NCBI GenBank assembly: GCA_009602725.1
Contig: WELB01000061.1
Location: forward strand, 369,016 to 430,406
Length of the DNA: 61,391 nt
From: Spirogloea muscicola
Lineage: Eukaryota > Streptophyta > Zygnematophyceae > Spirogloeales > Spirogloeaceae
Direction of reading: 5' to 3'
A program made the translations under genes and the position numbers. How positions within the stretch are numbered: the first letter of the stretch is position 1; the number at the start of each line of letters is the position of its first letter. Shown here one piece after another: positions 1-61,391 of this stretch. The notes beneath the pieces were generated by a model. The model searched no databases, was not told the DNA's origin, and saw nothing but the letters and a program-made list of their open reading frames with translations.

Positions 1-89
<89 letters not shown>
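1..89. repeat. Uninterrupted poly-T tract
   Basis: Eighty-nine consecutive T residues open the window and abut GC-rich coding sequence with no recognisable splice acceptor at the junction. It could be an intronic T tract, a retroposed poly(A) tail in reverse orientation, or a homopolymer artefact at a contig edge. The sequence does not distinguish these. Confidence 0.9.
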
Positions 90-90
<1 letters not shown>

Positions 91-362
91 GCGGGTCGTG
101 GTGGGGCCCGGGCACGCAGGACCGCGGCCGCGGCCTGCTCTTCGGCGAGACGCCGCCGCCGCCCGGCCAGGGCCGGCGGTGGGAGGACTGGGAGGCGCCC
201 TACTACGCCACCGCCGCCGCCACCGTCGTGCTGCTCGCCGTCGGGCTCACCGCCAAGCCCGACACCAGCATCACCAAGTGGGCGCGCGCTGAGGCCCTGC
301 GCCGCGCCGGCGAGGCCGGGAACGACGGCGGGAACGGCGCTGGCGGCGAGGAGGACGAGTGA
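90..362 (+). CDS. Probable complex I ESSS/NDUFB11-type subunit, last exon (5' partial)
   Basis: The frame closing at the TGA at 360-362 reads a short GC-rich protein end. It has an LFGETP block, a WEDWEAPYY block, one hydrophobic segment (TVVLLAVGL), then KPDTSITKWAR and an acidic glycine-rich tail. A WEDWE motif, one membrane span and KPDTSI followed by a basic helix is the pattern of the plant ESSS (NDUFB11-like) accessory subunit of mitochondrial NADH:ubiquinone oxidoreductase, a single-pass protein of the membrane arm. The N-terminus is missing. The exon may begin after the CAG at 117-119, or the true start may lie beyond the window. The assignment rests on a short motif match, so another small membrane protein is possible. 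Confidence 0.68.
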
Positions 363-1731
363 TAGCCCTCAGCCCCACGGGTGCGTGTCCAAGAGGATAT
401 GCTGGAGCCTGCGCCGCTCTGGCAGCTCGCTGGCCTGCAGCTTGCTGCCAAGCGTGCCGGCAGTACATACAGCGCCACAGCAGAACCGGCAACGCCGGTT
501 CCAGTAGCGTCTGCGGTGAACGTCCGCTCGCAAATGTGGCTCTGGCGATGGATCTGCTCCAGGCCCCTCACGGCCGATCCACGCTGGCGCCGCACTGGCC
601 GCCCAACAGCAACTTCGCAACCCCCTCAGTTGTTGCTCATGCTCTGCCGTTGTAGGGAGGACCCCACTTCTGATGCTAGGCTGCGACTTCCCTTGCAGGC
701 GCGTCCCTGTCTTTGGTTAGTGGCACCGGCGCACCTCCCCATGTCCACGGCAGGCATGCGAACGACTGCTGTCACCTGCACTCATGAAGTGCGTCAAGCG
801 CTTCATGTGGACTTCACTTGGGAGGTCTTGACAAGGCAACCCTCAAGGTCGACGGAGGAAGTTGAAGGCGCGGTTGTGACAGCAGTAGCAAGCAAGAGCA
901 GCCTCGACTTGGCTCATCTGCTGAATGCCAGAGCACCAGGCTGGGTTTGCCAAGTGAGGTCTGCCACTGTGATCCACCTCCATAGAGACAGTCCTCGAGG
1001 TGCCCATGGGTAGGGTGCCAATTGATTCGGGAAGGTGGGATTTGGCACCAGTGCAGCTGAAAGGTTCTTGTTCCGAACTTCTGCCAGCCAGCATTCTGCT
1101 AAGATTCTGGCCGTTTGGTCTCCCGTCATTATTTCATTCCGGATATTCAACTATGTGAAGTCTTGGATCTGTCATCATGAAGCGCACGGCAAGAGAGGCT
1201 GTGCTTGAGGCTGTGCTTGCTGCGTGTGGTGACTGTGACGAAGCACAGCCTTGGCCAGGTCTTGATCTTGATGCAAGCTCACAATTGCTGGGGCCATCAC
1301 TGGAGAAATACCAACAATACAGGCAGAAGTTGCTCTTGCCAGCACAGTTTATAAAAGATTGATGATACAATTCTGGCTGCTAATGTTGGAGAGCAATGTG
1401 CTCCTTAAAACAAATAGCTACGATCAATGCTTGCCAAAGAATGTAGATTTACCAACAGATTGCAACTATCAAGGGCTCCCCGATTCTAGGAATCAGAGCT
1501 TTGCAGATACTAGGAGTCAGGGCTTATATTTTGAGTAGCTTGAGGTGCCAGGTGCAACTTCTCAAGACCTGCCCACGGTGTTAATCAACAATGCATCAGA
1601 TGTGCAGAACACGCTGACATTGACCACAGCAAAGTCCTAAAATAGAATATCTAGCAAACTCAGAGTTGCTGTACTTATTCCAGAGTGTATATACATGGCC
1701 AAGTACACTCAAATCATGCATATACAGAGAG
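363..1731. other. Intergenic/3' UTR space between convergent genes
   Basis: This stretch lies between the ends of the complex I exon (+) and FGT1 (-). I find no conserved protein block in any frame. The longest open frame, 381-1013 (+), has no family features and overlaps open frames on the other strand, as GC-rich DNA often does. It probably holds the two 3' UTRs. Confidence 0.6.
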
Positions 1732-13695
<11,964 letters not shown>

Positions 13696-14120
13696 GGTGC
13701 GGGGCTACGCAAGCCACTCCTCCTCCCTCGTATCCAATCCTTTCCCGATCCTCCGACTCCTACCGAGGAGCTCCTTCCTCACGGTCGCTCGCCGCATCCG
13801 GCCATTGCCGGTGGCCATCGCCGGCCGCCAGCTGGCCTGCACATGCCTACCGGCCGCCACTGCAGCCAGCCGCTAACCTCACGCTGCCGGTGAGGGCCCG
13901 CCGTGAACGAGCGAGCGCCGGACGCCGCCGGCTCGCGAGCTGGCGACGGCTGCGGCGGCGGCGGCAGCGGCGGCGGGCGGCGGCGAGGCCGTTGGAGTTG
14001 GCGGGCCGGCCTCGGGGATTCATGCGAGGCGGGGACGGGACAGGCGGGGGGAAGGCGAAGTGCCGGAAGGCATGGAAAGGCGCGCGGGGCGCAAGAAACG
14101 AAGGGGAGGCCAGGTAACAA
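13696..14120. promoter_or_regulatory. FGT1 5' flank
   Basis: GC-rich sequence upstream of the FGT1 ATG, with CGG/GGC-rich stretches around 13950-13990 that look like a 5' UTR or promoter CpG-rich block. No convincing protein is seen. The open frames on both strands are low-complexity Arg/Ala/Gly. The retroelement tail that follows begins at about 14121. Confidence 0.5.
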
Positions 14121-14215
14121 GCAAGCGCGGCCAGATTAACTGGTGGGTGGGAGAGGCCAGCCCAAAAGAATGGACAAGGTCTGAAGGAGTCGGAGTGCTA
14201 AGTGACTGAGACAGC
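14121..14215 (-). mobile_element. Retroelement 3' tail fragment
   Basis: About 95 bases matching the 3' end of the dispersed retroelement family in this window. On the + strand it reads GCGCGGCCAGATTAACTGG, then GGCCAGCCCAAAAGAATGG and ACAAGGTCTGAAGGAGTCGG. Longer copies place this block just after the stop of the conserved C-terminal frame, so it is the 3' UTR end. This copy is truncated before the coding part. Confidence 0.8.
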
Positions 14216-14303
14216 TGTAAAGGCCAGGTAACGCTGTCTGGGCGCAGCCCGTGCTCCGAAAGAACCAGCTCAACCAGCTCTTTCGTCACGCCATTGCTTC
14301 CGT

Positions 14304-14456
14304 ATGCGCCTGGCCGTATCGCTTCAACGCTCCCTTGCCCACGCCGTCCATACGCGCGCGGGCCGTGCTATGGCCGCCGCCTCTGGGTCTCGGCGGAGCG
14401 CCTCTTTCCCTGCAGCGAGCTACTCAGACCTGATGTTGCTCACTCGTGGGTACTGA
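14304..14456 (+). pseudogene. Retroelement C-terminal coding fragment, + copy
   Basis: An intact 50-residue frame starts with MRLAVSLQRSLAHAVHTRAG and ends with SYSDLMLLTRGY and a TGA stop. It is the cleanest copy of the family C-terminus, seen elsewhere as SYSDLHLLTRGY or LSDLRLLSRGY. It carries no upstream reverse transcriptase and is a 5'-truncated insertion. Downstream (about 14457-14500) is the GCTTTGCCAGCCCTTCTTCTC-like tail variant. Confidence 0.8.
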
Positions 14457-14652
14457 GCTTTGCTGAGCTTTGCTGGCTTTGCCAGCCCTTCTTCTCTATG
14501 GGCGGGCACTTCCCTCTCTATGTGACTTCAGTATATATCACGTGAGTAACCACTTGGTGGCCGCAAAGCAAGACTCTTTCGAAAGACTTGTCCAATAGAG
14601 GGCGATTGCTGTGATTGGCCAGCCCAGAAAGACCAAGGAACATTGGAAAAGA

Positions 14653-15240
14653 AGCAAGCGCGGCCAGCTTAACTGGTGGCTGGGAGAGGCCAGCCCAAAG
14701 GAATGGACAAGGTCTGAAGGAGCCGGAGTGCTAAGGACTGAGACAGCAGCAAGCGGACTCTCAGTAACTTCTAGTCAGTAGATGCAAGTCTGAATAGCTT
14801 AGCAGCAGCAAGCGGACTCTCAGTAACCTCTAGTCAGTAGATGCAAGTCTGACTAGCTAGCAGGCGGAAAGAGAAAGGGCTCGCCCATTGAAGATAGGGG
14901 CTGGAAAAAGCCAGCCCAAAATATAATGAACAAAGGACGAGAAGGGGCCAGTACGAAGAACAACAAGCACAAATAAGAAACGAAGCAGCTACGAAGCACT
15001 CGGTAACCTCTGCTAAGCAGCCTCAGGTCAGAGAGACGTCGCCCTGACGGAAGCCCATGGAGAAGAGGGGCTGGCAAAGCCACCGCCGCCGCCAGAGCGC
15101 GGCCTGCGCGCAAGTGGACCGCGAAAGCTAGGGACCGCTGCAAAGAGACGGCCAAGCGCATCCGGAAGACTTGGGCGAGGGAGCCGGCGACATTGAAGCC
15201 AGGCTTCTTCTCTATGGGCGCGCACTTCTCTCGCCGTGCA
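14653..15240 (-). mobile_element. Retroelement 3' fragment with duplicated C-terminus
   Basis: Minus-orientation copy. The 3' tail at 14653-14735 is followed by two near-identical 60-base units (about 14743-14800 and 14804-14860), each encoding the SYSDLHLLTR terminus. A second tail variant lies at about 14880-14990, then coding sequence for FRMRLAVSLQRSLAFAV and LSDLRLLSRGY (15200-15000). It looks like at least two insertions, or an insertion plus a local tandem duplication. The frame is not intact across the unit. Confidence 0.75.
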
Positions 15241-15247
15241 AGATGAT

Positions 15248-15849
15248 GCAAGCGCGGCCAGATTAACTGGTGGCTGGGAGAGGCCAGCCCAAAAGAATGG
15301 ACAAGGTCTGAAGGAGTCGGAGTGCTAAGGACTGAGATAGCAGTAAGCGAACGCTCAGTAACCTCTCGTCAGTAGATGCAAATCTGAGTAGCTAGCAGGC
15401 GGAAAGACGTCGCCCTGACGGAAGCCGGAGGCCGCCGCCAGAGCGCGGCCTGCGCGCAAGTGGACCGCAAAAGCTAGGGACCGCTGCAAAGAGACGGCCA
15501 GGCGCATCCGGAAAACTTGGGCGAGGGACCCGGCGACATGGAAGCCAGGCTGCTCGCCCTGCTGCCCGTGGCGGCGGGCCGCTGCTCGCCGCGCAAGGCG
15601 GTGAAGGAAGTCCAGCCATTTGGCGCCAAAGGCACCGTGTACGTCGACGGCGAGTGGGATAAACTCGTCGCCTACCGGGTGATCCGAGTACTTGCGCTCC
15701 TTTGCGTAGGCCGCTTGGCGGACGGCGTAGCCCGCCTCCTCCGCCGAGCGTGTTGCGCTCCTGGAATCCAAGGAGTCCGTTGTGACGACGTCGGCAATGA
15801 GCCGAGGCCCCCCGCCGAGCGCGCTAGCCGCACTCGCATTGTTGAACAA
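15248..15849 (-). pseudogene. Retroelement C-terminal domain fragment, longest clean copy
   Basis: An open minus-strand frame of about 164 residues reads ALGGGPRLIADVVTTD, EEAGYAVRQA, VGDEFIPLAVDVHGAFGAKW and FRMRLAVSLQRSLAFAV, and ends SYSDLHLLTRGY-stop followed by the 3' tail (15340-15248). A sequence of the form ADV..TD, then KxxxYxD...(E/D)F(I/V)PLAV(D/E)..GAFG is found C-terminal to reverse transcriptases in many algal and plant RT-like elements. The reverse transcriptase itself is absent, so this is a 5'-truncated copy without a function of its own. Confidence 0.8.
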
Positions 15850-15884
15850 GTGGCTCTCCCAATGGGGGCAAGGGCTGTGAGAAG

Positions 15885-16189
15885 CCAGCCCTCACTTACG
15901 AGTGAGGAGCCTCACATCCGACAGACTAGCTGCCGGTAAACTATCCCCCTGACGAAAGCCGGAGGCCGCAGCGAGAGCACGGCCAGCACGCAGATGCAAG
16001 GCGTGGGCCATGGACCGCTGGAGGGAGACATTGTTGTACTCCACCTAGGCATTTTGGGTGGAGGCCGAGTGCAAGGCGGTGAAGCAGGTCAAGCCATTTA
16101 GCGCCAAAGACGCCGTGTACGTCGACGGCGAGTGGGACACACTCGTCGCCCACCGGGTGATCTGAGTAATTGCGATCCTGCTGTCTCAT
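15885..16189 (-). pseudogene. Retroelement fragment, diverged
   Basis: A second minus-strand copy reads SDHPVGDECVPLAVDVHG and FGAKWLDLLHRLA, and at 15940-15890 a degraded version of the terminal SDVRLLTR peptide. It abuts an oppositely oriented tail at 16190-16275, giving a head-to-head pair. It lacks most of the domain. Confidence 0.75.
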
Positions 16190-16275
16190 TCCTTAGCACT
16201 CCGGCTCCTTCAGACCTTGTCCATTCCTTTGGGCTGGCCTATCCCAGCCACCAGTCAATCTGGCCGCGCTTGCTT
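16190..16275 (+). mobile_element. Retroelement 3' tail fragment, + orientation
   Basis: Reverse complement of the tail at 15248-15340, reading CCTTAGCACTCCGGCTCC, then GACCTTGTCCATTCCTTTGG and ending in GCCGCGCTTGC. With the minus-strand copies on its left it forms an inverted pair just upstream of the C2orf69 homologue, so that gene's 5' region is partly built from element sequence. Confidence 0.8.
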
Positions 16276-16410
16276 TAGCAGGCGGAAAGAACGTCGCCAA
16301 AAGAAAGAAGTGGCTCTCCCAATGGGGGCAGGCTGTTAGAAGCCAGCCCGAAAGAGGAAAAAGAGGCACCCCGACGAAGGAAGTGTGGCAGGCAGGTCGC
16401 GTGGGATCCC

Positions 16411-17656
16411 ATGCCGCTGGTCGCGGCGCGCGGCGCGGGGGCGGCGGCGGCGGGCAGGGTGGAAGGCCGCTGGCAGGCGGAGGCGGGCCGCGGCAGCCAC
16501 GCGCACGCCGGCGCCGTCTACTACTCGCTGTTGCCCCCCTCAGGCGAGCACCCACAAAGCCCACGCCGCCGCCCGCCTTCGCCTGCAGGCTGACGGCGGG
16601 CAAGGCAGGCAGCGCACTGCCTAAACCCTTACACTAAATATTGGATAAATAAATACATGTACTCCAAACCCCAGAACCTTCTGGTGCCATGGCTGGTGCA
16701 CGGCGCAACCATTGCCGCAGTTGCGGCGGCGCCTTCGCCTTGTGCCGTCTGACGTTTGGCCCCGCAACGGTCGCCGCCGCCGCCGGTGGTGCTGCCAGGC
16801 CGGCGCGTCGAGGGACGCGGTGATGTTCGCCGGCGACGACGCCGAGGGCCTGGGCGAGCCCGCCGCCGACCGCCTGTCGCAGCCCTCCGCCGCGCTGGCC
16901 GCCCTGGCGGCTGCGCTAGCCGCGCGCCCCACCGACGCCTGGCTCGTCTACCCCGCCCGCTACGACGGCCCCTTCGCCTGCTACGACCAGTTCCTGCCGC
17001 GCCGCAGTCATTGCGGCTTCGTCACTACGGGCTCGCCTGCCATGCGCCGGCTCTGCGCCTTGCTCCAGCAAGCCCGCTGCCATGCCGCAGCTTCCTTGAG
17101 CAGTGCTGCTGCTGCTCCAAAGCCAGTGTTGCCACGGGACAGAGTGCTGGTAGGCCATAGCAAGGGTGCTGTCGTCCTCAACCAGCTCCTCGTCGAGCTC
17201 GCTGAGTGGGCCTGCCCAGCGGCCGGCGCCCGACCACCAGTTGGCGCTGCAGCAGAACAGTGCCAAACACCAGAGTCCACGAGCATGTCCACCGCTGATG
17301 ATGGCCTGGACAGCTTCGCACGGAGCATCTCTGCTGTCCACTTTGTTGATGCGGGCCTCAACTGGCCTGGCGTCCACCTCACCGACCCTGGCATTGTGCA
17401 GCGCATTGCCAGAGCGGCACTGCCGCCGGTGTGTCCGCTCATTGTGGGCGTCCATGGCACGCCCCGGCAGTGGGAGGACCCCATGCGGCCCTGGATCGCC
17501 GTCGAGAAGGATGTTTTTGTGCAGGTCCTTCGGGACGCCGGCCGTGTGGAGGTCCATGAGAGACTATACTTCGCCGACCAGCCCCCCAGCCTGCGCATGC
17601 ATTTTGAGATCTTGCATGACATGAAACTGGACATCAATGACAGCGGCAAGCACTGA
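16411..17656 (+). CDS. C2orf69/UPF0565-family alpha/beta-hydrolase-like protein
   Basis: The well-supported part (about 16800-17656) reads DAVMFAGDDAEG, LVYPARYDGPFACYDQFLP, VLVGHSKGAVVLNQLL, VHFVDAGLNWPGVHLTDP, GVHGTPRQWEDPMRPWI and ERLYFADQPPSLRMHFEI, then a TGA at 17654-17656. This is the full signature of the C2orf69 (UPF0565) family, in its plant form. GHSKG is the nucleophile-elbow-like motif. The human member is linked to mitochondrial function; the chemistry is not settled. The continuous frame opens at 16712, but plant homologues begin with a short exon ending in a YY-S-L block. MPLVAARGAG ... VYYSLLPPSG at 16411-16555 fits that exon, so an intron near 16560-16790 is likely. Its donor is unclear and may be GC rather than GT. 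Confidence 0.83.
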
Positions 17657-17904
17657 CCCCTGACCAAGCGGCCCGCTGCACTGTGAGGAGTCCAATCGGA
17701 TGTCAGGAGACCTCCTGCAGCACCATGGGAAGTCCCACCCCTCATTCAGGTCCACCTCCAGATTGCCAAACGGCCAGGCCAGAACTGGTCACCATGATTC
17801 CCACCAAGGGGCAGTATACACCCTGGTGCAAATCTGCAAACTGGAGCTCAATGGAGTACTGGGCTCTTGCCATGGCATGCCAGCAATCTCACTCTGCGGC
17901 ACAC

Positions 17905-18357
17905 AGCCAGCTGTCATGCCATATAATGTGGGCTGCCAGATAACGTCGATGACTTGGATCAACGCAGAAGTAGTCAACCAATCCGCCTCCACGTGATGGA
18001 CAGAGCCAAAGCAAACAAGTGTAGAAGGAAGCTTGCAGTTATTTGTCAATATACTATGCATAATATGGAACAACACGTATGGAATGGTAGTTGCAATTAT
18101 CTGATTATAGGGCACATATGTTGACGTAGATGTCGCAAATCTTAAGTGTTTACTTTCCTGTGCCCTAGAACCATATATATTTGCAAGTACCAATCCATGC
18201 ATGTTCTATTTCCAAAGTATACTACGAAAATGTTGCAAGCTCCCTTCTACACTTGTTTGGTTTGGCTCTGTCCATGACGTTGTCGACTACTTCTGTGCTG
18301 ATCCTACTCATCGACGTTATCTGGCAGCTGACATATGGCACGACAGCTGTTGTGCAA
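17905..18357. repeat. Foldback element A (imperfect inverted repeat, arms about 200 bp)
   Basis: The left arm, about 17905-18110, is the reverse complement of the right arm, about 18165-18357, with scattered mismatches and one small indel. Shared blocks include CCAGATAACGTCGATGA, GCAGAAGTAGTC, TGGACAGAGCCAAA and AACAAGTGTAGAAG. The centre near 18110-18170 is AT-rich and ends in AGGGCAC/GTGCCCT. It resembles a MITE or foldback transposon. No transposase is present. Confidence 0.85.
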
Positions 18358-18790
18358 CGTCCCGTCGGTGATTGATTTGCATTGATGCTGACACGGATGC
18401 GGAGGTGGCTGCACACCTGGATATTCAAGACAGGTCATCCATCAGCTTGGTGTGAAGAGGAGACGCGAGCGCTGGACCTCCCACCCGGTGCCCAGTTCGC
18501 CGCCGAAGTGCCACTCGGCGACGTGTCAGTCCAATTGCCCCCCGAGTCTCGTTTGGCGGCGACGTTCGAATTCGATTGAACTGTCGCCGAGTGGGACTTC
18601 GGCGGCAAACTGGGCACCACTTCTGCCCAAAGCGGGTAGGAGGTCCCGCGCTCGCGTCTCCCCTTCACTCCAAGCTGATGGATGACCTGTCTTGAATATC
18701 CACGTATTCAGCCACCTCCGCATCCGCGTCAGCACCGACGCCGAGTTGACCACCGACGGGACTTTGCACGACACAGCTCTGCAACAGGGT
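18338..18790. repeat. Foldback element B (inverted repeat, arms about 210 bp) overlapping A
   Basis: The left arm, about 18338-18545, pairs with the right arm, about 18570-18790. Shared blocks include GCAAC/AAGTCCCGTCGGTG, GCGGATGCGGAGGTGGCTG, GATATTCAAGACAGGTCATC, CATCAGCTTGG and CCACTCGGCGAC. The outer end of its left arm coincides with the outer end of the right arm of element A, so the two form one chained structure. Both arms carry an inward frame reading LTRMRRWL and TWIFKTGHPSAW, on the + strand from 18382 and on the - strand from about 18774. Confidence 0.88.
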
Positions 18791-19054
18791 GGCAGGCGAA
18801 CTGGACTGAAGGCCTCACCTATGACTGAGACCAGCCTGCCGTCACCATGCCCGGCTTACTGCATTGTCGTTGACGGAATCGAGATTTTTGTTGCCTCACA
18901 ACAGAGGTTGCAGGATAGCATAGGGACCCTGGTAACAGTGTAACATGGCTGCTGTAGCGGCTGCAACAAGCGACACCAGCCTGGGAGATGCTTGCCAAGA
19001 GCAGCAGTGCTGGTGGGGTCAGCCAAGTGGCCACCAGCACAGGACTGCGACTAA

Positions 19055-22000
19055 TCACAAGTCTGCACGGCCCCGCTTCTCAGGTGGCGTTGCTCTCACG
19101 AACTCCTCATCCTCATACTCCTCGTCGTCGTCTGGGTCTGGGTCGGCCCACACACTAAGGTTGCGCCCAGGGGGCGGCTGTGGGGAGCCTTGCGCCTGAC
19201 CTGTTCAATTGTCATATGGGGCATAGCCATCTGTATGAGGTGGGAATTGTACCAGGCATCTGAGCTACCAACACATAATCAACAGTGAGCTGGCCAATTT
19301 GGACAGGAGCTCCATGGCTTCTTGCTCAAAGGCAAAGACCTACCTTCACCAAAGTCAATCGTTCTTGTCTCTACATGGAGGGAATGCTCTTGCCCTTGTT
19401 CTGCTCCTTCCTCTGATGGCCGCTTGTGAAGGCCCTCCTCTGAGCCTGTGCCTTTCCTGTTTGCACCAAGGCAAACAGCGGACTTACTGCCTGTAAGCAC
19501 CAACTTTCTTCCATTGTAACAATGGTGGCTTCAGCCGTTGATATCCACCACATGCTTCTGACCAGACCTACTGAAATCTGTCGACTTGCTGCTACTGAGC
19601 TGCTCCAAAGCCCACTTGTCATCCTTTGAGGTGACCGATGCAAAATGACTGCTCAGACTTGATAGGAACACTGTGGACCTTGGGTGTTCAGGTCTAGAAA
19701 ACAGGAGCAAGCATATCATGCTAACAAATCTGATAGAGGTTGCCAGTCACCTGGAGCTTCCTGCTGCTGGATGCAGCCGTTCAGAAGGATCTTGATTGTG
19801 TTGGGCCTCTGCTCGATGAATCTCTTCGCTTGCATCTCCACTGTCAGCTTTCCTGGACCTCACCTTCGTGCTACCTGGTTGCTGGGCACTTCCTGGTGAT
19901 AGAAAGCACGACAACCCTATCACCACTCAATGCTAGCAGTGGAGCACACATAGAAGAGAGAATGCATGAAGGTCATCACAATCTACAATTTCACGCCAGC
20001 TCTGGAACTGCTGCTCATGCCACAATAGATGTATAGAATGTAGTAGCTCACCAGACAAAGTCGACCAGACTTGCGTCCTATCTATACTCTGTTGACCAGA
20101 CTGGCCTCTACTTAGTTGTACATCAGGTGCTCCACCTTCTCTCTGCGTCTGGCTCTGCTGAAGCGGACCCCCTGGCACTTGAGCTGAGGCACCAGGCATA
20201 TCTCTAGTGGATGTAGGACCATTAACACGACCACTGCCCTCATCTTCTCGTGGAGGCTCAGCACTCTGACTTGTGTCTAGCTGTGACTCCAAAACCGTTG
20301 CTAAGATGAGAGTAGCCTCAAACTCTGCTTGCTCTGGGTTACTCGAACATGGAGAAAACAGCACGGGACTGCAAGGAGGCAGACACACACAATCAGTAGC
20401 TCAGAAGTGCTGCAGGACAGCTGTAAAGAGCAGCGAAGAGCTCGAGCAGGTCTTTGATCCCTTGGTGGAGAGGCTGTTGAGATTTCAAGACTACTGCTCT
20501 TATTGCTCTATACCAGTCTGGTAGAAATCAGAAAGTTCTCAGATCACAGAGAAGTCAACTGCAAGCGAAGTATCAAGGGGTCCACTTTATGTTAGGTGTG
20601 AAGCTCAAAAATCACAGAACGGCGAAGACAAGCAGTGCATATCTGACAATCCATTGAGCTGGACAAACAAGACTGCTCCAAAAGCATATTTGATTATCAG
20701 ACAGTCTCTCCTTGAAGCCAGACTGTCACAGCAGCTCACTTTCCAGCCTTATCGAAGTACATGTACATGTCGGTGTCAGTAGCTTCGCAGAAGGCCAAAA
20801 ATGCCTGCACCAGTAGCAAATCAAGGATGAAAGAGCATGGGGTCATTAATCTTATTTGTTAGGCCTATCACACAGACGAAGAGAGGGGAGGGAGATATTG
20901 GGAAGAGATGCAGTGCCGAACAACTCTGTAATATACAGAAGGGCATCAAATAACAAACCTTGAGTTCTTTGACACTGAAGGTAACATCTACAGCAGCTCC
21001 TGTATGCTTGTAACCCTGCAGCTCTTCAGAGGGGTCGATCCAAAGTTGCGTATGAAGGTTGTCCTCCTCGGTCAGCACTGCATCCGGATCACATATGCAA
21101 TGATGGGAAAGCAACACAGAAGCTTCATATGACTGCAGAATAGCAGGCGCTGTGTGTTCAAGCTCTTACAAAAAGAAGACAAGCAAGCAGGTCTTCAATT
21201 GAACAGCTGGGTAAGAAGCTCATCAGGAAAACAATTACCTACTGGGCAACTTCAGAAGTTGACGCAAAAAGCAGACTACTCAGATTAAGCAGCAAGTGTG
21301 CCAGTGTTTAGTGACTTCCTTCTGTTCCTACTGGCCTGAAACACTAACATTGATCTGTATACCTCTGGCAGGGTCAACAAAGCTTTTCAGTTCAATGGCT
21401 TTGGTCTCAGAGTAGCTCTCAGCACTGCCGTTGGTTGCAGAAGCAGGCTCTGTGGCAATGAGCGTGACCTCCGGCAAGGTACTCTGAAAGTTTCCAAGGA
21501 GCCTATTGAAGTCCTTCGGCTTGATAACCATGTAACTGGGGAGGAGCCTGTGATCAACTGACGCGGTCAGCATCTCCACGCCCTGATTGCATGTCACCCA
21601 GTAAGTCTTTTTGACACCTGCAACAATGTGTCAAACATGGATTTGTGAAAATCAATATGCCATGCTGGTGCTCGATGTCCTCTACAAGAAAGACGTGTAC
21701 TTAGAAAGAGCCTCGGTGTCATATTGCTGCCTTCATGAAGGATTTGGATAAAACAGACTGGAACTCCAACTGCAGCAACTTCTAAATATAAGATCAGGTA
21801 GGAAGAACACTGCTAGCAGCGAGTATGCTTTGACTTTCTTGCCAGGAGATGTGGCAAGGAGTAAGCTGTCTGAGACCGTTGAGGCAGGCAATGGTCCATG
21901 TCATCTTGGAAGCTTCCGAGTCCTCCAAAGCGATCGTGAGGCTATCTATGCTTGGAGCTGGTGTTCGGAATGCAGCGGCAACATTCTGCACAAGACAAAG

Positions 22001-22642
22001 AGGTAATTCAGAGAGCACGCAACATTGTGGCCGAGCTCGCTAGAGTATTACAGTTGCAACAGCTACTAAGAGCTAGCAAAAATGATTCATTTATAACAGT
22101 AAGGAGTGCCTCCAGGCTAGAGCAGGCAAAGTGCTTCTGACCTTGGCAAGGACGCTGCACGCAACTGTGGGCACAGAAAGCTGGAAGCTGTCGAAGAAGC
22201 TCTGAGTGAAGGTGAAAGCAGCAAAGGCTGACTTTGCCAAGTTCAACGTCCGAAGGACAAGCTGATATCATACGACAAGCAGACAATCCGCAGGCAGATG
22301 TCATTTTGCCAATAAGTCACAGTCAGTCTGAGAACATCACGAGGATTCGCAGCGGCGCTTGCAGATGCATAGGGGCTAATTTCTGCTTCCCAGCATGCTA
22401 TGACTAGCAGATTCCCACTGTTAGCCGGACGCACGGGTGATCGAGGCTGGCGACGACGAGCATCGCTTGCGCAGGGCATGCGCGTCTGTGGCACGATGGG
22501 AGAGCACCTTTCCTGGCGCGCCCTCGATGAGGAGCTCGTTGTTGCCGACTTTGGAGACGCAGGCCACGGCGCGCTGCAGCGTGCGGACAGACGTCCCGCG
22601 CAGGACGCACTGCATGGCGGCGACGGCGGCGGCGGCGGCCAC
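19055..22642 (-). CDS. RAD9: RAD9 subunit of the 9-1-1 checkpoint clamp
   Basis: Spliced gene for the Rad9-like sliding clamp subunit, which with Rad1 and Hus1 marks damaged or stalled DNA for ATR signalling. Checked exons: 22642-22508 (MQCVLRGTSVRTLQRAV; the in-frame ATG at 22615 is the alternative start), 22261-22142 (LRTLNLAKSAFAAFTF), 21985-21877 (FRTPAPSIDSLTIAL), 21617-21363 (KKTYWVTCN, LPSYMVIKPKDFNRLLGNFQ), 21077-20959 (NLHTQLWIDPSEELQ, VDVTFSVKELK), 20804-20740 (FLAFCEATDTDMYMYFDKAG), then from 20368 (PVLFSPCSS, FEATLILATVLESQL). All junctions keep frame. The tail is hydrophilic, runs through exons near 19.7-19.3 kb that are less certain, and ends with an acidic DPDPDDDEEYEDEEFVR, TPPEK and TGA at 19057-19055. 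That acidic end resembles the phospho-regulated RAD9 C-terminus. Confidence 0.93.
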
Positions 22643-22968
22643 CTTCGCTCGCAGCGCTGCTGCAGGCGAAGCTCAGAGCAGGCCTCTGTCCGGAAGACCA
22701 GGGGAGGTCTGTCCCGCCTTGTGGCGCCAAGGAGGGTACACCAAGGGCGAAAGCTTCTGACAAGTGAGGAAGTGCCGACATCTGCCTGCAAAGGCAGGAC
22801 AAAGTGATGACACCTTGTGGCCATTCGTCCACTCCTCGGGGTTGGAGGCTGCCAGTCCGCCACACCCGCAGGCCTAGCTCTCGCGCCTAGCTCCCCACGC
22901 CCCCCACCCCGCCGCTGCGCGCCCGCATTGCTCGGCTGCCTGCTGATCCAGGCCAGCCAACGCCACGC
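22643..22968. promoter_or_regulatory. RAD9 5' flank with an E2F-like site
   Basis: GC-rich sequence upstream of RAD9. It contains GGGCGAAA at 22745-22752, which on the RAD9 strand reads TTTCGCCC and fits the loose E2F consensus WTTSSCSS. A single 8-mer of this kind is expected by chance at low frequency, so it is only suggestive. Confidence 0.35.
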
Positions 22969-23135
22969 CATGGCGAGGGAGACAGTCGCATGCCTTCTCT
23001 TGTGCACTGTCCTGGCGGTCACGACCATGCCCATGCGGGCTGCCGCCAGAGCCGGTAACAGAGGCAGCCCGCATGGTCGTGGCCGCCAGGACAGTGAAGA
23101 AGAGAAAGCATGCGACTGCCTCGGCCGCCACCATG
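22969..23135. repeat. Hairpin, arms about 73-76 bp with 18-base loop, coding signal-peptide-like frames in both arms
   Basis: Arms 22969-23044 and 23063-23135 are near-perfect reverse complements around an 18-base loop. Each arm begins with an ATG and reads inward as a signal-peptide-like sequence: + strand MARETVACLLLCTVLAVTTM from 22970, - strand MVAAEAVACFLFFTVLAATT from 23134. The + frame meets a GT (GTAAC) just after the arm, as if it were a first exon. It looks like an inverted duplication of a 5' exon of a secreted-protein gene. No downstream partner exon was recognised. Confidence 0.75.
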
Positions 23136-23855
23136 TCTTTTGGTTAGGTAGTAGCTTCTCGTCGACCTTTTCAAGGAGCTAGGTTTTCTCAGTATATGCA
23201 AGAGCTGCGATAACATGTCTGATTACCCCAAATATCCTTCTGCATCATACCATACCACTTGTGCATACGATGAGCACGTAGAGGCAGTGGCAACATGGAC
23301 GCGGCACGAAACGAGACAGGTAGAGCTGGCCTCTGGCTAATTGGGTTATCAGGTCGTCAAAGTCAAGCTTCCATCCAGCAAATGGCTATTATCATATTAC
23401 CGTGCCCGCAATGGGCGCTGTCGATCTGTAGCACGAGACTCCTGATCATGCTCGTCCTTGCGGGGAGCTCACTGTCCACCTACAGTCAAAGTGCCACAAC
23501 AACTGCTGCTGGCCTGACTGTACCATTAGGCGAGCACAGGTAGAAAATAACATCTGTAGTATTAAAATCTACTAGCATCCATCATGTCTTCATTGAATGC
23601 AGTTGCTGCAGGCTACAGAACGATAGCAGGCGTTGGGTTTGGCTAATACTCTCAATGTCCAGTGCATCATGACAATGCACAGTCCGAGCTGTATTGAGCA
23701 GTCATAGCTGCTCGGACAGCCTTCCATCCCCCTAGCGTGCCAAATTCAGCAAGCTCTCTGAGACGTTGCATATGTATGCTATCCTCCTACTTTGGTACTG
23801 AGGCGCGTGCAATTGTGGTCAAGGGCCTGTCCATGTCGTCGTAGAGCTATTGCCA
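23136..23855. other. No recognised gene
   Basis: Mixed-composition sequence with short open frames only. Nothing matches a family I recognise, and it may include introns or UTR of an unresolved gene linked to the 22.97-kb hairpin. Confidence 0.5.
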
Positions 23856-24110
23856 CAGCTGCCACTTTCAGACCTTGTCCATTTCTTTGGGCTGGCCTCT
23901 CAGGGCGACTGCTGTCAATCTGGAAGCGCTGTCGTTCCGGCAGCTCATCTTTCGGATTTGCGGCTCCTCACTCGTGGCTATTGAGTGGTTCATCCTAATC
24001 CAGTTCTGAGACAGCGCTTTTGGCCCCTTCGACCCTTGTCAATTCCTTTCGGGCTGGCTTTTCACAGCCCTTGCCCCCATTGGGAGAGCCACTTCTTCCC
24101 ACAGCCACCG
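23856..24110 (+). mobile_element. Two retroelement 3' tail/terminus fragments
   Basis: One fragment (about 23870-23990) carries GACCTTGTCCATTTCTTTGG and a degraded LLTRGY-stop (CTCCTCACTCGTGGCTATTGA). A second (about 24008-24095) carries the variant tail GACCCTTGTCAATTCCTTTC, GGGCTGGCTTTTCACAGCCC and CCCCATTGGGAGAGCCACTT. The second variant is the one found in the perfect palindrome at 36.6 kb. Confidence 0.75.
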
Positions 24111-24169
24111 CCCTCTCCTGGAGCGTCTTTCTTCTTCCAAGGGGGCGACGGCTGTGAAAATGGGACGCT

Positions 24170-24700
24170 TCCAGGACAGGGCGGTGGCGGTGGCGAGAAA
24201 GGCTAGCCCAGAGACTTCTGACGAGGTCTGAAGTGGCCAGCTCACAGGAATGTACACCAGGATTTAAAGAAAGACGCGGCCAGGAGCGGGCGGTGGCTGG
24301 GAGAAGCCAGCCCAGAAAAAGAATGAACAAATCGAAGGGGCCAAGGGAGAGCGCTAAAGCACACATGGAATCAAGCAGCTACGAAACACTCAGTAACCCC
24401 TGCTAAGCAGCCGCAGGTCGGAGAAACTGGTCTCCTGGTAGCGGGTCCCCTGGCCAGGGCCAGAGGCTGCAGCTAAGGCACAACCGGCACGCAGATGCAG
24501 CGCCATGGACCTCGGCAGCGAGACAGACAGGCGCATGCGATATACCTGCGCGTGCAAGTGCGCTGCATGGATATCTTCCGGTACCCATGGTACCGGCGGG
24601 AGATTGCGCGACGCGAGAGCTGGTGGAGCAGCACGAGCCACAGATTCCCCAATGGGGGCGTACAAGAGTTCCTCGTCGACTCACATCGCTGGGCACGCAG
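24170..24700 (-). mobile_element. Retroelement 3' fragment, minus copy
   Basis: Tail sequence at 24180-24360 (GCCAGCCCAGAAAAAGAATG variant) is followed toward higher coordinates by a minus frame, 24665-24390, reading VYRMRLSVSLPRSMALHL and ending SFSDLRLLSRGY-stop. Upstream coding sequence is absent or scrambled. A small CCGGTACCCATGGTACCGG palindrome lies at about 24578-24597. Confidence 0.75.
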
Positions 24701-24782
24701 TGGGAGGTGCAGAGCAGAGAAAGCTCCTACACTACTCTGACTAACCCTTCAGTGATCACCTCCTACCAGCGGCAATGGCTGC

Positions 24783-25052
24783 TTGGGTCCTCGCTCCTAT
24801 ACCCTACTTGAGAATATTGCAAGTCTGCGATATGCTCGACGTGAGGATATGCTTCCAGCTCAGATGGGCATGCCGGCAGCCTACTTGTCATTCTTGCGAT
24901 GTCGAGTGTCAGCTTGTCCGCAGCGAGCTCAGGCTCATGCGTTACACCAGAAAGCTGATCGAGCCTTAGCTGGTAGCACAAGAGCTTGTCGATCGCCATC
25001 CGGTATTCGGGCATCACTTAGCGACCTCTATGTGCTGACTCGTGGTTACTGA
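24783..25052 (+). pseudogene. Retroelement C-terminal coding fragment, degenerate
   Basis: A plus-strand frame ends ASLSDLYVLTRGY-stop, the family terminus. Its upstream residues (QKADRALAGSTRACRS) align loosely with the RSLAFAVHLRAGRALAAAS block of better copies. It is diverged and truncated. Confidence 0.65.
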
Positions 25053-25224
25053 GCGGGTCAGCTTAGCAGCAGGTGATTTACATTTGTCAATGTGTTTTCC
25101 TTTGTACTAGGCCATACTGGCTTTCCATCTCTTGATTCACACTCCATCCCAATGCACCGTGGGTGTCGATGGCGAGCAGGAAGAACTCGTCCTCCCATCC
25201 CCCTGCATCCCTCTGCATCATTAA

Positions 25225-26300
25225 GCAAGCGCATCCAAAGTAACTGGTGGCTGCGAGAGGCCAGCCCAACGGAATGGACAAGGTCTGAAGGAGCCGGACA
25301 GCAGCAAGCGGACTCTCAGTCATCTCTAGTCAGTAGATGCAAGTCTGAATAGCTAGCAGGCGGAAAGACGTCGCCCTGACGGAAGCCGGAGGCCGCCGCC
25401 AAAGCGCGGCCTGCGCGCAAGCGAAGGCAAGGGACAGATACAAAAAGATGGCCAAGCGCATCCGGAAGACTTGGGCGAGGGACCCGGCGACATTGAAGCC
25501 AGGCTGCTCGCCCTGCTGCCCGTGGCGGCGGGCCGCTGCTCGCCGCGCAAGGTGGTGAAGCAGGTCAAGCCAATTTGCGCCAAAGGCTCCGTGTACGTCG
25601 ACGGCGAGTGGGACAAACTCGTCTCCCACCCGGTAATCCGAGTATTTCCGTTCCTTGGCGCCTGCCGCTTGGCGGACTGCGTAGCCCGCCTCCTCCGACG
25701 AGCGTTTGGCGCTCCTGGAATCAAAAGAGTCAGTCGTGACAACGTCGGCAATGAGCCGAGGACCCCCGCCGAGCGCGCTGGCGACGAGATCGGCGCGCCG
25801 GGTGTGGAGGCGGCCATCCGCCCCAGCGGTCGGAGGCATGATACTGGTATTTCTCGAGCGCCACAGTGTAACCGGCCTCCACGAATGTGCCAAACATGGC
25901 ATTGCGTAGCAAGTCGTGGGTGCCGGTCCGCTCCCCTCCCCGTGCGCACCGGAGCATAGGGGCCGCCAAAGACGCCGATGGGGCTTTTGCCTCCGGACGA
26001 TCTCCGGGGGCGCGCGCGGCTGCTCTCGGCGTCCTCACCGGGGGCGGCTGCTTGGTTGTCTGCTCTGCCGATCCACGACGCGCTTCGGATGCCGGAAGAC
26101 GCATCCGTACGGCGGTGCACCGCCTACTCGGCCTCCACCTACCCTGCCCAAGTGGGGTACAGCAATACGAGTGCGGCGAGCGCAGTAGCTGGCTGCAGGG
26201 AAAGCGGCATCCCGCCGAGATCCAGAGGCGGCGGCGCATCCCGGGCTGGGCGGAGAGCCGCCTGGAATGGCAACGTGCCAGTCTCCACGTCCGCGGCCGC
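25225..26300 (-). pseudogene. Retroelement 3' portion, longest copy, frameshifted
   Basis: Reading from 26300 down: MLRCARGGERTGTHDLLRNA with FVEAGYTVALEKYQYH (about 25990-25860), then after a frame change DLVASALGGGPRLIADVVTTD (about 25790), EEAGYAVRQA, VGDEFVPLAVDVHGAFGANW, FRMRLAIFLYLS, the terminus SYSDLHLLTRDD, and the 3' tail at 25310-25228. LRC..GG...H..LRNA...EAGY preceding the ADV block is the usual order after the reverse transcriptase in RT-like elements, so this copy extends further 5' than the others but still lacks the polymerase. The frame breaks and altered last residues mark it as dead. Confidence 0.8.
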
Positions 26301-26332
26301 CTCCTCCAGGAGGCGACCCCATCATTATTGGT

Positions 26333-26445
26333 GTGTGGTCTTGTCTTTTTCTTGGGATGTGGACATTGTCCATTCTTTTTTGGGCTGGCGTGCTAGCACG
26401 CCCCCCCTTCTCTGAGGGAGAGCACTTTCTCCCGGGCCCCCTGTC
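26333..26445 (+). mobile_element. Retroelement tail fragment
   Basis: It carries GACATTGTCCATTCTTTTTT, GGGCTGGCGTGCTAGCACGC and CTTCTCTGAGGGAGAGCACTT, related to the tail and GGGCTGGC...GAGAGCCACTT block of the family. It lies about 0.43 kb upstream of SMO2. Confidence 0.55.
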
Positions 26446-26876
26446 GCCCGTCGTCCGCTGGAGGCACGCCGACCCTGTCGCGTAGTGGAGACAGTTAGAG
26501 GGTTTACCGCTCATCGAGCATCATCGACTCCATAACGTCACGAGTGTGTACTTACAATGCTCAGCTCGCAGTCTTGTCACCAACGGCGTAACGGCAGCCG
26601 CCACCGTCTCGCAAGTTCCCCCGTGCGGGTCCCGCGCAACTGCTTCAGAGCAGCAGCCATTCAACGCCCGCCCCGTGACAGGCTCCCGATGCTCCGCCCG
26701 CCCTCGACCTCTCTCCCCGCCCGGCGCTTGTGCGGTTACCGGGTCCCTCGCCCAACAATCTCCTTTCCCTCTCCTCTCCCAGCGTCCTGCTGGAGGTCGC
26801 ATCGCCGCAGAAGGCCGCCGCTGCCGCCGCCGTTGCCGCCGCCGCCGCCGCGAGCGCCGCCNGCCGGCCCGCCGCC

Positions 26877-29072
26877 ATGGGCGCCGCGCTTGATGCGGCG
26901 TGGCTGGTGCGTGCGCCACCGCCATCTTGCCTCCTCCCGCCTGATCACCGCTGATGGCCCTCACTGACGTGCCAATTGCGCACTCGCAAGCCGGCGCTGT
27001 TAGTGGAGCCGCCGCTGCCGTCTCCTGACTACGTCTCGAGCAATCGGTCGAGCCTTGACGTTGGCGCGCACCTCTCACGCTTCGTCCTGCGACGAGTCGT
27101 GTTTGCTACGAGCGTCCACCTCGCGCCGCAGCCTTTGGTCGCTGCCGCCGCTGTCGACGCGACGGTGGCCGGGCGCCTGACGCGGCCTCTGGCGCTGCTC
27201 CGCGACCGCAGGGCCTGACGAGCCGCTTCACGGACTTCCAGCTCGCCTCGCTCGGCAGCTTCGTCATCCACGAGTCCGTCTACTTCCTCTGCGGCCTGCC
27301 GTACCTCTTCATGGAGATGGCTAACGTCCGCAGCTACAAGATCCAGGTCCGCCGCCCCCCCGCCGCCGCCGCCGCCGTCGCGGGTGGCCCATCCTCTAAG
27401 ACTTGGGCTGTAGAACATCAGGGCCCGGCCACTCAGCCGCCCGCCATGATTGCCATCATCAGCTCACGAGCCTGCGCCGTCGGCCCCTCCGGCTCGGCGC
27501 AACCCCTCCTTGCCAGAACCGGGTGAACTCGCGCGAGGCGCAGCGCAAGTGCCTGTGGCGGCTCATGCTGTACCACTGCTTTGTCAACCTGCCCGTCATG
27601 GTGGCCGCATACCCCGTCTTCCGCTACATGGGCTTCTCCAGCCACCTCCCGCTCCCCTCCTGGTTCCGCCACTCTGCCCGCCCTTCCCCGCCTTGTCTTC
27701 CTCTGCCCTCCTTCCTCCCTCTATATCGCAATTCCTTCCTCCCCCCCTCCGCTCTCGCTGTGTTTCATCCCTCTCCCTGCAACTACTGATCCCTCCACTC
27801 CCCCATGAATTGCAACCTCGTGTAGTCTGGGGAGTTGGCCCCAGGCATTCACCTTCAACGTTCCTCCTTGCCAGCCTCCCTTCTGCCCCTCAGTCTCTGC
27901 ATCGTTGACATGGGCGCTGCCACCACCCTCCTTTTTGAATTGCAGGAAGACGATTGTGCTTCAGATTGCCAGCTACTTTGTCATTGAGGACTTCATCTTC
28001 TACTGGGGTCACCGGGTCCTGCACACCAAGTTCCTGTACAAGCACATCCACAGCGTCCACCACGAGTACGCCGCCTCTTCTCCTTCTGCTGGATGTCAAC
28101 TGTAGCAATTACAGAGGTAGCTTCCCCTCCAGTGGCAGTCGTGCATCGCTGAAGCAGAGTCCAGTGCGTGATCTATGTTGATCAGCTGGACCTCCTGGCT
28201 TCCTGCAGGTATGCGACGCCGTTCGGGTTGACGTCCGAATACGCGCATCCACTTGAGATTCTCTTTCTGGGATTCGCAACGATTGCGGGCCCGGCTCTGA
28301 CAGGCCCGCACCTCCTCACGCTCTGGCTCTGGATGAGCATTCGCGTAGTGGAGACAGTTGAGGCGCACTGCGGCTACGACTTCCCGTGGAGCCCCTCGCG
28401 CTTCCTTCCTCTATACGGGGGGTCAGTACTTGCTCACCAGACCGTCGCAACTACGGTTGAGGGTCGGAGGGTTGGTATTTGAGGTCATTGCTTGCTTGGG
28501 CGGGCGTCAGACCTCACCTCAGTTCTGAAGGACTTAGACCTCAGGCTTGAGGTCCAATTGCAGGAGATTGGTTTTCGGGTGCTCAAGCGAGTGTTGGCCC
28601 ACCACGATTGTATTCCTGCAGCTGAGCCGGCTCTTGGGACGTGCTATGTGGTTGTGGTCTCCAACCTTCCTGCCACATCTCCTCTAATTGCTAAATTCTA
28701 TACCGTAACCCCGGCAGGGCGGATTTCCACGACTACCACCATCGCCTCCTGTACACCAAGTCTGGCAACTATGCCTCAACCTTCATTTACATGGACTGGT
28801 GAGCCCTATATCTGCCAACTGCCTCTGACCTACTCTCTTAAGCATGCCTGCTCTCTCATGCAGGCTTGCTTGACTGTGTTACATGCGTAACCAGCTCAGC
28901 ATGACACAGGCAGGGGCATGTTTGCAGGTTGTTCGGCACAGACAAGGGCTATCGCAGGCTCAAGTCCATGCAGAAGAAGTCGTGCATTATTGATGAGACG
29001 GCTGCACGACCTGCAGTCGTCAATGGCCACATTGGTCCAACACTGACGGCCTGTGCAGCAAAGGTGGAGTAA
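26877..29072 (+). CDS. SMO2: Sterol 4-alpha-methyl oxidase, plant SMO2 type
   Basis: Seven exons: 26877-26906, 27212-27346, 27517-27662, 27946-28065, 28209-28421, 28718-28798, 28928-29072. They total 870 bases and code for 289 residues, with every junction rebuilding the family sequence. The product is the ER membrane di-iron oxidase that removes a C4 methyl group in phytosterol synthesis. Visible blocks are MGAALDAAWL|GLTSRFTDFQ, FVIHESVYFLCGLPYLF (membrane segment), WGHRVLH (HX3H box), HSVHHEY (HXXHH box), YATPFGLTSEYAHP, GPALTGPHLLTLWLWM, ETVEAHCGYDFPW, LYGGADFHDYHH (third histidine cluster) and LFGTDKGYRRLK. The length is slightly over the plant norm of about 265 because of a longer C-terminal tail. 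The 5' leader is GCC-repeat rich and holds one N at 26862. Confidence 0.97.
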
Positions 29073-29430
29073 GAGTCGCAGAGTGTCTCTCTTCTCTGTA
29101 CCCCTTCTGCCAGTTGGCCGAGTAAATGCGGCGTTTCACATTTTTTGATTCGATCTGAAGTGGTATATAGTGAACATTGGGCCTGTGTCTTGCCAAATGT
29201 GAGGTGGCATCATTCATAAGATTGCTGCACGAGTTGGATTCGTCAATGGCCATGTTGGTCAACGCTGACAGCCGACGCAGCAAATGTGGAGTAGAGCCGC
29301 GAAGCGCCTCTCTCTCTTGTACCTCTTATGCCAGCCGGCTAAACTGATACAGGATTCCTCAATTTGGTCTAGCCTGTTTCTTGACCAATTTAAGATTGCT
29401 CATTTGCATCATGTCATTGAGCTGCAATTA
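28990..29430. repeat. Tandem duplication of the SMO2 3' end
   Basis: The stretch covering the last coding bases and 3' UTR (about 28990-29210) recurs diverged at about 29213-29430. Shared landmarks are GCTGCACGA, GTCGTCAATGGCCAC versus TCGTCAATGGCCATG, GGTGGAGTAAGAG versus TGTGGAGTAGAGC, CTCTCTT...GTACC and CTTGCCAAATGTGAG-like text. The second copy also has a stop codon in the corresponding place and is presumably just UTR. Confidence 0.75.
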
Positions 29431-29911
29431 AACATCAGTAGCCACTGCGGTGTCGCCAACTTTTGGCATCTAGGTGATGTGGCTTTTTAGCGACGGAATG
29501 CACTTGGTCTGTATCGGTATTCTGCACGTTGATACTGGCAGCATTGAGAACTCAGCGGAGATATTGCCACTGGCAAATGTGCAGATTAGCTCGTCAGGTG
29601 TAACTACGTAGCAGCAGGCAGGCCTGACCATTGACATGAGTACAACCACTGACATGAGTACATCTTGCCTATGGTTGGAGGGTATGTTCAGAATCAGCGC
29701 AGAGCCTGAGGCCTTATTGAATGATAAGACTCTGCATGTCATGTGCAGCTGGTTTGCTTTGCAAGCACAAAAGACTGAATTCGAAACAAATTGCACACAA
29801 GAACATCTTTTGCATCTTAATGGAGAATCTGAACCTTGGTTTGCGACACAAGTTTTCATAACAAAATGGGAAGCAGGTTTGCAGAACGTTCCTCAGCGCT
29901 TTCACTCCCTG
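29431..29911. other. Intergenic region between SMO2 and SWI3 ends
   Basis: The two genes converge here. The + frame at 29636-29923 has no family features. I see no further gene. Confidence 0.5.
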
Positions 29912-32900
29912 TTACAGCTGTGAGGAGGTTTGAGAATCGCCAGCAGGCGTGATGCTTACACCACACGAGGCGAGTGTTGAGGAGGCCGCTACCGCAGGGG
30001 CGCCCCAGGGAGGCAGCGAGCTTGGCGTTTTCTGCACGGTGCTTGGCATCGAAGCAGAGGAGGGGATCTGGGAGGGTGTGGCCGGCTGCGGCTGCTGGCC
30101 AGGGATCAATGTGCTGGCAAGGCGCACACGCTCAGCAATCAGGTGCTGCCGCGTGCGCTCCACCTGGTCCCGCTCCTTGAGCAGCAGGTCTTCCAGGTCC
30201 TCGAAGTGGCGGAGCTTGATCTCCAGCTTCTTCACCTGCCGAAGAGCATGCAATGCAAGATCGAGCTGGAGCTGACTATTCACGTAAAAGTCACAATCAG
30301 GTTATCAGAGCAATCATCCCGGCGATTTCTTTCTGTTTAGTTGGCACTACAGTACTGGCTTGAGGTTGCACTGTAGACAAAAACCCCTGAGAGCAGGACA
30401 ACTAGTGAGACAGCGAGCTTCCTCAGCTGACCTGCTGCTCCATAACATCCGCAACCAAGCGCTGGATCTCGCGCTCCTCGGCATCTGCAAGCAGCTTTGC
30501 CTTGACGGCAGCTGCGGCCAGTCCTGTGGCAGCAGCAACCCGCAGCCGGAGTGCAGAGGTGGGGCTATCCTGTTCCCCAGCTGCATAGAAGAGGCAAACA
30601 TGTAAGAGCTTGCCACTCAGATGCTCTTGGAGGACAACCCCAGCTTTGCAAGCAAGCAAGCAAGACAGCGAAGACACAGTTCCCTTGACAATGGCAGCTT
30701 AGCATGCTTGTTCTCGCCAAGCTTGGCAAGCTGAGATAGACTGGGTTGCCAACCTGTTAAAACGCCATCTTTGGAAGCCAAAGCTGTGGTAGGAGCCCCT
30801 GCCTGCTGCTCTGCAGTCTCTGATGCTGTGGTCGGAGCGCCGCCCACGTCCGGGCCTCTCTCTGCCTGGGCAGCTGCCCCAACACCGGGTGCACTCTGCC
30901 CATCATGGATACGCACCTCGTTCTCTGGATACTCCTCCGTCAGGGCTTCAAGGGCTGCCTGTGCTGCTGCAGCTGCCACACGTGGTCCAACCATGGCCGC
31001 CAGGAAGGCAACCTGCACGTGGAGCAATTATCACATGGTACTCAATAACTGTACCTGCAACAAGGTCGCACAAGTATGCTGACCAAAGTAGGTACGAATG
31101 CAAAAAAGCAAGGGCCAACCTGTGCCATGATGGGGTTGCCGGCATCAGCGAAAGGGGTGAGCTCGGATGTAATAGATGAGACATCAGCTACCAATGTCTC
31201 GCCTTCGTCCCGCTTGTCTTCCCTACAATCTGATGAGATGTCAGGGGGCTGTGTTGCACTAGAAATTGGTTGTGGAGCACCGGAGTTAGTCGTCTCCAGC
31301 TCCTGCAGTTGAATGGGATGGAAATTCAGAAGAGGGCGGCTCATTGCTGACGACTTGTCACCAGTCAGCAGTGTGTCAATATTGCATCACAAGCACCACA
31401 AGCGCATGCTTGACATCCTTGTAAAATGCTTGAAAGGATGCCTGTACTGAAAGCTTGCAGATCAGACATGCCCAAATAGTACTAGTAGAAGTAGCAGTTT
31501 CTTTTGTACGTCTGCAAGGACAACTTGCAATCAAGGAGCAGAAAGGGACCTACTTCCAAAAATGGATCTTCAATGGGCAGCCTGATGAAGTGCAAGATGC
31601 ACTGCGCTTTTGTCTTGGTCACCACGTGCTCGGCGACCTCCGTCCAGCTGTCACCATAGAGCTCCAGGCCCTCGAGGAGGAGCAATGTTTCCTGTTCACT
31701 CCAGTCTTCTATCATGCCCCCACCGCCGCTGTCTTCTGACACTGGTCCTTTGTGAGTGAAGTCCGTTGAGGCCAGGCCAGGCCCGAGGCGACCGTCGGCA
31801 TAGCAGCCCGGGCAAAGGTCAACATTGGGCTGCAGGACAACAGAACTCAGCTGTGTCAACTTCCAGGAGAATCTAGATGGGCACCTGTGAAGCCCTTTCA
31901 GCTCCTTGAGAGGAGCTAGAGGAGGTAGCAAAGTCACCTGGATCCGGCAGTGGTAGCGACTGGAAGTGCACTCTGCGCCACACGCATCGCAGAAGTAATC
32001 TGCAACGCGGCCACGGACAGCTTGTGCAGCCTGCTGGACTGCAGCCTCCGCACTGGCAGGTGCATAGGCGCTCCGGTGGGCCGCCAGGCTCTGCTCGTGT
32101 GCTCCCGTGTGGGGCTGCCTTGGGTCCGCAAAGTGGTATAAGGCTGGGCCTGTGCCAACAGTGGTTGGCACCACTGCACGCACACCGGCTGGGCCCGTCT
32201 CCACCAGCGCTGCTGGCTCACCAGCCCACGGTAGCCCTCGCTGGCGAGACTCACCCGTAGCCTGAAGACACAAGACAAACTTCTGAGAAGCTCGTCTTTG
32301 GTCGGGCAATGGCAAAATCTACAGTAACGCAACTTGATCAATCAGGCATGACAGTATGCTTGCACCAATTAACTAAGCCATTGACTCAGCTCCTTGCACA
32401 CTGAAGACTTGACAACTCTGATGACTCTGATGACTCTGGAGCAGATACTGCTGCTAATCCTTAATCACAGACACTGACATGTTGAGGCATAAGGTACAAG
32501 ACTGTGCATACAATTTACAAGGTAGATTCGCAGATACCTTGCCTATAATGGGTGCTAAAGTGCGACCAGATGTTGACATATCTTGCCCTTGGAGCAGGGC
32601 TAAAACCTCACATGTTACAAACATCACCTCATATCATGAGGCCACCTATAGGACATGACTAGTAACCACTTTACACGTTGAGCAGGCGCAGCTAGAAGCC
32701 TTGGGTACCTGGTAGTTGATCAAGCCCCAGTGATTGAGGAAGTCAAACACCCGGCCCAGCATGCCCACGTCGCCGACAAGCATCCTCCGGACCTCTGTGA
32801 ATGTCAGCTGGCGCAGGGGGTCCTCTCGATACTTCTTGATGATGAAGTTGCGGTACTCAATGTACAGCTCCGGGGTCTTGGACTGCGATCGACGCTCAAA

Positions 32901-35900
32901 GAACTCTGGCAGGTGCCGGCGCTCCAATGGGTGTATCCGCGTCCATGAGAACCAACCTGATATGCGGGGTCATGACAGACAGCAGGTCATAACAGTTTCT
33001 GTGTGCCATAACGCCATGACATCTATCATAGACCTTGAGTCAGCAACTCAGAGAAGCAAAGCCATGAGAGCAGAGTGGACGGCTGTCGCTCATACCAGCA
33101 TGGCTTGGCACCCTATGGACCTCCGGAGTCGTCGGCTTGGACAGTGTCCCACCCTCCTGTTGCGGCACAGGATGCGGCGTCGGGCTTGGCACTGGGGGCT
33201 TGGGTGCGCCATGCTGGCCTGTGTAGGTTGAGATGTTCTCGACCCTTGGCAGCTGGCTGCCGCCACCACCGTCGCCGTCATTGCCACCGCCACTGCGGCT
33301 GTTGCCGGCACTGCCATCGACCGCCAGTCGGGCGTCGATGGCTGCCAGCACTGATGCATGCGGCTGCCCAATCTGCTGCCGTGACACGCGGGGCATGTCG
33401 TTGACCTGCTCTGCCCTGCCTGGGAGCACCTCCACGGGCTTGCCATCAGGTCCAAGCAGCACCGGCGGCTCCTTGGGAGCTGGCGCACCTCCTAGAGGCA
33501 GCTGCTTTTTCCGCTTGCCTGACAGAGGCGATGCCAGGCCGTTCTGTTCTGCTGCCGCAGCCGCTGCTGCCTCTGCACCTACATCAGCCTGCTTCGCTAC
33601 AGTGTAGTCGTCCCCGCGCTTGGTCAGCCGGAGCTTCAGAGCTGCACACTCATCACAGATAGCCATGAGCATGATACACAGGCCAATGTGTCAACGTCAA
33701 ACAGCTGCCTGCGCTGTGGCGGCTGCTTCAAGCTCTACTTTCCATTGAGGCATACGGCATCACCTTGCCGTCACCTGAAGCTCGACCTTGCATCACCTAG
33801 ACTGCAGCGGCTTGTCTGCAGCTTATGACCATCTTGACCCTCTTACTTCAGGCAATTGCTATAGCCCTGCCCTTAAGAAGACCCTAATCATCACCACTAA
33901 TATTCTCAACCCTCAACCCTAGATGCACATGCATGCTCGCCTGCTGACAGCACCTGGCGGCTGGTCGTTGACTTCTGCAATGCCCTCATCCTCTGCAGAC
34001 CGCTTCCTGCGCTTTCCCTGCTCAACATCGGTCCCGCCTCCAGCGCTCCCACCATCGTCACGGTCAGCGGGGGCGCCGCCATCGAGCTCCCCCTCCTGCC
34101 CGCGCTTGCCCTTCCTCCCACCTGTCTCCTCTCCAGCAGTCTCCATGGTCGTCGGCAGGACCGCTTCATCCGCCTCACCCTGTGACTGCTTTCGCCGGCT
34201 TCTGCTCCGCGAGTTCCTTGCTCCGCCGCTGGCTCCCTTCTTCGTTACTTCCTTCTCCTCAAGCACATAGTCCAGCTCATTCATCCTGATGGCAATACAA
34301 GAGCAAAAGAAGTGCAACTTTCACGACTGCCACAACAAAGTGCACTCCTGTGTTACTGAAAGGACGCCCCTAGAAGCATTCTCAGTGTCCAAATCAAGGG
34401 TGGGCGGGCCTACCACTCATTGTAGAGGCAGCTGTCCCTGAGCCATCGAAGGTGAAGGTGCCAGGGCCCCTTGTGCGGCGTCTCCTCCTCTGCCTCGCCC
34501 TCAACATCGCCTGCCACCAACATAGAGAAGTGGGTAGTCAGCTGAGGGCTACCATTCCAGAGGGCTTGAGCAAGATAACCCTTAACCGTGTCAATTGCTA
34601 ACCGTGACCTTAACTCTCTTTCCAGTGGTAAAAACATTGTGAAGGTGACTGTCTCCTGCAGATTATTGTTCTATATGATGAAGGGTATACGAAGCGCAGA
34701 TGCGGACCTCACCAAGAGGCAGCCATTCATCATAGCTGTCAGGGTAATACCACCAGTGGACCCTGGCAAAGTTCCCCTGCACCTCCAGCGTACGTATCCA
34801 CTCTGAGTCCGGATTTGCGTCGGGCTCCGCCGGTGGATCCGGGTACAGGATGTGCGACACACCCCTCTCAGCTGGCGAGCAGCAATGGACATGGGCAACT
34901 CAGCATCTGTTGCCAGCAGGTATTACTACTGGTCAAGGTATTTTAAATCTAGAACCTAAAACAATGACAGTATGTCCAAAGTCCACCATGCACAACTGCA
35001 CATGGAGAACTTTCGTCGACTCACACTCGGATGCTGCGACCTCAGCGCCAGCTTGCTTCAGGACAAAGTCCTTGCAACACATCAGAAGTAGCAGGCTTTA
35101 GGAAGTTGCCATTGTGCCTGTATGTCAGGTGGACCTTTGCATATGGTGACAGCAGCCCGTGCAAGTGAGCATGAACAGCAGCTTCTGACTAAGCTGGTAA
35201 AGAGCATCATTGAAGGCCAATAATCTTGCACGATCAATAGCATGACCCGCCAAATGCAGGCACTCTTTTCGACATCAGGATGCCCACTGCCCTCACCTTG
35301 AGATGCTCCAAGTCTTCACCAACTGCCACCGGTGTGAAGTAAATCTTGGGAGGCTTCAAGAAGCCCTTGGCCTGCGAGCCACTCGCACAATCCGTGCTAA
35401 GAAGCAATTGTTGCACTTCCCGAGCTACTGATCTAAGTGAGGAGGCCAGCTCTTTTGGCTGCGGCCTCTCTCGCTGCGCACCTCGAGCTCCTTGAGTATA
35501 CGCTGGAGGAGGATGATGAGGGAGTCGCGGCGAGCGGGGGACTGGAAGTCGATGCGCCGCACATCCTGCTCTGCCTTGAACTCGATACACTTGCTGAGTA
35601 TGGTCGCGAGTGCGCCGTTGGGCCGGAAGTCGTGGAAGAGCTTGAGGGGGATGCGCAGGAATGGAGGCTTGAGCTGCGCCTGTGGATGGGCATTCAGTGT
35701 CAACGATGAGGGGCTAACGATGTCTCTACCATAGCGCGAGCTCGGCAGAGTCATGCTGCAGCCTGCCTCAGGCGGCAAGGCTGCCGCCAAGCACGTGGGG
35801 CTTGCTGGCCCTGGCAAACCCGCAAGACAGACGCAGCCATGCTAATCCAGTACGGCCAACGCCGTTCTGGGCCAGAAGCTAGACTGACGGAGCCAGGACC

Positions 35901-36174
35901 AGAGGTAGCCGCACCAACGGACGTGCGACGCATTTCTGGACGTTCTTGAACCTCTGCTTTATCTTGATCGGCCAAGAGAGCAGGAGATGAGGAGGGAGGA
36001 CGGCACCTCCTTGCCAGCCACGAGCTCGGAGAAGTCGATGAGCTGAACCGTGAGCTTGGCAGCGCTCTGCCGATCGACCTGGGAGTCGGGGAAGCGCTTG
36101 TGGAGGGCCTCTGCCAGCGCGTCGAGCTTGCGCAGGTTCTCACCCTGCCCCCGCCGCCGCCGCTCGAGAGCCAT
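29912..36174 (-). CDS. SWI3: SWI3/SMARCC core subunit of the SWI/SNF remodelling complex
   Basis: Reading from high to low coordinates: RKLDALAEALHKRFPDSQVD and SAAKLTVQLIDF (36.1 kb); IPLKLFHDFRPNGALATIL and RRIDFQSPARRDSLIILLQR (35.6 kb); PPKIYFTP (35.35 kb); ILYPDPPAE, VHWWYYPDSYDEWLP (34.75 kb) and HLHLRWLRDSCLYNEW (34.45 kb). These match the N-terminal MarR/BRCT/chromo-like module of animal BAF155/170. A SWIRM domain follows, GWFSWTRIHPLERRHLPEFF to VFDFLNHWGLINYQ (32.95-32.71 kb). Next are a ZZ-type finger CDACGAECTSSRYHC...DLCPGCY (31.98-31.80 kb), a SANT domain DWSEQETLLLLEGLELYG to ILHFIRLPIEDPFLE (31.71-31.56 kb), AFLAAMVGPRVAAAAAQAAL (31.0 kb), ATGLAAAAVKAKLLAD (30.5 kb) and the coiled coil KKLEIKLRHFEDLEDLL, ending at TAA 29914-29912. 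It scaffolds the complex on chromatin. The start at 36174 (MALERRRRGQ) is the first clear ATG, and a further 5' exon near 36.35 kb is possible. Confidence 0.95.
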
Positions 36175-36530
36175 GGTGTCAGCCGCGGGGACGACGCACA
36201 GCAGGCCTGAGTTGCCTTCGCTCGGAGGCGCTCGTTGTCTGCGCACAGGGGGCCTTGCGCGGCGGCCGGCCTGCGCTGCGGCGGCGTTCGCACCTCGAAG
36301 TCCCGACCCTTCGCCGCGCCCGACTTCCGATGCGCGGGCATCCTGCCGCGGCCGTCGCCGCTGCCGCCGTCGCCGCCGCCCCCGCGGCCGCGCGAGGCGG
36401 CGGCCCCGCAACCAGCGCCGCGAGGTGCGGGCGGCACTTAGGCCGGGAAAACTGCAGCAGGCGTTCTAGCCTGGAAGCCGTCACCCGCCTCGGCGGCCGT
36501 CACCGCGCTCCGTCACCTATCCCCGGACCC
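36175..36530. promoter_or_regulatory. SWI3 5' region
   Basis: Very GC-rich sequence with CCG/CGC runs. A possible short upstream coding exon on the minus strand (MPAHRKSGAAKGRDFE, ending at a GTGCGA donor near 36295) could supply a different N-terminus for SWI3. The evidence is not strong enough to extend the gene. Confidence 0.4.
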
Positions 36531-36598
36531 TTTGGAACCTTGTTAATTCTTTTACTGTGCTGCCTTTTCACAGCCCTTTATTTTCACAGCCCTTTATC

Positions 36599-36823
36599 CC
36601 TCCCCCGTTCTGCCATAGCCTCTTCAGGCCCCGCAGTCGCTGCTTAGCTCGTAGTTTGGCCCCTTCGAACCTTGTCAATTCTTTTCGGGCTGGCGCTCTC
36701 TCCCAATGGGGGCAAGGGCTGTGAGAAGCCAGCCCGAAAAGAATTGACAAGGTTCGAAGGGGCCAAACTACGAGCTAAGCAGCGACTGCGGGGCCTGAAG
36801 AGGCTATGGCAGAACGGGGGAGG
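36599..36823. repeat. Perfect 96-bp inverted repeat (palindrome) with 33-base loop
   Basis: Bases 36599-36694 are an exact reverse complement of 36728-36823; I checked every ten-base block. The loop 36695-36727 contains CCCAATGGGGGCAAGGGC. Both arms carry the variant retroelement tail GGCCCCTTCGAACCTTGTCA plus flanking sequence (CTTCAGGCCCCGCAGTCGCTGC). It is a foldback formed from two inverted element ends and would give a 96-bp double-stranded RNA if transcribed. Confidence 0.95.
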
Positions 36824-37388
36824 ATGGACCACTTAGTAGTTAGTAGTTACGAGTGAGGAAGAGAGAGATTGGGAGAGCCACTTCTTCCTCTTTATTTCAA
36901 ATACACGAAATCTATCCTCTCCCCTCTTTGGCAGAGCTCACTATTTTAAGTGTATTATCAACATCCCCCCGCCGTTACCCGCCAAACTCGCCATCCGCTC
37001 CGCCCCGCCCGTCACCCCCAGCCCCACCGTCAAACCCTCGCCTGGGACCTCGAGGGCGGCCCCGCAATCACGACGCGTCAGGCGGCGGACACTGACGCGA
37101 TCGTCAGCCACGCTGACGCCCTCTACGCTGCCGGCCGTTACCGCCGTTCGAACCGCCGCAGCCCCGCGCGAGCTCCACCGTCCGCCATTGCTGCGCCCCG
37201 CTCCGCCCCCCTTCCTGCTGGCCCGCGCCCTCGCCGCGCCGGGCGCCGCTAGCGCCTCGCCGCCGAGGCGCGGCCGTCGTCCTCCGCTGGCCAGCGGCGG
37301 CGGCGAGCAGGCAGACGGCGCCGCGCCCGCGGTCGCCATCCACGGCGCTGCTGGGGGGATCGGCAAGGCGGCCGCCGGGGCGCCAGCC
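36824..37388. promoter_or_regulatory. Kinesin-7 5' flank with an E2F-like site
   Basis: The flank runs from the palindrome to the kinesin ATG. CCCGCCAAA at 36978-36986 reads TTTGGCGGG on the minus strand and fits the E2F consensus. The rest is C-rich and looks like promoter and 5' UTR. It has low-complexity open frames on both strands but no recognisable domain. Confidence 0.4.
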
Positions 37389-40300
37389 ATGGAGAAGATC
37401 TCCGTCTCCATCCGCGTCAGGCCGCTCAGCCGGCCGGAGCTGGCCAAGGGCAGCCCCTGGCGCGCCGAGGCCAACACCGTCGCCCTCTGCACTTCCGCCG
37501 GCGCGGTTGTCTCGGGCCACTCCTTCTCCTTCGGTACGAGGCTGTGCTTCTACAGGAGGCCCCTGCCGCTGCTCTTCTCCTTCTTAGCCACTGGGGCCCT
37601 CTTCCTGTTCATCGTTTTCTGCTTCTAGCTTACTGATAAACTGTGCTTGGGCCCGCATGACTCGTCCTACAGACAGCGTGTTCGAGCACGATGTCAAGAC
37701 CCTCGACATCTACAAGAAGGACACCAAGGACATCATAACATCGACTGTCTATGGCTTCAATGGTCCGTATGCACGACATTCTCCACGGGCTCCGGACCAG
37801 CTGCACTTCGTCTCATCTGTCGTAGCTATGAAGAGGCTGCTTCCTACAGCCTAGTCACGCAGACAGCCATAAGCCAGCTGAGCCCCAGTTGCCTAGCATC
37901 TTTCCATGGCTGCCAAGGCTCATTCAGCCTTGTCACTTTAGGGCTGCTGTATATTGCCAGGTACTGTCTTTGCTTATGGCCAGACGAGCAGTGGGAAGAC
38001 TTACACAATGCGCGGCACGCCTGAGGAGCCGGGCATCATTCCGCTGGCTGTGCACGACGTCTTCAGCCACATTCAAGAGGTGTGGCAAGAGGCGCCGCAG
38101 GGCAGCTCCTGTAGCTATGGACTTTGACCAACAAAGCACGAGAATGCAGCTCTCAGCCTGTGCATGCGTGTTCAGTACCTGGTCACAATGTTGGAGCAGC
38201 TCAGCCCGCCGTGCTCACTTGCGGCCGTCCAAGTTGAGCTACGCATGCTAGGCCACTAATGGCTGCTTCTCCCTGCTGCAAGGCTGCAGGCCACAACGCG
38301 CGAATTTCTGCTCCGTGTCTCATACATGGAGATCTACAATGAGGAGATCAATGACCTGTTGGCTCCCGAAAATCGCAAGCTGCAAATTCACGAAAGCCTC
38401 GAGGTAGCCTAAGCAATGCCTACTGGCCCTGCAGCCCGTGCAGCAGGATTTACTTGCTGTGGGTATCTGACATAGCATGGAGCTGACCCCAAAGGGGTGC
38501 TGCAGAGGGGTACTTTTGTAGCTGGCCTCCGTGAGGAGATTGTTGTGACGCCGGAGCAGGTCTTGGAGATACTGAAGTCGGGGGAAGGTATGCTGGCCTA
38601 GTATCTTTGGCATGTCTTAGACCTCCCAGAATTGCTGGGGCCCATCCCTGCAAAGTAATAAGGTGTCTGGTTCCCAGTATCAGACTGCAAGTCCTGCTTT
38701 TCTCGGGTGGTCTTATGACAACCTGATCCAAAGCCTATCAGGACTCAGGCATATTTTGGAACAGATGGCTTCATGGCGGGCCCCTCTTATTTGCTTGTGA
38801 TTGTTGACCATTCTTGATTGTGTTGTCCAGCGCACAGGCATATTGGTGAGACCAACATGAATGTCTACAGCAGTCGTTCACACAGCATTTTCAGGATGGT
38901 AGTATTCCAGACCTGAAATGAGTGCTTCTTACCCCTGCCCAGCGTTGTGATCCAATCCACTATAGAATTCCATTGGAGGTAGGAATAGCCACAGCAGAAG
39001 ACTAGATGCTTGATTAGAAAGTTGTGAGGGTGTCTTGGTGCCAACTTGTGTGTGGGCTATAGGGAAGTGTGATTTGCTTGTGGCCTACATGCAAGTGACT
39101 TGCTTGTTGGCTAAAGGCAAGTGTGCTTGGGCTTGCTTCAGGTCATTGAAAGCAGGGACAAAAGCATGGATGATGTTGACAAGACGCAGAAGGACAGGAG
39201 ATTTGACGCCGTGAGGGTCTCAATATTGGTAAGACATGCTGGTTGACTGTACATATTGCTGCACGTAGTGGTGCTCTTCCTTTTCTTCTGATGCTGCTGA
39301 ATCTGGCTCACAATGTCATAGGTCATTGCTAACCTGGCCATCTTGCACGCAGAATCTGGTTGATCTTGCTGGATCCGAGCGAATTGCCAAGACGGGCGCT
39401 GAAGGTGCCCGTCTGAAAGAAGGCACTCACATCAACAAGAGCCTCATGACCTTGGGCACAGTCATAAACAAGCTGTCTGAAGGCACCGAGCGTAACGGGT
39501 GAGCTTTACCCCTATAAGTCCTGATGATAATTATCTGCAGGGTGGTGACAAGAATCTTCACAACCGGCCCCTCTGAACTCATGGTAGTAACCAGAAATCT
39601 TGTTCACTTTATCCTTGGCTTGTTGATCAGAACTAGAAGTCTGACGTCTCGTCGCTGCCTTACTGCTCACACACCGCTAGTTCCTTGGGTTTGGCAGGGG
39701 CCATGTGCCATACAGGGATAGTAAATTGACCCGTATACTGCAATCTGCCTTGGGGGGCAATGCAAAGACGGCCATCATCTGCAACATAACACCTGCTGCA
39801 GTAAGTGACTGCTTCCTTGTAGCAGCCAGTCTTGGATTTGCCAGCACAGAATGCTGGCAGGCAAGCAGTCTGAAGAGCGGAGCATTGGCAACATGATGGT
39901 TGCTCATGCCAGCGTGAAGTGTTCGCCCATCACAGATTCACGTTGATGAGACCCGGGGTACACTGTTATTTGCAAGCAGAGCCAAGAAGATCACCAACTG
40001 CGCACAAGTCAATGAGGTACACCCACTGCATGAGGAATGCTTGGCTCTGCTGGTACCACAAAAGTGCTAGCAGCTTGAGCTTGCCAAGTGTGCCGTCGAG
40101 AGAGCATATTTCATGCTCGAACTTGCTTTGGGGAGGGCTAAGTGGCATGAAGGATAGATTTGCAGGTGCTCACAGACGCAGCCTTGCTGAAGAGGCAGAA
40201 ACGCGAGATTGAGGAGTTGAGGCTGAAGTTGCAGGTACAAGAATAGACCATGCCAATGGTTTTGTATCAAGGTCTTCTGGGAGGAGAAGCTGGGAGGAGA

Positions 40301-43300
40301 AGCTTAGGGAAGCGTGCATCACCAATGGATGACACTTATCTTGCATGCCCTTTGTAGACAGGTACTTTGGAAAACCACGTCCTCTAGCAGAAAGATGCCC
40401 CAGATTGACTTGTATTGTGCTTACAAAACCCTCCCTGACTAAGCAAGTGCGCCTGCGATGCAGGAGTCTCATTCCCCACATCTCGAGGAGGAAATCTTGC
40501 TACTCAGGAATGAAATGCTCAAGGTTGGTCCACCTAGTAATAAAGTAGACCAAAAGGCTTGTGAACCCTGTCTCAAGCTGCAGAATGTTTGTACTCTGAC
40601 ATAGATTGGGCATTCAATATAGGGAGCTAATGCCACTGCAAGCTTTGGCAGGTGAGTCAGCAATCTAAGCATTCTTTCTTTGCCTATTCTTGGTAAATTA
40701 GTATGAGTATCACATTTCATTGTCCCTACAATGTGCAGATTGAACTTGAGAGAGAGAGGATGGTAGTGGAGCTGCAGGAGGAAAGAGCAGCTCAAGCAGA
40801 GGCAGAGAAGCGCATCAGAGAGCAGGAGCAGAAGATCGAGAACCTTAGCACCATGGTCATCAACTCTGCTATTGATGACCGAAACGTGGACCGGTGGTCA
40901 AAGAAGGTACGTACTAATCATATGCAACAGAAAATGGTTACAGAAATGAGATAGATTACCCACACGGTCGAGATATATCCTGGGCTTTGCACTGACACAG
41001 AGTCTACTCTGTGGCTTACAGGGCCATCGTCGTGAAACCTGGTGTCCTCCCCGCAGACAAATGGATGAACAATCTGGCCAGATGGTATGTAAGGGTCTCT
41101 GCAAGATCCTAGTGGAGTCCATTGCTATTGTTTGCCACTTTCCATGAATGTTTGAGGTATTTGAACCTATCGAAGTCACTCAACATCAGCCAACGCAGAT
41201 GCAAAATCTGAAGGAGCAAACATTGACTCGTGCACTCCAGATGGAGAAGAGACTTGTTTCTAGCAAGGATTCTGGAGATGCTCAGGCCGACTTCCTGCGA
41301 AAGAGGACTTGCAGGGCTGCCCACCTACCCCCAACCTTTGAGAGTCTGGTCGAAGGCGAGAAAGTCCCCGCCTTGAAGGGCATTACCAGCCGGCTTTCCA
41401 GTCCAGGAGTGGTGCCTTCACTCAGCAGCAAGGGTGATGAGGTTTCGATTGCAACTCCAGCAGAGGCCCATGTACAGAGCAAGGCCCTGGAAGTCACGCC
41501 GAAGTCCAGTGAAAGGCCAGTAAAAATGCCTCTGTCAGACCAGGCAAGAAGACACATAGAGAGGCACTCCTCAACTCCAGCTTACCCCTCGACTAGAGCA
41601 CGCTGGCAGTTGGGCACAAAGGTAAGGAGGCGGCGAAGTATGAGCGAGGGAATGCACCTCCAAGCTGGCACCTTGGTGAGCTTCAGCATGCAAACCACTG
41701 CTTGCCCTGTACTTACTTCCTGCTCCTACGTGGTATGATGAGAGCTGTGCACAGAGCATGCACTTCATATCTTGTGGTAGAACAAGCACGATAATACCTA
41801 AGGACTTGAGCTCGCGGCTAATCTATGACACAAGGATGCCAGTTGATGTGTTCACACCTTGTGACAGAAGGCTTCGTACCACAAGGTACCGGGTCTTATT
41901 CCTGCCGTAGCTCTTCCACGTGAACAGAGGATGATGATGCTTTGGCTTATGATTTGTGCAACTCTTATACTGTTATGCTTTCTCTGCCAAGGTGCAGACG
42001 CCTAAGATCGATCTTGCTACAAGGAATGGCACACGTAAGGAAAACGTACATCCTCAACTTGACCGCAGGACAAAGAGTCTTGGAGACTCAGCTCAGCTGA
42101 TCAATCAACTTCACGCCCAGGTACAATGGTCTTCGATAGCGCATGTTGGTGTTATTGCAGTTAAAGTGCTTCAATTTACAAGCCCTTGCAGCTTCATGAA
42201 GAAGTAAAATGGGGGCTCTAGCATACATATTCTTCCCATTTGCATGCCGCTATGTGGTGCTCTCCAGGTGCGTAACCTTGAGACAGAAAAGGCGTGTATG
42301 GAACGGGAGCTTGAACATGTCACGGACCTGGCTTCGAGCCAGCAGAAGTCAGCACAAGAGCATGTGGATGAGGTGAGAGCTCCCCTTCAAGACAGGATGT
42401 GCTGGATCTGTTCCTACTCCAAAGGGCATGGCTCTTGAGGTCACACCATAAAGGTGTGCTAAGGTGTGCCAACGTGATGCAGCTTCAAGTGGAGATGCTG
42501 GAGCTCAGAGAAGCTTTGGTCAAGGCGGAGGGACGATGTTTGGCTGCAACAGGAGAGGCATCATTGACCGAGGTTGGTACAAGTCATCACACATTCTTTG
42601 CACTTACCTTGTCAGGCAGAACTCCCTGCTCACTATTCTGCTCATCTGGCAGCCTGACATCGACTTTGCAATGCAACTACACCGTGCAAGTCATAATTGT
42701 CTATGGCAGGAGAGAAGATACTGATTGCACCCCTGGAAATGTCTGCAGGTGGCTACAGAAGTAGGTTATGTGGAGATGGGACATGCTGACAAGCTTGAAG
42801 AGCTAGCAGACATTGAGCAGGAGCTTGTTGCTGAACGGGCATACGGTATGCAGATGAGGAATCTCATGGAACAGGAGATAGCCTTGCTCAAGGACAGCAT
42901 GCTTGAACTTTCAGAGGAGCTGCATTGCCTGGGGAAGACGAGGAAGGAAGAAGGAGAGCTACGCGACAATGCGTGGCAAGACATAGACCTTCTCAGCATA
43001 CAGTTGAAGCATTGGCCATCGGCTTCAAACCAGCATTCAGCTCTCAAGGACGGGCCGACCATTACTTGCCAGAACCCAGGGCCGTCATTGGCAGAGCTTG
43101 AAGAACGACTGAGATGCTCAGAGGCTGACAGGAACAGGCTGGCCAAGCTGGCAGAAGGACTTGCAGAGCAATGGGAGAGCAGCGCAGGCAATGGCCTGGA
43201 GGCAGAGAACCAGGTGGAGGCTCTGCAAACAGAGCTGGAGAGAATAGTTGACGAGAATGGAAGACTGAACAACGCCCTTTTTGAAGCGACTGCGGATTTG

Positions 43301-46300
43301 GATGAGCTGCACAGCGACGTCAAGAAGCTCAAGGGTCTCCTGGCCGAGTCAGACCATGTGGTCATGGTCAAGTCCACTGAGTCTGCAGACAGGCAGGCTG
43401 CCTTGCTCAAAGCAGAGGCACATACTGAGCAACTGACTGAAGAGCTGAAAGTGCTTGAGATAGAGAAGGCTAAGCGAGAGGAGGAAAGGCGTGAGCTTGA
43501 ATGTACACTAACAGGAACTATTGACAACCTTCGCAAAGAGCTTGCAAAGATGGAGCTGCAGCTTAGTACAACATGTCAGGAGCTGGATACTGCGATTGCT
43601 AAGCTTGTAAGACTGGCATTCTGTCTGGCTTTAGTTGATGCCCTACTAGCTGCCTGATTTAAAAGTGCCCTAGGCATCCTGGCATTGTTAGTTTTCTGAA
43701 CATCACAATTGAAGGCTGTGCACAACACTTCGGAGTTGGTCTGACGAAATCTGCTCCTGCTATCTCTCACCAGGAGCACGTGACACATGCAAAGGAGGAG
43801 GTTGAGGGGCAGATGCTCGCTGGAAAAGCCTTAACAGACGAAATGGCTAGCAAGCTGGAGGTTTGATTCTTTTGCTAGCATCCTTGTAATTGTACCAAAT
43901 GTCATAATATCAAGTCCGTGCCAAAACAACACTTCTTTGATCATGCTATCTCTCACAAGTTTCGACTTCATGTGCCATCTACTGTGCATTGCCAGGTGAA
44001 CCAACAGCAGCATAATCATGAGATGCAACTGCTTAGAGCAGAGCTTGGGGGGCTGCGGAAGGAGGTGGCCACAGCCAAGGCACTGCCAGCAGGTTTGGAA
44101 AAGGAGCGAGACAGCCAAAGGAAGGAGCTGGAGAAGCTGAGAGGGAAACTGAAAGACGTGGATGCAAAATTGAAGACAGCACTCCAAGACAAGAGCAGCT
44201 TGCAGGTAAGAAACATGTAGAAGTAGGACCGCCTGCGATCAGTGTCATGTTGGAGACGCAGCAAGATGTCGATGATGCCCAGTGGTGCCTGATGACTGTT
44301 TGTAAATATACTTGTATAGTACTTGAATGCTCCTATCAGTGAAGCTATCCGCCACTTCCCTACCCATAGTGCCTTCTGTGTCTGGACCATAATAGCTGGT
44401 TATGCTTCTTTGCCTTACAGACTGAGAAAGCCAACATAGAAAGGGAGGTGAAGGTGCTCAGGGGCCAAAGTTCGCTGCTGCAGCGCGACATTGACCGCAG
44501 AGAGAGCACGGTAGACAAGCGGCGTGAGAGCATGGCCCAGGGCCTGAATAAAGCCAAATCGCAGCTGTCCTCCATTGAGCAGGCACTGCAGTACAAGTGC
44601 ACGGAGCTTGAGAAGACATGCTTTGACCTTCAAATGCTCCAGGTCCAGACTTCATTCTTGATTGTCGCTTGCTGCCACATGCTGCTGACCAACAGAGGCA
44701 TCTGATTATATGTGCTTTTCTTACTTGGTGCACATATCTCACTGCGTCTGTCCATGTCCAGGAGGCCAACAAAGGCCTCGAGGCTTCCAACATGGAGCTG
44801 GAAGCCGCCGGGACTGACGCTGAGAGCAAGCTGCAGACAGCAGAGAGCAACCTTAGCACACTGCAGGAGGAGATTGGCAACTTGATGCTGCAGCTGGAAA
44901 AGGCCACCCGACTTCAGCATGATGCTGAGCAAGGCTTTGCAGCTGCTGAGAAGGACTTGCAGGAGGCTCGGCAAGAGTGTGTACTGATGGTGAAGCTCAT
45001 TTTCCACATCATGAAGGCAGAAGAGCAGTCAAACTTCGCCTGTCAAACTGCAGCGTGGTACTTGTTCAATAGTAGCACCACTTGCATGGCTTCTTAGGAG
45101 TATTTGTATGCTTGTCATGCACAGGCAAGTAAGCTGCAGAAGTGCGAACGGAGATTCTCTGAGGCTGAGAGCAGAATACTGGAGCTTCAAGTGGTTGAGA
45201 AGGAAATGAAGCAGGTATGGCTCTCGCAGCATTTGGTGCAGAGCTGCCTCTGTGTAACGTGTGATTGCCGCTCAAAAGTCACTACTCCTAGCGCACAGCT
45301 TGACCCTCTCACTCAGAATTTCTCCTTGCACAATATTCACTCAGGTGACCAAAGAACTCACGGAGGCACATTTCACATTCGAGGAGGACAAGGCACAAAT
45401 GTCCTCAAGAGAGCAGGAGCTTGGCAGTGAGCTTGAGCTTGTGAAGAGCAAAGTGAATACCGCCACTGCAGAGTGCTCCAAGCTTAAGGAGCAGTTGAGG
45501 CATGCTGACATGAGGATTACTGAGGTTGGTACCGTCCTTCTGTTGTCGACCCAGCAGCATGCGTGATGTATGGGAAGGCACTGGGAGGGGCAGCTGATGA
45601 CCTGTCATTTTGGCTTGCGGTCAGGTGACTGTATTGTATGAGCAAGTAAAGCAGGAGAGTGGGGAGCTTCAAATGATCATCACGAAAGAACGTGAGCATA
45701 ACACAATGGAGAGCCAAAAAATGGCAGAAGCATACGAGCAGCAGGTACTGGAGTCAACGGAAGTTTATGTATTTCATATTGTTTGTCAACTGGAATAGGA
45801 TGCCATGTACAATGTAGACCACTTGATCTATGTCGTTGCAACTATAATCTCTTGCTTGTGTGCTCAATCGCCCTGCAGAAAGAGAAACTTGTGTTTGAGC
45901 TTGAGCGGATGCAAGAAAATGCCAAGGAGCTTGCCAAGCAGCAAGCTATATCTACTCAGTCGGCTGAGGAAGCATTACAAGCGAGGCAAGTAGCGACTCT
46001 CAGAGTTTATCACAGAGCAGAGCAAAAAATAGATGGCATACATATTTGGAACAACTTGTAAACCAGATCAATGAGTATGTATTCTCTTACTGACATACAC
46101 TTACAGCAATGATGTTAAACAGCAACATAAGCTAGCTAATCTGCCAAGGCTATATTGAGAATTTGTATGTGCTTTGCGCCTGCAGTAAGGAAAAGGAGGA
46201 GTTGCTCCTTAGAAGGGAGGAGCACTTGAGTCTGATGCTGCAGCAGAGCATGGCCCAGCTCGCAGTGCTGCAAAGCGCTGACCTGGAGAAAGAGGCAAAA

Positions 46301-47888
46301 CTAGCGAAGCTCCTGGCAGAGTGCAAGAGGCTGGAGGAGATAGTTGACAATCTCAATGAGCAGGCAGAGCTGCTGCAATCCCAGTACCAAGGGGCTGTGC
46401 ACGAGGTCCGCAAGCAGACCAGCATCATCAAGCATGCGGAGGAGGCAGCCGCCAGCGCCGAGCGGAGCTTCCTGGAGGAGCTCGAGACGACCCGGTCGCA
46501 GGTTGGCAAGGCAGAGCAACAACTTCAGGACGCTAAGATGGAGGCAGCACGAATGAGAGTCACCATGGACATATCACAGGCTGTCAAGCGTAAGTATTCT
46601 TGTGCTCCTCACCATGAGCCAGTGCTTTTCTTTGAAAACAGCAATTACGACATTCTTTCTGCTAATGACTATGATGACAACAATCTGGCAGATGTCTGAC
46701 ATCCTTCATGCCTGTCCTGCCCTCAGAGTCAGAACAAGCATCAAGAGCAGAAGTTGTTGCAACGAAGGATACACTTAGGCAGGCGCAGAGGCGCCTGCAG
46801 GAAGCCGATGCCCAGATCGACGAGCTTAAGAAGGTTGCTGGTGAAGCCAATGCGGAGGTCAACAAGCTGAGGCAGAAGTTGCGGGAGGTGGAGTCTCAGG
46901 AGCAGATGCTGAGGTCTGCGAGGACGGGCCTCGACACCCCAGGACGGAGACGGTTCATCTCCCCGTCGGAGGCACAGGTCTGAGCACCAGCTACTGAGCT
47001 GCAGAGAGCCCCACCAACCCTTGATTATGCCACTGCCTAAACATCATATAAAGTGAAACAGTGGAGCAAACTCCTGCGTTCGACGCATTCGTTGGCATTC
47101 CTGCCGGCGACTGAATATGTGAGTGTGGTTGCGTGCCGGCAGGCAAAGAAGAACCGCATCTTGGAGGAGCGCTTGGCGGAAGCAGGCCTGCAACTCGAGG
47201 AGCAGGGCGATGTAAACGATCGGCTGAGGTGTGCTTCCTGCAGAGCTCTAAGCCTGGGTCTCCTCTTGCTAGTCCGCAGCGCTCGTTAGCTCGGTGAGCT
47301 GAATTCTAAAATTTTCCATTTGCAGGAAAGAGCTGGACACAAATGAAAGCCGGCACAAGGAACTGGCAATTGAGCTGACAGAGAGGAACCGCATGCTGCT
47401 GCTCCGCTTGCGGAAGGCGGAGGAAGGCCTGCTGTACATGAGGGTGTGTTGCCAATCCTCTACCTGCTCTTCCTGTGTTGAGGTCTGATCTAGTCCTGCA
47501 GCAGCCAGACCATGCTCTCACATGCTGGCTGGAGGCATTGCTCTGCATGAGCAGGACCGAGGAGCAAGGCGGCTCGAGAAACTCCACCTCGAGGAGCAGC
47601 TGGCAGCTGGAGCAGCGGAGCTCGCCGAATCCCATGGCCATCGAAGAAGAGCGGTGGCTGAACTTGAGGCCCTGCAGCTGCAAGTAAGATATGATAGCAG
47701 CTCCATTTGAAGCTCCTCATCACTTCTCTTCCCTGGAACTGTGTTCATTGCCTGGCAGCAGTATGCTTGTCTTGGCTGAAGGGGTCTCATTGTGAGGACT
47801 GGTCCCGCTTCAGTGGCTGACAAGCAGTCTTTTCCAGGTAGGAACACTGGAGGCGAGCATTAAGGTCCAACAAGGCCCATCAAGGTGA
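37389..47888 (+). CDS. Kinesin-7 (CENP-E-like) motor with long coiled-coil tail
   Basis: N-terminal plus-end microtubule motor. Motor exons checked in frame: 37389-37533 ([17 protein letters not shown]), 37673-37762 ([14 protein letters not shown]), 37961-38079 ([16 protein letters not shown], the P-loop), 38290-38403 ([18 protein letters not shown]), 38506-38587 ([12 protein letters not shown]), 38831-38898 ([18 protein letters not shown], switch I), 39142-39228, 39353-39498 ([14 protein letters not shown], switch II), 39698-39800 ([18 protein letters not shown]), 39936-40016 ([18 protein letters not shown]), 40166-40234 (the neck). After the neck come many small exons and one long exon (about 42750-43604), nearly all heptad-like coiled coil such as [18 protein letters not shown]. 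The last exon gives [12 protein letters not shown] and TGA at 47886-47888. The total is well above 1,000 residues. The GQTSSGKT P-loop and architecture place it in kinesin-7. Tail exon borders are only partly resolved. Confidence 0.94.
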
Positions 47889-49072
47889 TGGGCAGACGCT
47901 GCCTGCTACTGCAGCAGTCAGTGCAGGCAAGGCCGCCTGTGAAATCGTTTCCTTTTAGGCCAGGCGACCATAACTATAGCATAGCAGTGCACCGGCTGCG
48001 GGCATGCTGGGAGCATGCAGGAGCTGCTGCAGCACTTCCCTGTGCTTGGCAGCGATTATCAAGCTGGCTTCTACAAGCATTGAAGACTCGACAGCAATAA
48101 TCAAGTTCCCGCTGTACATTCTGAAAGTGACCAGCCCTCTTAGAGGGCTTGCACCAGGCCCCCAATGAGCGGCAGGACAAGGTGAACCGACGGGGGCCCA
48201 CAGGTTGCTCTGGCAAAGGTTCTGCCCATCATATAGGCAGCATAGCTAGATGGTAGTTACCAGCGGGCATCTCCAGTCTGGGCCAGAGCTTGCGCTGAAG
48301 ACTATGCCCTCACTGGGCGGCTCAAGGTTGGTACATAGGCACCTGCCCCAAGCCCTTATACTGCAGAGGCACTGCTAAGCAGAAAGGCGTGACAGAAGGC
48401 CTTTCTAGAACCGTCTGCTGGGAGCTTTCTTACTGATCATTCAGAGACCTGCAAGGAGACGTGTAATTCACAACTATGTATTTAGGTAGCCTGAGCCAAT
48501 GTATGGCTGTCTTTGGCGATCTGCAAGACTGCATGACAGAGACCAACTTTCACCACTCCATGGCACCAGGCAGTATCACATTCCACACGAGGGCCGCTCC
48601 ATCATCAGCAGAAGCTTTGTTTGTGCATGACAGTCGCTTACTGCTTGAAGGGCTATTGCAATTTGCTTTGCGCATTGATAGTACATGGTGGCCGCACACT
48701 TGACATGCCGACCCAGTCACAAGGGGAATGGCCTGAAGGTGGGCCTTGATTGGCGGGGCTGCACCGAAGCTATCCTGCGAGGCTCCAGTTGCTCCATGTG
48801 GGATCATGCAAAGCTACAACGAAAGCCAGCGCAGCACAACTGCTTGGCAAGAGTTGCGAAGGAGCCACATTTGGTGGTGTCAGCAGCCTGCATATGCGGC
48901 TCAGCTGCATCTGCAACGCTTATACAGCAGCTGGTGCTGTTGTAAGCTACAACGAAACATCTGCCAGCCAACTGCCGTTGACGGTCGTGGGCGCTGCACA
49001 GCTGTCACTGGAGGCGCAGAGGCTGCCAGGGACTGAGTAGGAGGCAGGAGCACAGGCGGCAGCAGCAAGACA
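47889..49072. other. Intergenic, no recognised gene
   Basis: Space between the kinesin stop and the VPS55 stop (convergent genes). Short open frames only. A short phrase (AAGCTACAACGAAA) recurs at about 48812 and 48947 within loosely similar surroundings. Confidence 0.5.
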
Positions 49073-49904
49073 TCAGGACCATTCGTCCTCGGCAGAAGCT
49101 CGCTGGAAGAGGAGGATGGTCACGACTAGCACAGCAAAGGCGAGGAGCTCGATCCACATGGCGCCCGCGGTGATGAGGCCGGCGTGGCGCAGGATCGCGG
49201 GAATGGCGATGCTCCCCACCGATGAGAAGCCTGTCAGGAACTTGGCCGCGTCCTCCCAGCTGTGGACGCATGTGGGCGCTGACAGAGAGGTTGAGCGAGG
49301 AGGCAGGGACTGCAACTTGCAGCTAGCGGAGGAGTGAGAGAAGAGGGGGTGGGTGGGGTGTCAAGTGTGCCGACTCACTCGCTTCCGTCACCAGCCATGG
49401 TAATGAAGTCAGTGGAGGAGCCGGTGCCGAAGAAGAGGCACGGCATGGGCAGCAGGATGTACATGAGCCCTGCAAGCCCCACGCCGCCGGTGCTTTTGAG
49501 GAGGAAGTCCGGACAAGCGCACAAGCACAGGCTGAAGCTCCAGTCCGGGGAACCTCGGCCGAGCTGTCGTGTGCTTGGTGGCAAGCCGAGGAGGGGAGAG
49601 AAATGATGGGATGGGCGCGACCTGTGAGCATGGGCCACCAGTTGTTGTACAGCGCACAGCCCTGGGAGACGCCGCCGCCGCAGTTAATGGCAATTGCGGC
49701 AGTAGCGGAGTCTAAGGGCGGCAGAGGTACGATACCAATGCCACAGAAGCCATGAGGAAAGTGAACAAGAGAGTGGGAGGGGAGGCCGGCAACGTGGGAT
49801 TTTGAGAGCACCAGGATTTGGAGCAGGATGCCGACCGAGAAGAGGAAAGCCAGGCCTGCGAGTCTGCGGACGCCAGTGCCAAAGCGAAGCATTGGCGGCG
49901 GCAT
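49073..49904 (-). CDS. VPS55: VPS55/LEPROT-family endosomal membrane protein
   Basis: Four exons: 49904-49812, 49661-49622, 49469-49379, 49259-49073. They total 411 bases and code for 136 residues, close to the usual length for the family. The product is a small four-span membrane protein that works with VPS68-like partners in late-endosome to vacuole sorting. Blocks seen are LAGLAFLFSVGILLQIL (span 1), GCALYNNWWPMLT, MYILLPMPCLFFG (span 2), DWEDAAKFLTGFSSVGSIAI with PAILRHAGLI (span 3), AMWIELLAFAVLVVTILLF (span 4) and the acidic end ASAEDEWS. All junctions are GT-AG and in phase. A second ATG four codons in is an alternative start. Confidence 0.96.
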
Positions 49905-50981
49905 CCCTTTGATGTCACTTCTCCACCACGTTGCAGAAAATTTAGGGTTTAGGGTGTAGGGTTTCGAATTTAGGGTCAGGGGAGAGGAGAGCAGTGGCGA
50001 GGGGAAGCCGAGGCAGGGCACGTGGTGCTCACACTGCCACAGGAGCCGTCGCACGTGAGGCGGGGGGGCGCAGCAACAGCAGCACTCTCTCCAGGTTTGC
50101 AGCATGGCAGCGACGGCGCCGGTGGGTGAGGGTGCAGGCGGGCAGATGCAATTTGCTTCTCAACGAGTGAAGGCAGAGGGGAAGAAGGGGTGAGGGGGGT
50201 CGAGAGGAGAGTCGAGGGCGACAAGGGGAGCTGTGAAGCTGGCGAGAGAAGGGACAAGGGGAGGAGCGTGACCGGAGAGGAGGAATGAGAGAGGGGGAGG
50301 CGGAGAGAGAGCGGTNAAGCCCCGGCCATGTCCCCTGGAGGCTCGCCGGCGCTAGGCCGCCGTCCGGGCCGCCGCCATGGCCGCCGCCTCCGCCGCCGCC
50401 GCAGGCGCCGCGCCGCTCAAGCAGGCGACGAGAGGGCGGTGGGGGAAAGGAATGCTTTGGTTTTGGCGGTCCGGTGCAGATCTGGCGCTGGCTCGGATGC
50501 AATCTGGCCCCCTCGACATGGGGACCGCTAGCGGCGAGTCCCAGCCGTCTCCCGACGGCATTGCGACGGCGCAGACGGCTGGTCGGGGGGATGGCGGGTA
50601 CAATCTGGCCTCGGACGGAAGGAAGGGAGGCAGCCGCCTGAAAAGAATCCGATTATTAGTCACTTTGCTTCCACCATTTATTTGCACACCCCCCGGAAGA
50701 GAGGACTCGTGTTTGCCCTCCCCCGACTTGCCGCCTTGCCGCAGCCGTCAGCGCCGCCGTCCCCGCCGCCTCCGCCGCCGCCACCGGCGGCCGTCGAGTC
50801 GTTGAGCCGGCGGCGGCGGCGGCGTCGGCGGCGGTGGCGGCCGTGACGGCGACGGCATCGGCGTTGGGAGACGGAGGCGTCGGCGACACGTCGCGGCTAG
50901 GCTCCAACTGGAAGGTCGAGGCCTTGGATAGCTCGTCGGGTGGACGCCGCCGCCGCCGCCGCCGCCGGCAGAGGATCCGCG
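49905..50981. promoter_or_regulatory. Shared divergent promoter region of VPS55 and SRRM1
   Basis: The two genes are transcribed away from each other from this interval. It contains a TTTAGGGTT-like run (AAATTTAGGGTTTAGGGTGTAGGGTTTCGAATTTAGGG at about 49937-49974), GA-rich stretches, one N at 50315 and CGC/GCC trinucleotide-rich sequence at 50370-50410 and 50750-50970. Open frames here are compositional and I see no protein family. Confidence 0.6.
49937..49976. repeat. Short interstitial telomere-like repeat (TTTAGGG)
   Basis: Several TTTAGGG units, some degenerate, lie in a row (TTTAGGGTTTAGGGTGTAGG, then GTTTCGAATTTAGGG). TTTAGGG is the plant and green algal telomere repeat. In plants short interstitial copies (telo boxes, AAACCCTA) occur in promoters of translation and proliferation genes, and this one lies about 35 bases upstream of the VPS55 ATG. 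Confidence 0.75.
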
Positions 50982-53590
50982 ATGTCGGGCGGGTTCTTCC
51001 GAGTGAGCGGCCGCGCCTCCTCCATCTCCATGCTCGCGCCTCAGTCGGCCCGAAGCAGCTGCGGCATTCACGGTTTGCCCGTGAAAGGCTTCTCTGGCCG
51101 TAGTGCCACTCGCCGACGGCGGCAGCGCGGCGGCGGCGGCGGCGGCGGCGGGTGGCAGGGGACGAGCGCGGAGCAGGACACGCGGTTCTCCAACAAGCAG
51201 GCCAAGCTGATCCGCACCATGAAGTTCCCGCCGGAGCTGGAGGAAGTGGTGCGGCGCTCCTTCCCTCTGCCCCTTCTCTTCGCCGCTGCCGCCGTCGTCA
51301 GCCGTCGTCGGCGTCCTGGCGGCGCCGCTGTCGGAGCCTCCTGCTACCGCGCCGGGACGCGGAGCTTGTCTCTGAGGGGCTGAGGGTTTGGCCAATCCGC
51401 TTCATAGTGTGCTCGAGCCAATGCTCACGACGCCGCTGCCGCCCCCACTGTGCCGTGGGTTCCACCGGCAGGTGGACATGAGCAAGGTGAAGATGGAGGT
51501 GATGAAGCCGTGGATCAACCGGCGCGTGACCGAGCTGCTGGGCATCGAGGACGATGTCGTGCTCGGTTACATCCACGAGCTCCTCATTGGCGTGCGACAC
51601 CCGCACCTCCTCTTCCTCATCTGGCCTTTCCTTGACCATCGACGCCGCTTCTGCTGCCTCTGCTGCCGCCGCTGCCGCCCTCTGACCCTACCACTCGCCC
51701 GCTCATGTGCGCCCACAGAAGGTCGATGGCAAGAAGGTGCAGATTGCTATCACGGGGTTCATGGAGAAGCACACGGGGCGGTTCATGAAGGAGCTGTGGG
51801 GACTCCTGACCAGCGCGCAGGGCAATGTCTCCGGCATCCCGCAGCAGTTCCTTGACGAAAAGGCCGAGGAGCTGCGCATCAAGAAGGTCTAGCAGCCGCA
51901 GCCGCAGCTGCTGCCACATGTCAATCTACTTTGCCTGTCCTTGGCTTTGTCTGACGGCCTTTGCCTTGGCGGCTTGACTTGTCAGGAGGAGGAGGAGCGA
52001 ATCATGGCGGAGCTGCGGCGGCTGCAGGAGCTGCAGATGGCAGAGGCGGAGGCAGAGCGCCAGCGTAAGGCGACTGCTGCGGCCGCTGAACGCAATGCTG
52101 CGCGCAACGCCGCTGCCACCACCACCGCCGGCGAGACGCGGCAGCTGGATGATAAGGAGGATGCCAGTGACGCGAGCGGCGATGGTGGCCGACGCTCCCG
52201 CCGCAGTGACAGCCCGTCGCCACCACCGGCACCCCCCCGCCGAGGGCGCAGTGGCACGCCGCCACTAGCCCGCCGCCGCGAATTTCGTGATCGTGACCGC
52301 GACTTCCACATTGACCGGCACAGGTGGGACCGGCGCGATCGGCGGAGCCCCCCTCCAATGAGGCGACGGCCGCCCTCAGAGGAGCGGGACTTGAGGCCTG
52401 GCCGATATGGCGGCGGCCCGCGGCGGGGCCGCAGCCCTCCTCTGCTGGAGAGGGAGAGGGAGAGGGAGAGAGAGAGGGAGAGAGAGAGGGAGAGGGAGAG
52501 GGAGAGGGAGAGGGAGAGGGAGAGGGAGAGGGCGAGGGACGTGGAACAGGAGCGCGAGCATGAGCGCAACCATCGGATGAGCGAAGCCCGGCGAGCGGGC
52601 ACCGACATACCATCGAGACGGACCTCGCCTCCACCACGGCAGGAGACACCGCCACCTGCGTCGCCGGTGCCGCCTCGGGGTCACCACGTCCGTGACAGCT
52701 CCGAGGAGGAGGAGGATGGACCCCGGCGCCCTGCCCACCATTCCCCGTCGCCGCCGGCCCGGTCCCTGGCTACTCACCGGAGGCTGGCAAAAGAGGATGC
52801 CAGCATGAAGCAGGAGAAGGAGGAGATGGACTACGCACCGCGGTCGCCGCCGCCGCCAAGGCTGAGGCGCGACAGAGACACCTCTGCAGATGGAGGGGGG
52901 CACCCCGTGAGTACCATCGGCAATGGGGCCTTCCGTCCTGGGCCGGCTACTCGTGCAAGCAAGCCTAAGGAGGATGAAAGGGAGGAGGAGGAGGACAATC
53001 AGAGGTCAAGGTCTATGGCTGCGTCACTGCCGCCCAAGTCTGGCCAGAAAGAGCAGGCAGACAGCGGCAGCGCGGACTGCACCATGGGCAAGGTGGACGC
53101 CATGGTGCTGCCGGCGCTGGCTGTGAAGGAGGAGGAAGGAGAGGAGGAGGAAGAGGAGGATCGGAAGGACAGGGACGGGGAGAGCGAAGACGATGAGGGG
53201 GAGGACGCGCAGGAGGGCAGTGAGGCAGCAGGGGCCGGCGCCGGTGCCGACGGCGAGAGCCGAGAGGCCAAGCGGAAGCGCAAGGAAGAGAAGCGCGCGC
53301 GGCGGGAGGAGAAGCACCGGCGCAAGGAGGAGAAGCGACGGCGCAAGGAGGAGAAGCGGGCGCGCAAGGTGGCCAAGCTGGAGGTTGAGGGGGGCCCGAC
53401 CTCACTGCTGCCACTGGCGGAGGACGGTGGTCACAAGGAGGGCTATGAGGGCGAGCCAGCTGCAACCTCAGCGCGCGGGCGGCGGAAGGTGGCGGATGGT
53501 GGCGCAGAGCAGCGGCAGCTCGAGGAGGACCTGCGGCAGAAGGCGCTGCGGTCGCTCCTGGCCAAGAAGAACGACGCTGGAGCCGAGTAG
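50982..53590 (+). CDS. SRRM1: SRRM1-like PWI-domain SR splicing coactivator
   Basis: Five exons: 50982-51002 (MSGGFFR), 51159-51245, 51472-51591, 51719-51886, 51986-53590. They total 2,001 bases and code for 666 residues. The N-terminus GTSAEQDTRFSNKQAKLI, MKFPPELEEVDMSKVKMEVM, KPWINRRVTELLG, IEDDVVLGYIHELL, VQIAITGFMEKHTGRFMKEL and WGLLTSAQGNVSGIPQQFL is a full PWI domain as in SRRM1/SRm160, which binds nucleic acid and bridges splicing factors. The last exon is a disordered RS/RE/RD-rich and proline-rich region with an ERERERER block coded by a GA/GAGAGG microsatellite (52448-52530). An acidic patch (EEEGEEEEEED) and a lysine/arginine-rich KRRRKEEKRARK stretch follow near the end. It acts in the nucleus, in splicing and mRNA 3' end processing. 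Confidence 0.96.
52448..52530 (+). repeat. In-frame GAGAGG microsatellite in SRRM1
   Basis: About 80 bases of GAGAGG/GAGA repeat inside the last SRRM1 exon encode alternating Arg-Glu. The unit mixes hexamer and dimer steps so the frame is kept. It would be prone to length variation in multiples of six bases. Confidence 0.9.
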
Positions 53591-55085
53591 AGTAGCCACG
53601 CTGGCCCTCTGTCACATGAGCATTACTTGATGCCTCGTCAACCCTCACTGAAAAATCCTTGTTTGCCACTTGCATCTTACAGACTTGTCGCTTGCTGCTT
53701 CACTGAAGTAGGCCTTTTGGGACGTTGCTGATGGGCGTTACAACCACCAGTAGTCAACCCCTGCTGCCTCCAATTACAAGCAGGCAATAGCTTGTGCCTC
53801 TCCCGTATGCAAGCACTTGAATGCAAGTGCTTGCGATTTATGGCCGAGAGCATGTCCTCACTGCTTGCCCTTGGGCAAATTGTATGCCCATTAGCCCAGC
53901 CGGTCTTCCGACAGCTTTGGTTTACCTGAGCAGCTTGCACATGACTCGCTTACTAGCTTCATCAACAAGTAAGCCATTCCTCTGTGGAGCACTCGCCTAT
54001 GCCTGTCCTACGGGTCTGGGGCCGTTGCAAGTACATCCCCCACTTGTAACTCAACTCAGGATGACTTGTCAGAGGTAAGAATGCTTGTGCAGAGCGCCAA
54101 ATGCGCTGCTTGTGCACAACCCACGTATTGCTATGAGCATGCAAGTGTCCATGCAATGTTGCCAGTAGACGCTGTACAAGTACTGTTGCCCCTGTCAACA
54201 TTAGGCTGACCTGCACTTAATAACAAAATTAGACAGAAGGCAGCAACCGCTGCTGTCAACCAAGATGTTGCCTGACACCAACTATGAACAATCACTAGGA
54301 CAATGATGGTGCAACTGATGTAGTAGATCCAGCTATGGCCACTTAAGCATATGTCCATGACTGGCAATGATCTGTTTGTGTATGGTTGCTACTTCCTTGG
54401 ACGAGCGAAATTAAGTCTTTGATCTTTGGGAAAGCAGAGGATGACATGGAACGGTCAGTTACATGTATTGCTAGTACATGATTCAGCAGTAGTTCCCGTA
54501 AAACCTCATGTATGCGTGATAGTATACCTCAACCAGTGTACTGCACATCTGGGCAATTCCTTGCAGGCGCAGTCTCTGAATGCTTGTGTCACACTTTCAT
54601 TCCTACACTCTTGCAGTTGAGAATTGCAAGTCAAAGGCAGTTGTTAACAAGAGATGGATGGCAAGGATGTAACAGCTTTTACTGGAGCAGGTTAGTGAAG
54701 CATGTCAGCAGGAGGTCCTTCACTTGTGGTACTAAGAGCGCCATGTGTGCCTAGCCTGGTGGCTCCGTCATGAACACCTGTTCGCATCTGGCTGGCCTCT
54801 TACAGCCGCTCTTTTAATATCAGCAGCCGCATTTTCTTGTAGTGTGTCGCTTTGTTGTCTCACCACCACTGGTGACAGTCCTCGCCTTGCTGGCTAGTCA
54901 CAATAATACCTGTATGGCTTCACATTATTTGTGAGGCTGGGATGGCCTTGGAAGACAATGGCTCTCTGGGGTCACCCAAGAGGTGGCCCTTTGGTGGTGT
55001 AAATCAAGATGAAGGGCGAGGGGACAGAAAGCGAAGGCAGATGCGGACGGTTTAACACGGGAAAGTGCTGAATGCAGTGGAGGAG
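53591..55085. other. Intergenic, no recognised gene
   Basis: Sequence of lower GC than the flanking exons, following the SRRM1 stop. Short open frames only. It probably contains the SRRM1 3' UTR. No RNA gene could be identified by eye. Confidence 0.5.
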
Positions 55086-55094
55086 GTCATATTC

Positions 55095-55660
55095 GCGTGA
55101 TAGGTTTCTAAAACACTTTATTTTGTGCTTTGAAACACAAACGAAGGCTCGGAAGCACTCAAGCATGTGGCTTTCACATCCTGCAGGCCAGAGCAGGGCG
55201 TGTCACAAGAGGTCGGCCAGCCATGTTGCGTCGTCCTTGAGAGTAAAATGACTCAACATTGGGAGCGTGAAAGAGGAGATTAAATGAGTGAAAAGGGTTC
55301 TAGAGCACATTGTCGTGTAATTAAACATTTGGCTTTGTTAGCCTGCAGGCCAGCGCAGGCCGGGTCACAAGAGGTGGGCCAGCTACATTGCATCGTCCTT
55401 TGAGAACAAATGCATCCACAACGCGGACTGCCTTGTCCATTCCTTTGGGCTGGCCTCTCGCAGCCACCAGTTACTCTGGCCGCGCTTGCTTCTTGGGAGC
55501 AGCGAAGGAGGAAATCGACTTCAGGAAAGGGTTCTACAGCACATTTCTGTCTAAACAAGCACTTGGCTTAGAGTTCCTGCAGGCCAGCGCAGGCTGGGTC
55601 TCACAAGAGGCGGGCCAGCCATGGGACTGCATCGTCTTTCTTGAGAACAAATGCCACGTC
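55095..55660. repeat. Three diverged direct repeats (about 130-150 bp)
   Basis: Units at about 55100-55250, 55285-55410 and 55525-55655 share TTCTA(A/G/C)A(A/G)CAC, a variable AT-rich part, CTGCAGGCCAG(A/C)GCAGG, GGGTC(T)CACAAGAGG, GGCCAGCCA and GCATCGTC...TTGAGAACAAATG. The third unit is separated from the second by a retroelement tail (55428-55495). They look like decayed copies of one interspersed sequence or a local tandem array broken by an insertion. Confidence 0.8.
55428..55495 (+). mobile_element. Solo retroelement 3' tail
   Basis: CTTGTCCATTCCTTTGGGCT, GGCCTCTCGCAGCCACCAGT and TACTCTGGCCGCGCTTGCTT match the last 70 bases of the family. No coding sequence accompanies it. It sits between direct repeats 2 and 3, which dates it after that array. 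Confidence 0.8.
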
Positions 55661-55865
55661 ATCACTGCCAAACTTTGCCGGTGGGTGTCAGTCACAGTGA
55701 GAGGAGGTCCATCGCTCATGCAACTTTGACAACCGTCGCTTATGTACCTAAACATAACTTCTCAATTACAATCTGATGCCTGAGCATCTGTGGTCTTCTC
55801 TCAAGCTGCTGGAATGAAATTATGCTTAATGAGGTGGAAATTTGGCTATCAGGCCTGCAGGACAG

Positions 55866-58800
55866 TTATGTGCTGAGATCAGCTGCACTCTCCAGGAAGT
55901 ACCTTGGGACGTTGAGCTGCAACTTCTGGTGCCGTCGCTTGGTACCGGGCTCACAGAGGATGAGGCGGCACACCCCCAAGCGGCACCTACAGCACAGCAA
56001 GCACCACAACTTACTGCGACGTCTGTGCAGATAACCCACACGATTCAAGTTAGCAAGTTGACCTGTAGCAGAGCTGAGTCTGATGGCCAGTGCAGCTGCC
56101 GTCAGGAGAGGGCCATTGGCAAGTTCTCCCCAATCATGTCATCGTCTACATGCAAGTGAGCACCAGACAACCATTGATGCCATTGTAGTAAATACGTCTG
56201 GTCTGTAGTAGGAGTGGTATTGCTGACCCAATGGCGCACAGGGTGTCCATGGGGGGCACAGCATCGCCGTGGGCGCGGCAGAGCTGCAGGTGAGCCCCTG
56301 CAACGCGCTCGAATGTGGCCTCTGCCACGCCCGAGCGCCGCGCCTCAAGTACCAGCGATGCCAGAAACACCTTCTCCTGCTGGCTGCACCTTCCCAGCAT
56401 CTACATCGAGCGAATGCAATCAGCGGCGCTTGAGAACCAGGCTTACTGCATCATTTCTGAAGCAAAAAGAAATCATGTCAGCATCCGTCACATGTCTGAC
56501 AATTGTGTCAGCCTGTTGGCAGAGACTGTCGCAAGAACTTGCACTTGTCCATATTGACTGCGAGGCAAGCTACGGTGCGGCTTGGGGCAAGCGTGCTGAA
56601 GGCACCGACCAGCATGTGGGGCGCCTGAAAGGTCTCCCTGATGGCGACGTCAATGTCGGCCATGCCCACGCGATCGCTTCCTGCATGACAGCGTGTCGCG
56701 CATTATGCTCCTCGTGCATGCAGTGACATGCATGCATTGTGTGCTTTAGCTTTTTACAACAGTTCCACGCTGACGCATGGTGCTATTGCTGCCGGAGACG
56801 AAGAATTTATGAGAGCTTTTGCTAGTCATGGTTGGAGGAGGTTGCTATCACTTTCTTCTGTTGCCATTGCTTGAGAAATGGTGGAAGTGATTAACGTGGT
56901 TGCGCAACGCGTCCTGGCTTGTGCCACCTCCACAGCCCTCCGACAGAGCTCGAGAGCACGCCGGACATCCCCAGATACAGCCGCCACCTGACAGGACACG
57001 AAGTTGCCGGTTGTCATCGGCAAGCTCATCGGTCTTGCGGTCTCGGCCCGCAGAACCTGCCTGGCCAATGCAATGCAAGTGCCACAATATGGCCAGGCCC
57101 TGCTGCTGACCTTGCGGGATGCCAGTTCGACGGCCTGGGCGTCAAATACGGGCGACTCCTGGAGTCGGGCGGCGACGATCGCCTGGAGCTGCTGCCGTGT
57201 GTAGGGCGTGAAGGCGACGCGGGTGAGGCCCAGGCGAGACAGGATGCGCGGCAGCAGGCGCTCCGGGAGGTCCATGGTGTTGGCGATGCCTGGCAAAGAC
57301 AGTAGGGGCTCGGCAATGTGAGGCTGGTCCGCTAAGCACTGCAGCTAATTGTCAACAAAGAACTACAAGACCTTATTGTGCTCATTGCTGCTGATGAGCA
57401 CGTCGTGCTGACTTTAGAGGGCCCAAAGCCTATCGCTTGTTGGTTTCGGGGATCAAGCGGGCCAGCCTGCACTCGTTCCAGCAGCGCCACGACTTGGAAG
57501 ACTGTGGTGGGCAGGGCCTCACCAACGACCACGAGCTGCGAGCCTGGGAGCGTTGGCCAGTTGAAGAGGTTGTAGAGGACCTGCCAGCCAGCCATCGCAC
57601 AGCGTTACTAATTATTGTGATGCGACACGAAGTATACAGGATCATGTATACTGACAAACACTACATAGAAATTGATTAATGTGAGGCTACCTAACTGGAT
57701 TCTGCAGTGTCCTATTCCAGATCGCTGCGAAAGCACTGACTTCGTAAGGGCAGTGCAGAAATCAGAGCCGGGAGGGGCGGAGGTGTCACCGTCTGCTTCT
57801 TGGTCATGAGGAGGTCGAGCTCGTCCACGAGCAGAATGCACGGCCACCTCTGCCGCTGCTGCCGCTGCGATGCGGCGCCACTGCTGCCACCGCCGCCTCC
57901 GCTGGCGAAGATGCTCTCCAGCTGCTTGAGCGCCACCTTGTGGCTCACCCGCTGCCCAGTGAGGCTCTCGTACAGCACCTGCATCGCAAGCAGCCGCTAA
58001 TGAGTCCTGTTAAGAATGACCTATTAGTAAATGTTCTGCATAGAAGGGCCTGCATTATTGACGTTGGTCAATTCAAGAGCACACTTGACGGAACAGACGG
58101 CAACTGCGTGAACGCGTGAAATGGCTGGTTGGCCACGTGCAACAGGCAAGGGGCCAGAGCTGAAAGGCAGCAACAATGACTAGAGTTCCGGCAGTGGCCG
58201 TGGCAGCGGCTGCGGGAGGGAAGAGGGCCGGACGCTGTAGAGGTGCTGCGGCGAAGGGAGGCGCAGCCCGTTGATGTCGGCAAGCTGGAAGGGCGGAAGC
58301 TCGCCTGCCGCTGCGCGGCGCGCCATGTTCCGCAGCACCCCCATCACTGTCGCCGTCTGCAGCGCCGTCAAAGGGATCAGCCGATGCATGATCGGCAGCC
58401 CCTTATTCCCTAACCATTTCTTATGCCTGCGATCAGAAACACGGATCTCAGCCTGCGAGAGATGGTGAGTCTGGGTGACAGCGGCTGTGCCGTACCTTGC
58501 CAGTGCCAGGCACGCCGCTGACATACAGCGAGCGGACGCCGAGGCAGTGAGTGCCGCCGTCGGCTATCGCCTCCTCGAGGAATGCATCGATTGCCACTCG
58601 TTCCCTTTGGCAATGACCGCGGCGGGAGGCGGCAGCAGCGTCAGGTCGAGCACGGCGGAAGTCCTGCATGCGGCAGCTGCGGCAATCTCGCATAGGCGGG
58701 CATGGGAATCACCACCACACCTCTCACGGCAGGGCAGCGACTTGGGGGCGGCGGCAAGTGCAAGCGCCGCGCGGGCTCGGTCAAAGGGATCGTGCAGCGG

Positions 58801-60687
58801 CTGGCGCGCCGCTACGGGGATTTCGGCGCTGCCCACGCGGGCGCCCCCTGCATGCCGGTGCCGCCGCAGATTCTGCAGGGCGGAGCCCAGGCCGGCAGCC
58901 GGTGAGACAGAGTATGTGCAGACAAGGGCTTGCAGTGCTCGAGGACGGCACACTAACGGGCTTGTGTACAGGCACACAAATAATAGGACGACTATTTATA
59001 TGATAGTATGATAGGATGATGATAGGATGATAATACGAGGATGATAGATAGGATGATAGGATAGTTATTTATATCTATATAATAATCGCCCTTATGGGCC
59101 TCAATGTAGACAAACAGTACATCAGCAAAAATTTCAACAAATAGAACAATACTCACAGCAGCTTTCAGTGAAGGGGCGACTGCTGCTCGCCGGCTACTGC
59201 CGCGTTTCTTAGTTGGGGCCCTGCCATCCACTGCCAGCTGCCTCCGTCGCCTGCGCTTGCTCGCCATGGCGCTCCCGCTGTCGTCCTCTGACGGCGACGA
59301 CGATGACAAGCCACCACCGCCGTCGAAGTCGCTGCCACTGCTGCTCCCGCTGGCGCCTTTGTTGCCGCCGTCGGCCTGCGGCAGCGCTACGGCGACTGAG
59401 CGCCGGCCAGGGGGTCGGGATGTTACTGTCGGGTGCGGTAGTCTGACCGCTCCCTCACCTCGGCAGGGAGCCGCGAGAAGCGCTGCCACGCGGCATCGTA
59501 CTCGTACTCGCAGAAGTAGACGTCGTCGCCACCGTCGGCTGCTGCTCGGAAGGCCGCCAGCGGCAGCACGCGGCAGGGCCGCACAATCGAAGCGACCTGA
59601 CCGCCCACCCGTAGATACATTAGTCAATGAATTAAAGTTAACAGCTAGCTGATTGTTGTTAGCGTCTGCAGTCAGCTTAGACTTGGTCTCAAAGTCAGTG
59701 TGGGATGTGAGAACCTGGATGTCGTCCTCGACGGCGGAGAGGAAGAGCTCGCGTGCACCGTGGTGGCGCTGCCGGCCGCAGTGCGCCTCCTCGGGCAGCA
59801 TGTACCACCGCACACAACAGCCGGCGCGGCCGCCCTCAACCCTCCAAAGCCTGCCGCCGCCATCCGCGGCTGGCACCGTGAGTCGCGGCCGGCAAGCACT
59901 GCGCAGTGGGCGGCGTGTGTGGGCAAGGCTGGCTGGCGGCGGCGGTGAGGGCGGTGTGGAGCGCGAACCGCAGGATGCGCGCCGCAAAGAGCTCCTGCGC
60001 GAGGAAGCGCTCGCGCAGCGTACGGCGGCGGCGCCGCCGCTCCAAGTGCCGCTGGTCGTCGTCCGCGGCCTTGGCAGCTCCAGCAGCGGTGGCGGCGGCA
60101 GGGCCGCCAGTGCCGGAGCTGCTGCAGGCGGCGCAGGCCCAGTCGCCGGGCGGCACGGCAGCCAGCGGCGGGTCAAGGCAGGCGAGGTGGAAGCCGCCGA
60201 GGCACACGTCGCACTCAAGCATCACGGCGCCGCCGCCGCCCGGCGGGCCGCTGCACCGCCGGCACTCCTCCTCCTCCGCGTCCGAGGACTCTTCCCCACC
60301 GCCATTGCCGCCGGGCTCGAGCTTCCGCACGTACACGTCGTCACCGGCGCGGAAGCGCTCGCCGTCGGCCTCCACCTCCGCGACCGGCTCGGCGATGGGC
60401 TTCTTCTCGCGCGGCCGGCCGCGACGGCAAGGCGGCGGCGACGTGACGTCCTCGGTGCCTTCGCCACCGCCGCCATGGCCGGCGGCACCGACAAGCGGCG
60501 GCTGCTCTGCTGCCGCATGCTGATCCCCAGGAATGTCGTCCTGGCCGAGTATGCGCAGGTTGCGGAGCTCCCTCGGCACCTTGCCATCGGCGGCGGCGCG
60601 GTCGTGGAAGCCCGGCTTGCGCGCCGGGAAGTCGAGCTGCGCCTGCGCAGGGCCCCGCCCCCGCCGCAGCCGCGTGGCGACCGGCAT
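55866..60687 (-). CDS. ORC1: Origin recognition complex subunit 1, plant PHD-BAH type
   Basis: Fourteen exons: 60687-59969, 59850-59715, 59596-59459, 59375-59157, 58872-58721, 58604-58496, 58356-58234, 57978-57790, 57580-57523, 57289-57111, 56987-56909, 56680-56574, 56400-56228, 55986-55866. They total 2,502 bases and code for 833 residues, near the roughly 810 of Arabidopsis ORC1. The BAH domain (from FRAGDDVYV, resuming at WRVEGG and CCVRWYMLPEEAHCGRQ, to DVYFCEYEYDAAW) is interrupted by a PHD finger (CRRC...CDVCLGGFHLACLDPP...CAAC), as in plants, where it reads H3K4me3. A Ser/Lys-rich linker follows, then the AAA+ domain: PKSLPCRE, Walker A GVPGTGK|T, LADINGLRLPSP, LYESLTGQRVSH, Walker B ILLVDELDLL, VLYNLFNWP, GIANTMDLPERLL, AAVSGDVRRALELC, then the winged helix ending KLQLNVP. 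It is the ATPase that licenses replication origins. The exon 11 donor (ACGC|GTTGCG) is weak. Confidence 0.97.
58990..59075. repeat. GATGATAG-type short tandem repeat in an ORC1 intron
   Basis: An irregular array of GATGATAG/GATAGGAT units, about 80 bases, lies within the intron between ORC1 exons 4 and 5. It is AT-rich against a GC-rich background. No function is evident. Confidence 0.8.
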
Positions 60688-60799
60688 CCTGCTCCCTCCC
60701 TCCTCTGCGTCGCACGTCGACCTCCCTCCTTCCTCTCTGTGCCGCTCTGCGCTCTCCAGTCCGCTCCGCGGAGCTCGCGGCTGCCTCTGTCCTCGGCCC

Positions 60800-61020
60800 T
60801 CCCTGTTGCTTTCTGGGCTGGCTTCTCACAGCCCTCGCCTCCTTCTGAGGAGGCCCAGCTGCGAGTCACTCGGACTTGCTGCTGCTCACTCGTGGGCCCT
60901 CAGCTTCCACCTGCGTCGCCTCGTGTGTAGCTGTGTGGCATTCGTCGCCGCACCTTCTGGCTCTGCCGATCGTGTCCACACTTTCTGGGCTGGCCGTCCC
61001 CCCACCCCCCTCTTCTCTAC
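60800..61020 (+). mobile_element. Retroelement C-terminus/tail fragments upstream of ORC1
   Basis: GGGCTGGCTTCTCACAGCCC followed by AGGAGGCCCAGCTGCGAGTC and a degraded terminus TCGGACTTGCTGCTGCTCAC reading SDLLLLTRGP, then a second GGGCTGGC copy at about 60985. The family-specific order is kept but the stop is lost. The fragment lies 110-330 bases upstream of the ORC1 ATG. Confidence 0.7.
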
Positions 61021-61172
61021 GAGCGAGCAATCTCACGCCCATGGCCTCGCATTGCACGAGCTGCTCCTCCCTCTCTGCCTCTCTCTCTCTCTCTCCTGCG
61101 CTCCCCCCTCCCTCCCTCGCCTCGCTCCTCCCCGCCGCGCCCGGGCAGCCGGAGGGGCGGTTCGGAGCCCCG

Positions 61173-61199
61173 TTTTGGCGCCAAGGCTGATTTGGCGCG
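61173..61199. promoter_or_regulatory. Two E2F-like sites in the ORC1 upstream region
   Basis: TTTTGGCGCC (61173-61182) and TTTGGCGCG (61191-61199) both contain TTTGGCGC, a strict match to the E2F/DP consensus TTTSSCGC, 17 bases apart. ORC1 is a classic E2F target in plants and animals. The sites lie about 490 bases upstream of its ATG and about 50 bases upstream of a possible + strand gene at 61244, which they might serve instead. Confidence 0.6.
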
Positions 61200-61243
61200 A
61201 ACCCCGGTCCACGTGGCCAACTGCCCCCGCGCTTGGCGCCACA

Positions 61244-61391
61244 ATGACGCCCTCCGGCGCCCACGCTGACGCTGACGGGGGCGGCATGGGGGCGGCGCGC
61301 GTCAGCCTGGTCGGGCCAAGCTCTGGCCCTCGCTCCGCCGCCGCCATGGCCCCCATGGCCGCCGCGCCCGCCGAGCCGCTGGCGGCGGCGG
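61244..61391 (+). CDS. Possible start of a gene running off the window
   Basis: A frame opens with ATG at 61244 (MTPSGAHADADGGGMGAARV) and stays open for 49 codons to the window edge. It is Ala/Gly/Pro rich with no recognisable domain, so it may be only GC-driven. Its place just downstream of the E2F-like pair, diverging from ORC1, is consistent with a real promoter. Confidence 0.3.
   Translation, partial: MTPSGAHADADGGGMGAARVSLVGPSSGPRSAAAMAPMAAAPAEPLAAA

Follow-up and report, generated by a model that had tools for sequence, protein, structure and literature searches.

A SWI3-type gene within a window of 61,391 nt of the Spirogloea muscicola genome, the whole stretch of DNA analyzed here, raises the question of whether the N-terminal MarR-BRCT-chromo module of SMARCC1 and SMARCC2 is confined to animals. 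According to the text of Allen et al. (PMC8099880), this module "is only found in metazoa", and its gain is linked there to animal multicellularity. A 2023 review (PMC9839376) describes it as absent in the yeast proteins, in a passage contrasting human with yeast. A survey of 36 species, including Chlamydomonas, Coccomyxa and Ostreococcus (PMC9170682), reports the presence of SMARCC, and the term "SWIRM" is absent from its main text. No report of the module outside animals, or of the combined architecture with a ZZ finger, was recognized among the literature matches listed, to which subscription papers, preprints and protein databases are mostly external.

The gene is located on the minus strand (36174-29912) and is described by a single model of 15 exons, coding in an uninterrupted frame for a SWI3/SMARCC protein of 1127 aa (Table 1). 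Exon edges were placed by hand on the window copy, resulting in 14 GT-AG introns, and were then checked against two further copies in the genome (153 Mb, 471 contigs; the window lies within contig C61). The limits of the locus in the preliminary description coincide exactly with the stop codon and the first ATG of this model. Exon 3 is the least conserved exon among the copies, with a DNA identity of 86.7-96.0%.

Table 1. Exons of the SWI3/SMARCC gene, with window positions, content and supporting evidence.
Exon	Position	Strand	Content	Evidence
1	36007..36174	-	start ATG and MarR-like domain, first half	open frame, GT donor in three copies
2	35482..35679	-	MarR-like domain, second half (IPLKLFHDFRPNGALATIL...)	Pfam SWIRM-assoc_2, 2.8e-16 on the ORF alone
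3	35297..35371	-	BRCT start	collinear with SMARCC1/2; splice sites in three copies
4	35025..35070	-	BRCT continued (LKDFVLKQAG...)	97.8-100% DNA identity among copies
5	34713..34871	-	chromodomain inserted in BRCT (HWWYYPDSYDEWLP)	splice sites in copies and SMARCC alignment
6	34414..34510	-	BRCT second part (HLHLRWLRDSCLYNEW)	splice sites in copies and SMARCC alignment
7	33954..34285	-	BRCT end (MNELDYV) and linker	splice sites in copies and homology
8	33096..33641	-	linker to SWIRM	frame conserved in three copies
9	32709..32956	-	SWIRM domain	PF04433, 3.2e-27 on the ORF alone
10	31938..32261	-	SWIRM-ZZ spacer and ZZ first half (YFCDACGAECTSSRYHCRIQ, 31997-31938)	
11	31554..31829	-	ZZ second half (NVDLCPGCY..DFTH, to 31749) and SANT	PF00569; PF00249, 1.1e-10
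12	31120..31302	-	post-SANT region (PFADAGNPIMAQ)	splice sites in copies and homology
13	30754..31012	-	VAFLAAMVGPRVAAAAAQAALE segment	matches SMARCC2 and Ssr1
14	30432..30580	-	C-terminal dimerization region start, SWIRM-assoc_1 from 30527	PF16495, 1.2e-25
15	29912..30235	-	KKLEIKLRHFEDLE region, tail, stop codon	PF16495

A SWIRM search of the genome, which scores the best candidates only, returned two further loci above the cut-off, on contigs C36 and C3, together with two weak ones below it; no SWI3-type gene beyond the three copies was found among these candidates. Both further copies match the window gene colinearly, in covering blocks of 86-89% DNA identity, and in the alignment of the three copies all 14 introns are GT-AG with unchanged phase in C36 and C3. 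Intron lengths drift from copy to copy, e.g., 108/111/110 and 327/311/326 nt. DNA identity amounts to 91.6-100% in the exons, exon 3 excepted, and to 72.4-93.6% in the introns. In copy C36, one base is missing near the first ATG, and its own ATG lies slightly downstream, giving a protein of 1121 residues.

A stretch at 44-47 kb of the window is also present three times in the genome. Because this stretch is triplicate too, the three SWI3 copies, which are homeologous, reflect either triplication of the genome or three haplotypes in the assembly, and no SWI3-specific family. The two weak SWIRM loci (C27 and C239) may be ADA2; the support for Ada2b comes from C27 only, where the ORF also matches the Ada2b C-terminal model, below cut-off. 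One flanking ORF, scanned against NCBIfam, had no match.

Five domains were matched in a Pfam profile search of the spliced protein. SWIRM-assoc_2 (PF16496, residues 26-121, 4.7e-21) covers the MarR part of the module, and its beginning at residue 26 is evidence for exon 1. It is followed by SWIRM (PF04433, 544-622, 1.2e-25), ZZ (PF00569, 712-743, 9.4e-6; 25.8 bits against a cut-off of 21.4), Myb/SANT downstream of SWIRM (PF00249, 773-814, 1.1e-10) and the C-terminal dimerization region SWIRM-assoc_1 (PF16495, 989-1062, 1.2e-25). SWIRM-assoc_3 gave a sub-threshold hint (0.04). SWIRM, a downstream SANT and SWIRM-assoc_1, which characterize the SWI3/SMARCC family, are all present, and the protein is a new variant of this known family, constituting an evolutionary correction and no new system. 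The three peptide blocks quoted in the preliminary description are indeed found ahead of SWIRM on the minus strand, as is its CX2C...DLCPGCY finger before SANT, with the correction that the ZZ is split by an intron. Across all six frames, the window contains HWWYYPDSYD and DLCX2C[YF] once each.

Within the module, the Pfam model represents MarR alone; nearly the whole module is covered by a PDB sequence search. Residues 34-259 match the crystallized SMARCC1 module (6yxp, 1.5e-40; 6yxo, 1.7e-40), with 79 identities to SMARCC1 over 218 aligned residues. SMARCC2 is matched at 4.5e-112 summed over five stretches, the best of which spans residues 34-358. Eighteen residues named in the text of PMC8099880 were mapped, with a numbering that reproduces 17 of the letters; the exception is residue 192, a Glu in that text and a Gln in the map. 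Twelve of the 18 are unchanged in the alga (D111, K129, R144, R220, H232, W233, Y236, S239, D241, N277, E278 and D284). Two changes are conservative (Lys103 to Arg, Phe235 to Tyr), and the others are Trp134 to Val, Glu156 to Leu, residue 192 to Ala and Glu283 to Leu. The identical set comprises Asp111 and Asp241 (algal D73 and D210), presented in PMC8099880 as two conserved cleft residues without a structural role. The inter-domain hydrogen-bond network, which locks the three domains together, is retained in part: N277, E278-S239 and D284 with R220 and H232 are preserved, K103 and F235 carry the conservative changes, and the E156-192 link and E283 are lost. Two methyl-lysine cage residues retained by the human domain are also present in the alga.

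Between the copies, dN/dS is 0.073-0.085 for MarR and 0.051-0.189 for BRCT-chromo, next to 0.026-0.115 for SWIRM, 0-0.069 for ZZ and 0 for SANT. The linker between module and SWIRM gives 0.30-0.37 and the region after SANT 0.20-0.39. Low values are also found outside the named domains (0.085-0.12 in the SWIRM-ZZ spacer). Judged by these substitution ratios, the module is under purifying selection and maintained as a working domain. Such a constrained module in an alga contradicts the metazoa-only statement of PMC8099880.

The ZZ finger is interrupted by intron 10 (31937-31830), which is an open multiple of three in the window copy (108 nt) and measures 111 nt in C36 and 110 nt in C3. Retention of this intron was rejected, as it would break the ZZ (16.5 bits unspliced, below threshold; above it when spliced) and as the length in C3 makes in-frame read-through impossible. 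Between the copies, 0-1 amino-acid changes are observed in the 47 codons of the ZZ. The first zinc site (CX2C..CX2C) is intact. The second site, whose ligand positions we take to be those of the canonical ZZ ligands, is degraded: YHC remains, and the next Cys is changed to Gln (YHCRIQ). The Cys of YHC is gone as well in Rsc8 and Ssr1, where both second-site Cys are absent. The algal ZZ is probably a single-zinc, SWI3-type finger, judging from these residues. For the Rsc8 ZZ, the text of PMC6959994 refers to 'the Zn2+ ion' in the singular.

In the preliminary description, the ZZ had been regarded as a plant-type feature, which is not borne out by the fungal proteins. From SWIRM to SANT, ZZ included, yeast Rsc8 gives one continuous alignment with the algal protein, and Ssr1 of the fission yeast S. 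pombe has a ZZ; a plant-specific finger was rejected on this basis. This fungal comparison covers Rsc8 and Ssr1. Both proteins resemble the alga in the succession of SWIRM, ZZ and SANT and in the CX2C...CX2C site of the ZZ. The S(T/S)DF tail of the ZZ is found in Rsc8 as in the alga, and CX2C...DLCX2CY before SANT in Ssr1. The C-terminal region of Ssr1 matches that of the alga, whereas the Rsc8 match is not significant. Unlike the alga, both lack the N-terminal module, as their matched stretches begin at residues 88 and 125, respectively. A profile of the module, with SMARCC1/2 included, matched only SMARCC1/2 in the PDB, in addition to six matches at noise level (E 0.97 and above); no Swi3, Rsc8 or Ssr1 chain with the module appeared in this search even at E 10. 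ADA2, a SAGA protein, also carries a ZZ followed by SANT, and this stretch shows a weak cross-match (3.2e-11 to 6e-10). The SWIRM domain of ADA2 is C-terminal, unlike that of the algal protein. The eLife paper on RSC (PMC6959994) describes Rsc8 as SWIRM, ZZ, SANT and coiled coil, with ZZ and SANT located in the head lobe.

The MarR-BRCT-chromo module is common to the alga and to animal SMARCC1/SMARCC2 (BAF155/BAF170). SMARCC2 also has the same order of SWIRM, SANT, a GNP(I/V)M..VAFLA segment and the C-terminal region. It differs by the absence of a ZZ match between 548 and 576, where the phmmer stretches of the human protein end and resume. The resuming stretch aligns with the algal ZZ tail (GLASTDFTHKG with GLRTDMYTKKN), which would fit an animal lineage that lost the finger and retained its tail. 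Animals seem to have kept the module and lost the ZZ. The animal half of the earlier proposal, a module without a finger, stands for the module through the SMARCC1/2 matches; the missing ZZ corresponds to the gap in human SMARCC2, and here the text of PMC7445562 disagrees, since it places zinc-finger modules in Rsc8, Swi3 and human SMARCC1/2. Land-plant SWI3D has a ZZ in a SWIRM-SANT protein, as in the alga (PMC3424641, PMC6829904). This comparison is by description only: the published descriptions name SWIRM, SANT, SWIRM-assoc_1 and ZZ, and the N-terminal module is unmentioned in them.

Because the module occurs in animals and the alga, and the ZZ in fungi and the alga, an ancestral protein with the full set and later piecemeal loss is suggested as the simplest history. 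The finding of the ZZ in fungi strengthens the ancestral reading, with the ZZ common with fungi and the module common with animals. The polarity rests on one algal genome together with human and fungal chains. The earlier claim that both elements occur in one protein agrees with the gene model, and its ancestral interpretation is supported, the plant-type label of the ZZ being the part that fell. Its split between lineages also stands, but in a threefold form: animals, for which the human protein was tested; Rsc8 and Ssr1; and land-plant SWI3D. Rsc8, Ssr1 and, according to the literature, SWI3D have a ZZ without the module. It is quite likely that the module was part of an ancestral eukaryotic SWI3 (module, SWIRM, ZZ, SANT and coiled coil) and no animal invention tied to multicellularity, that animals, fungi and land plants hold different subsets of it, and that an ancient ligand is common to algae and animals.

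One could imagine two adjacent genes, with exons 1-7 forming a module gene of its own and exons 8-15 a SWI3 gene, since in each of the three copies an unspliced exon 7 would run into a stop after 11 codons, and since two in-frame ATG codons lie just before exon 8 in C61 and C36. In C3 this arrangement fails: an in-frame stop lies at the fourth codon upstream of exon 8 without an ATG between, and therefore exon 8 must there be joined to upstream exons. Two separate genes were rejected on this stop. A corresponding argument at the SWIRM exon is valid in two of the three copies only, as an in-frame stop is present at the sixth codon upstream, without an ATG, in C61 and C36, and in C3 the frame before this exon stays open over 235 codons, five ATGs among them. 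Two genes would also be at odds with splice signals and phases that are consistent across the three copies and with a domain order identical to that of human SMARCC2, which the PDB sequence search aligns collinearly with the algal protein, starting at residue 34 and reaching the C-terminal region. No stand-alone module gene was detected elsewhere in the genome with PF16496 at E <= 1, which matches the three loci only, in a search where 1 of 14 controls matched, below cut-off. A division into two genes is very improbable, and exons 1-15 appear, from these signals, to form one gene coding for one protein. An assembly chimera or contaminating animal DNA was considered for the animal-like domain, and nothing was found in its favor. 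It is effectively refuted by the three colinear copies, which are 86-94% identical in long matches and lie on contigs of 0.7-1.8 Mb with flanks in common, and its probability is negligible. The same genome carries chlorophyll a/b light-harvesting genes and RbcS. Light-harvesting domains gave 68 exon-wise matches, and one such ORF had 79 PDB matches at E <= 1e-60; among the best 60 of these 79, the first is LHCI-2 by name, and chlorophyll a-b binding proteins make up most of the remainder. RbcS was matched 8 times, over 4 contigs. By these markers the genome belongs to a chlorophyll a/b alga, most likely a green one. For rbcL (PF00016), 0 matches were obtained in the genome, with 5 of 14 controls matched; the plastid genome probably lies outside the assembly.

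In a rival history, this alga or a recent ancestor gained the module through horizontal transfer from an animal, with fusion to a ZZ-bearing SWI3, in which case the protein would be silent on ancestry. The published metazoan-only view of the module (PMC8099880) favors such a transfer, as does a comparison set in which no further non-animal sequence shows a wider presence. On the other side, similarity to human SMARCC2 is lower in the module (35%) than in SWIRM (48/88), SANT (34/51) and the C-terminal region (45/74). This order is the reverse of that expected from a recent transfer, a weak point as domains differ in evolutionary speed. The coding region of the module is moreover cut by six introns in all three copies, its position in the protein is the same as in animals, and PF16496 is confined in this genome to these loci. 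A recent transfer from animals is unlikely, and the transfer scenario as a whole improbable. A further reading leaves the ancestral history intact: the full architecture could be widespread in green algal proteomes and have gone unremarked, making the protein a routine orthologue, with only the printed 'metazoa only' being wrong. It is predicted by the constraint and the vertical-looking divergence, and is in line with the grouping of algal SWI3s with the SWI3C/D clade (PMC8128824); nothing stands directly against it. We give it slightly better than even chances. It is compatible with the ancestral explanation and lowers the surprise. Pattern searches for relatives gave 33 and 5 matches on viral contigs and 48 on genome contigs, none of which was confirmed.

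The best explanation of the whole, in which we have high confidence, is a SWI3/SMARCC scaffold with the ancestral domain set, acting as a dimeric core with a mobile module arm. By analogy with yeast and human structures, the protein would form the dimeric core of a SWI/SNF remodeler, with the C-terminal helix dimerizing as in Rsc8 and SMARCC. SWIRM would hold an SNF5-type subunit (SNF5/SMARCB1), SANT would clamp the N-terminus of the ATPase, and, as described for yeast Rsc8, the ZZ and SANT would pack together in the head lobe. The SWIRM-SMARCB1, SANT-ATPase and dimer roles are taken from the descriptions in PMC7445562 and PMC6959994. An exon-wise genome search for SNF5 (PF04855) gave 0 matches, as did all 14 controls, and is hence uninformative on this partner. 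The N-terminal module may be a mobile arm on a linker of ~280 residues, and its inter-domain cleft may bind a peptide and/or DNA partner. The gene would have retained all domains present in the common ancestor of animals, fungi and plants, the ZZ having been lost in animals and the module in fungi and land plants.

The interest of the locus lies in the correction of the animal-only view, by which the ancient ligand of the module becomes testable. The algal module redirects the search for this ligand towards one that an alga has too. The locus further directs attention to organisms where a single gene carries both module and ZZ, each of which can be deleted on its own. Residues kept since the split of animals and plants mark the surface of the module that matters, including for human disease variants.

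The SWI3/SMARCC gene (window 29912-36174) and a second stretch of the window (44000-47000) are each present three times in the whole assembly of this genome (G000; 153 Mb, 471 contigs). The copies are colinear on the contig of the window (C61) and on two other contigs, C36 and C3, with 86-94% identity in the long matches. The threefold presence of both stretches suggests that the genome is triploid or a hybrid, or that three haplotypes were assembled, at ~51 Mb apiece.

At the gene start, the C36 copy (loci L006/L007) lacks one base after the ATG that is used by the C61 and C3 copies. Translation of the C36 copy must begin at a different in-frame ATG, which makes it uncertain where the coding sequence of the gene really starts. 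Shortly upstream of the gene lies an inverted repeat (window 36599-36823) whose 96-nt arms match perfectly and flank a 33-nt loop. The segment containing it (36523-36999) has no blastn match at the C36 and C3 gene copies, and the repeat looks like a small palindromic insertion, peculiar to the C61 copy.

Exons near the SWI3/SMARCC gene
Match	Window position	Strand
Fatty acid hydroxylase	27809-28482	+
Kinesin motor	37942-38127	+

No match to rbcL was found in the whole assembly, despite the presence of RbcS and many light-harvesting matches; the plastid genome was probably left out of it.

A divergent SWIRM match on contig C27 (L009:4752-5078), below its cut-off, coincides with a weak match, also below its own cut-off, to the Ada2b C-terminal domain. 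Judging from these matches, this locus is possibly the ADA2 of the alga. A similar SWIRM match is found on contig C239.
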